Assembly: GCA_951799425.1 (NCBI GenBank)
Contig: OX637401.1
Location: forward strand, 30,181,780 to 30,245,779
DNA: 64,000 nucleotides
Source of the DNA: Ilex aquifolium
Taxonomy: Eukaryota; Streptophyta; Magnoliopsida; Aquifoliales; Aquifoliaceae
Reading direction: 5' to 3'
Shown: positions 1-64,000 of the stretch, in pieces
How the letters are laid out: the number at the start of each line of letters is the position of its first letter
How positions within the stretch are numbered: the first letter of the stretch is position 1
Position numbers and translations under genes: made by a program
The notes under the pieces: generated by a model
Told to the model about the DNA's origin: nothing
Database searches by the model: none
What the model saw: only the letters and a program-made list of their open reading frames with translations

Positions 1-2092
1 TTCTTTCCTCCCCGGTCATCTGAAAAGAAGGTATCCTGTGCGAAAATCGAAATATTTCCTTTGGCGGGATAAGGATTAAGTCCCTTCCCTCCATTTTTCG
101 AGAAAATAAACAGGCAAAGTGTTTCAACTTGCTCAAGTACAAAACAGATATGCCAATATCATCGGCATAGTCTGACAATACTTCGACAAACTCATATTCA
201 AACTTCTTTTTGCCGTCTGGATTAGAATACCATTTCATATCCCAATTCTTAAAGAGGGCCCAAGTTTCTCCCTTTTTTGGATAGATCTTGTAAGAGCCTC
301 TTATGCTGCCTTTTTCCCAACAAATTAAATGTGAGAACATCGGACGATCTACAATAGTCTGAGTGTTTCCATGTCTGAACTTACCGCAAGAGGCTGGCAG
401 TCCCTCATCAACCCATTTAATTTCATCCTCAACATCTGGGGCCGGCTCCAGCCAGGTTATCTGCAACTTAAACCCAGCAGAGAAAACTTTCTTGATACGA
501 CAATAAAATCTGGGCATGGCATCAAGAAGATCATAAACAGCCCAGATTTGTCCAACTGCAAAGCACTCTTCTTTTCTATTCTTCTCGAAGTCACTGAAAT
601 CTGGTTCATGATATTCATAAATTTCTGGTTCTGTCGCGGTATTAGGGCTTGATTTAGATGAAGGAACACGATTATCTTCAGGACTTTTATTATCATCCTC
701 AGTCACTTTCGCCTTTTCATTTGCCTTCTCCACCTCCTCATCTCCACTTTGCAAGCTCTCCTCATTAAAGGAACTTCCTTTCTCTTTTAATTCTTCCTCA
801 TCTTCCTCCATATCAGCAGCAAGACCAGCAGGTTTGTTCATACTGCTGGCCTCTTCTTTCAATGATATATCTTCAACCTCTTTTTCAGTGGCATGGGAAC
901 ATCCACTGCTTTTTACCCTTTTCGATGGGTTTACCATGTCATCATCATCGCTTATATTTTGATTATAAGAAACCTGCTTTTTAGACCGAGTAGATCTCCG
1001 AGGGTGCACCTCACCACCATATGCAAAATTCTGTCCAGCCAAATGATCACCGTCTTCTTCCACAACTATACCTTCCTCAGAGTCTGTGCTGCTTCCAGTG
1101 TCGCAACTATCACTGGAGTCCACTGCCTGCTTCCTCTTGGCATTCATCTTTTTAGGCTCCTTCGATTGTCCCTCCTTATTAATTTTTGCTTCCACATTCC
1201 CAAATTTTTCATTGGGTTTTGACCCCTCACCAACCTCAGAAGTGCATCCCGCCTTCGGTAAAGAATTCCTTGTTGGGTACTTGCTTCCCTGAAATCCCAC
1301 ATTGGAAGTAAAATCCTTAGTAGTACTTTGAGAGCGCATTTTAAAGGGACCTTGGGAGAAGGCAGACTGACTCCCATTGGCTCCTGTTGTCACACCTTGG
1401 GCATTCATTTCATAACCAGTGAAGGACCTTTTACAACTTTGACATTTCAGAAGTTTGTTCACAACATCTTTATAATACTGGTACCTTACAAAACAGAATG
1501 GACAGACAGTCCAGAAAGTTGCACAATCCTTAAGCCCTGACTGAGTCTGCTGTTGTGGCTGCTGGTTTTGCTGATTCATGTACTGTGATGTGGCATTGCC
1601 TGTAAAGTGATTCTGAACCCAAGGCTGTCTCCCAACATTCGACTGCTTGCTTGCTGGCTGCTGGGCCCAATTAGCTGTTGGAAATCTTCCTGCAGCCTTA
1701 CATAAGCTGTCATGTATCCTCCGTTTTTCACGGTCTAAAAGAACTCTCTGAGCTTCACCAACCAGCTTAAACGCATCTGCTGCACCAGGATATTTGTTCT
1801 TATCAGGATGAAGCAAAAGAGCTAACTTACGGTACTGCTTCTTAATTGCTGCATCATCCGAGGTTGGTTCAATCCTGAGGATGCCATACCAATCCCTATC
1901 CTTTCCAAAGACCTTGTTCTCAGCAGAGCAATGTACATCACAGACCAAAATCATCTGTGAAATGTTCTCCAGATCAGAATAGAGCTGCTGGGCCTTATGT
2001 GCAATCCTCTGAGCCCCAACAAAATCCTTGTTCTCCATCTTCTTCTCAGCGATCTCTTTGGCCCTGATGGCCTCTTCTTTGTTGCACTCCAT
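1..2092 (-). CDS. DnaJ (J-domain) / DUF3444 protein, C-terminus cut by window edge
   Basis: Uninterrupted minus-strand frame from the ATG at 2090-2092 to the window edge, about 697 residues, with no stop reached. It starts MECNKEEAIRAKEIAEKKM, the typical N-terminus of the plant DnaJ-DUF3444 family. The J domain covers about residues 66-130 and has HPD at 95-97, the motif that stimulates Hsp70 ATPase. A Q-rich linker follows, then two Cys-x2-Cys pairs (CPFC and CQSC) forming a likely zinc ribbon, then a long acidic Ser/Glu/Lys-rich linker. A DUF3444 domain begins near YEYHEPDFSDFE and continues to the edge. By family knowledge it is an Hsp70 co-chaperone, probably nuclear or cytosolic. The DUF3444 function and client are not known from sequence. 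Many members carry a second DUF3444 copy, which would lie outside the window. The single-exon ORF preceded by a 5' UTR intron fits the family. Confidence 0.9.
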   Translation of the reverse strand, partial: MECNKEEAIRAKEIAEKKMENKDFVGAQRIAHKAQQLYSDLENISQMILVCDVHCSAENKVFGKDRDWYGILRIEPTSDDAAIKKQYRKLALLLHPDKNKYPGAADAFKLVGEAQRVLLDREKRRIHDSLCKAAGRFPTANWAQQPASKQSNVGRQPWVQNHFTGNATSQYMNQQNQQPQQQTQSGLKDCATFWTVCPFCFVRYQYYKDVVNKLLKCQSCKRSFTGYEMNAQGVTTGANGSQSAFSQGPFKMRSQSTTKDFTSNVGFQGSKYPTRNSLPKAGCTSEVGEGSKPNEKFGNVEAKINKEGQSKEPKKMNAKRKQAVDSSDSCDTGSSTDSEEGIVVEEDGDHLAGQNFAYGGEVHPRRSTRSKKQVSYNQNISDDDDMVNPSKRVKSSGCSHATEKEVEDISLKEEASSMNKPAGLAADMEEDEEELKEKGSSFNEESLQSGDEEVEKANEKAKVTEDDNKSPEDNRVPSSKSSPNTATEPEIYEYHEPDFSDFEKNRKEECFAVGQIWAVYDLLDAMPRFYCRIKKVFSAGFKLQITWLEPAPDVEDEIKWVDEGLPASCGKFRHGNTQTIVDRPMFSHLICWEKGSIRGSYKIYPKKGETWALFKNWDMKWYSNPDGKKKFEYEFVEVLSDYADDIGISVLYLSKLKHFACLFSRKMEGRDLILIPPKEIFRFSHRIPSFQMTGEER

Positions 2093-2115
2093 CACTGATC
2101 CAGAAACCAAAGAAC

Positions 2116-4237
2116 CTAACTCAAATTGCCTCCATTAGGTGGATAGGACAAAAAGGACACATTTACACCTCATGTCAGACACAATATCAAAAAAATCCAA
2201 AAAAGGAAATGCTCGAACAGGCCCTGCAGAATTTTGCACCCAAAAAAAATAAAAAATCAACTCCACATGTAAGGCCCAGTAAATTCAAGTATGATTTGAT
2301 TCAGAAGCTTAAATCAACAAAAAAAAAAAAAAGGCAACAGAAAAGCAGGGTTTTTCTTCCCTCTGCAAGTAAGTGCGAGAGGGCTTGAGTGGAGAAGGAA
2401 GTGATGAAACAGAGCAGACAAGCGTCAAAATACAAATAAGAGTTAACAAATGTAACAAATAGTGCCTTGCTTCACCATCATAACGAACCGAAGATAACAA
2501 CTTCAAACTATCAACAAGTTAGATGTAAAGATATATGAGAAAATACATGTGCCAGTGCGTGTGCATATGCATTGATGGAATACATGTGTGCTTCTGGTCT
2601 ACAAAGTTTTTCAAGACACACATTCAAACAAATAGTAACATTTGAAAAAGAAAGAAAAGCAAAAACTTTACAAACTCGTTTTCTGATCCTCTTAATATCA
2701 GAGAGAGATGATTGTAATGCCTTGACATGTTACTTGTTCGTTTTTCTCCAAATTTCCAAGTCTGTTTAACAAACCCTGCTGACTGCTGTCAAAACTCAAA
2801 ACTAAAAAACAGAATCCCATTTCTTAACTAGTAAATACAATTAAATTGACCCAGCAGTATCGAACTCTTGATTGAAGTTACCAGAACATTACTTTTACTT
2901 CGGGCTGCCTAGCTGAAACATCTTAGTAACTACAAACAAATCAAGTAACAGGCCATAAGCTAGGTTTCATGGACACGGTTCAAAGATAAACAAGAATGAT
3001 CTTGTTAATCAGGTCTTTGGCATAGTGTAGTTGTGTCTGCAAATTTGAGAGCTGTGCAAACTAATTGATGCAACTCAACTCAACAGCCTTTATACCAATT
3101 GTTTGGAGGTGAATCTGTTTCACCATTTTGCTCTATCAAAAGTCATATTTCCTATCAAACCGCAAAGTATTATAGTAAAAAAGGGTATATATATATATAC
3201 ACACACACACACATATATCAAATCACCCTTCTTCACTGGTACAATACTAGATCTTCTATAAACATGTCCAAATCACCTAAATAGTTTGCTCTTAATTTAT
3301 TTCTTATTGCAACTATACGCTTTCACTAACATACTCGTACATAATTGTACAACACATTCATCTTAGCATTATCATTTTTGCAACACTTGGTTTTTGAGCA
3401 AAGTATTCACGTTTCTAATTTACCCAACATTATTTACCATAAAGCACTATTGGTCAAATGGTTGTTTGCTAAAACTTACCTTCAACCTAAGAGGTATAAG
3501 TTGATCACACAATGTGCGCTACATGCATTCCTCCACTTAGTTCATCCTACTTTTATTAACATCATCTCCATTTTTCCCTCCCCATAGATATCCCCAAATA
3601 TAAAAAATGTTCACTCTTTTATACCTATTGATTTTCGATTCTTATTACCTCCCTACTTGAATTTCTACTATTAATAAAGTTATATCCAATGAATTCAGTT
3701 TCATTTCTACTTATCTAGAATTCTAAAACTTTTCTCTAAACTTCTAACTTATTGTTAATATCCATCGCAACTACGAAAAGATCCACCATTGTTACTAGCG
3801 TTGGAACCTTGTCATCAATAATTCAACCAAATAACAATGGCAAAACACGGACAACAAAAACCCTAAACTCTACCCAAAATAAGGCAGGAGCAGGCTCAAA
3901 CTTGAACTTTCTTCTTCAACGACAAAACTTAATCATTGGAAATGGTAAAAACATGCAAAGTACAAACACAAAGAAAAATTTAATTAAACATATCAAAAAC
4001 AGTACCCAGAAAAAGGTTCAACACTTTTCACCTCAAAATAGACAAGTGAGTATATACCCAGTTACCAATAAGTGATAATTTTCTCAAAGAGATCTTTGAC
4101 AATGTGGAAAACCCTAATGATGAGACCAAAAAATTAACAAAAACAGATAGAAAAAAGCGATTACTTGGAATAATAACACTAGTAAAGCAAAGAGAAAGCA
4201 AACTCAAGGCAATAAACAAGAGGTAAAGAGAGCTCAC
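2116..4237 (-). other. inferred 5' UTR intron of the DnaJ/DUF3444 gene
   Basis: No open frame of note lies here. On the minus strand a good donor (AACAA then GTGAG) sits at 4237, and a TTAG acceptor at about 2116 lies just upstream of the start codon. The leader exon would therefore be about 4238-4400. Inside are a TA/CA microsatellite and AT-rich filler. This is inference from splice signals only. Confidence 0.5.
3186..3218. repeat. (TA)n(CA)n microsatellite
   Basis: About 14 bases of alternating TA run into about 14 bases of CA and then TATAT, inside the inferred UTR intron. It is a simple repeat and likely polymorphic in length. Confidence 0.9.
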
Positions 4238-4439
4238 TTGTTCGTACGAACCCCAAGCTGACTTTTTTGACAAAACGAGCAAAGCAGATACCGGGGGAAA
4301 GAGACTGGTACCAAATGAAGAAGGACGCCTTGAATTTGGTTTATAATCTCCTTGAATTCGTAAGAACATGTATTTGCCTCAAACCTAATGTAAATATGTA
4401 AAAGTTTAGGGGTAAATGTCAACCATGCATTACCACTTT

Positions 4440-6186
4440 TACCCTTGAAAGAAGAATACTAGATTGGGCCCTTTAATTACAAGGGTCCGTGTAATTTGAG
4501 CGAGCTAATTTGAACCCAACTCGAATTTAATTTAGGGAAATTTGGAGGTCGGTTTTCCTATATAGACTTATTTGGAGATAAGTCCGTCAAGAAAACTTAT
4601 TTGGTTTTAAGTTCCTTTTTTGTCAATTTTACTATTGTAACCCTTCTCTGTAGGAATGCTATAAACGACATTTATGGACACAATAACCAATCATATACAT
4701 CTCCTTCATAATTGCCTTCAAATCCGGCTACAAGCTTCCAAGCTACAATGTTTCCTTATCCGAAAAACAAGAAACCGGCATTTACAAAAAATTGTTCATA
4801 TGCAAATTTTAAACTCATTACATTCCATAAAATACAATTTCAATTTACTATTCCAGTTTACTTTGGACTCCATGGACAAAATATTAATATTGAATATTAA
4901 TATTTAACAAATAACAATAGTAATATATTCAACAAAGACAGTAACATGGTCACTAAAAAAATAGTAACATGTTTACAAAAAAAAAGTAACATAGTAAAAA
5001 AGTAAAAACAATTAGGGATTTAATTTTGTCAAAATGGGTATTAACCTTATAACAAAGATTCAAGAGAACTCATACATTAATACTAAATTAAAGTGTTATA
5101 GATTTCGATTTTATTGATTTTTTTGTTGCGCAAAACAATCGAGTATTCTTTTGTTATGTTACTGTAGAAAAAGTTCATATTACTGTACGTGAACCAAAAA
5201 ATTGAGTTCAGAATTTCGATTTTTGATGTTCACAATTAGTGTTGAGTGTCGTAATTCAACTGTCGATTGTGTATTACTACTCGTCATTTTGTAAATTTTC
5301 AATTTGTGGATCGTATTTTCACTAAAATCATTCAAAAGTTAATGTTACTGTAAAAAAACTATTATCTTGTATTTTGAAAAATTATATGTGTTACTGAGCA
5401 CAAATCTTTGATGTTACTGTGAATATTAAAATGTATATTACGTAATATACGTCTCAAAGTTTGTAATTGTATGTTAAAATTCACTATAGTAACACGATTA
5501 TACTGATAGCACAACTCTAATTGTAACTTCAATCATATAGTAACATGAATGTTACTATATATTAACATTCGTGTTACTGAACTCCGTTGGCATTGTTCAG
5601 CCTCCCTATATTATGCATTACTGTTGTTAAGGAATTTTTGTTATCTGATTTTGACTTAATAGACCAACAATTTATTCGTACATTAAACTTTTCATATATA
5701 ATTATCAAAATATATAACTTTCATATAAAACTTTCATTAATTATCATAATATTGAAGAAACCGTTTCCATATATAACTCAATCAAGAGTTTATATATATA
5801 CTTCAATGATCTAACCTATGTAACTTTTCATAACTGGACAAAACTAACACCGTTAGGAGTAATTTTGAAATTTGAAAAATAGGTAGACTTAAGTACCTAC
5901 ATATAAGTTTAAACATTGACTTACCCAAAAATAAAATTTCGTCTAGGACTCAAGTCATTATAAGTCCATTTAAGGGGACTCACCCTCAATTTTCACTTTA
6001 ATTTATGATTTTTTGGAGTGTGATTATATTTTTTTTAGACTTATTTGAGATGAAGTGTATTGATAAATTTTTTACTCTATCAAGTTCACTTTTACTATAA
6101 CATATTGTTATTAGGTACAGAATTCAAATGACTTTTTATTTATATTACCTATTTACTCTTCTTTAAATAATGCATAATTGATTGAT
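4440..6186. other. AT-rich intergenic DNA, no gene seen
   Basis: Only short frames with biased composition occur. The one structured segment is 4917-5585, where AGTAACA and its complement TGTTACT recur many times (listed separately). The left end probably contains the DnaJ gene promoter; I could not place a TATA box with confidence. Confidence 0.6.
4917..5585. repeat. clustered AGTAACA / TGTTACT motifs
   Basis: Forward AGTAAYA-type motifs occur near 4917, 4940, 4962 and 4985. TGTTACT or ATTACTG forms follow near 5153, 5177, 5341, 5387 and 5410, and mixed orientations near 5484, 5536, 5548 and 5572. Short motifs that switch orientation from one side to the other are typical of subterminal repeats where a transposase binds. 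No clear terminal inverted repeat or target duplication was found, so the element type is open. Confidence 0.4.
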
Positions 6187-6191
6187 AGTTT

Positions 6192-7157
6192 TGTAACACC
6201 CCACCCTCCACATGGCATAATATTGTCCGCTTTGGGCCCACTAGCCCTCACGGTTTTGTTCCTCCCAGTACAACCCTGGGAAAAGACCTTATGTCATGTA
6301 AGGCGAGGGGCTTACTTATAAGCCCAACAAATTTCCTCTCCCTAACCGATATGGGATTCCAGGATCTCACAATCCACCCCCCTTAAGGGCTGCACGTCCC
6401 CGTGCAGTAGCTCGCCAGCTATCTGCCCGCCCACATACACGTGACTGTAGGGCCCCACACTCGATCCAGGCGAGAGTCGGCTCTGATACCAACTTGTAAC
6501 ACCCCACCCTCCACATGGCATAATATTGTCCGTTTTTTGCCCACTGGCCCTCACGATTTTGTTCCTCTCAGTACCCTGGGGAAAATGCATTATGCCATGT
6601 AAGGCGAGGGCTTACTTATAAGCCCAGCAACTTTCCTCTCCCTAACCGATGTGGGATTTCAGGATCTCACAATACTTGTAACACCCCACCCTCCACATGA
6701 CATAATATTGTCCGCTTTGGGCCCACTGGCCCTCACGATTTTGTTCATCCCAGTACCCCTGGGAAAATGCCTTATGCCATGTAAGGCGAGGGGCTTACTT
6801 ATAAGCCCAGCAACTTTCCTCTCCCTAACCGATGTAGGATTCCAGGATCTCACAATTCACCCCCTTTAAGGGCTGCACGTCCCCGTGCAGTAGCTCGCCA
6901 GTTACCTACCCACCCACATACACGTGACTGCAGGGCCCCACACTCGATTTAGGCGAGAGTCGGCTTTGATACCAATTTGTAACACCCCACCCTCCACATG
7001 ACATAATATTGTCCGCTTTTGGCCCACTGGCCCTCACGGTTTTGTTCCTCCCAGTACAACCCTGGGAAAATACTTTATGTCATGTAAGGCGAGGGGCTTA
7101 CTTATAAGCCCAGCAACTTTCCTCTCCCTAACCGATGTGGGATTTCAGGATCTCACA
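6192..7157 (-). mobile_element. TRIM-type LTR retrotransposon array: four LTRs, two internal domains, one TSD
   Basis: Four near-identical direct repeats of 177-180 bp lie at 6192-6371, 6495-6671, 6677-6854 and 6978-7157. Read on the minus strand each begins TGTGAGATCC and ends GTGTTACA, so TG...CA as in LTRs. LTR1/LTR2 and LTR3/LTR4 are each separated by a 123-bp internal domain (6372-6494, 6855-6977). Next to the minus-strand LTR end at 6479-6492 is TTGGTATCAGAGCC, the primer-binding site for initiator Met-tRNA. A purine tract (AAGGGGGGTGG) precedes the other LTR. Only ATACT separates LTR2 from LTR3. The whole array is flanked by the 5-bp duplication AGTTT (6187-6191 and 7158-7162). There is no coding capacity, which is typical of terminal-repeat retrotransposons in miniature. 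Confidence 0.9.
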
Positions 7158-7499
7158 AGTTTATTTTCTAATAAAATATGTAAAGATTTGATTAGATTTT
7201 ATCATTAATTTGAATTTTGAAATTTTATCTTATTCTCTCTATACCTGTTATCTCTTTCACATTCTCTCCCATATTTTCTCTCTATACTGTGTATTTAAGA
7301 CATAATTACTCTCTCTCAATCCGAAGTCGATATTCGTAAACGTCGTTATATTCATACTCTAAAAAAGATACACCGAAGAGATCATAATTGATTGATAATT
7401 TTTTTCTTTTCAAATATGTAAAAATTTTACATAATTGGATATCAACATTACACTAATAGTTATTTTGACATAATCGGATATCAATGTTACACCAAATAG

Positions 7500-7881
7500 A
7501 TAGTATAATTATATACTAATTATAATTTAATTTTAAAAAAATTAAATTTTTATTTTTGATTTTATATCAGTAAATGACATAATAGAACATGAATTTTTAT
7601 TGTAAAATTTAAAATTTAAAATATTTGATATCCTATATTTGATTGAAGTATTTTTTATATAAATATAACATTTTAAACTTGAGGGTTCTAAATATTACAT
7701 GCATATAAACTTCAGGGGGTCTGGGTGTAATTTACAAACGGACATTGATGACAGATGTCTAAGTATTATGTGCGTACAAGTCTCAAGAGGTCTGTATGTA
7801 ATATTTTAAATGTTAGGGAATTTAAGTAATTAAGTGACAAACTTTAGGGAGTCTGGATATAATTCTCCAAAATAATTACAA
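7500..7881 (+). repeat. partial copy of a long-TIR element (right arm)
   Basis: This aligns by eye, base for base over long stretches, with 60985-61349. Shared parts include the run around AAATGACATAATA, the phrase TTTTAAACTTGA, and the terminal phrase ending GTGACAAACTTTA. The full element at 60673-61349 has two inverted arms; here only the inner part and right arm are visible. Confidence 0.7.
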
Positions 7882-8005
7882 ACTTTCATAAAGTCATCAT
7901 TAATACATTTTAGTTAACAGACACTATTTTATATCGAGGTGGTCTCTGAGCGCTCCCCTTTGTCCCACCCATTTTTAAATTATAAAAAAAAATAGATATC
8001 ATTTT

Positions 8006-8170
8006 AAATGGTTATACTTTTTTTATAAAGTCACTATTGTTAACTCTTGAACAAAAAGACACAATTACAAATGGCTATATTCTTTCATAAAGTCACTAAT
8101 GATAATTTTTGGACCAAAAGACACAAATTCAAATGATTGCACATTTTTTCGAAAGACCACCAATGAGTCT
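8006..8170. repeat. three diverged tandem units of 62-63 bp
   Basis: Units start at 8006, 8069 and 8131, each opening with AAATGRYT. The first two continue through TAAAGTCACTA to AAAAGACACAA; the third is partial and more diverged (GAAAGACCACCAATGA). There is no coding frame across the units. Confidence 0.7.
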
Positions 8171-8717
8171 ATAAATAAATGATGTCTTACACTCAAAAAA
8201 CTTAGCATTGAACAATATTACACTTCATATTAAAATTGCTCTCTCGCTATTATTTTTTCCATTGTCCCAAATTCACATACATCTATTTTTTCTTTTTCAA
8301 TCTTATTATAGTTTCTATAGAGTTAGAATACCAAAAATCGACTATTTGATTTCCTTAAGGTATTTGAGTAATGTTCAAATTTGAGAAATTTCATCGTATA
8401 TTCAGAACATATTTTGTGAAATTTCTTGTGCACACCGTTCTAAATAATAGGTGGGGAGGACAAATACAATTTCGAATTTACAAGGAACAATGGTGGGCCC
8501 TGCTGGAATTCACTTTCCTATAATTTCCACTATTTTCTTCCTAAACAAACATGGTAAATTTTCCTATACCTTCTTCTTTTTTTGTTTTTTTATTTCATTT
8601 TTCTCGCTAACCAAAGGAACCAATGCTCGTACAGTGAAGGGGAAAATAAGGCATGCACTTTCCGTGACCTTGGAGAAAAAGAGTGTCAGTTGTTAATATA
8701 GCAGGAATCTGGTAATC

Positions 8718-9030
8718 AAACTGAGCTACTCGAGCTTGGCTTGAGTTCAGCTCGGATTCGGCTTGTTCAAACTCAGTTCGTTTTCTAAACGAGCCCGAAA
8801 TTAAACAAGTTTTTAAGTTTGTTTAAAAAACAAGTCCTACAAGTTCGACTCAAACTCGACAGGTTCGACTCATTTATGTGCAAATAATCGGGTTCGACTT
8901 GTTTTTGGTCGTTCAGGCTCGGCTCGTTTAGGAAATGAGCTGAACTTGAACAATTTTTTAAGCTCGATTAAGAAACAAGTTTTTCATGTTCGGCTTGAAC
9001 TCGGCTCGGACTCGTTCAACTAACCGCCCT
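8718..9030. repeat. GAGCTCG/AACTCG-rich dispersed repeat
   Basis: Short phrases such as GCTCGGCTCGTTTA, AAACGAGC and GAACTTGAACAA recur in both orientations. This low-complexity repeat style is widespread in angiosperm introns and intergenic DNA. A related, more decayed segment is at 20840-21020. Confidence 0.6.
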
Positions 9031-10299
9031 AGGAATCATGGGTGGAGCTATGTATTGTTCAGGATGGTCAAGTGCCCCCTCAATTTTTTATTATCTAGGT
9101 ATATATATTATATATTTGTATAATATATCACTTGTGCCCACCTAAAACTAAAGATAAAAATGCTAGGCCCACCAACTCCACCCAAAAAAAAATTAAAAAA
9201 ACCAAGTCCACATAAAACAAAAAAAAATTTGGGCCCATATTGTTGAAATCTGAGTATCATACAAAAAATTAAAACTTAATTACGTTAAGTTACGACTCAA
9301 ATTAATCGAGTTGCGATTCAATGAAATTGAGTTAAAATTGATTCCAAAAACTTGGGAACGATTCCAAATTGTTGAAATTTGATATCGATTCAATTTTTTA
9401 ACCGATTGAGTGTCAGTTGATCATGGTGTATCATATCTTCTCAATTTTTTATGAGTATGGTATGAAGTTTTAAATTTTTCTACAATATTTGTAGTCATAT
9501 AGATAATGTTAATCAGTATTGTAAAGACAAATAGAACAATGAGACAAGTTTTTTATTTTATTAAGGCTTTCTTCAAATGACCTTAATTTTATTATTTATG
9601 AATTTTTGCAAGTGAAAGTTCTTGCAATTGACTTTCATTTAACTTTTTTTTTTTTTTTACGAGAAATCGTCTCTATTTTTATTCAAGTATTAATTATAGT
9701 ATTTGTTGTGTGTCAATTAATTTTAAATTTTTTTACTATGTTTAACTCTTAAATTTTAGTTTAATAATTTTACTATGTTAATATCTCAGTGTGTTTGGAA
9801 CATCATTTATTGAATGAATTTAATGGATTGTTAGTGAATAACTGATATTTTTTAATTACAAAATTGACAATTAGCTTCATTTTTTACGATGGTGATAATT
9901 AGTCATTTTTTGTACATATACAATATACATTATTTTTTGACATTTTTTATGTTAAATGGAATTCATGTATCAAATGTGATATAATAAATATAAATATATT
10001 ATATAGTGTGATTAATTAGGAAGAAAAAAATTAGAATACGTAATTAAAATACCCACCCTAAACAAAATTTCGAGATATTTTGTCCATACGTCTCTTTGAG
10101 AATCATTTTTATTTTTCTTCTCACAACATTGATAACAATAATCTGACAAAAAAAAAAAAAAAATTGATAATGCAACCTTCGTCCAGGCCTAACTCGAGTG
10201 AGGCTATGATAGGGTACGAATCGAATACGTGTCTACTAGGGTATTCTGTGTAAAATAAAATAAAATTATCGCGTTTAAAAAATTTACTATAATTAAAAA

Positions 10300-10525
10300 T
10301 TTAAATTTAAATAAGCAGATCTACTGTAATCAAAAAATTAAAATGTAATTTCAAGGGATTTTGGTGTAATTTACTAACAGATATAGTAACTGACATTTGA
10401 CAGCAGAAATTTAAGTGTTTTGTACGTACAAACGTCAGTGGGTCTGTGTGTAATATTTCAAACATCAACGGGTCTGAGTGATTAAGTAATGAACCTCAAG
10501 GAGTTTGAATGTAATTTTTCCTATT
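10300..10525 (+). repeat. second partial copy of the long-TIR element (right arm)
   Basis: The order of phrases matches 7700-7881 and 61150-61349: a TTTCAAGGGATTT-type phrase, then TAATTTACTAACAG, then GTACGTACAAACGTC, GGTCTGTGTGTAATATTT and a closing GTGATTAAGTAATGAAC. The left arm is not visible. Confidence 0.6.
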
Positions 10526-12034
10526 ATTTGTGCGGATCCAAATTTTTATACATTTTTTCTCAAATTTCCTCAATAAATTACTAGTCGTGCATGATGAAGG
10601 ACTCACTGATATATAATTGACTTCACTTTAAATTTACAACGAGTGATTTACCGATGAAACATTAAATTAAATGTTGGAAAGTGAAATTCATTGTATATAA
10701 GTGAGTTCCTCTCTCATTTATAGTTAATGATTTGTGAAAAAATAAAGAAAAAAACGTATTAGAAGGTATGTGAATCCCTAAATTACAATAGGCCTCCCTG
10801 ACATTGATAGAACTTGATAAATTTAACGATAAATTACTGAATGACCCAGGACCAGCCCAATGGCATAGTTATTGAAGTCCCCGCTTTAGTCCTCCGAATT
10901 ATTAGGACCCCATTTTATGGAGGTTTAATTAAGTCTAATGTTCAAATAATATTTTTAGATATATATTCAATTAAGTTCAATTTTAAATTTTTTTTTAATT
11001 TTTTTAGATTTGATTTTACTTTGTTAAGAATTTATTTATGTTATTAATGGCAACATAAAACACCATTTGAGTTTATAATATTTAGCTTAAGTTTTATTAT
11101 TTATAATTTTTTTTTTCATCAATTATATTAACATTAAATTTAATAAAATTCTATCTTACCATTATATCAAGTATCACGTTTTATTTGAATTAACTATATA
11201 ATAACTACAAAACATGTTCACTCAATTTCCTATCCGACTTCTTACCCGATTAATTTGGACAGAATTTAGATATGAATACTACACTTGATCGGGTAGAGTA
11301 GACCAAGAAAAATTTCTTCTGCAAAATCCTCGTTCCAATCACACGGATCAAATTACAATGTCCTACAGGGTAGAAAGAATATGGAACAATAAAAAGTCAA
11401 AATTATAATAAAAAGATGGAAATAACCAATTCTTCTCTGCTAGGTAAGCAAATGAAGTACACTTGTTGGGGTTTCCCTTTATGGTCTGAAGAAAGGTTAA
11501 AACCTCGACTTCTACATGTGCCAACTAGAACCTAAAATAACAGAGATGTTCCTGCAAAACGTAAAGGGAAAAATCATTCAAGAAATTTCGAAAATGGTAG
11601 ACTATTCCAGTGTACTTTCTACAGTACTGTACTGGCCGTTTACGACCAAATTAAGACGAGTTATGACTCAATCAGATCACGTTTTGACTCAATGAGGTCG
11701 AGTTATGATCGATCCTGTTTGTTAGGATCAATCTCAAGTTTTTCTGAATCAATTTCAAATTTTTAAGCCTCATTGATTCATAACTTGGAACCATAAATTT
11801 TTCCCATTTCCGGAGTCGAAGGAAGGAGCAGACAAACCCAAAGTAAAGTATCCTCTTAAATATACATAAAACAGGAATTGCTGAGATGATGAAATGGTAG
11901 TCCATTCAATAGAGAATGAGAGGGAGAGGATACACCAAGTGCCAACCCCAAGAAATCAAATTCAGATCAAGCAAAGTGGAAAACAGAGTCTACGGTGCAA
12001 TAAAAGATTAGCCAAACAAACCTTATTATCGTTA

Positions 12035-15000
12035 TTACGCAATAGTACTCCAAAACAGTTCTTTTGGTGCTGCAATCAGGCAATAAATAAAGCCAGGAAA
12101 ACATAAATAGTCAGCACCATGGACACAATGAGCAAGTATATGTGAGAGATGACTTTTCAAATGTGTAGAACTTAACTTACCCGGAAACCCTGTAAACCTC
12201 TCATATTGTTCATATGCTTGCCCAATGAACATCTCCACCCCACTAACAATTTTGGCCCCACACTCTTGTGCTTCCTGCAACAACCTGGTGATTTTGGGGG
12301 TGTAAACAGCATCAAAAACCAGTGCATATGATTTCAGAGCTTCCTGCAAAACAAATAGCAACTTAATTTCGTTAAAACACTGTCTGAAAAGCTTTAACTT
12401 TTATAGCCATCAACATATTTGTAAAGGTCTTGGCTGTGCAGAATTCAGAAAAGTAGACTTTTACAGAGAAGGTAGTTTGAGGGGTCAGGTTTAATAGAGA
12501 CCAGATGAGTTCTATTTTGAAAGGATGATATGTTAGGAGATCCTTGAGGAACATGATGATGATGATGTGACAGTGAAAGAGGAAGAGTTAAACTAAGCCA
12601 TGACAGCAGCTGAAAGGAAAAGAAAAAGTAGAGAGAACCAAAAATAGCAAAAGATTAGAGATTAGGCTTTGATACCATGGTAAATCACGAATTTAGGAGT
12701 GGTTGGTTTGTTTAACAAGTTCTACGTAAGAATGTAAATTCAACTTAAGATGATGAACCTTAGGTACAATTCATAAACATTCAATGACTAACATCAGAAT
12801 ACCAAAGCATCCAAAGAATAGAAGAAATTTACTGCTTCACAGGTGAGAACTTTTGACATGAGACCAATTATTTTTTTGACACAAGGTAATGATGCACGTG
12901 CATTGGCAAGACCAGGCATGTTACAAGGTTATTTAAATTTGAGATGCTTTTATTGAAATTATCTATACTTACAGAAAGCCTAATCTGTTTCATGTATGGT
13001 GGAAAAACATATGATATGTAAGGAAAATCTGAAGGTGATCTAAAGAACCAGTGACAATATTCCCTTATTCATTATTCACAAACGTCATTACACAGATGGG
13101 GTGGAAGTAAATATGTCATTTCTAACACACTATATGATCGCCAATTTCTGTCGAAAACAAAAAAAAGAATGTAGAAAGAAGGAGAAATGACTCTCAATGC
13201 CAGATAAGTGCTAGAGACAAGGTCCGTACCTCTTCCAACAATCTCATTTCAAGCACACATCAAGTGAATGTCATAATTAATTCCCGATGGTAAGGCAAAA
13301 AGTCAAATACCAACAACCATGAGAAGTTTAATGCAAGAGAGTAGCACTAAAAGTAGGTAAACCTTTGATACGGGTGTTTCATCAACTTTCGGGTGCATTC
13401 CGATAGAGGTTGTGTTTGCAAGAACCATACCATCTTCTGGATGGAAATTAAGCAATTCATCAAGAGACAATGCATCTCCTCCAACCGTATCCGCAAGTTC
13501 TCTAGCTCGATCTTTGCAGATAAAAGAAGAAAAAAAGTCATAAACTACCATCCTACAGATAAGCTTATAAGATTAGAGAAAACTAATAGGTTTACCTTAG
13601 GTATATGAAACAAGACAACAGAAAGAGATGAGGCCATATAATATCATTTTTTTGACATGATATAATATCATATTTTGTATTAAATAGACTACATTTAGAT
13701 GCAAGGCAAAGCTGAAACTAACCGTAAGTGCGATTGGCAATCACAACCCTTGCTCCCTTTTCTTTTGCACCGTAAGCAAGAGCCTTGCCCGCACCACCTG
13801 CACCAATGACTACAAACACTTTACCAGCCAAGGGTGACCCACTTGTACTGTTTATAGGGTGTGAACCTGTAAAACCAAATATTGTAGTCCAGAAAATGAG
13901 AAAATACTTTGACATAGAATTTCTGCTCAGCTTGTAAAGCACAGAAGAAACCTCGTAGGCCATCTTCAATAGCCGAAATAGCACCAATATAGTCAGTATT
14001 GCAACCAAATAGCTTCCCATCAATTGATCTCCTGATAATGCAATTAACAGCTCCTATTGACTGCAAGATACTATCATTAAATTAAACAATTGCATGTAAC
14101 ATACAGAATAGGGGAAGGAAACATAAAAAACTAGAATTAGTGTAACCAGATCACCATTACAACATAAGCATAACAAAATAAAGACATAGCCCATTACCTT
14201 TGCAACTGGATCAACTTCGCCGCAGCACTTAAGTGCAGCCTCTTTGTGAGGAATTGTACAACTGCACAAAACAAAGCAGCATTACTGCATTCTCAGTTAC
14301 ATGGACTCCTTGACACCCCATCCATATAAATATCTCATGGGAAAACAAATGTTGATTAACATTAACAGAAAAAAGGAGCCCCCAAAAAAAAACAGCTACA
14401 GAAACAAAGACATTCGGGGATTGAATCTTTACAACCAATGCATGAACAAATGGCACTTCAAATAATAAATAGATGCTACAGCCGTTATTCCTTTACAAGA
14501 CTGAACCTGAACCCAACACAATCTATAGATGAACAAATGCACAGGGCTTTGATAGGTGATTTACTGTTGGTAACGGGCATTTCAACAATCCCAACACATT
14601 ATTGTATCACCAACTACTTTTGCAATTGGATCAAACCTTCGCAGCTTTGTGAGGAATTATAGACTCAAAATAAAGCTGCATTATAGACTTGATTCAGGGA
14701 GATGAAATCAATGGTTGCATATCCCGTGGAAGTAACTCTTGGGACAGCATATATGGATGAATATTACCAGATAAATAGAGTGTCTAGAGAAAATTTTAGC
14801 TCCCAGAAGCAAAAGAAACTCAAGGAATGACATCTTGGCAAAACCAATGCATGAACAGATAACACTTCAAATATCAGATAAGTAATAGTACTAGTACTAC
14901 TACAATAATTACACTATATGATTGAACCTGAACCCAGCAAAATCTGTAGATGAATAAGTCTGGAGAAAATTTGCAACATCATCCACCAACAAATGCACAT

Positions 15001-18000
15001 AAACTCCATTGAAGTCAATCGCTTTGAATGCTTTATTGTACAAAATAGGTGATTTGCTGTGGCTAACAGGCTTTCCAATGACGCCAAATACTTTTGTATC
15101 AGGCCCTATCTGCCTGAAATTGTACAAATTCAACAAATCATCAATTGTTGGTTGCCCAGGAGCTGATACTCTTCCTGACTCAAGTGTACCAAAAGTCAGA
15201 TATCCACCAAATTTGGCGCAAAGTATCCGTGACATCAAACCCCTCTCTCCCATAACCATTGCTATTATTGGAACCTGAAACACATTGCAGTCCCACACAG
15301 ATCAGAAAATGATATAACCATTGGAATGAACTAGGAGTGTTTGCATAAATGAAAAATCAAAAAGAGTGTTACATAAATGAAACTAATAGGATACAGGAAC
15401 TTTAGAATATGGCATGAAGAACTTCAAAAATGTTTGGGTCTAAATTGTAAGGAGTCCTTTTTATCATACTTTTCTCCATATACATACAGTAATAAAATCA
15501 TATTCAAACACAAAAGCATTACTTTTGGTCTTATGTAGAATTTTTCCATTTCTCTACATAATGTTTTTAGGAGGTCAAAAAATATTAAATCATATATTTC
15601 CTTGAACTAAGCATCCATCCCGAAACGAATCAAAACTGAGTGAAGATTCCCCTCAACCATATAAACCAACCTCATCTTTTTATATAGATTACAAACTCTC
15701 TTCATGATCTCCCTCAACCAAACAAACATAGACAAATAAACAAACCGAAGAAGTCAAATGGGTGAGAGGCCTAAATTACTGACCACTTAAACCCCACTTT
15801 TATACTGTGTTAAAGATCCAAAGTTCAAGAATATTGGAGTGAGAGTCCCACAAGGCTCAATACTAGTTTTAAAGTTGCTCTTTTATTGATGTTAGACAAG
15901 CTCTAACAAACCCAAAATGCATTTCTGCCTACTAAATGGATTATTTTTTTCTTCCACATGCTAAAGGTCTTGGAACCTAAACTTGTAATAAGTTGATTCT
16001 TCATAAAAAAAAAAAAAAAATAATACGCACTAAGTTGGACTCCTCATTCATGAACTGATGAGAAAAAAAAAAAAAACGAACTTTAATTTTTCCAGCTCTT
16101 TTTTGCTTTTTTATTTTAATTTCTTATTTTTTAGGGGTGGGGGAGATTGGGTTGAAAGAATTTTATCAATCATTATTTTGTATTCGGAGTTGTTTATAAT
16201 GGTGTTCTTTTCATTCTTTCTACTTTTTTTAACTTTCATCGGTGGAAGCCCATGTTATCAGGTTGAAAGTGAATCTGGGTCCAAGTTGCCAATGTCTTAG
16301 CATTTCTGCCACATTGTCATACCATCTATTCCAATGTATAGAAATGTTTATTTGTCTTGTAACAACTCAAATTCACCTCAAAACCAACAATAGGAACCAA
16401 AGTATGAAGACTAACTTTACCTAATTATGATCCTCTATGTTTTTCGCGCATCTGGGCATGTCTAATCTATGAAGCACGGATCCTTTGTTAAAGTCAACGT
16501 ATCCATATTGGATATGAAACTCATCGGACACTCGAAGATACGTATCAAATACACATCAAATATATCCAATAATAAATAAAATATATGGATACTTTGCGGA
16601 TACTTCTATATAATTTGTGTAATTTTCAGTTTTAATCTCTACTCTTTCTTTTTGACTTCGCGTACAATGCATACATTAATAAAAATTCATATGACTTGAA
16701 AGACATGGGTGTTTTCTAAGTAGTATCCATTATCACATGTCCAAGGAATTAGATGAGTTGATTAATCTATAATCTTATCAAAATATATTTCTAAGCAAAC
16801 AATATAGTCAAATGTTGATTCTTATTCATTTAATTAATCACTTTCACTTTATAGATGTTCCATAGTGAGAACTAAGACGATAAGTAACTTTTAAAAAATA
16901 AAAAATAAAAAATTGTTAATATTGTTTATTATTATTAAAGAATCTCTAAAAATTATAACTATCAAGTCATTACATAATAATAAAAATATAAAATATATAT
17001 ATATTTATAGACGTATCCCGGCCGTATCCATATCCAATTTTTTTGGGTTTTGTCATAACATCGTATCCTTATCGTACCCGTATCTCGTATCTATTTCTAT
17101 TCTCCCTAGTGTCTAATTCATTTGAGAAATCGATTGGGTAAGAATTAAATCAGACCAAATAGTCATTGATATCAGCCTTCCACTTTATTAACCAATTGGT
17201 AATTGTAGACAAAACTTATTAGAATAAACACCCATCAGCCATTGAATTTATTTGGTAGAATTTAAAATCACGCAAGCAATATATGCACCTTAGACTGTAT
17301 TATAAACCTCTAATCATCTTTTCAGGCTCAAGTCATGGCCCCTAAAATCTAAATTAATATTATGGAAGACTTGATAATTTTTATTCCACCAGGAAATGGA
17401 GAGAAGTATGAAACTTCAATTACACAAAAGATTTGGCCATACTACTTACGCCTCTTACTTGGGAATGAACAGTTATTTGAAAGACGCGTGCAACGTCGGT
17501 GATATCCAAGGCGGTTGTTGCAATCTTCACAATGTCTGCTCCACTTGCCTGTATTCTTGCCACAAGATTGCCAAGATCCTCAACAGATGGAGTGTTTTCA
17601 TAGTTGTGGGAGGAAACAATAATTTTGGACTGTGCAGGCTTCCTTCCATGCATGGAATTGTTGAACTCGTGGATAGCCTTCAGAGAATAGACAGTAGCAT
17701 GAGAAAATTCAGATTTCGCAATTTCAATAGCATATTCAAAATGAGGACAAGAAAAACAGTTTAACATCTTGGAAGTAAAAACTGGTGAGTATAGGAGTGG
17801 GCACGGGCATGGATCTAGCACATACTTCGTGATTTATAATAAGATACTCATTTTTCAGCTGTCTGATTTACCACAAAAGCTGTGAGATAGAAAGACAAAA
17901 CAATTACAGCAAACTGACAAAGAGAGACAAACCTGTTAATCTCTCGAATATTAAAATAAATGCATTGGTGCAACACCCACACGAAGATCATGTAAGAGAG

Positions 18001-20473
18001 TGCTGAGCTGGAGTAAGATAGAAAATAAATTGAAACTTCCCAAAGGAAGTGACATATGCTGTCCAAAAGTATACTGTAAAGGCCTCAAAGATTAACTAAA
18101 TTGAACGAAATGTTACTTTAGAAGAAGATATCAATATTGAACAGTGCAGTCAATTTCCCCAGAGCTCATTTGAACCCAATGAGGGATTGTCCTATGATAT
18201 AGTCACAATCATCCCTAGAAAAATTATGAGCCATTTTCAATTCGCAAACCACTTGAGCTTTATATATGCAAAGATATGATACATCCAATCGGGTGTTTAT
18301 GGATTTCTTTTATAATTGACTTTCAAATAAATAAAGTAGTTCCAGTGACAATTTTGAGGAAAAACCTATCTAATACAATCAATGCAATTAGTGAGCTGTT
18401 TAAGTTTCGCTAATAAGAAAGCAACCTTCAGCTCAACATCAATGTAATCAGCTCCGAGCTCCATGGCTAATCGAAGTGCATCCAATCGACTCTTTTCATC
18501 ACCATCATACTGGCCACCTTCCCATGTTGGTCTAGAAAAATACATCAAATCAGAAAGGGCCATGCCTGGATATTCTTGAAAAGGTAATATAATAAGATGA
18601 TATACCACAAAAATGACCCATCATAATCAGACAGAAAAGTACTAAAACAAGCAAAAGATAGATATACACAACATATGAATAATACAGCTTAGTGTGCATT
18701 ACAAGCATTGCTCAATCCACCCTTAGTAATGAGTAACGATTAACAATTCCATGTAAACTATTAGAAATATGATTTTATAAGTCGCTTTGCACGGTCAATG
18801 CTATCACTGCGGCAAAATAACGCTAGTTCAATATAGAGCTTACACTCCATTTAATGCTCTAATGACTGAGTTGGAGGGACTCAAGGCGGCTCAGCAGACC
18901 CCAAGGCGACAGGTGTACAGGTGTAGCTGTTATGAAGTCGTGGAGCCGATGCCGAGAAATGGAGCCGACTCCGAGTAGTGGGGCCAGCGCCGACAACAAG
19001 GAGGAGAGCACAAACAACAAGAAAGACGGTTTCGTGGAGCCGAGTACAAACTTCTTACACCAGCAATTAATGCGGCGTGACCCAGCATTTATGGAGACGT
19101 GAGTAACTTAGACAGTATTTAATGAGTTTCTGCACCCTCGAATACCCAAACTGACAATCATGAGTAGGTGCATTAATGGCTGAGACGCCGAGAACAGAAT
19201 TAGGGGTGCTTGCCCCCTAGACGCCGACTACTCGGGAGTAGATGTCAGACGCCGTTCGTAGGCACTCGAGTACTCGGAGGTAGCTGGAGGTTCTCATTGT
19301 GGCCTCGAGGGCTAGTCCCATCCTCCAAGCATTAATGACAAGGGAATCCAAGTCGGAATCACTCATTGCACATGGGTAATCGTGAAGGGCATTAAATGCT
19401 GAGATGACCTCTGTGTCAGAACAATCATTTCAAGTCAAGGTATAAATACCCCTCAGAAAAATGAACGAAGGTACGCAAAACTCGACTCAGAATACATTAA
19501 ATTGAGCTTCATCCTCCCTCTCTTACTGACTTAAGCTTCGGAGGGGATAAGCCGGACGGGCGTCTGGCTCCCTTTTCCTAACCTTGTGGTTGTTTCAGGG
19601 TTCATGAGCAGCACAATCGCTATCTCTAATTGATTACAGGAATTATCCCGTGCCTGAGTCAATACCGTTTATCAACAGGAAAAAACAAATTTAGTTAAAA
19701 TTAAGAAGCTAATCCCAATTACCGCCTTATCTCTAATTCAGTTTACAAGATCTTACCATATAAATTTTGTAGAGTTTCCGGTGATACAACTAGTGGGTTG
19801 ACTTTGTTCACTCCAAGCAATAAAAGAACAAATCTTCTTAAGTAAAAGAAGACATTTCTGAATAAAAGTTTCATTATTCATTTCACAAACTGGAGATGTG
19901 CCAGTAATTTGGATAACAAGACCAGCATATACCTACTACACAATTTGGATTGAATAGGATTATATGAGTGAACCTGTAAGTGAATAGAGTGGGCAATGGA
20001 CAGCGTTTGATTAGGGTATCGATGTCCTGGAGCGGATTGAAACTCATCAAGCTGTCCAATCGGACCTCCACAAGGTCAGCACCACTCAATTTCGCCGTCT
20101 TCATTTGAATCAACATCTGATCCACTGAATCCGCCATTATCGGAGCACAAATCAGGGTAGGATTCCTCCTGATTTCCTCCTTTTCCATTTCCACAGCAGA
20201 TACAACCTGAAATTCAAGATGAAAAAAAACCAAAGAATAGAAAAATCACTCAGAAAACCAGAAAATTTCTAGCAAGTGTACAAGTATGTTTGGTACACGA
20301 TAAAATGGAGGAAAATAAACGAAAATTGTTCGGAACTTTGGAACAGGCAGGGTGGTTGTTGGGAGTAAATGGCTGTTTGAAAGACTTCCAATTTTCTTAC
20401 TATTTCTAAGCAGCCAAACGCGGAAAAAAAAATGGAAGGAGGAAGGAAGAGTGGGAAGACTTACCAGCTCCAT
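12035..20473 (-). CDS. bifunctional 3-dehydroquinate dehydratase / shikimate dehydrogenase (DHQD/SDH)
   Basis: This enzyme catalyses the third and fourth steps of the shikimate pathway (3-dehydroquinate to 3-dehydroshikimate, then NADPH-dependent reduction to shikimate). Eleven coding exons join in frame to 525 aa: 20465-20473, 19974-20206, 18426-18531, 17459-17677, 14928-15274, 14198-14261, 13952-14060, 13723-13866, 13363-13511, 12181-12343 and 12035-12069. All introns read GT-AG. DHQD half: EVRLD motif, His140 in VSSHNY, and Schiff-base Lys167 in GADIVKIATTA. SDH half: SHSKSP (Ser260, Ser262), Thr307 and Lys311 in CTIPHKE, Asp349 in NTDY, NADP loop GAGGAG at 384-389, and NRT at 407-409. The protein starts MELVVSAVEMEKEE and enters the DHQD fold almost at once, so no plastid transit peptide is seen; it may be a cytosolic isoform or use an unseen upstream exon. 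The retained Ser/Thr pair favours shikimate over quinate use, by inference. Confidence 0.95.
15275..17458 (-). other. 2.2-kb intron between DHQD/SDH exons 4 and 5
   Basis: The donor is CAA followed by GTAAG at 17458 and the acceptor is CAG ending at 15275. No conserved coding segment is seen inside. It contains poly-A/T runs near 16008 and 16062 and a CGTATC-rich repeat at about 16469-17100. Confidence 0.8.
16469..17100. repeat. CGTATC-rich dispersed repeat inside a DHQD/SDH intron
   Basis: It begins GAAGCACGGATCC and closes with several copies of CGTATC/CGTACCCGTATC (17011-17095). The two ends are roughly complementary (GATACGGGTACG-type phrases), as in a decayed inverted-repeat element. 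The AT-rich centre shows no coding potential. Confidence 0.45.
18790..19680 (+). mobile_element. solo-LTR-like insertion in DHQD/SDH intron 2 (between exons 2 and 3)
   Basis: This block is much richer in G+C than the surrounding intron. It has a TATAAATA box at 19441 and, about 80 bp downstream, TACTGACTTAAGCTTCGGAG at 19524-19543, a phrase also found in the LTRs of the element at 53584-59527. It ends near TTTATCAACA, as an LTR would end in CA. No gag-pol or second LTR is seen, so a solo LTR is the best reading. The left boundary and target duplication could not be fixed. It lies opposite in sense to the host gene. Confidence 0.5.
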
Positions 20474-20723
20474 TGTCCTAGTTGCTGAGAAAGCAGAGAG
20501 ATTAAAGGAGGCGTGCTCTGCCAGCTAAGTATTAGGTACGTGATGGTATTATATACTCAGAGAGGGAGGAGAGAGAATGAGAGTGAGCGAGAAGGAGAGG
20601 GAGAAATTCGGTAGGGTTGGTGAGATGCGATCATAACCGCTCACGTTTCTGACGTGGAAAATTGCCAACGCCATGTCCTACTAACCCATATGATGCTAGA
20701 CTATGGTCTATAATGAAGTCGAC

Positions 20724-20840
20724 TTTTGTAAACTCGAGTTAAGTCTTAAGCTTGTTTTTTTAAATAAATTTTAAAAGTTGTTTTGTAAACTCGAGTTAAG
20801 TCTTAAGCTTGTTTTTTTAAATAAATTTAAAAAGTTGTTT
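20724..20840. repeat. tandem duplication, 57-bp period
   Basis: The segment running from GTAAACTCGAGTTAAGTC to AAAGTTGTTTT occurs twice in a row (anchor bases at 20728 and 20785) with only one or two differences. It leads into an AACTCG/TTTAAACGA-rich repeat continuing to about 21020, similar in style to 8718-9030. Confidence 0.8.
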
Positions 20841-21020
20841 TAAATTTAACTCGTTTAAAAAACGAATCGAACTTGAATTGCTCAATTATTTTATATATAA
20901 ACGAACTGAATTTTTTAAGCCTATTTTTTAAACGAGGCTAAAAAATTGTTCAAATTTGACTCGTTTAAAACACGAACGAGGCTCAAATCAAGTCCTATCC
21001 AACTCGAACTCAAATAATTT

Positions 21021-23016
21021 GACTCAATTATCAACTATAAGCTAGAGTAAGGGTAATACTTTGCATCCCAAGGATCCGTTTAGTTAGGAGTAAAAGAATG
21101 ACGGAAAGTTAAGTAAAAAAAAAATGAAAGAATATAATATTTCCATGTATGTATTTGGTTAGTATAAAAATTTTGCAATAAAATTTTGAAAAAATTTCAT
21201 TCTATTATTTGAAAGGAAAGTTACTATAAAAAAAAAAATTAAATGTCTAAATTACCCTTGAATGAGTGAATTCCATCTGAGAAAGTTATCAGGACTTGCT
21301 GACCAAATGTTTTGTATTAATTTGGGATCCCAAATTTAAAATCCCTAACATTGCTTATATAGTAAATAGCAGATATACCACGTCAATATGATAATGATAA
21401 TAAAAAAACAATTTGAATGAGTGAGATTCACTTGTATGATAATGATAATAAAAAAAAACAATTTTGCATGATATTCTCCAAATTAATGGGAAAAAAGAAA
21501 ATACTTGATAAAAATTAGACAAAAAATAAGTTTAAATGAGGAAGTAGATATGATAGTATTTTTAGTCCTATGGATACTCATTTAAAATTCAAATTTTATT
21601 TTTTATGTCGGTGATAGCATCATTTTATCTAATATTTATTCTCGACAAAATACTCGACAAAATACGCTAATAAGACTAATCTTTTACATCTGTGTTGATC
21701 GTTCATGTCACACTCACAGCAGATACGATGACTGATGAACAGAACGTCATGGGGTTACTTTTATTAAGTAGTGGGATCATGAAATCTTGTAAAAACACAA
21801 AAGAGGTAGGACACACCACTCTCGCGCATGCAAACAAGGGGGGACCTCGGACAGAATTTGTCACCATACTACGACAGGATCTAGCTCATATGATTTCAGC
21901 CTTTTCCATTTCTATTTGATTTGATGAAATATTTTGATATTTTTCGACCGATCGTAACCACCCAGCCATATGTGGTGAAGGTGATATCCCAACCCCTCAC
22001 CAAATTTCAGGTCAGGAGATCTTTAGATCGACCGTATGTCTCGTAATACTGAGTTTTTCCGACGCTATACGGATCATAAACTATATCACGTAACCCTTTT
22101 TTTTTTGTATGCAGACTTTGGATACCACTACAAGAAACTCTTACGGGTGGCCCAATGATCAAGTCTGCCTTCAAATCTGCCTTCTTGCAAATAAGAAGTC
22201 TTAAATTCAATATTTTCCACACCTTTTAAATGTCAGCCACCCTTGTTCTTCAAGAACACGTCTTTAAACTAGCTCGAGTTACAGTAGCCAACTCAGAACT
22301 TGAGGAAGTAGTTAACACAAGCCTGCACACCCTATAGCAAAAAAAAAAAAAAAAGATACCACTACACTACTTTCACATATAAGACATGGCTGGAATTATG
22401 GGAATAGTTGAAAATTTTCCACCAGATAAATGTATGAACTAATACAAAATGGAGATGACTAAACAACAAGTGCTGGATTTGGATTAAAGTCCCGCCAAAG
22501 AAGGGGGGTTCCTCTGTCTCATCAAACATGACACAATCATGACCAATAAAAGGAACACTACAGCTACATTTTCGAGTTTTTTCACTTTTTTCTAAAAAGA
22601 ATATTCAGGCGATCCATACCGTTATGAAGTCGAAAGGCATGAGAATTTTGAAAACTTTAAAATAAACAACTCAAACCAATAGCAACCCTCACAATTTCAC
22701 ACAAGGTTGAAGTGATACTGAATAATAGTATTTAAGCATAGTTGCAAAATGTTCTATTCTCCCAGATCTTACAAGCATAGAGTTTTGACTATTTGGACAA
22801 CTCATGAAGTAGTGCATAACACCCAGAATACGTTTGCAGATTGATGTTCTCAGTTTGCTACTGGAAAAGGTAGCATCTAAGGATAAGAGGGTCAAACAAC
22901 AATACTAAAGTTCATCAATCCAAAACAACACTTTATTTCAGAATCTCCATAACTAGTAGCTTGATTTTCACAGGCGTATCTGGGCACAGGGAGTAGATAG
23001 CACCACGAGTAGTTAA
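21021..23016. other. intergenic region between SOD and DHQD/SDH, no gene seen
   Basis: AT-rich, with short frames only. The part next to 23016 is the SOD 3' UTR and terminator region; no plant polyadenylation signal was assigned with confidence. The segment 20474-20600 at the other side is the DHQD/SDH leader, with GA-rich stretches. Confidence 0.6.
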
Positions 23017-25333
23017 TCAACCCTGCAGGCCGATGATGCCTGCAGAAATTACGATAACATACATTAATTAGAAGTTGTTTAACAACCAATTAGGTATGTA
23101 AACCCAATGTTATTTATAGTGCTTATTATAAATTTTAAGGCTCACAGAGTTTCTCTAAGCACATGTGCTTTTTTAAGGTCAATTTAGGATTTTGATTGGC
23201 AAGCTCATCTTTCTATTTTTATCTAGTTATTTTTGCTGAGTACTCTCTATATATGATTTCCATACAGGTTATTTCAGGAGTTCAAGCAATGTGCTGACCT
23301 CTCTATATCGTGCAATAAGCTTTTGTATTCAAATTATATATAAACCAACTGCATGAGTAATGAAATTAGCCATTAAGTAATCATGCTGCTTACCACAGGC
23401 AACCCTTCCACCAGCATTTCCAGTGCTTTTGCTGAGTTCATGGCCTCCTAAACAAATAGAGGTAGCAAGTAAAGCGCTGCCGTAAGATTGGGCGAGAAAG
23501 ATAAATAATTACTACGAAAAAGCAAAAACTTCAAGAAATACAATGTAACAATCAGTGCATGCAATCAACTCAACTATAATTTGAGGCAAATATCTAATAA
23601 CTCGTTTACTACGTGTTACATGATGGGGTTTTTTTTGTCTAGTTGGCCTTGCTGGAAGGTAAATGGTTTACAGTTGAAGCTATTATAAAGGCAACGTATT
23701 GATTATAAAATTGGTGCTCACCCTTTCCCAGATCATCAGGGTCACCATGGACAACTACAGCCCTTCCAATGATGGAATGTGGTCCAGAGAGCGGAATCTG
23801 AAAACAATAGCCCATATTTGAGAGATCTGTTAAAAAGGAAGTACATAGAATGTTTTACGCAAATAAGAGCCTGACAAAAAAAGTCACCTGCTTGTCAACA
23901 ATAGTGAAGGAAGCAGTACCTAAAACATAAAAAGTCACGGCAATATGTCAGAGCTGCATATATTCTGTGAGGTATTATGTAACTTTAACAAATGCGTGTC
24001 TTTTCTATTACATAACTAAATCATGGTAGTGGTCTCTACCAGCACTGTATTAAAATTCCATACATAGATGAGCACAAGACTCGATGGCTTAAGCTTTTGG
24101 GTCAAGATTGGATTCAACTTGTATATTTAGGCTAAGAGGCAACGGTCTGGTGATCCTAATAAAATAAAAAAAGCAGTGTCGCCACATGGTTCTGGCGAAA
24201 GAATGATGTCAGTTCTTAGAGTCCTGGTAATGCATATTGGACTGTCGATGGAGCAGGGTGTGTGCATAATGCAGACTCCTGAGGAATAGTGACTCGGTGA
24301 CTCATGAAGAGTGGTTTAGACATGGGCCTTGCTAAGAGGAGTGATTCACACTCAAGGGGGTCTTAATGTTTAGTGAGGGTTCACACTTGACGAGAAAAAT
24401 GCTTTGGGGTAACAAGTGAGAAAAGAAGAGGCACACATTGGATGGAGAATGTGCATTGGGACAATTGACTTGCTGGTTCAAGGATTCGGCTCAAATTGAG
24501 TTCCAATCTATCTATTTAGGTCCTGCTGTCTCCCCATTTTTCCTAGCAATTTCAGAGCAAAACAACTGCCATCCTACCATGGCTATTAAAGTTAATTGTG
24601 CAATGCCAGTCTGTATGTGCAATAAAAATAACCACGTAAACTAAGATTTTACTAACAGTGGTGATAGCAATTACACAATAATGGCTATACGAAGTTCTCT
24701 CATTAAACAAGGAACGAAGTACAATATTTAAGATAAAGCCGCTATATTGACAAATATTTATGATAAAAAAAATTTAGGCAGAAATCGATATATATTTATG
24801 ATGATGATGGGGTAGAAGATTTTCTAGTCATAATTAAACAGCATGTACCATCTTCACCAACTGTAACATTGCCAAGATCACCAGCATGACGATTCTCATC
24901 CTTTGGAGCACCATGCTCTTTGTTAGCAGGATTGAAATGTGGTCCTGCAAATTCACCCGATCAAAACCATACTCGTTGAAGTATCATATTGTTTGTTCCC
25001 CAATCCCCATCCCCCAGTTCTCCATGGATACCTATAAAATGAAGATGACAATGGAGAATAAAGATAACCTGTTGACATGCAGCCATTTGTTGTGTCACCA
25101 AGAGCATGGACATGGAAACCATGAAGCCCAGGTTTCAGACCACAAAGATTTCCTGTAACTGTAGTTGGACCTGAGACAAAACAAATAGAATAGTTTTAAT
25201 TCCATGTTCACAGTCGTGTGTTGATACCAGTTGATTATATGATAAATTTAGAATTACCATCTCCTTCTTGGGTAAAAAAGATGGTGCCACTAACATCCTC
25301 ACTGCTGCTGAGAACTGCGACAGCTTTCACCAT
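23017..25333 (-). CDS. CSD1: cytosolic Cu/Zn superoxide dismutase (CSD1-type)
   Basis: It dismutates superoxide to hydrogen peroxide and oxygen. Seven coding exons join in frame to 152 aa: 25258-25333, 25069-25170, 24849-24944, 23888-23919, 23722-23797, 23394-23447 and 23017-23039. All introns are GT-AG. Copper ligands are His45, His47, His62 and His119; zinc-loop histidines and Asp lie in GPHFNP...HAGDLG. Cys56 (GCMST) and Cys145 (RVACG) form the conserved disulfide. The start [14 protein letters not shown] has no targeting peptide, and the C-terminus GIIGLQG lacks a peroxisomal tripeptide, both of which point to the cytosolic form. Length and exon layout match plant CSD1. A further untranslated exon is inferred at about 26458-26600, and the junction of the leader carries a miR398-like target. 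The symbol is by homology, not by orthology testing. Confidence 0.96.
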
Positions 25334-25340
25334 TGTTATA

Positions 25341-26472
25341 TGTGATCTAAGCAAGTGACAAAACCATATGTTATTAGTTAGCTACAATATCAATAATTTA
25401 TAATAACCAGGTCTTATAAACCAGATACACATGTGAAAGCCATCAAGAAGTAGCTGGTCTACCAGTTTCACGGATTAAGATGATTATAGACATGCATATA
25501 GAAACCCACGAGGACAGAGTTTAAATAAATTCCCCGTAAAATAAAAACAAAAGACCCAGAACAGTACGACACAGATAAAACTTCCACTACCATCACCACG
25601 AACCCCCTCCAAATGGATTGAAGTTAAGATAGACTTGAGTTTAAGTGATGCAATACCTTCAATGGACTATAGGGTGTATTTGCGAATTTCTCTGTATGGG
25701 TGAGTGACAAGTTAAGGGCCATTGAAGGAGTCCCCAACAGGTTTTTATGTTCCATCCTAGTAAAGCCGAATTCCATTTTGCTATTTTTTCTGCTTTATCA
25801 TGTGTGGTTGTGGGTACACAAGTGCACGTACAGAAATAGCAATAGAGTGCAAAAAGATTTGAATACCAATAACATATTAGACAAAATTGCTTAAGCCAAT
25901 TAATAACTATTAACTAGATCTTATCTAACATACAATTCCGCAGAGTAATAAAACCCAAAATACAATCAAGCTATTTCAATCAATAAACAAAACTATCACT
26001 TGCTATAGCACTCAATTAAGTAGGAAATCATTCACAACCCACTCAAAACTCAAAAGAATCTCGAGTATTTCAGTCGTTTGAAAAGAAAAAAAAAGCTACA
26101 GAGATGCTACTCTAACCCCAAACAAAGACAATCGCGCAAGCAAGCACACAGCATGTTAACTGATAAACTCTAGATCTATAACTTCAGAGGTTGCTGATTA
26201 GGAAACATACAACTTATGATCATCCAAACCGACAAGAATAAAAAGGAAGTTGTTGATCAGCGTAAAAATTAAGCTACATCAAATAACAAATTAAGGATAG
26301 ATTTAAGTCAAACAAACATATAGATTCTCTGATGAAACAAAAGCATAATATTTATTTTGGGAATAGAATAGAAAAACAGAATAATTTGAAACACTACTGA
26401 GATCATACAACTTGATACCAGCATGTGGATAGAGAGAAATTGATCAATCCTGTTTACCTCAGAACACCCCTT
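25341..26472 (-). promoter_or_regulatory. miR398 target site in the SOD 5' UTR, split by a UTR intron
   Basis: On the minus strand the leader exon ends AAGGGGTGTTCTGAG (26458-26472), followed by donor GTAAAC. The next exon opens ATCACA (25341-25346) after acceptor CTTAG, eight bases before the ATG. Joined, the 21 bases differ at two positions, as I recall it, from the known miR398 site in the Arabidopsis CSD1 5' UTR. Pairing with miR398 leaves a U:U at miRNA position 5 (also in Arabidopsis), a G:U at 12 and a U:U at 13. The expected cleavage point (opposite positions 10-11) is in the first exon. miR398 control of CSD genes under copper and stress is established; the split position here is read from the sequence. 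Confidence 0.75.
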
Positions 26473-26475
26473 GGA

Positions 26476-26479
<4 letters not shown>

Positions 26480-26511
<32 letters not shown>
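26480..26511. repeat. (GA)n microsatellite in SOD leader
   Basis: About 16 GA units, read as CT on the transcribed strand, lie a few bases upstream of the miR398 half-site in the inferred 5' UTR. CT-rich leaders are common in plant genes; the repeat is likely length-variable. Confidence 0.9.
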
Positions 26512-26515
<4 letters not shown>

Positions 26516-26854
26516 TCACTTATCAGTGTGTTGGAGAAAAACTAATGTATGTGACCGATATGTGATCAGTGTTCACTGTTTCACCAACCCCTTGGAGCAA
26601 CTGGGCTCACGCGCTGTATTTCGTTTAATTTATTTCTTACTGATGCCCGTTTGGTAGGAATGATGAAAAATATGATGAATATACTTTTTATCCTCCAAAT
26701 AAGGAAAGTATAAATAATACATTTTCCTTCATTTGTGGTTGGTAGGATGAATAGAAAATAAAAGTGATTAAATTTTTTTTTTTGCTTGGTAAGATGAAAA
26801 AAATATTTTTTTTTTAAATTTTTTTAAAAAAGTATATATATATCAAAGTATATA

Positions 26855-27574
26855 TCTATATAATAAAGTAGTTTACAATTCAAATGTCAAAAGATAAAAA
26901 AAATGACTTTTGCTATTCGCGGTTAAGATCGCTTTAAATTTTACTTTAAAGTTAATCTAACGGCTAATATTAACACCTTATATTTAATAGGAAAAATAGG
27001 TCTCTAAGTGTGTGTTTGGAGTGACTTTTTAAAAATACTTATAGAAATTATTTTTCATAAGTAATTTAAAAAAAATATATAATGTTTGAAACTGCCACAC
27101 CACTACCTCTACCACCACCACCGCCGTCGCCCCCCACCACCACCACCTCTACCACCACCATCTCCATCGCCGCCACCACCACCATCGTCACCGTCGCCAC
27201 CGCCACTGCCACCCCCACCTCTACCGCCACCCCCATCACCACCTCCACCGCTACCACCGCCACCGCCGCCACCATCACCACTGCCTCCACCACCACCGCC
27301 ACTGTCACTATCATCATCGTCACTCAAAACCCACCACCACCATCACCATTCCCACCCACGACTGCTACCACCACCATGGTCATCGTCTTACCCACCACAA
27401 CCATCATCGTCTCCCACCATCACCATTGTCGCCCACCATCGCTCACCCCCACTATAATCGATACTTAAATTTATTTATCTCTCCTTTATGTTTGAGATTT
27501 AATTTTGGGTGTGAATACAAATATGTTGATCTTTTTTTTATTATTCCGTGTCTTCAGGCACGGGAAATAACTAG
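26855..27574 (+). mobile_element. non-autonomous Helitron-like element with (CCA)n core
   Basis: The 5' end reads A then TCTATATAATAAAGTAG. The 3' end has the hairpin CCGTGTC-ttca-GGCACGG followed after about ten bases by CTAG and then T. These match Helitron rules: 5' TC, 3' hairpin plus CTRR, and insertion between A and T without duplication. A second copy in reverse at 59648-60241 shares both ends and long flanking stretches. The core, about 27100-27460, is an expanded imperfect CCACCA/CCGCCA array that opens several false Pro/Thr- or Gly-rich frames. No Rep/helicase is encoded. Confidence 0.75.
27100..27460. repeat. imperfect (CCA/CCG)n trinucleotide array
   Basis: Dozens of CCA, CCG and TCA triplets make up the centre of the Helitron-like element. 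The frames they open are pure low-complexity sequence and are not called as genes. The reverse copy has its own array at about 59780-60000. Confidence 0.9.
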
Positions 27575-28008
27575 TAAATAAATAAAATACATTTCAACAC
27601 ATATAATTAACTTTCTGTCCACTTTTCTTTCAATTTTGGATTGATTGATTTTGGTGAGTTAGAAGGAAAGCTCATCCATCAACTTTTACATCTTTCTTAT
27701 TTTTCTTCCTTACCCAACATGATGTTTTATCTATCCATCTAACTTTCCATCATTCCATTTTTTCATTGTACCGAACAGAAGTCATTTATTATTAATGAGT
27801 AAGAGATTGATTTGTATATAATAAATTTACTAAAATATATGATAAATGCTCCATTAAAATTTAAAAAATAAATATATTTGAGAGAATTTAGATCTCTATT
27901 CTTACTTTGGATAATAGAGAATGTTTCAGCAATTTGACACGATAATTTTGAAGGAGCAATGCTATTGGACCTAACTTATTAATTTAATTTGTAGACTCAA
28001 TTAATTAC

Positions 28009-29345
28009 TGTTATGAACCCATTAATAGAATTTTTCCCTGAAAATTAGCTTTGCAAGAAAATAGTGTTAAATAGTTCATATACACACATTTATTCTTTTT
28101 TTTAATTGATGTAAGATCGTAATATTCTATCATATTTCGTAACTGACATCCACGACAGGCCACTCTATCAACGCTGACTCAACAGTAACCCTTTCATTTT
28201 TTAGGTTTCATCCACCTATCAGTAATCAACGAGATAACACTATATTCATACATAATACTAAGCTATTTTTAATCTAACCTATAGGTTGCCCTTTTTATAA
28301 TTCAACCACATAGAGCCACAATTCACACTGCGTTTAATGTTGACGAGTCCAAATTTGACTGGATCGAGCCCAATAAAAATAAACCGAGAAAGCCCAAAGA
28401 AATCCCGTGCGGAGTTGAATAGTCCAGATTGCGGAGGGCATAAAGGGAAGTCTAAATTACGGAGGGCATAAAAGGAATTTGGCCAAGGCCAACACCAAGG
28501 TTCCAAGTGGGCGCCGCCCATGGCCTCGCTCCTTGGTCCTCTCCTCCCCTCTTTGTTCCTCTTCACCTTTATACTTCAATCCAAGTCCAAGTCCAAGTCA
28601 CACCAACTCAAGACAAGTCCGAGCTCAAAACGAGGATCAAGCCCAATCTAGCTGGGAGTCCTCCTCCGACTGAATAGGAGCACGAGAGAGAATACCGTGA
28701 TGAAGATTGAGAAGATCAAGTCCTACCATAACTCTACTTACCAAAGAGGCTCACTCCTACCATAACTCTACTTACCAAAGAGGCTCACTTCTACCATGTT
28801 TGTACTTACCAATTGACGGGAGACTTCTCCCTCACGTCACCGCCTCACCGCCTTGGTGAGCCTATATAATGTAAGTCCTCACTGTATAAAGGGCACGATG
28901 ACTCTTGAGACACAAAGCTACACTAGTTGCACTCAGCAAGCTCTCTACACTCTCTCTCTCTCTAGACTCATTGTAAACTCTCCGGAGTACCACCGTTGAT
29001 CAATAAAACACCTAAGGCCACCGTTGCCGTTCGAAGAGTGGACGTAGGTCGTCTGAGACCGAACCACTATAAATCTCCAGTGTTGACCTATATTTACTGT
29101 TTTGCCACTAATTGCCATTGATTGCTCATTAATCACTCTAGTGACTGTTGATCTCGCACGAAGACGATTTTGTGCATCATCAAATGTCATACTCAACATG
29201 GTGGCTAACTTTGATACTAATTATTATGAACTCATGGGTAAAACTTATCCCTAAAAACTAGTTTGCAAGGAAGTAGTGTCTAATAATTCATATACACACA
29301 TCTAATCTTATTTTTAACTAATATAGAATCGTAATAATTATATTT
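28009..29345 (-). mobile_element. decayed LTR-type element: 124-bp direct repeats around a 1.1-kb core
   Basis: Direct repeats at 28009-28132 and 29222-29345 share TATGAAC, CCCTRAAAA, CTAGTTTGCAAG-type phrases and TTCATATACACACAT. On the minus strand, just after the right copy, is TAGTATCAAAGTTAGCC (29204-29220), a decayed form of the initiator-Met tRNA primer site. This suggests a TRIM- or LARD-like element in minus sense. The core at about 28150-29200 is itself LTR-like, with CCTATATAATG at 28860 and a terminal phrase CCGAACCACTATAAATC, so a nested solo LTR is possible. There is no coding capacity. Confidence 0.5.
28721..28808. repeat. 34-bp tandem duplication plus partial third unit
   Basis: Units starting at 28721 and 28755 are identical over 34 bp (opening TCCTACCATAACTC). 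A third, diverged unit starts at 28789. It lies upstream of the TATA-like box in the LTR-like core, where direct repeats often act as enhancer elements; that role is inference. Confidence 0.85.
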
Positions 29346-30231
29346 AATTAATTTGATAATAGATCCTTATATTAGTTGAAATTAACTATCAATCAAAAAA
29401 GTTATAATTGATTAAGTCATTAAATTAAATTTAAATAATATTTTTTATTTCAATTAGATGGAAAAATATTTGATTATCTAATTTTAAATAATTTTAATTT
29501 CGTATCCCAATGTTTTATACTTTTATTTATGAATATACATTCATTCGCGTAGTTGTGGGAGTCCTTCTCTCAATAATACAACAATAATGCTTCCACTTGG
29601 CCGTTGGCCCATTGCCAGTGAGTCGCGAGGCGTCTATTTTTTATTGGATGGAGTCGTGTGACTAGGGTTGGTTCGGTTGTGCCTCTCCCGTGGTTAGGTT
29701 GATGGGCTTTTATTAGTTTTTTTCTTCCTCTTATCCTCTTCATCACCTTTTTTTTAACTAGTTGGTACACACGTGCAACATCAATTTGAGTTAAAATTTT
29801 CATTTTCATTTTGATTTTTGATTTTATGTGATAGATTTGAAAGTTATGACTCATGATATTGTGGTTTTTGATACCTGATGATTGGTATTATTTAAGGAAG
29901 ATTACGGTAAAATGTCCCTGGCATAGTAAACGTATCAAACAACATGTTAAACACGATACATAAACATAAATTTCAATTCAAACCAGTCAAAAAAGATAGA
30001 TACATTTGTATACAGAGAACATCCTGATAGTATTCTGTCATAGAAACAAAAACCACATGATTAATCTTGGAAATTGATTAAGACAACAATTGGTTTGGAT
30101 CCTGTAAATGTACTATATCAATGAGTCTAATTTAAAAATTCTCTTTCCATTTGCTCTAAAGCATTTGCAATTGCATGCATCATGGCCTTCAACATCCATC
30201 CCATTAGGGCCTCCTCTCCTCAACTCCAACC

Positions 30232-30272
<41 letters not shown>

Positions 30273-33200
30273 TGAAAGTACCAATAGTTAATATCTCCAA
30301 ATTTCAAAAAAAAAATAGAAAATAAAAGAAAAGCCTAACTATTAATAGTGAAATTTCAAAAATTACTGTTTTCATGCAATAGGGAAAAATGCACTAAACT
30401 TATATTTTAAGCGTTGGTATAATTAACATCACATTTTTCCTCCGTGAGACCAAAGCAATTTTCTTTTAAATCTATAAAAGGATTGTAGAATAGCCATGTC
30501 ATTGATATTTTTATATTCCAATTACCTAATATCTACAGAAGACACCATCAACCTCTCATTTGAAATTTCACTATTGTTGTCTTCCTTCCAACCAATTAGT
30601 TTCCCCAGCTTCAATTCAATTGACAAAAATTTCTAATTATCAAAGTCAATGAGAGAATTGGAAAGCCTCGAATCAGATTCCAGTTCGGTGAAGAAAAAAT
30701 CCAAAGTAATCATACAAGTTGGAAAGGGTAATTTTTTTTCCTAGGTCACTACTAATCTAAATACAACCAAGAGCTAATTTTCTCATCATGCCAGGCAAAC
30801 TTAATTCCATTAATATCAAGCTCTCAACTGATTCTTTGCTAGGGACTAATATATTATCAAAATTAGAAGAAGATTTCATGTTACAACTCATTTACACTTT
30901 TCTAATTCTTGTAAGAGCATCAACAGTAAATCTATGTTGTTATATAACAAAAGAAACACTACCGTATTCAATACATTAATTAATCTCTACTATGACATTA
31001 TGACATAAGCTATCTTGAGCTTTAACTACTGCAAACCGACACAGATAGAATGAAAAAGAACTCTAAATTTTCAAAATTCCATAACATATAAGTATTAGCA
31101 TTCCGAACTGCTAAATGCAAGTTTACTCACACGGCACAAAAACACGGTTCTTCAAAATTTTTTTAATCGTGTAAATAATTTCATTGATGAACAACTGTGA
31201 ATATTTCTGGATGTACAATGGTCCAAAAAAAAATTACAAATACTTTCATGAATTCCAAAGAATGACCTAAAAGAACAAAGACCATTATTCTTTTTCATAG
31301 TTAATCTGAGTAGAGATCAATAGGTTCACATCTTACTAACAATAAAGTAGAAAAGGGCATATAATGTCAAAAATAATTCCCAAAAAAGAGAAATTTTCAT
31401 AATATTAGCAATCAAAAGAGACAAAATCAAAATATGAAATATATATAGAACAGAGAAATTATATAATTCAAACAACATCTCAACATGATAGCCACGCAAA
31501 CTATGGCAAATATTAGGTATATGCAGTCTACCTCTCCCATCACTCTTGCTTTTATTATAAAGTCATGTTGTGTTAGTGTGCATTGAAAAACATTCTATAA
31601 CCATCAAATATGGTTTAATCAGTTATAACTACAATAATAGATGAATCAACTAATACCAGTGAACTTGCATGCTGCAATATGAGTTTATAATGCCTGTATA
31701 TTTTATGACCAATGCTATAGGGACCTAATTTGATGACTTGAAGATGTGGTTTCACTACCGATCCAATTGTTGTATTGAATTAGGTCCCCAAATTAGATCC
31801 AAATTGCATTTTCATATTTTATTGATTTAAAGTTTGCATAAATCGAGGCGTCACTTACAAAGACATACAATAGCTGAGCTAGAATAACCCTCAGACCTTA
31901 GACCCTTGGCCGATTGAAGCACTTAGAGCAATTGAAAAGTTTGCCAAAGCAAATGCCTACCTTGAATTTTTTTACCACTGTCCAAAAATATAAAAAATAA
32001 AGAAACAAAACTTCAATTGAATAAATTAGAGTTATTTTTATTCACACTCAATATAACTGTGCTTGGCATAATTATTGTATTGATTATGGTTGAATGAAAA
32101 TGCAAGTGCAAGAATAATGATTAAATTAATATCTTCTCTGTCATTGTACTCATGAAAATTAATCATACACTGGAAGCCCATGTTCAAAAATCACATAACT
32201 CATACTTCCAACAACTACTCTTTATACGTAAGCATAACTTGAACGTGTAATGGAGTGCAAAATTTAAACGATTATTAACTTTGGTCCATACTTGTATAGC
32301 CAGCAAGCCAGCAAACCAGCAAACCCTCCCTTTATCAACGCTAGTATTTCAGCACTGCTAGTGAACAAGCTAAGAACAGAGCTCCTCACATTATCTACAA
32401 ATCTGGTCGACTGAACTGATCTGGCACTTCTAGTAACTGTACCAGTAAATGGTAGGTGGAAACAAGCTTCACACAAAAATTGAAGAAAATGGCAAACAAA
32501 AACTCAGTACCAGTAAAAGAATTACACGTTCTGCAATGCCAAGACACACGTTGTATGTGCCTCTGCGAGACAAAGAGGAGGGAGAAATGTATGAACTGGA
32601 TCACAAGGCAGAATATGAAGAGTAAAATTTTGGAGAAATGCAATTATTCACGTTTTGATTCGTAACTGATGGAATCGTTGCAGCTTCAACCATTAATGCT
32701 CAGAATTCGTAGAGTCACAAAGAGAAGATGTATAGTATTTCCCTTAACAGAGAGACGCAAGAAGTCTAATTCTGAGAGATTATGCAGCAAAGACCGTTTC
32801 ACTAAAAGGACAAGCACATCAGTCGACAACCTGTTCTACGTACTGAGTGGATGATAGCTACAGATGGAGGAGGGTTGAGAAACGCAACAGTCATCAAATA
32901 ATTAGAATGACCTAATTAATTACATCCAAAAAAATTACAATGACATAATTGATAATTTCATTGTTGAGGGGTTAAAATGAAAAAGAAATTTTAAAAGTAG
33001 TTGACATTTTAAATAAATAGATATATAGATATAGATGATCATGATAATAATAATAATAATAATAGTTTTACTATTGTATACATAATCATTTTTATAATAA
33101 TGACAGTATATTATTCCATTTCAATAAGTATAATTAATTGATGTATTGTAAATGGGAGAGAAGTATGGGAAAGGTCATTTTAATATTTAATAAATGTTGA

Positions 33201-33880
33201 ATAGTAAAATATATTAGGATATAATTGGTTTTAATCTTTTTTATAGGGATATAATGGTCAATCAAAAGTTTTTCACTTTTGTTGACATTTTAAAGTAGTA
33301 TAGATTGAGTTATACTATTTAGACCTAAAAATTTGATTTAATTTATTGACATAATAATGTGATTTCAGTAAAATTATTGAATCAATACAAAATTTCAATA
33401 TTTGATAAGTCCCACAGTCAATCCAAAAATCATAATAAATTAAATTAGTAAATTAAGTTATTAAATTAAATCTCAATAGCATTGTTCTTTTTTATTTCCA
33501 TTTCTCTCATTAAAAAACTACAATTCAACTCCATTGGTAATGTTGAAAACAAAATTCCATTAGTAATTCGATATAGCCATTTTTTTTTTTTTTTGTCGAG
33601 TTACTAAAGTAATTTGGAGCTCCCTTACTAATTAATTATTTACCTTACTTATCCATAATCGGTCCATCTTACTTTTTTTTTTTGGGTATCGGTACCGTCG
33701 TTAGTTATCACTTTTTATAATAAAGTTATAACTTTGAAATAAGAAGTTACAATTGTTTAATAGAAAAATATGATCAATCACATAAATTTATGATTGATCG
33801 TGTCTTTTAAAGTTGTAATTTACATCTCAAAAAAATTATAACTTAACCTTATTGTAAGAGACGAAAAAGATGTACCTCCT
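29346..33880. other. AT-rich intergenic region, no gene seen
   Basis: No multi-exon gene could be built. A TA/TG microsatellite lies at 30232-30272 and an (ATA)n run near 33040-33064. A minus-strand frame at 32264-32476 encodes about 70 residues ending in a hydrophobic stretch (ILALIKGGFAGLLACWLY) but has no recognised family. Several single copies of a CAATGCTATNGGGACC-like MITE end occur (for example near 31712). Confidence 0.55.
30232..30272. repeat. (TA)n(TG)n microsatellite
   Basis: About 8 TA units are followed by about 12 TG units. It is a simple repeat in intergenic DNA. Confidence 0.9.
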
Positions 33881-33889
33881 ACAATAATA

Positions 33890-34450
33890 AATGATTGATA
33901 AAATGAGCTCTGAACTTGATCTCTAAGTCTTCATTCCCTGCAAAACGAACAAATTGCCTAAGATCGAAATGCTTCGATCGAAGGCACTCCGATGCTTAAG
34001 TCAGTAATGAAAATGAGAAAATTGCAAGAAGACAATGAGAGTTCAGCGTACCTTTCATTTTGACTCCTTATGCCTTTTAAAGGAACTTTGCTTAGTTAGG
34101 GTTTCCATGATTTTCGATTCAAGGTGGTACACCTTCCTTCAATTAGACGATTCTATTCAGGAAGTTGTTGAGATCTCTCTAGCAATTCCTTATGCCGAGC
34201 CTATGATCATGCTCATTCGTTCAACCAGAATGTCTGAGTTACAGGCATCTCTTTAGCATCACATTTACTGTTTTAACAGCTCGGTATTGACATGGACCAA
34301 CCTCTTCTCTTTTTTTCCGAACTCTTTGAACAGCTCGGCTACTAGCTGATGATTGACTTGTGATATATTTCTCACGTGACTGGTTTTGTCACCCTCACGC
34401 GAGATCATTAAATGTTACTACACGTGGCGTAGAGGGAGTAACCCCCATCG
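33890..34450 (-). mobile_element. LTR fragment related to the Gypsy-like LTRs in this window
   Basis: The plus strand at 33987-34006 reads CTCCGATGCTTAAGTCAGTA, the complement of the TACTGACTTAAGCATCGGAG phrase also found at 19524-19543 and 53718-53737. Composition shifts away from the AT-rich surroundings, and no coding frame of note is seen. Boundaries are approximate and no target duplication was found. A remnant or solo LTR is the best reading. Confidence 0.4.
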
Positions 34451-35334
34451 CTTGTAAAATTGTAATTTTTAGTACGGTAATCCCTATTATTTCCACAATA
34501 CTTTCATCTTATTGAATTTGAGTCTAACTATCTTCCCTTAATAAAAATATATGAGAATTGTTTGACCAACACCTACACAATTAGATACTAGATTCAGATT
34601 TACTCCAGTATTTATTTCACTTAATTCTTCTAATAATTGTATTATATGCCATGAATTTTTAACTTGCATCACTTTATATCTTAATGGGATATTCAGCTGT
34701 AAATAATGTATAATATTAAGATATTGAAAAATGGATGAATATAAAAGAAATAAGGTTTGAGGAAGTCCCCTTAATAGAAACTTACGTTACATGTCGTAGA
34801 ATAAAAAAACATAGACAAAAGGAATATGAAACGTATTTAGCGTAGGCGTTCTTATTTGTTATTTTATTTAAAAAATAGGATTTTAACGTGTTACTAAGCT
34901 TGTTAATGGATCGAATTTCGATCCGAATCCGATTAATCGGATACGAATTGATATTTTTTTACTGATTATCAGAATTCACCCTCTTATATTTCATAGATTC
35001 GAATTTGAATATATTTATATCTAATTTGATTAATAATTTAATATAAAATATATATATTTCTATATTAATATTAAAGAAATTAATTGATTATTTAATAAAT
35101 TAAGAAACAATTTTTTAAATTTAAGTTAAATTAAAAAATTCGGATTGAATTTGTATTGTTAACAAATTCGAATATGAAATCATAAAAAAAAAATTTGTTA
35201 GATATTCGAATTGAATTTTTATTATCCTATTATGATCAATCAAAATTCAATCCGTTATGATCCACCACAAATATCAATTTTTGTACCCACCAAGATCCAC
35301 CAAACTTATATTTCTTTCGATTTTTTTGTTTTGT

Positions 35335-35830
35335 GAACAATACTATTGGGACATAATTTGAGACTTAATGATTGTGGTCATTCGATTGTCAGTGGGTCCT
35401 AATATTAAATTATCACCACTAATGCTACTGGGACATAATGAGTTGTCACAAATGAAATGATAGTAAAATATATTTAATGATGGGTCCCATTGTAGCATTA
35501 AATGAAGAGCAATGCTATATATAATAAATTTGTATCCCAAATTTGTATCTCAAATCAATAAGGATGGTTGGATCAGTGGGTCCCAATTAAAAAAGTTGAT
35601 GAGACCCGCTCATCCAATGGTTCCCATTCGTTTGGGATGCACATTTGAGATACAAATTTAGGATATAAAACATTACTCTTAAATGAATTCATTATCATTT
35701 CATTGGTGACAACTCATTATGTCCCCAAATTATGGCCCAATAGCATTGCTCAATTATCACTGGATCACAATACTATCAATTCAATTGTCAGAATGCATTA
35801 AGTCTCCAAATTATGTCCCAATAGCATTAG
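35335..35830. mobile_element. three concentric inverted-repeat MITEs
   Basis: Outer pair: ACTATTGGGACATAATTTG at about 35342 and its complement CAAATTATGTCCCAATAG at about 35806. Middle pair: GGGACATAATGAGTTGTCAC at about 35438 and GTGACAACTCATTATGTCCC at about 35706. Inner pair: AATTTGTATCTCAAAT at about 35538 and ATTTGAGATACAAATTT at about 35643. Outer and middle ends share the AATGCTATTGGGACATAAT terminus, so they belong to one family; the inner one starts AATGCTATATATAATAAATT. None is coding. The nest ends about 300 bp upstream of the RUNKEL start codon, so it may lie in the promoter. Confidence 0.8.
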
Positions 35831-36150
35831 TGTTTGTTTTATATTGTTCGTTTGTGAGCCATTGGCATTGTTTGGCTACAGAATATTGCTTATCCCTGAT
35901 GCGTTTAATTATTTTTCACTTTCGATTTTGAATCACGCTTATGTTCCCGCTCACTCTCCCTGTCTTCACTTTCACAATCAGTGCAGCAAGCTCTCTTTCT
36001 CTCTCTTTTTTTCTCATCACATCCAATCAAAGCTATCTAAATCCTTATTTGCTAAACCTAATCCACCTCTCATTTTCTGCGATCTACCTCTCTATCGCAC
36101 AAACGGTATTTCTTTCAAAATTGAAACCCTAGAAATTCTGTCCAGAGACT

Positions 36151-37068
36151 ATGAATCAGTACCACATCTATGAAGCCATTGGCCGTGGCAAATACTCGGT
36201 AGGCTCTTCTATCTTGAACTGATTTTATCGGGTTTGTTTTCAAAATCTAATTGTGTACCTGTATGTGTGTGAATTTGCCGTGTAGACTGTGTATAAAGGG
36301 AGGAAGAAGAAGACGATTGAGTATTTTGCGGTAAAGAGCGTTGATAAATCGCAGAAAAGCAATGTTCTCCACGAAGTACGTTTGAATTCTTTTTACTATT
36401 ACTTCTGTTTGTGTATTTGTGAACCTATGTTTGATTTGTTGTGTTCTTTTGTGGTGGTTTAAAGTTTAACTGTCGTTAATTTTTGTTTATTTATGGAGAA
36501 TTGAATGATTTAAGGAACTTAGGTTTCACTTTGAAATTGCGTTGTGATTTAGAAATTTTGAAGTTTGCCTAATCTGTAACTCTAGCTACTCACTTTTTTG
36601 CTACCGAGCTTAACTGGATAATTTGACAGCAAGTACAATTTTTAACGTGTAAAAGAAGCTGTGTAGGCCCAAATACTATGAACTCTGAATTGTTCTTAAA
36701 TTCATGTACAATGTGAATCCTTTAATGGATAATGTCTGGTAACTAATGAGAGGAAATTTTTAGTTCTTCATTATAAATTTGAAATATAATTTGGCTTTCC
36801 TTTGTATGCTTCTAGATCTTGCACTTCTAGTTATCTTATATCTGTTATAATTTTTTTCTAAAGCAAAGTAAGGTTCACTGTGGTGCCTTTCCTCCCTCGA
36901 TGGATGATACTCAGGGCAAATCCTACAATGTGGCACATCTTGGATGGTTTTCTTTAGCCTTGTAACTTACCCAAGTAAATAAGAAATGTGAAATCACATG
37001 ATAGTTTCAGTTAGACTGAACTGCTGTTGTGACAATTTCATATCATAACTCTTGCAGGGATTAGGGGG

Positions 37069-37101
<33 letters not shown>

Positions 37102-40100
37102 ATGTGTATGTTAATCTTGATAACAATGACCAACCAAAGTATATGTCTGTTTCTCTCACATAATATCATGAATTTTCACTTACCTGCAGGTTAGGATTCT
37201 TCACTCTCTAGATCACCCAAATGTACTCAAGTTTTGTTCATGGTGAGGCTTGTTATTATTTGGAGACAAGAACTTTTTTTTTGATTTGATAGGGTGCTTA
37301 TATGATTTTGTTAGATGATTATCATCCTAGATGATCAGTTCAATGTCATTTTTGGAATTTCAGTTGGATAATTCTTCTTTCTTTTTTCACTGAATCCACA
37401 TATTAGGTATGAAACTTCTGCTCACTTGTGGTTGGTTTTGGAATATTGTGTTGGAGGAAATCTCATGAACTTATTGCAGCAGGTATTTTATACATATCTA
37501 GCTGTTATGCCCAAATAGAAGGAGCCAGAAACTGTAGCTCTTGTATATTTGTATGGATGCAATCTCATACTCTTCCATATAGTAAGCTGCTCATACTGGT
37601 TTGCTAGGTAACATAAAGTAGGATTTTGCATCCATAGATGATAAACCTTTATCAGGATACACAGTTAAATAACACATTGTTATTCCAATGGAGGTCTCCA
37701 TATCCTTTTTTGTCATGCTACAATACACTTAACAATCTCTGTTACATCGATGATTTGAATTTTAAGATGCCTGTTGCAGGATGGTAAGCTTCCAGAAGAT
37801 TCAATACATGATCTTGCTCGTGACCTTGTCAGAGCTTTGCAGTAAGAGAAACTCATTAGCCTTGTCTGTTATTTATATTATTACTTTTAGACAAATCTTT
37901 GGATATGGAACATTTAATTTTCAAGTCATGCTCTGGTCGTTGGGCGATTATCAGGTTTTTGCATTCAAAGGGTATTATATATTGTGACTTGAAACCATCA
38001 AACATTCTCTTGGATGAAAATGGACGCACAAAGGTATTTGACCATCATTTTATGGTTCTTTTCTTGTGACATGGCAAATAGTTTTCTTCACCATACCTGT
38101 AAAGAGTTTCCTTTGATTCCTGTTTTGCAGCTTTGCGATTTTGGGTTAGCAAGAAAATTGAGTGATATATCTAAAACAGCTTCTTCCCTAGTGAGTTTTT
38201 AAAAAAATGGGGTTTCCTTACATTATACCAGTTTAATGACAATCACAATTTGCAATTCTCATTTCCTTCTACCAAGTCTTTTATTTCCCTCTCTTCATGT
38301 ACTTGTCCAGTTGCCACAAGCCAAACGTGGAACTCCCTGTTACATGGCTCCTGAGTTGTTTCAGGATGGAGGAGTGCATTCTTATGCTTCTGATTTCTGG
38401 GCCCTTGGTTGTGTGCTATATGAGTGCTATGTAGGGAGGCCTCCCTTTGTGGGGAAAGAATTCACACAGCTAGTAAAATCAGTCCTTTCAGATCCAACTC
38501 CAGTCCTTCCCGGCTCCCCAAGCCGTCCTTTTGTCAATCTGATCAGTTCTCTCTTGGTAAAAGATCCAGCTGACCGAATACAGTGGCCTGAGCTTTGTGG
38601 ACATGCTTTTTGGAGAACAAAATTTACTCCATTGCCCTTACCTCCTCAGCCTGCTTTCACTACCATGATAGAGCTTTCTTCTAAACCCTATCTCTCCGAA
38701 CGCAATGGTGACAAACCTCTCCAGAACAAGACCCCAAGTAAAAATAGGGAAAGAGATACAAGAGGGGCTTCTAGACAGGATGAGAATTCTATTTTAGGAT
38801 CAAGAAGTCATGGCACACCAATTAAGGGTGTATCCGGTGGCCGAAAAACTCAAACAAAGGCTTCAGGCAGAGTGGCTGAGGAGAAGCAAAAGGATCTGTC
38901 AAATAATACTGCGGCTGTGAATCTTCTAAGGCTTTCAAGAATTGCAAAATCAAACTTACAGAGGGAAAATGAGAAGGAGAACTATCGGAGGCCATTGCCT
39001 AATGGTTCTGAGAATGATGCTGAAGTGAAAATTGAAAACAATGATATGGAACTTGATTTTAATGAGAATGTTGAAGATGAGACACAAGATGAACCTGATG
39101 GGTCTGATGGCCCAACATGTACCCCTGAAGAAAATCTGTCAATTCCAAATCAGCATGAGCGTAGAACAGAGGAGACGGACAGTAATATAAACAACATAGA
39201 TACATCACCTGCGCTCAACACACATATATCAGATGACTCGAGAATAACTGACCAGGAATCGTCGTCAGACCATATTGAAGTGGCTGCTACTCCACCCAGT
39301 GTCAGTCCTCAACTCAAGACTCAAAGGATTAAAGAAGTTTCAGGGGGTACCATTGCTTCTGATACTTCAAAATCATCTACTAGTCTCTCGGAGGTGATTT
39401 GGCATCCATGTGACCTCTCAGTCAGACCTGTGATGCCCAGCAGAAAGTCTGACAAAGGATCAGATGTGATTCCTTCTCTCCCCTTTGATGCAATTCCAGC
39501 ATCTGATTTTGTGAAAATGTCTAAGGATAAGCTTGACACACTCAACAATAGGATCATAACCATCTTTAATGGGAACACTGCTATTGGTGAGAAGCAGAAT
39601 GTGATCAGGTACCTTGAGATGATAAGCAACAATACAGATGCTGCCAACGTATTGACCAATGGACCAGTAATGCTGGTTCTTATTAAGATGCTCCGACAGT
39701 CTAAGGCTTCGGCTCTACGTGTTCAACTTGCTTCAATTATAGGTTTGTTGATTCGGCATTCTACTTTTATTGAAGATGATTTGGCAAACTCTGGAATTTT
39801 AAGTTCACTGTGCGATGGCCTAAGAGACAGGCAAGAAAAAGTGAGAAGGTTTTCTATGGCTGCTTTGGGTGAGTTGTTGTTTTATATATCTACACAAAAC
39901 GAGCATGCCAGAGATAATAATCCACCAGAATCTCCATCGAAGGACAGCCGATCCTTTTCTTGTTGGCAGGTTAGTTTCCTTTGTTATTGGCACAGCCTTC
40001 TTGTTGGTGTGCTGGAGCTTGTCCAGCTTGTTTGTTTTATTTATTAATTTTTTTGTTTCCTATAACAAATCAGTTTAAGCATATTAGAGTGGCTTCATCA

Positions 40101-43100
40101 ATCTTCTCTGTGGGGATTTTTTCTATGCTTTAAATAAATCTCTGAATAAAGTTGTTGAGTACTTCTCTTTTGCATTTAACATGTTCTTCTAAAGCTAAAT
40201 TTCTTTTTACATTAAGTTATTTCTCTTGTGCAGGTGCCAAATCCATTAATTTCATTGGTTTCATCTCTTTTACGAAAGGGTGAGGATGATATAACTCAAC
40301 TCTATGCATTGAGGACAATTGAAAACATCTCGAGTCAAGGAGGACAGTGGGCAGCCCGTTTCACGAGCCAGGACATAATTAGTAACCTTTGCTACATATT
40401 TAGGGCTCCAGGGAAACAGGAGAGCATGAGGCTCACAGCAGGATCTTGTTTGGTACGTCTTGCTCGTTTTAGCCCTCCTAGCATACAACAGGTCATAGAA
40501 AAGCTTTCATTCAAGGAGATTGCATCAAGCCTTGTCAAGGGCGGTCCACGAGAGCAGCAAATCTGCTTGAACCTTCTCAACATGGCCATGCTTGGAAGCC
40601 ATATGTTTACCAACATTGGACGGTATCTCCTTCCCTTGGTGGAAGACAGGAATTTTGTCCCACATATTGTCTCTCTTATTGAGCAGGGAAGTGAAATCTT
40701 AAGGGGAAAGACACTTATATTTGCTGCTTTACTATGTAAGAGTGGGAGAAGATGGCTGCTACATTTCTTTTGCAATGCAAGACTGCTCTCAGCTGTTGAC
40801 AGGCTGGTAAAGGAGAAAGACACCTATTTAAAGCAGTGCTTAGATGCATTTGTGCATGTTGTAGTATCTACTTTACCAGGTTTGCTGGAGACCATAACAG
40901 GAGATGTCCAACAATTGATGGGAGGGAGACGTCTTGGGCATATCACTACCCTCACCAACCGAGCTACTACAAAGACCAATGTTCATTTGTTTCCTGTCAT
41001 TCTCCATCTTCTTGGGAGCTCTTCCTTTAAGCACAAAGTGTCGAGTCATCAGGTTCTGCAGCAGTTGGCAAATCTAATCAAACTGGCAGAGTCACCTTTT
41101 CAGGCAAGTATATTGCAACTAAGACCATGAATTATGTTTCTAAATATTACTGCAACACGGAAGGTTTTAGGAAATAATCAGTACTTTTCTAATCCATGCA
41201 CTATTCAATCTCTTTCTGCCTTAATATCAATGATCAAAGCCTAAATTGATGAGCCGTGTGCCCTAACTCTTTAATACATTATATTTGGGTCCTAGTGAAA
41301 GCAAGGCAATTTAGCTAAAATTCATGCGGAAGTTGGTGTCCTATATGCACACGCTATAATTATAATAATACTGCTAGAATCTTGGTGATATGCTTTGGGG
41401 TGCTTGAGATTTGCTGTTTATTGATCTACTTGGGTCTGAATTGCATGGACAATGATATCAGCGAATGAAAAAGCTAATTCTTGGCTGACTTGGTGCTACC
41501 AATTGGGAATTATGTTGGTCATGCTGCATTTCTTGAGGTGGCTTGAGTTGATTTTGTAAAGGTTGAGGATTTCCTCTTTTGTTTGCCCTGTACATTCATT
41601 TTCCTTTTGATATATTTGTGGTTTAATAAAAACAGAAAAAGAAATGGATTATGCATTATCAATTTCACCTTACATGCTGCTTGAACTGCAAAACAACCTC
41701 ATGTGACTGCTTAGTTGCTGACATAACAAGAAGCTAGGGCATATACCATGGCACCTACAATGGTAGAATAGGAGTTGCAACCACTCTTCCAAATATGAGT
41801 GGGGTGTATATTTGAAGGGATTATGTATATTTTGTGTATATGTATTTATGTGTGGATATATTGGACAGTCCTTGAAAGAGTTTGTCCTCAATCTCCAGGG
41901 ACTAATTCATTTAACGCTGAATTTACTTAGTCGCCACAGAAAATTGAAATTGATGAATATTTCTTATTGATGTGTTTACATTTATGCACATACCCTCTCA
42001 ATGAATTTCAGGGCAGGGATGACTTTCAAATAACCCTTCTACGAATTCTTGAGTCCATTTCAGAGGAGCCTTCTGTAATTCTTGAAAGCCCCAACATTTT
42101 TATCCGTGAAATTCTTCCCAGTTTGGCTGTTCTGTACAAAGGAAACAAAGATGGAGATGCCAGATTTTTGTGCCTGAAGATTTTGTTTGATGTGATGGTC
42201 ATTTTTCTAGACGAACCGTCAGGAGATGAGCAGAGAACAGAGGATTTGAAGTCCATATCTAATACTTATTTTCTTCCTCTTTACCCCACCTTGATCGAGG
42301 ATGAGGATCCCATTCCCATGTATGCACAGAAACTTCTCGTGATGCTCATTGAGTTTAATTACATAAAAATTGCAGACATCATACATCTGAAGACAGTCTC
42401 ACAGTGCTTTGAATTTCTTCTTGGTGATTTCTCAACTGCAAATGTAAGCAGTGTCATGCTTTGTCTGGCTCTTGCATCTGCCCCAGAGCTGGATACCAAG
42501 ACACTCTCTCAACTGAAAGTGGTTAGGAGGATTGGAAACCTTCTGGAGTTTGTGCATGCAAAGGAAATGGCAGATTTTATTGAACCAACTCTTGGTCTGT
42601 GTAGGACTTTCCTTTTTCGCTCAGTGTGCAGAAGGAAAGGGTTTGTTTATGCAAAAGAACCTACTCTATTATGTGATAGTTCTTCTGAAGGAAGCAGTGC
42701 AGTTGATCAACAGGACTGCATTAAGGACATAATGGACTTTGGTGCTAATGTTGGTGTCTTGCTGGAATTGAGCAAGTCTCATGAGGCAAATGTTGCAGAT
42801 TTAGCTTCTGAATCTGTAATTTTGTTGCTCAAGGCAGCTCCAAGGGAGGCTACTACTGGTTTTCTAAATAATCTTCCGAAGGTCACTTTGATCCTTGAGT
42901 CATGGTGCCGAGGCATCTCTCCCTTACTCATCCAGCGGATGCTGCATGCCCTTGGTTATTCCTGCCGGCTGTATTTGTCACAGGCAATGATATTGTCAAT
43001 ATCGATTCCAGATATTTCAAAAATTGAAATGATTGTTTCTGAGCTCAAAAGTTCTAGCATACCAGCTGTTGCTGATGCTGCTTTTCGTGTGGCCATGGAA

Positions 43101-43127
43101 CTTCAGAGGCTGCTTCGTTGCATTTGA
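36151..43127 (+). CDS. RUK: RUNKEL-like kinase-domain / HEAT-ARM-repeat protein
   Basis: Ten exons join in frame to 1370 aa: 36151-36198, 36286-36375, 37190-37242, 37407-37482, 37780-37841, 37955-38033, 38131-38190, 38311-39969, 40234-41103 and 42012-43127. The kinase domain spans about residues 4-254: Gly loop GRGKYSTVY, Lys33 in FAVKSV, catalytic-loop Asp121 in YCDLKPSN (Tyr-Cys-Asp replaces His-Arg-Asp), DFG at 139-141, and APE ending at Glu171. A charged, low-complexity linker (about 260-440) follows, then helical HEAT/ARM-like repeats to the end. Arabidopsis RUNKEL has almost the same length and is a microtubule-associated, kinase-like protein needed for cell-plate expansion in cytokinesis, so a phragmoplast role is inferred. 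The start ATG opens [11 protein letters not shown], as in the family. Intron 9 uses a GC donor (CAG then GCAAGT). Animal relatives are ULK4/Fused-like. Confidence 0.95.
37069..37101. repeat. (TGTC)n(TC)n microsatellite in RUK intron 2
   Basis: Several TGTC units pass into about nine TC units within the 36376-37189 intron. It is a simple repeat. Confidence 0.8.
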
Positions 43128-45187
43128 AGTTTAAGAGGTGATTTGCCAGTTCATTTTTTCTTTTTTTTGACAAAAATCCCAATTTCTGCGTTATGTTAAA
43201 AAGCAAAATTTCAACTCCTCTTTAATTGCTGATTAACCTTTGCAGGGTTTTTGAAGGTTAATTGACTTTTCCCAGTGGTCATGAATCTGTTTCTGTTATG
43301 CAGAAGATGGGTTAGCAATGCTTGTATTGAGGTCAGTTTATTTTTCAGCATACATAATTCTGTAGAGCCCAGCTCTATCATGCTGGGGGAAAAAAGTTGT
43401 CAACTTCGACTGTCCTGTTTTTTTATAATGTATGTACACTGGTCACATTGCTAATGTATTCAATTGAGTAATATTTTTTTTTCCAAAATTTGCTCACCAG
43501 AGTTTGCTCAAGTTTCTTGTTATCATACTGCTAGCTTTTCTGCCTTTATTTATGTAAGTATTACAGCAGCGTACACGACCTGAATCTTGATTTTGAGCCT
43601 GGCAATATCCCAATTCTTATTCTGGCCGCTTACAATAATGCCAGTCTCAAAACTTTAGAGCAAATTAGTTTTAGTCCAAACTTATCTAATATATAATGAA
43701 CTTATGCATGGTGCATTGAACCGTATATCTGTCAATCCCATGATGAAAAGAATGTTGTGGCGAAGCTACTTCTAGATTGGATGCTGAAAGTTGGGCCCAT
43801 AGTTACTAGAATTCATTAAACCACTGACGACCCACGATCTGGGTACATCGATCTCAAATCCTGATCACTAAAATGTACGATCTCAAATTATACATGTAAC
43901 ATAAATATAAAATACATATTAATTAATTACGTATATCTGACATAGTATTTGTGGATGTTCTATAATATATAATAATGTATAGTGGTGAAAACGATTTAGA
44001 TAAAAGTTCCAAAATGAATTGTGACATAAAATACCTCCATCGTACTGTGTGCCTAAAAAGTGTCGTAGTGTGTATCTATACTCGTATCACGTAAAAAAAG
44101 ATCTAGGATCTAGATAACATTGGACTTTGGTGGGTCCCATGAGTAATCATAATCGCTTAGACATTGTTATCTTGTATACCTACGGCTTCAAGGTATATAT
44201 TGTCATTGTTCAAAAAAAAAAAAGGTATATATTGTCATCATAGAAAAATCCATAAGAGCCAGAGTGGGGTAAAATTGCCTTTGTCTATCTATAGATGGGA
44301 GCCTTTGTGTACTGGATACGACCTGTATAAATATCCAAAACAGCTAGAGGCCGGTCCTGCAGTGACGACAAATACTCACCCACCCAAGTCATTTGCCACA
44401 GGTTCGAAACAGGAATCGGCCTTTCCACTGTGTGGGTTGTAATGCCTTTGCCTGTCTATAGATTGGAGCATTCGTGTACTATGCACGATGTTCATAGGTA
44501 CCCATAAGAGCTAAAGGAATTTAATGTGGCTGGGAAGTGAAAACATAATTCTAATGTTTGTAGATTCAATGTGTATCCCACCCATCATTCCAACAGAAGT
44601 TAACATACTGTTATCAGTCTCTCATATTCTTCTCCCATACTAGAGTACTTAAAATATTTCCTAATGTTCAGCTTTGTAATAGCCTACTACTTCCCAATGG
44701 CAATGGTTTTATGGATGCAACCACATTAAGGTTTTGTGCCTTTCCTTTACTCACATAGTAAACCATCCTTGTTTGTTACAAATGTTGATGACTTAGTAGT
44801 CTTGTCTTGTCAACACGGGGGTACAGGATGTCAACTGTTCTTACTGCCTTTTTGTCTTGAGAGCCTGTTATGTGATTCTGCTCGTTGATTGTTGCATCTT
44901 TCCTCTTCCTCACTTCTCCATTAGTGAACAGAGAGAGAAGATCATTGAGTTATTGACCTATGTTTACCAAGGTGCCTTTTCTCTTGAGCTTTCATGTGAC
45001 CTGTTTGTTTTGGGCTGTTGATTTACCACTACTTTTGTTTTTGATGATCTTTGATGAGCCCCGTAATTTGCGTGGAAATTATTTTGGTTTGAACTTATGA
45101 GTTAGTACCATCCATCTAATTACAAAAGACACTATTGCCCCCGGGTTGTCACTGTTGCATGCAATGCAACCAAGGATAAATAAATTC
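43128..45187. other. RUK 3' UTR and intergenic DNA, no gene seen
   Basis: The first 300-400 bases are probably RUK 3' UTR. The segment 44270-44510 contains two related phrases (TGCCTTTGYCTRTCTATAGAT and a tRNA box-B-like GGTTCGAAAC at 44401), suggestive of an old SINE. The rest shows nothing I can identify. Confidence 0.5.
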
Positions 45188-45190
45188 TAA

Positions 45191-45403
45191 GAGATAGTTC
45201 AAGTGATAACAGAGACGAGTTGTAAATTTAAACGTTATGAGTTTGAATCTTATCAACTTCTTGGGGTTAGGTCATGAGGGATTTATCCTTTATGAATACC
45301 TTAGTCTCGGCGTGAATGATCTACTTTTGAACAGATCAGATAAGAGATTAGTCGAAGTGTGCGTAAGTTGACCCGAACACTCCTAACCGTTGAAAAAAAA
45401 AAA
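45191..45403 (+). mobile_element. tRNA-derived SINE, copy 1
   Basis: It has box-A-like TTCAAGTGATAACAGAG, box-B-like GAGTTTGAATC about 40 bases later, a body shared with three other copies, and the end phrase GTAAGTTGACCCGAACACTCC...GTTG followed by about 11 A. Copies are about 180-215 bp. No convincing target duplication was seen for this copy. Confidence 0.7.
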
Positions 45404-45761
45404 GAAGGGCAAATAGGGGATTACCTCACTCTTTATTCTCCAATGATCAAATTAGGGAACACACCCACATGAGAGGCTAAAAGGTATCTCTGCCAGCAAA
45501 AATTTCAAAATAACAACCAACAGATCTTTGTCTCTTCCCAACCATGCCAACCTGTATGTTCTCATCACTGTCCAATAATCATCATCCACGTGACATTAGA
45601 ACCCACCTTGAATCTCTGGTCATACCTTTTATTTGCCTTAATCATAACCTCCATCTAACAAAGCTAACATATCCCATAAACCCCTCTTCCTCCTCAGGGG
45701 AGTCCTATTCACACTTAATTAAGAGCCTTCAAAAAGAGTGCTTGATTTCATTATCATTTGG

Positions 45762-46163
45762 ATGGCCTCCTTTGGCTTTCTGGTAGTATTCATTATAGCT
45801 TTCATGGCCTCACCTTCACTATCTATATCTGAGACACCCACTATTTCTGCAGCACCTGCACTGTTACCTAGTTCTCCACTATCTCCAGATACAGAACTGT
45901 CACCAGACATTGCTCCTCTCTTTCCTTCTCCTGGAGATGCTGTGCCCTCTTCAACTGGATCTTCCATACCCACAACCATTCCTTCAAATCCGAGCACTCC
46001 GAACCCGGATGAGACGGTCACTTTTGGACCAGAGTCTGCAGTTTCCCCATCTGGGTCTTTGCCAGTTTCTTCTGCTGTGTCTCTGAAAATAGTTGGGTGT
46101 CTGAACTTTGCAGTGCTTATGGGCTTGGTAACGTATTGGCCAGTGTTGGTTTTCGCAATGTGA
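45762..46163 (+). CDS. classical arabinogalactan protein (AGP25/26/27-like)
   Basis: Intronless frame of 133 residues. I chose the ATG at 45762 because it opens a standard secretory signal, MASFGFLVVFIIAFMASPSLS; an in-frame ATG at 45738 would add eight residues. The mature part is rich in Pro, Ser, Thr and Ala with SP, TP and AP pairs, the sites where Pro is hydroxylated and O-glycosylated. The phrase SPDIAPLFPSPGDAVPSS is characteristic of the AGP25/26/27 group. The C-terminus is hydrophobic (LNFAVLMGLVTYWPVLVF), as needed for GPI anchoring. The protein is expected at the plasma membrane and cell wall as a heavily glycosylated proteoglycan. It lies between two SINE copies; no introns are visible. 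Confidence 0.85.
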   Translation: MASFGFLVVFIIAFMASPSLSISETPTISAAPALLPSSPLSPDTELSPDIAPLFPSPGDAVPSSTGSSIPTTIPSNPSTPNPDETVTFGPESAVSPSGSLPVSSAVSLKIVGCLNFAVLMGLVTYWPVLVFAM

Positions 46164-46473
46164 GGTGTTAGTACCTTAGTGGCGGGAGTCTTGTGTGTGC
46201 TGACAATTTTTAAGTGTACTTCGTCAGAAAAGTCATTATAGTTGCATATTCTTATCTTACTAAATGTTAAAGCTCTCAATTCTTTACCTATAATGCATTC
46301 TGATCATGGTGTCTTTGAAAAGTATTGACATTGTTGCAACTAGATTCATAGCTTCAATTCTTTAGAGTGCCACTGGTTGCAGTTCAGTGAATGTAGTGAT
46401 CCTTGCTTTGTGTACTTGGAGGAGTGCTACTTATGATCAATATTTGCCTGCACTTGAAAGAGTACCTAAAACT

Positions 46474-46679
46474 CCAAGAGGCAATTCAAGTGATAATAGA
46501 GACGAGTTATAAACTCAGATGTTAATTCCTTAGGGACAAGTCACAAGGGATAAATCTCTCATGAATATTTTAATTTTGGCGTGGATGGTCTGCATTTGAT
46601 CAGACAGGAGAGAGAATTAGTCAAGATGTATATAAATTGATCCGAACATTCTTGACCATTAAACAAAAAAAAAAAAATA
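46474..46679 (+). mobile_element. tRNA-derived SINE, copy 2
   Basis: Same body as copy 1, with TTCAAGTGATAATAGAGACGAG near the start and an A-rich tail. It is flanked by the 8-bp duplication CTAAAACT at 46466-46473 and 46681-46688, evidence for target-primed insertion. Confidence 0.75.
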
Positions 46680-48398
46680 GCTAAAACTTATGATCAATTG
46701 ATTGAGAAATATTGCATTGTATCATAGTCATGACTTCAAACGACCGGCGATTTTATGGTTCTTGATTTATTGTGTTATTTCTTTCAAGGAGTGTGTATAC
46801 ATACACACACATTCACATATCTTAGTATTTATTTTCCAACTCGTAGCTGGCTGTGACTCTGAATATCAAGTAGTACATGGTAGTGGGTTGTCACTTACAC
46901 AGTGACAAAATGTTCGTGTTAAATAAATGCATGTGACGCCAATCGGTGACTCTTGAGTGTGAGGTACCAGTTCTGACTCCAATAGATTCTTGGTTATAAA
47001 TGATTATAATTTTATTTTGAAACATCTTTATACGAAAAACCAATAATTTCAAGCCAAATCCTAAATAACTCAATCCTACTAAGTAATTTGTCAAGAGATT
47101 AGGTAGCAATTGAAAGAGCTGTCTGAATGCCCCATGTTTTTTAATATTAAAACTAATAAAGAAAAAAAAGAAGTCAGACCGTTATGACCAATTAAACAAA
47201 CCACGAGTAATTCATTTACTTTGATTTACCACACAACACCACTTTCTTCTGTGAACATATGAACATGTTACACACATATATATGACACATGTATAGTATC
47301 AAGATTGTCAATGAGAGAAGGTTTCTTAGTTACAGAAGGGTCATACTCTGGTCTGTTCCTGACGAATAGAGACGCGCCTATGTCGCTCAAGCTCATGAGT
47401 CCAAATAAAATCGAGGGCAAACTCCAAGTATATGAACCGTTTCTTTAATTCATACCCTAATTAAATCAGGATTAATGCCTTTGATTTTATATAACCCTAT
47501 TGTAACTCTAGCTCTTCTCATCAGAACACGCGCCTGCCCCAACAGCATAAACGCGAGCATACTCGAACTTTAACGTTCTCTACAACAAGACATTGTTTTA
47601 CATGCTGCCAAGCTCGTGAGAAGCCAACACCAGTAGAACGAACATGAAACAAGGAACCAGCAAAACTAGGGCGTTCCAACCAAAAAATATATATATATTT
47701 AAGAGAAAACTACCCTTAGGCCTGCTGGGCCCAATTGAGCACAAGTGAGCCTGAGATAGCAACTGGCTGTGATCCGACTCGAACCCGAGTTGTGCCTGAC
47801 AGGGTAAAGGTTGTGATCAGGCCCAAATTGTCGGGCCTGGGAAGGACATTAGTTGCGACCCGATGGACTGCCCTTTGTTCTCCTAGTACGTTTTTTGACC
47901 AATCGAGAACTTGGAGCAACAACCACAAATAATAATTCAAATGATAATAGGGACGAATTTAATTCGAATCTTAATAATCCCTTAGATCAGACCATGAAAG
48001 ATTTATTCCTCGTGAATACCCTAATCTCAACATAAATGGTTTATTTTTTACCAGACCAGTAAGAGAATTAGTCAATGTACACGTAAGCTGACCCAAACAC
48101 CACCCCAACTGTTGAAAAAAAAAAAGTTTGAGCAACTAAGGAGAACAACTACATAAGTTTAAGACGATAAATTCCAGTAGAAGTCTGACAAAAGAAGCCA
48201 AAACAAAAAGATCCATATAAGGTCTAGTGGATGAAAAAAACAAGCAGAGATAATTTCGTGACTACTACTATGGACGCACCATGAACAGCGTCTAAAGTGA
48301 AGGACCAGAAGATTTTGGTAAATATGAAACTAAAACAACTTTCCTAGGAAATTAAAGTTCATGGTCTTTTTCTTTTTTCACTTCGACCACGTTTATGC
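46680..48398. other. intergenic, no gene seen apart from SINE copy 3
   Basis: The sequence between the AGP gene and the ACP stop codon holds SINE copies 2 and 3 and otherwise AT-rich DNA. Frames at 47716-47940 on either strand are short and lack family features. The right end is the ACP 3' UTR. Confidence 0.55.
47921..48125 (+). mobile_element. tRNA-derived SINE, copy 3
   Basis: Same body (TTCAAATGATAATAGGGACG near the start, GTAAGCTGACCCAAACACC near the end, then GTTG and about 11 A). It is flanked by GAGCAAC at 47914-47920 and 48130-48136. It lies downstream of the ACP gene in opposite sense. Confidence 0.75.
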
Positions 48399-50409
48399 TC
48401 ACTTCTTCTCCATGAGCTGCTGAATAAGATTTGCTGCATCTTGAACTGTGGCAATACTCTGGGCACTTTCTTCTTCCACACAGATCCCAAATTCCTCCTC
48501 AAGTCCCATCACAATCTCTACCTGTAATGGTAAACGAGAAATATTGAACGCTTCCATGAATACAGAGATAACAGTAGAAAACAGGCTGTTAAGTTACTGA
48601 TGATTCTGTAGAACTTGTGATAAAGGAAAACAACTAAATGAGACTAATATGCAATGAAAGAGAAAACCTGCAACATGTCTTGCTTAATTTCAATGGAGAA
48701 CATGACAACCAAACATCATTTTTTCGTATAGAAAGAGATAATATAAAGCTCCATGCAGATAACCAAATGACCATATTGATAGTTCATGTGTAGAAATACG
48801 GTACCGTGTCAAGAGAATCGGCCCCAAGTGCTGCAAATTTTGACTCCCCAGAGATGGCAGAGTCTTCTGGGAGTGCAAGCTGTTTCTTCACAATTTGACA
48901 CACTTTGTCCACAGTCTCTGGCTTGGCCTGGCAAAAAGACATTATGATAAGGCTTAGTTATATTGACCATATCTTACACAAGTTGACAAATTTTACTTTT
49001 CATCTCCAACTTTTTAGTACGAACTCCTTTGAATCCAGCATTTGACAAGATATTGATCGTAATTTTCAAACCATGCAACTCTAATATATATATCGAACCA
49101 CATACTATATGTCCAACACGGAAATCCACAAGAGTTAGATTAAACAAACCAACAAAGTGACATTCCTAAGTAACTACACATCTTCACAATCAATCCATGA
49201 GAATATACACACAATTTCATACTTTCTTATGCAATGCACCATATATTGATGCAATCTCTGGGAAAAAGAAAAAGAACAAATTCAAATAATAAGCATTAAG
49301 CCAGGATGATAATCAGACCTTAAGAAAATTTATTGTTACAAGCCAATCACAAAGTAATGTGTCATCAACTGAGATTATAAAATCTTGATGTCTTGATAGA
49401 GAATAGATTAGCGAGTAAACGTTTTACATCAGTCGGAAATCAAGAATGAAAATAACCATGTCTAAGTATTGAGTCAACCAAAGAAGCAGAAAATAAGATA
49501 AAAAAAAACATACCGCGCAGGCAAAAACCCGAAAGCGAAGTGGCGTTGGCCTCGACTTCAGCGATGAAAAGCGTTTCCCATTACCAGAAAGCGAAACCGA
49601 GTTCAAATTTGAGACCCGGTTAAGTGCCTGCTCAATTCAACAACAAAAAAAAAAAAAAGAGTAAAACAGGACATCAGAGTACAATCAAGAAGAACAAAGC
49701 AGAATAAAAATCCCTTAAACTAAAATTATTTAAGTTTCCTATCAAAAGAAAAATCCCTCAAACAAGTGAAATTTACTCTCTTCACTGATATTATGTTTTA
49801 AAAATCCAAAAACAAAATTGGCCAAAAATTCTTTCTTTTTCCTACTACTACTTTCTTTGTTTCCCCTTTTTCCCTTTTATCTTTCACACCATAAGACTCA
49901 AAACCCTGACCCTGATTCTCTCTCTCTCTCAAGATGTCATGAAAACACTTTTCCAGCTGATACACAATGGGTTTAGGAATCGTCAAATCTTTCACTGACG
50001 AGATTAGGAAAGCAATAGTAGAAGCTTCTAAATTGGGGGGAAAAAGGGAAATTGTTACCCAGTCTCGATTAATTTCTATTGACGAGCTTAATAAACCAAA
50101 GATCACGACAAATAGATACGGTATTTCCGAAGATCACTGGCATAAATCATCATCAGATCAAACTATTACATCAAATTAGCTATCAACATAGGATAAACCT
50201 ATTAATTAAAGAATCAAAAACCAAAAGCCATTTGAAAACATATAAAATGAACCATAAGAGAGGTAGAGATAGATAGAGAGAGGGTCCAATCAAACGGAAG
50301 ATACAGAGTGAGAATCATATAAAGATGTAAGTGTATATATTACGTGGTTTTGCTTGAGAGAGCATGAGAAAGAGACGATGGAAGTTAACGATCCTGTAAC
50401 AGCAGCCAT
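48399..50409 (-). CDS. plastid acyl carrier protein
   Basis: This is the carrier of growing acyl chains in plastid type II fatty acid synthesis. Four exons join in frame to 141 aa: 50344-50409, 49514-49627, 48805-48927 and 48399-48521, all GT-AG. Residues 1 to about 59 ([19 protein letters not shown] onward) are rich in Ser, Arg and Leu and poor in acids, a plastid transit peptide ending near FACA. The mature part begins [10 protein letters not shown], as in plant chloroplast ACPs, and has the phosphopantetheine site Ser98 in ADSLD. The acidic helix II ([13 protein letters not shown]) interacts with partner enzymes. The third intron falls just after the DSLDT motif, the usual position in plant ACP genes. 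The ACP isoform number cannot be set from this sequence alone. Confidence 0.95.
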
Positions 50410-50499
50410 TGGAAGATCAAATGAAACAGATCTGGGAGCTCAGATATTTTAGCCAGAGGGGGGCGGAGAGCACGAAGAGTGTGACGTCCAGAGAGACAG

Positions 50500-53150
50500 A
50501 CTGTACGAGAGAGAAAGGGCTTGAGCCCGTTTGATTTATAGACGTGTTTTGGTGTTTGGTTGTTTGGCTTGGTTTGTATCGAAATCGGAGTGTTTGGTTT
50601 CCGGAACACGGAGGTACTGGTAGGGGTTTGATTACAGGGGGCAGTTTGGGAAGTCAACAGTTTTATTTTCAGAATAATCTGTAATAAAAAAAGTAGCTCT
50701 GGAAAAATATTCAATTGAATTTTTAACAAAATTAAACAAAATATTTTGAATATGAAAAAAGGGACCAGTGAAGAAATTTGGAAAAAAAGATTTAAAATAA
50801 GATTGATTGGTTTATTATTAGACTAAATGTTTTTTTTTTTCTAGTTTTTCTTGTCGTGTTTGTAGGAATACGAATTTTAAGACCTTTTTCAATAATTATT
50901 TACAATAAATAGAGAGCATCACTTATAATCAAAATGAATTTTTTTTATGTTGAAGAATTTAATCGTAAAATTATTTATATTTAAAAGTTTTGATACCAAG
51001 AATCTAAATTAACCTATACTTGTCACAACTCGACCTTGTATAGCCCGGTCATGGAATCCTAAATTGCCGTGACCAATCAATGGCATAAGTCATTTGTTTA
51101 CATAATCAGAACTTGGCATAATCTAGTGCAGCTAAACATAACTTAGTACAGCTCGGAATTGTCATGCTAATTTCGGTCGAACTTTTCACGGTCGAACTTT
51201 TCACCCTCACAATTCTTTCGAAAGGGAGCATCTCTTAGACTACCAGACGATTATCTTATCAGCTCGACCGATGATCACTTAAGCTCAGAGATGCGCATCT
51301 CTGAGCAAAAACTTAGTCCTTTAAGCCAGTCCAACCTTGGGGACAAAAGTATCGCCTCCAAGGTGGCATCTTATTGTTTCTAGAAGGACACGTGGAATAG
51401 TGTCATAGATCTCCTAACAACAAAATATTCTCCTCATAATTCTAATTGTTTGAGGGAATGACACAATCTGAAATACAGACACTTCATTAGAGTGGACTAG
51501 CCAAACTCTTCAGCTTGGTGAGCTACTAAATTCCGTGAGTTGTTTTATTCTTATCAGTTATTATTTTTTTGCGACTGAAATGAACAATTCAACTCCACAC
51601 CTGTTAAACTATCACACACACACGCACACTTACCTTCTGATCTCCCTACAATCTCTTCGTCCTCATACCTTTATTTTACGCTATCAAAAAGAATTCAAAG
51701 AATTGGATGTGCCAAAAATTGAGAGTTTTGGAAAAGGTGTGATACACTTAAAGACTTCATCTATTTGGTAAACCTTATGATAGATATAATTTTTATTATG
51801 AGAGATCCAATTTTGTCATTGGGTAACTCGAATTATAAATAGCAAATGTTACTGCATCAATATCTTAAGTTTGATTATCACATCCGTTTCTTATGTTATA
51901 AATATGATTTGATTCTATGTAATCAATTGACTCATAAAAATATTGATTCGTGGATATAGATACAATGTATTAAACCATGTATACGTTTGTGTTTTTTTTA
52001 TCTTCCCTATTCTATCTTCAGTTTTTTATCTCTCAACAAGTGATATCAAAATTATTCTTGATGAAAAAAATTCAATTCCAAGAGTATATAAATCAGGAAT
52101 TTGATTAATGAAGGTCAATTGTATCATTTTATTAGTAGTAGTGGATTTTTTTTTATCGAGATAAATAAACATTCTTTCACTCTTTTGTGCTTAGTATGAG
52201 AGATGAAAAGGAGGAGGGATGACCACCGAGTGGTTGGTCTTGTGGGTAAGAAATTAAATTTTCTCGCTCAATACTTAAGTTCAAGTCTCCATAGTTATGA
52301 CAGTTCGGTGAAGTTAAACATACTATTCAGCTCCCAAAGTAAGCGGGGGACCTTAGTTTCGGCCTTAACGTAAGTGCGGTGGGGTTTCCTATAGATAGTT
52401 TTATGATGTTAAAGGGCGTTGCTCCTTAGAAGATATGTGGAGTGACCTATATGCATATTTATTTTATATTAAAAAAAAATGATGTTTTTTTATGTTGTGT
52501 GGATAAAAAAGTAAAAGGAAGAAAAAAATAACCATGGGTAATTTAAAAAAATTCTCCACCATGTTAACTAAAATAAAACAACTATATCCATAGATTTAAA
52601 AATAAATGACCTATATTTTAAAACACATATTTATATTTCCTTCCATTTTCTGCTTATTTTGACAAAATACATTTTTGTGGATCGGAAAGAAAACTTATTT
52701 CTCCGATTTTTTTCCCTTGTTTTGTGTATTTATTTTCTTTTTTATCATTCTACTTTCTATTCCTTCACCTTTTTATTATATCAACAAACCATAAGTTCGT
52801 GCTAAAAGAAATTCTAATTGATCATGAAATACTAAAATTTATTTCAAATAATTTTATCATTTTTTAAAATAATCAAATTGAGTAATAACTTATCATTATT
52901 TTTTAATAACTTTTGATATTGTGAACTTGTGGAAAAATAACTTTAGATAAAGTAAACTTTCCCATTGATATAAAAAACAGGCTATTGTTCCTTTTTTCTC
53001 TTGATTGGGTATTTATTATCCTCTAAAGCACCGCATGGGGCCAAAAAGAAGGTCACAACAATGATAGGCACATGGTGAGCAAAAGCCTATGGAGTAGCTA
53101 CAATACTGTAGAAGTCAAAGATCTTGTACTAGCCACTCAATTCTGTCGGC
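50500..53150. other. intergenic region upstream of ACP, no gene seen
   Basis: It holds the ACP leader and promoter at its left end. At 51009-51440 a less AT-rich block (opening TGTCACAACTCGACC, with a 15-bp tandem GGTCGAACTTTTCAC at about 51175-51204) looks like a decayed LTR. At about 52205-52480 a tRNA-like head (TGGTTGGTCTTGTGGG, then AAGTTCAAGTCTCC) and A-rich tail suggest another SINE. The rest is AT-rich without identified features. Confidence 0.45.
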
Positions 53151-53160
53151 ATTTATTAGG

Positions 53161-53357
53161 GGGGCGGGGGGAGGGGGACGGTGATATAAATTTAGATGTC
53201 ATGAGTTTAAATTTTAATAATTTTTTAATGTTAGATCATGAAAGATAAAATTACTCATGAATATTCTAGTTCCGACATAAATGATTTGTCTTTCACAGAA
53301 AAAAATAATCAAAATGCACGTAAGTTAATCTGAACACCCCGACTGTTGAAAAAAAAT
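53161..53357 (+). mobile_element. tRNA-derived SINE, copy 4
   Basis: A diverged copy of the same family ending GTAAGTTAATCTGAACACC...GTTG then eight A. It is flanked by a 10-bp near-perfect duplication, ATTTATTAGG at 53151-53160 and ATTTATTGGG at 53361-53370. The head is replaced by a G-rich stretch. Confidence 0.7.
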
Positions 53358-53583
53358 ATTATTTATTGGGTCATTATAGTTGCAAGAATAACTTTTTTTT
53401 ACATGAAATGAACCCAATTTGAAATGAATCCAAAAGTGGCACAGAATAATAAATAGGTGAAATTAATATCAATTTTAGACAATTCCATTTTAACTCGAAA
53501 AACTTGTAAACTTGGTATTTTGGAGAGGGTGAGACGAAACTGTGAATCTCCCTTAACAATGTAGTATGTGTAGTGTAGATATG

Positions 53584-54044
53584 TGTGGGGGTAAAAATCC
53601 GCACAATTACTGAACTGAGTTGAGATGCGCCCCTAGTCTTCGAATATCATCCAATCCATGAGCTGCAAGATAAGAAAAAGGTCAGAAGGACCCCCGGCGT
53701 TGAGCCAGGGGAGGCCCCTCCGATGCCTAAGTCAGTATTGCGATCAATGCCTGAACAGGCGGGTGTCAAAAATAATATGTGTGTGTGTGAAGTATAGAGC
53801 CGAGATGCTCATACTTGAGGCCCTCTCTTTTTTGGGTCTTCACCCATATATATAGAGAAAATTAGAGAGACACTTACCATCATAGACTGGGCAGCCGTCA
53901 ATGCAGAGAGAATAGGCATGGCTAGCCTACTAAAAACACTCATTACCTGCCTTTGTTTATTGTAGCAGGTCCCACTTGTGATATATGTCAATTCCTTCGT
54001 TGGGAGTGAGGCTGGTGGACCCACTTGACAGAAATGTCCCAACA
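53584..54044 (-). repeat. 3' LTR of the young retrotransposon
   Basis: Directly repeated at 59067-59527. The visible differences are C versus T at the CCTCCGATG / CCTTCGATG position and T versus C at GGCCCTCTC / GGCCCCCTC. It contains the shared phrase at 53718-53737. Confidence 0.92.
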
Positions 54045-55287
54045 ACTGCCCCCCAGCTTTTATTTCCTTTGAATACCCAAAAGGAGATGAAAGCTATATA
54101 GAATACTCATGTCTCGGGAGATAATATCCACACCCTTTCTTGGCGGGGTGCAACTTGAGGGAGATATACCGAGATCCACTCATCAGTCAGAACAATGCAT
54201 CTGCTTGGTGCCATAAATGGCGTTTCCATGGTATAGACAATTCGATACTCTCATCATAGAATCCCGAGAAGGATAATAATAGTTGAGCCGTGAATGAAAT
54301 AATCATGAGGCGTCTTCCAAGAAAAATAGATCCGACGAGAAAGGTTAATAACATATGTCATTGTTCCTCTAAACAGAGACCATGTACGTTTACCCTCCGA
54401 AGAGTAACCCAATAGGCCCGAAGAAGGATCGAATATACCTGGCCCCTGAAGGACCGAACACATAGATTTCTGGAAGAGAGGTCGAATATAGAGGTCTCAG
54501 ATGTGTTTCTTGAGGCCGAGCAACAATGAAGTGCCTTGTTCAGAGGTTGAGTAATGAAATACCAAATATAACCATAACAAGCCACTGGAGAGAGTCTAGC
54601 CCTGAATAGGACAATCATAACCGGAACTCAACCTCACCCAAATAAGATAATAATATTTGAATCCCGAGAAAGATTACCGTAATCAGATGCGACGAACGTC
54701 AAGCATGAGCGAGCCTAAAGAGGGCAATAATGGTCGGTCCTCTGAAGAGGGACCAAATAACCATGGTCCTTGAGAAAGACCAAAATAAGTTCGCCCTCGT
54801 AAAGAAAGGCCGAATACACCAGGTCCTCTGAAGAGGGACCAAAGAATCTTGGCTCCTTTAGAATACCCACAAAAGAAGGCCCGAACATATCTGTTCCTTG
54901 CCTCGATAGTCCCAAGTTTGATGATCGACTGGGCGTTTGATTCCCGCCCTTTCTTATCATGTTCAATTAACATTTTAATTGAAATAAATAAAAGCGTACC
55001 TTGTCGAATTGAGTCTTGAATATATTAAACCCGTAGTTAGGCAATTCAAGGTTCATTCAGTGAGATTCTTCTTGAGAGTGTCTTCATGCCCATCATGAAA
55101 TGTTGACGCTGGGTCTAGCTTTCCCGTGTAATTGTATTGCACTGTCTAGGGTCTCACCCAAAATCTCATGTCACCTCCCTAAGCAAGGAGTACACCCGAG
55201 TCCAAATTCTTTAACCCATCTCCGATAGGATTTGTGTTCCTAATAAGATTTTAGGTGCTTTGGCCATGCAAAGGCTTACCCGTGTTT

Positions 55288-55551
55288 GAGGGCGTTACTC
55301 CAAGGGTGGAGCCTTATACCCCTCGGGGCCATGCCCCTAACGACCGAGGTTAATACTTGTGTTAAACTTTGAGGGCGTTGCTCCAAGAGTGGAGTCTCAT
55401 ACCCCTCGGGACCATGCCCCTAACGACCGAGGCTAACGCTCGTGTTAAACTTTGAGGGCGTTGCTCCAAGGGTGGAGTCTCATACCCCTCGGGACCGTGC
55501 CCCTAACGACCGAGGCTAACGCTCGTGTTAAACTTTGAGGGTGTTGCTCCC
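55288..55551. repeat. 83-bp tandem repeat inside the retrotransposon
   Basis: Units start at 55288, 55371 and 55454, and a partial one at 55537, each opening GAGGG(C/T)GTT(A/G)CTCC and containing TACCCCTCGGG and CCCCTAACGACCGAGG. The period is exactly 83 each time. 83 is not a multiple of three, so a coding role is unlikely. Confidence 0.93.
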
Positions 55552-58500
55552 CAGTTTCAATGCCGACTTGTCATGAGAAGAGGCGACATTACCAAGTGGC
55601 GACCATAGCAAGTGCACTCTTGGTATTTGGTGGAATGCCCAAATAAGGCCGCCGATCATCTTTATGCAGTTGCCGATCACCTCTGTGATGTGGGTGTGTT
55701 CTTTCGACACCCTATCATCTGTACAGGCTGAGAGCTTCATTCTCTTCTTTGGTAAGTGGTGCCGACTGAAAACTCTTGTATTAGGTACGTCACTTTCGGC
55801 CTTTGAGTTGGTTTATAGTAGTGTCTGGGAAGTGAGAATCTAGCCTAAACACCTATAGGTGTTAGGCCGAGCAAGGTCTCCTACCCATTTGGCGAGGAGG
55901 AATGCCAATTGTCGATGGACTGAGCATGTCCGTTCTTAGGGAGATGCGGAGCAGATGCCATATTTCAAAAGAATTCTAAGTAGAAGCCTGAGTGAAGATA
56001 GGTCGATCAAAGAGATTGGCCTCGGTGTCCTGCTCGGCACTGATGTATTGATGCTGGTCAATATCTGAGTTATGCCGAGATAGGCCTGCAACTTGGGGTC
56101 GAAGTGTGTTGATTCCCAATAATTGTTGGGAAGATGTCGCATTATAAAATCTCTCTTGAAGGATGTAGTCTGAGCGATCTAAGTGATCAGTCTCGATATG
56201 CATATACTTGAGTCCAAAGAGAAATTCAATGTCTCAATAGAATGACCTTTGAATTGGGCACTGTTGGTGCTCAATAGGATACCCACATAAATAGTCACTT
56301 GAGAAAGGCCGAGCTGTGGGTCGACCAACCACCTTGGGGATGATCCAACGACCATCCTCTAGGCGATTCTTGGTGAGATCCCAAAGATATTGTGAGCTTT
56401 TGGGTGACGACGAGATCGAACGCCAACCCATAATCTGCTCATGTTTGCCAACCACCTTTAGGTTGCACCGATGGCGAAGAGGCAAAAACCAGCTGAGTTC
56501 AACATTTTTTCAAAAGGTAAGTTCGACTGTTGTATGAGATCTTTGAGATTTGTAGCTGAGCACCGAGTAGTTCAAGTGGGAATATTTGGAGCGAAATGGC
56601 ACTGGGCAAACTCGGATCATAGGTGTCGTGGAATATTTTCATCTGCTCGGGCTTTCTTTAAGAGGGAAAAAGCCAAGTGAGGTGTTGATGGGTACCGAGA
56701 TAAATCATAGAACGTTTTGCCGGGTAAAGATTTTTCCCATGCTTGTGTATGTTGCTTCCTCTGCGGTTATGGGAAATCCTCTTAACTGATGCCAAAGCCG
56801 AAGGGGTGTTAGGTGCAAAGAGACATTCAAAAGAGGAGAACGAGCAAGGTCCCTTGTCCAGAGGCGATGCCGACCACACTTGATGGGCTGACCACCCAAA
56901 ATATTATGGGTATAGGTAATGCCGAGAACTATAGTCAAGGCCGACTACTCGAGAGGCCCTACTCCGAGAACACATGGCTTCCCGACATTCCCCCTGCTGT
57001 GAGTAATCCCCCGATGCCATGTCAAAATAAGGGGACTGTTGCGGCCGAGATGCCTTGATGACGCCGAGAGGTTAGATGCTATAAAGTGAGTCCTCGGGCG
57101 AGTTTAGACTCGGGCTGTGCTAGTTTCTAATCAACTCCAAAGGGATACACCGGCCATCTGCAATGCCATTATGCCAACTGATGTTTCAATTACAAAAAGC
57201 TCCATCCACCATCGAACTGGTGCCGAGCACATTGGTTCCCTCGGGCGATGCAGAGCAGCTGCAATGTTTCAAAAGGCTCCCAAGGATAGAGCCCAGGTGG
57301 AGATAGACAATCATCTTCGGGGTTGATAGGCTGATGAGGGCCTGACCATCCTCCGAAATGCCGAATATATCTTCTTGAAAAAAAGGGGCACCTAGGTGCG
57401 TCAAAACTTGGATTGACCAAATAATTAGTCGGCAATAAGAGCAACTTGATCTACTTGAACATGAATAAACGCCTTGGTTCCTCGGCCCCAAGAGGTCATA
57501 GTAGCCTATAAAGAGAGCCTTGTTCGTGGGATTTGTGTAAGGGTGGCGGTGACAGCCATTTCTTTGATCCAATCACGTCGGGGTTTAACCACCCACATCC
57601 ACAAGCTCGTGACTAATGAGTGTACTTTTTGCTCAGCCCTTGACCACATAAACCACTCCTTGGTCTTATAAGCGATGCTGATTTCTCCGCCGGTCGATGC
57701 CGAATTTCGTCGATCCGTTTTTGTGCTTTTAGTTTATGGCTAAGGAAAGCCAGAGAGATGGTGTGCCGACCATCCACTTGATTTCTGTGATCTTCTGGTC
57801 GTGATGTCGATTGTCTTCACAATGGCACCAACCGTGGTAAGCCAAATCTGCCCCAACCTCAGGCAAATTCTATAACATTCAAAAATAGAAAGTTATACAT
57901 TTTCTCATAGAAAGCATTTCTTGCTAGTCACCGTACTTATCGTCGATCAACAGGAAACATCAAGATTTAAAAGAATTCTTGTCTGGTGGGCTGTGCAAAT
58001 GCTCTTGTGTCTAAGTTCCTAGTGTAGTTTTTGTCAAGTGACTAGAGAAATATGTCGGCCTCACTAGCCCTTGCTAACTGTAAAATTTTTTCCTTCAAGC
58101 TAATACATGGTTCTCACAAAGAGTAGTGATCAGGACTCCACTTTCGGCTTAACTTATACTTTTGCACTTAAGGAGAATGTCCTGTTATTTCTCCCGTGCA
58201 CAGTAAGTTGACACTAAGACAGGCCGAGGTATGCAAACATCACACAAAATAGAGAGACCAAGCAAGGCCCATTTTCTGGATTCTCATTTTACTAGTATCA
58301 ATGGCTGGGAGAGAGAGAGAGAGATTAACTAGCTCATTTTTAGGGCCAAAAGCGATAATAATAACAACAATTGCAGTCATAGAGCATGAGCCTTCGTTGA
58401 CCCACATATTTTGTGATAGTGTTCATGAGTTCAACTACGAGGTAGCTACCATGTGGAATCGTGTTCCAAATGAGTTCTTTATGGCGTATATAGACCTGTT

Positions 58501-59066
58501 TTATAAATAAATAACGGTCAGTAGCTATCTGCACCGCCTAACGACGTGCAACTATAATCTTGGTTGAGAGGTGTGTGATAAAACAAATCACTTATCTTTG
58601 TGTTTACTACCGAACTCCATGTATGGAAATATGCGATAAGGAGATGTCCCGGTCAACATAAACGTGTGGGATAATAACAGTGATACGCCGAACTCCACAG
58701 CTCCAGAATAATTTTGCAATGGAGGGTGGTGTTGGTTGCTAGGAGCTGCTCCCATGTATTATAATAATGCCTTAGTGTAATAGGCAAGTAGACTTTCTTC
58801 ATGAGGTGAATCACTGATGACCAGTGGCCACTATGTGAAGTCATAGCCAATCCAATAAAGTGTAGATTTTGTGGAGTTGGGTCTGGCAGCAACCTTCTTG
58901 TGCTGAGCCTTTGTCGCCGTTCTCATTGAACAAAGACGAAGAGTTCAGCAAGATCCAATAGAACGTGGTACTTCGGCGGTTCCAAAGGTCGAGCAGGTCT
59001 CATGAACTGAATGATGCGAAGATTTTGAAGACGCACTTGCTTCGTTTCCCACAGACGGCGCCAAAT

Positions 59067-59527
59067 TGTGGGGGTAAAAATCCGCACAATTACTGAACTG
59101 AGTTGAGATGCGCCCCTAGTCTTCGAATATCATCCAATCCATGAGCTGCAAGATAAGAAAAAGGTCAGAAGGACCCCCGGCGTTGAGCCAGGGGAGGCCC
59201 CTTCGATGCCTAAGTCAGTATTGCGATCAATGCCTGAACAGGCGGGTGTCAAAAATAATATGTGTGTGTGTGAAGTATAGAGCCGAGATGCTCATACTTG
59301 AGGCCCCCTCTTTTTTGGGTCTTCACCCATATATATAGAGAAAATTAGAGAGACACTTACCATCATAGACTGGGCAGCCGTCAATGCAGAGAGAATAGGC
59401 ATGGCTAGCCTACTAAAAACACTCATTACCTGCCTTTGTTTATTGTAGCAGGTCCCACTTGTGATATATGTCAATTCCTTCGTTGGGAGTGAGGCTGGTG
59501 GACCCACTTGACAGAAATGTCCCAACA
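59067..59527 (-). repeat. 5' LTR of the young retrotransposon
   Basis: In minus-strand sense this LTR drives transcription. A TATATATAG-type stretch (59329-59337) and the GACTTAGGCATCGAAGG region lie in the order expected for promoter and leader. The primer-binding region directly follows at 59047-59066. Confidence 0.9.
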
Positions 59528-59647
59528 ATATGAAACCAAAGTAAAAAGTTAGTCACACCTAAAAATCCATAATACATATTTATAATTAAAGTGTAATCAA
59601 TATCAATTTAGCAACACAAAGTCTGAAAATGCACTTATATATATATA

Positions 59648-60238
59648 CTAGTTATTACCTGTGCCTGAAGGCACAGAGTAATAAAAAATGGTAAACAACA
59701 AACATATTTGTATTTATATCCAAAATCAAATCACAAACATAGAGGAGAGATAAATGAATTTAAGCATTAGTTATAGTGGAGGTGAGAGGTGGTGGTGGTA
59801 AGAGACGGTGATGGTTGTGGTGGTGGTGGTGGCGGCGGTGATGGTGGTGGTGGGGAGAGTGGCGACGGCGGTGGTGATGGCAGTGGTGGTGGTGGCGGCG
59901 ACGACGTCGACAGTGGTGGTGGTGGCAGTAGCGAGGGCGGTGGTGGTGGTAGAGGTAGTGGTGGTGGGGGTGGGGGTGGTAGTGGTAGAGGTAGTAATGG
60001 AGCGGTTTTAAACATTATTTTTTTTTTTTAAGTACTTATGAGAAATAATTTCTAGAAGTACTTTTAAAAAGTCACTCCAAACACACCCTTAGGGGCCTAT
60101 TTTTCCTATTAAATTTAGGATGTTAATATTAGCCGTTAGATTGACTTTAAAGTAAAATTTAAAGCGATCTCAACCGCGAAAAGCAAAAGTCATTTTGTTT
60201 ATCTTTTGAAATTTGAATTGTAAGCTACTTTATTATAT

Positions 60239-60241
<3 letters not shown>
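59648..60241 (-). mobile_element. second Helitron-like element of the same family, inverted
   Basis: On the minus strand it starts TCTATATAATAAAGTAG after an A and ends with hairpin CTGTGCC-ttca-GGCACAG, then CTAG before T. Flanks inside both ends match 26855-27574. Its core is a shorter GGT/GGC array on the plus strand (about 59780-60000). It begins 120 bp from the LTR retrotransposon end and abuts a (TA)n run at 60239-60272. Confidence 0.75.

Positions 60242-60272
<31 letters not shown>
60239..60272. repeat. (TA)n microsatellite at Helitron 5' end
   Basis: About 16 TA units directly at the insertion point, consistent with Helitron preference for AT targets. Confidence 0.85.
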
Positions 60273-60275
<3 letters not shown>

Positions 60276-60672
60276 GCTTTTTTTTTGTTGGGGGTGGGGG
60301 GAATTACTCATAATGAAACCCTTATTGGCTTGAAAAGTTGGATAGGAAAGAGATTGTGAGTTTGGAATGAAGCCGCCTACCACAGTGCCCAAGCTAACAA
60401 CAAGGCTTAAAAGCTAATGGTTTTGGTGCAAGTTGTTAAGCTAATTAAGTGGAGAGTCCTCCCAAGGTGGAAAGGTTGCTAGGCAAGTTAATACCACAGA
60501 AGTTGGTAATATTAATAAAATTTAATAATTTGATTTGGACACTACAGAATCAAATTTCAAATGGTCTTTATAAAAGTCAAATTTTTAGTTGTATAGATTC
60601 TAACAAAATAATTTTTCACATGATATAGTGTGATAGTATATAATTTTGATTTTGATAAAATGACAAAAAAAG

Positions 60673-61349
60673 GAGTATTACACCGAGATCTCTTGAGATT
60701 TGTTAATTAATTATTTAGATCCCCTGACATTTAAAATATTATACTCAGACCTTTGTTGTGCGTAATACTTAGACGCTGTTAATATCCGTTAGTAAATTAT
60801 ACTCAAACTCCCTAAAATTTGTAAGTGCATAATACTTAGATCTCTCAAGTTTAAAATATTACACTTAGACTCCTTATTAGTTATAGAATTAACGAAATCT
60901 ATTAAACGATCAAATTACCTCAATTAAAGATAGAAGATATTGTGACCAATGCAGTGTGACCCTTTGCTTAATTTTTTAGTTTTATTCTAATAAATAGTAT
61001 AATTGTATACTAATTATGATTTTTTTTAAAAATAAATTTTGATTTTTGATTTTATTTCAATAAATGACATAATAAAACATGAATTTTGGTTATAAAATTT
61101 AAAATATTTGATATTCTATTTTTGATTAAAGTATTTGATCTAAATATAATATTTTAAACTTGAAGGGTATAAATATAATATGTATACAAATTTCAAGGGG
61201 TTTGTGTATAATTTATTAATAAATATACTATACGGCAGGGGTCTAAATTTATGCACGTATAAACTTTATAAGGTCTATGTATAATATTTTAAATATTAAG
61301 GATTTAAGTGATTAAGTGACAAACTTTAAGGGTTTAAGTGTAATTCTCT
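60673..61349. mobile_element. non-autonomous element with long (about 220 bp) imperfect terminal inverted repeats
   Basis: The left arm starts GAGTATTACACCGAGATC; the complement of the right arm starts GAGAATTACACTTAAACC. Both continue in parallel through TTTAAAATATTATAC, TAGACC and a TAAATTATAC phrase for about 220 bp. The AT-rich centre (60960-61130) is non-coding. Right-arm relatives lie at 7500-7881 and 10300-10525. No clear target duplication was found; Mutator-like or another MITE class is possible. Confidence 0.65.
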
Positions 61350-61399
61350 CAAAAGAAAAAATAAGCCGAGCCGAGAACAAACCGGAGCCTGTTCGAGAA

Positions 61400-62185
61400 T
61401 GAAACCGTAACGCAAAAGGCAGCAGCAGCAGGTACAACCGCCCAATAGACCCCCACCACTTACAACTCTCCCACACTCACACCAAACTCCCACAACACTC
61501 CTACACCTTCGCTTAACTTCTACTACTGCTTCTTCACAGTGTTTCTGATCACCAACTCTCTCCCTCTCTCTCTCCCTCCATTTCAACTGTCTATAGAGTC
61601 TCACCAATGCCACCAACATTTTCTCCTATCGGATTCAAATTCAAGCGAAATCTACCTATCCTTTTAACTTAATTCCGATCTGATTTCTCCGTCGGTTTTC
61701 TCGTTCTCTGATTGCATTTTCAATTTTCCAAACCCAGGCGAGGCTTCGTCTCTTTCTCGGTTAGATTCTTTCTTGTATCATGTACATTTCTGCAAGGTTT
61801 ATGCTATAATTTGATTAGTTATCTTGTTTTTTTTTGACTTGTTACTGTTCTTCTGCGATTCTTTGATGGTGCTCGTGCTAGTTGATTTTGAGTGCAAAGG
61901 ACATTTAAGTTAGGGTTTCAAACCAGCAATTTTTTGATGAATATATTGATTTACATGTTGGCATTCACACTTCAATTTTGTATATTTGGTAGTCTTTTTC
62001 TTTGGATCTGTTAAGAGTATTATGTGCTTGTAGTTTTATATTTTGTCTTTGATGTTGCTCTACGTAGTTTAAAATTTTTAGCAGTTATTATAATTTTTAT
62101 AGCTGGAAGTTCTTGTTTCTTATTAAAAAGTGCCAGTTATGAGTTGGAGCTAATTTGTCCCGATTTCAGGTGTAGAGGAGGCATC
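61400..62185 (+). promoter_or_regulatory. inferred promoter, leader exon and UTR intron of the VAP27 gene
   Basis: A CT-rich leader (many CTCTCT runs around 61555-61580) fits a plant 5' UTR. The coding exon is preceded by acceptor GATTTCAG at 62162-62169, 16 bases before the ATG, so a UTR intron of about 400 bp (about 61770-62169) is likely. The transcription start is not defined. Confidence 0.5.
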
Positions 62186-63542
62186 ATGAGTGCAAAGCTA
62201 GTGGAGATTGAACCCCAAGAACTTAAATTCACTTGTAAGTACTTGAATTTACATGTCACCTGATTTCTAGTATCTGTAAATTTCTTAGGGCACGTTTGGA
62301 TATTTAAATGCATTAAAATCGCTTCATTTTCCTAACTTATGCCAGTTTTGAGCATCTAGCCTTATAATTGTTTAATCATGGATTCAACAGTAAAGAAGTG
62401 TGTTAATTCTGATTGCCTCTGATCAATTACATCGTCTGGTGGTGTTTCGAAACGTGCATTACTTCATGAATTTTTATGGTTTTTTTTATTAAAATACTTG
62501 TTCCCTAACTGTTATAGCTCAGATGTTATATGCCCCTCTGCCCATCCCTGTTGTCATGATAAAGCAGCAGGGGCATTACCGTGTGCATACTTTCTAGTAT
62601 ATGTGGAGATTAGCAGTTCTGATCGTACTGTTGTTACCATGTCGTGTCCTAATAGTGTAGTTCTTGCAGTGTTTAGTTACAATGATATCATTATGTGGAT
62701 AGTGAAATTTCCTCCTGAGTGTTTGTATGGAAGTCTACATGTGTCTAAATTCCATAATGATTTTGCTTCCTTTTTGCCTCTTATTTGTGGTATTTGATCC
62801 TGGTCTTATCGTGTCCAATGCTTCTATATCTTTCTAATACTCATTTTTGAGTAAAAAGATCAATACCAAGTGAATGGGAATTAACAAGGGTTGGGGGAGT
62901 TGGACTGTGTATAGACCTAATCTTTTGCATTATGTGTACGAACTACGAAGTGGTTGCTCTCATCTTTGAACTCACAACCTTGCAGCTGTTAGCCCGAGTC
63001 CTATCATTTCTTAACAGCTATTGTTCATCTGAATAATTTTTCTATTCTGCTTGTAAAGACTGGTTTGTTTTCCATTTAAGTTATCTCATAAAGCGAAAAT
63101 TGTCAGTCTGACATTCTATCTCATCCCCTTGCCCCCTTCCCTTCGCTCTAGTTGAGGTGAAGAAACAAAGTTCATGTGCAGTTCATCTTGCCAACATCTC
63201 TGATCAATATGTTGCTTTCAAGGTACATTAACTTCTTGCTTGTGTAATAAATTTTTGGCCCCAGACCTTGTGACCATCATACCATAGTTTTTCTTCTTTT
63301 TCTAAAAAGCACTGTTTGTTTTGTATTATTATCTTTCCTGCCTTTCAATCATTGACATATTTACAAGATGTAAAATTTTATATATTAAATGTCAAACTGA
63401 AGGCTCTTTGGTTTGCAAGGAAAACTGATGAATTTTCTATGAAATCAATTATTATGGCAGGTGAAGACTACATCACCAAAGAAATACTGTGTGCGGCCCA
63501 ACATAGGCATCATAAAGCCAAAGTCAACATGTGATTTCACAG
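62186..63542 (+). CDS. VAP27-type vesicle-associated (MSP-domain) protein, 5' part only
   Basis: It is an ER membrane tether that binds FFAT-like motifs and links ER with plasma membrane, cytoskeleton and endocytic machinery. Three exons join in frame: 62186-62234, 63152-63222 and 63461-63542, giving 67 complete codons plus one base. The product starts MSAKLVEIEPQELKFTFEV and continues through ANISDQYVAFKVKTTSPKK and RPNIGIIKPKSTCDFT, the first half of the major sperm protein domain, with the conserved KTTSPKKYCVRP lipid/FFAT-binding strand. The rest of the MSP domain, coiled coil and C-terminal membrane anchor lie beyond the right edge. Splice sites are GT-AG. Isoform (VAP27-1 to -10, PVA) is not determined. 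Confidence 0.93.
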
Positions 63543-64000
63543 GTATTTCCCACACACTCTGTTTTGTGGCACTTTTTGTTGCAATTACCTTAAGGCTATG
63601 AACAACATAGTGCCACCGCCACATTCATTTGTCTACTTGGCCTATTGCTTTGGTATGTGTAATTTTGTTTGTTGCATTTTCTATCTAACCTCTTTGGCCG
63701 ACATAACTATGACACATTTCGTTAAACAAAAACGAGGTGGGGATGTGGGTTTTAGGTTGCAATGGTGGTTTTGGGGAAGGGGGATCTACCAGGCTTGCGG
63801 GAGTGTTGGGTGGGGAGGGGGAAGGGACAATGGGTTTCGGATGGAGGAGAGGTGTGGGGGAGGAGGCAGGGGCTGCCGGCTGGTTTGGGGTGGGAGGTTT
63901 AATTTTGGTTACTACTTTTGTTTTTTGGTTTTTTTTTGGTTTTATTTTTTTTTATTTTTTTTTGGTTTATTTTTATTTTGTTTTTTAAATTTGAGCAGAC
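63543..64000 (+). other. start of VAP27 intron 3, no coding exon recognised
   Basis: After the donor GTATTT at 63543 the sequence is G-rich (63750-63900) and then T-rich. The closing TTTGAGCAG could be a splice acceptor, but the two bases after it do not match the Val codon expected after DFT, so I do not call an exon. Confidence 0.5.

Follow-up and report, generated by a model that had tools for sequence, protein, structure and literature searches.

The locus studied here raises the question of how a miR398 target site is to be understood when an intron lies inside it: as the working site of an ordinary target gene, as a device that ties repression to splicing, or as a resemblance without consequence. 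It is part of a stretch of 64,000 nucleotides of Ilex aquifolium DNA, referred to here as the window, which is located on contig C11 of an 800-Mb genome in 103 contigs. On the evidence set out below, we consider it very probable that the gene is a standard miR398 target of the cytosolic CSD1 type, with a 5' UTR intron placed inside the site.

Structure of the gene and position of the split

A complete CSD1 gene of the cytosolic type was found on the minus strand of the window, consisting of a leader exon and seven coding exons (25258–25333, with the ATG at 25333–25331; 25069–25170; 24849–24944; 23888–23919; 23722–23797; 23394–23447; and 23017–23039 with the stop). The joined coding exons form a frame of 459 nt, which encodes 152 amino acids plus stop and begins with MVKAVAVL. 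The product matches the Pfam domain Sod_Cu (8.8e-52), aligns end to end with a solved 152-residue Superoxide Dismutase chain (2q2l_A) and, as an intact Cu/Zn superoxide dismutase of about 152 amino acids without a transit peptide, belongs to the plant cytosolic CSD1 enzymes. Upstream of the leader, about 205 bases of a CAC/39-bp minisatellite-like repeat were noted (27098–27302), and the plus strand carries a RUNKEL/ULK4-like protein kinase gene (38236–43127), whose three ORFs contain Pkinase, HEAT_ULK4 and RUNKEL ARM domains. Synteny dating by means of this neighbour is uninformative, because its C-terminal part has a single match in the genome, on C11.

The miR398 site is made up of the last 15 nt of the leader exon (AAGGGGTGTTCTGAG, 26458–26472) and the first 6 nt of exon 2 (ATCACA, 25341–25346), which are separated by a predicted GT-AG leader intron of 1,111 nt (25347–26457, all on the minus strand) with the donor GAG/GTAAAC and the acceptor TTGCTTAG, the slash marking the exon border. 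The 3' end of the leader exon at 26458 reads CTCCAAGGGGTGTTCTGAG and the letters that follow AAGGGGTGTTCTGAG at the start of the intron are GTAAACAG; exon 2 opens with ATCACATATAACAATGG, and the borders joined across the predicted junction read AAGGGGTGTTCTGAGATCACA. The split falls between target bases 15 and 16, and seven bases separate the site from the ATG. The original prediction of 15 plus 6 bases, about 1.1 kb apart and with GT-AG borders, is thus exact to the base at the sequence level. The natural donor shows the strongest U1 pairing among the 85 GT dinucleotides examined in this gene and shares the highest agreement with the nine-position donor consensus (6/9 matches) with one other of them. 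Overlapping branch-point-like motifs, CTAAC and CTAAT, are located at 25373–25381, the CTAAC type being common to the paralogue on contig C7, and in the leader a (CT)16 microsatellite (26480–26511) precedes the site by 7 nt.

Pairing with the miR398 of the same genome

Scanning the genome for the Rfam family MIR398 yielded eight matches, which represent both strands of four loci. At least four MIR398 loci therefore exceed the gathering score, all on the plus strand, two on C17 and two on C4; the number is a lower bound, because 47 of the 145,120 first-look candidates were scored. The two C17 loci carry the mature sequence miR398a (UGUGUUCUCAGGUCACCCCUU) and the two C4 loci miR398b (UGUGUUCUCAGGUCGCCCCUG), so that the species encodes miR398 itself. 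An Rfam scan of the window returned 0 matches at gathering scores. In a plain count, GTAC, the core of the copper-response element, was found 4, 6, 8 and 8 times within 1.5 kb upstream of the four hairpins (L027–L030) and once within 1.5 kb upstream of the CSD1 site, the window having 3.2 for every 1.5 kb.

The duplex of the spliced site with miR398a is mismatched at miRNA positions 5 and 13 and contains a G:U pair at position 12, which corresponds to a score of 5.0 and a duplex energy of -28.8 kcal/mol (0.71 of the perfect duplex); with miR398b the values are 6.5 and -28.6 kcal/mol. The 5' part accounts for miRNA positions 7–21, including the mismatch at 13 and the G:U pair at 12, and ATCACA for positions 1–6, with the mismatch at 5, which bears out the proposal that the bases pairing with positions 1–6 are supplied by the second exon. 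In the unspliced RNA the score rises to 11.0 for miR398a (-22.9 kcal/mol) and 12.5 for miR398b, and the unspliced borders overall score between 11.0 and 15. The site is thus absent from the contiguous genomic sequence and is made by joining the predicted exons. A second upstream candidate, AAGGGG starting at 26593, was rejected with a score of 19 for miR398a.

The paralogue on C7 and the degenerate copies

Scanning the genome for Sod_Cu revealed 14 exon matches at nine loci, which we assign by their sequence as follows: C11 and C7 each carry a CSD1 gene, C4 a CSD2-like and C9 a CSD3-like gene, C2 has two CCS-like copies, and C6, C18 and C15 have one degenerate CSD1-like copy each. The site of the C7 gene agrees in all 21 nt and is interrupted after the same base, there by an intron of 2,559 nt: the same 15 bases are followed by GTAAAC, and the same ATCACA follows TTTAG. 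The CT run upstream of the site is present there as well. The two CSD1 coding sequences differ with a dS of 0.17 and a dN of 0.03, and 142 of the 152 residues are identical. From the CT run of the leader into the intron the two genes agree in 67% of 774 alignment columns, other aligned stretches, exons included, reach 66% to 85%, and a 22-nt match in the CT run is 100% identical. At the synonymous rate, the chance that all 21 bases of the site remain unchanged is about 0.03, so that for a pair as young as this the identity backs constraint without proving it.

The copies on C6 (L042), C18 (L043) and C15 (L044) are 81–95% identical to the window gene over the aligned stretches, and no leader exon was found in any of them. 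On C6 and C18, where the window gene has CTTAG/ATCACA, the sequence is CTTAA/ATCTCA, i.e., the acceptor AG is lost and the 3' half of the site is altered. An in-frame stop, too, is common to both and occupies the same position (VS*VHG and AS*VHS). Their similarity to the window gene begins inside the leader intron, and that of the C15 copy further on, in the first coding intron. With regard to the 5' half, neither AAGGGG nor TCTGAGGT occurs in the 3,818 and 4,942 nt upstream of the ATGs of the C6 and C18 copies. As far as the DNA itself can tell, the paralogue and the degenerate copies strengthen the observation.

Leader splicing and possible escape from miR398

The original prediction held that unspliced or alternatively spliced leaders would escape repression. 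Its first half stands in that the site is lost in unspliced RNA, where the score goes from 5.0 to 11.0. As a route to more superoxide dismutase, intron retention is less convincing: the intron contains 21 ATGs in the window gene (44 in the C7 paralogue), compared, over the 110 nt of exon 1 examined, with 0 in the spliced leader (2 in C7), and because of these 21 ATGs a retained intron would hardly give more enzyme. Retained transcripts are, judged by their upstream ATGs, an unlikely source of it. A transcript of SPL4 with a retained 3' UTR intron is reported to be able to reach the cytoplasm and be cut. The second half of the prediction is workable, as alternative leaders without the site are among the reported CSD1 forms of peanut and soybean. 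The practical escape route from miR398 is a different leader.

This leads to the alternative that the split is a regulated switch, in which stress- or copper-dependent leaders, formed by another donor, another first exon or an intronic start, hide CSD1 from miR398. Such splicing has precedents: in peanut, alternative splicing of AhCSD1-2.2 eliminates the miR398 site and bypasses repression in drought (Park and Grabau, 2017, cited in PMC9502370), and in soybean the 5' UTR splice forms GmCSD1a-1 and GmCSD1b-1 of GmCSD1a/b do not contain the miR398c site (PMC7201782). The soybean abstract states that such splicing might bypass miR398c, whereas the conclusion of the same article has the effect of miR398c unaffected by splicing, and the site-less forms were not detected by the authors' 5' RACE (PMC7201782). 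Rice OsCSD4 is also described with two transcripts that differ in the 5' UTR (PMC9191229). The split itself implies that a changed donor or acceptor in the leader intron would break the site, and in the C7 paralogue 7 of the 155 GT dinucleotides examined exceed the natural donor in the strength of U1 pairing, the natural donor being tied there for the most consensus matches. In the window gene, however, none of the other GT among the 85 matches the natural donor in U1 pairing strength, an alternative donor, acceptor or start is hypothetical, and plain retention adds the 21 upstream ATGs. We regard a switch of this kind as unlikely in this gene. A further step would be that selection has kept the position of the intron across CSD1 genes as a licensing device, with only spliced mRNA being repressible and a stress-shifted leader freeing CSD1 independently of the miR398 level; this is a speculative idea to which we give slightly less credit still.

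Strength of the site

Another explanation is that the site is real and barely functional, given its two mismatches (positions 5 and 13) and the G:U pair at 12, and that CSD1 is controlled mainly by transcription or by the action of miR398 on CCS and CSD2. Positions 10 and 11 are paired and the pattern is that of a plant-type target; the scores of 5.0 and 6.5 exceed the usual strict cut-off of about 4. The predicted accessibility of the site is average (0.43 unpaired compared with 0.45 overall). The Arabidopsis CSD1 site scores likewise, with 5.0 for miR398a and 6.5 for miR398b, so that the holly site equals it.

In keeping with such an explanation, other genes offer contiguous pairing. The two CCS-like copies (L057 and L058, about 15 kb apart on C2) each carry a contiguous stretch pairing with miR398b at a score of 5.5, two bases after an acceptor-like CAG. 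An ungapped scan gave no site of 8 or below in the CSD2-like or CSD3-like loci; in the CSD2-like gene, duplex folding pairs a stretch around TGCGGGTGACCTGGGAAACATA at about -30 kcal/mol, leaving one base bulged. Among the miR398 sites found in this genome, the split is limited to the CSD1 pair.

The literature points in both directions. For Hevea, the cytosolic CuZnSOD was reported as not cleaved (PMC3821574), which favours a weak site, whereas CSD1 is listed as a 5' UTR target of miR398 with 5'-RACE support in the review PMC9502370. Together with the equal score of the Arabidopsis site and the identical site in two paralogues, this listing makes a barely functional site improbable in our assessment.

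Chance resemblance

In 20 Mb of first-order random sequence, a score of 5 or below was reached at one place for miR398a and at none for miR398b, and neither strand of the window contains a contiguous miR398 site scoring 6 or below. In the region 26600–25308 (about 1.3 kb), 1,888 GT-AG pairs were tried, each AG lying at least 60 nt downstream of its GT, and a junction-spanning site of 6.5 or below resulted from the natural pair only. Among 300 dinucleotide shuffles, in which a site for either miRNA was counted, 5.0 (the miR398a value) was reached in 0, 5.5 in 1, 6 in 3 and 6.5 (the miR398b value) in 4. The exact 15-mer AAGGGGTGTTCTGAG occurs at four places in the genome, on C11, on C7 and twice on C4; the two C4 copies were rejected as split sites, as they are followed by TGTTGG, which offers no GT donor.

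Genome-wide, the contiguous pattern with up to two mismatches was found at nine places, namely two MIR398 arms and seven others, and the reversed control pattern at seven. None of the nine SOD/CCS loci contains such a contiguous site. One of the places, at C7:14963000–14963020 (L051), is a contiguous AAGGGGTGTCCTGAGACAACA, two mismatches away from the CSD1 site pattern and outside the SOD loci. The spliced site had 0 copies among the IMG/VR viral contigs.

That the junction resembles a miR398 site by accident, a reading for which the two donorless C4 copies of the 15-mer and the 4 of 300 shuffles as good as the miR398b value might speak, is hardly credible in view of the 0 of 300 shuffles at 5.0, the single pair among 1,888, the same split in the C7 paralogue and the membership of the gene in a class known to be regulated by miR398.

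Proposed explanation and its consequences

The split, the predicted pairing with the plant's own miR398, the same split in the paralogue and the decay that the acceptor and the 3' half show in the C6 and C18 copies can be read from the DNA. For the standard miR398 target that we favour, we infer the following steps of splicing, cleavage and copper response. Splicing, presumably constitutive, would join AAGGGGTGTTCTGAG to ATCACA and so complete the site; AGO1 loaded with miR398 would then cut the exported mRNA in the leader exon, between 26462 and 26461, and cleavage would lower CSD1 when copper is short. This bond (26461–26462, minus strand, inside exon 1) is predicted from the pairing as the one opposite miRNA positions 10/11, in line with the rule given in PMC9502370. 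A junction inside the site would be tolerable, since the mRNA on which miRNAs act is cytoplasmic and already spliced, and the position of the junction is probably inherited gene structure, with no dedicated switch. The points that count against this explanation are the score of 5.0 above the usual cut-off of about 4, the young age of the paralogue pair, the rank of the C7 donor and the average accessibility. The uncleaved cytosolic CuZnSOD of Hevea (PMC3821574) and the banana MaCSD1A mRNA, which is described as having no miR398 site (PMC4615540), are counted in the same direction.

Because the site is absent before splicing, target searches in the unspliced genome or in coding sequences alone miss CSD1, and this might explain some of the reports in which CSD1 appears as a non-target. 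Editing of the donor or the acceptor would test miR398 control with the coding sequence untouched. Should the junction turn out to be conserved among flowering plants, it would provide a clear example of mutual constraint between a splice junction and a regulatory site.

Comparison with known systems

In the passages of the literature searched, no description of this exact CSD1 junction was found, which does not establish its absence from print. The letters of the 3' half-site occur as a target site only in the maize SOD-4A entry among the plant miRNA papers examined, the other matches there being miR398-5p strands (in longan, dlo-miR14) or a pre-miR398 primer. The predicted target of maize SOD-4A ends with CCUGAGAUCACA, which is compatible with the same joint (PMC4510349). 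In banana, 5' UTR introns are reported for MaCSD1B and MaCSD1D (one each) and for MaCSD1C (two) (PMC4615540). For the CSD1 of rice, a site in the 5' UTR with 3 or 3.5 mismatches is described (PMC8068833).

The closest general model is the CSD1 module of Arabidopsis, with which the Ilex gene shares the enzyme class, miR398, the site in the 5' leader and the mismatch at position 5; a difference is that in the Ilex gene the leader intron can be seen to split the site. For peanut and soybean, the loss of such a site through splicing has been published before. Like the Ilex gene, the peanut gene AhCSD1-2.2 is a CSD1 whose miR398 site depends on splicing, and GmCSD1a-1 and GmCSD1b-1 of soybean belong to CSD1 genes whose site depends on 5' UTR splicing; unlike it, they are known from isoforms seen in peanut and reported in soybean, the Ilex gene being known from its structure alone. 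In Arabidopsis, alternative splicing affects 44 of 354 miRNA sites (Yang et al., 2012, cited in PMC4324062), and the gene described here would fall, as one gene, into this general class in which the presence of a miRNA site depends on splicing.
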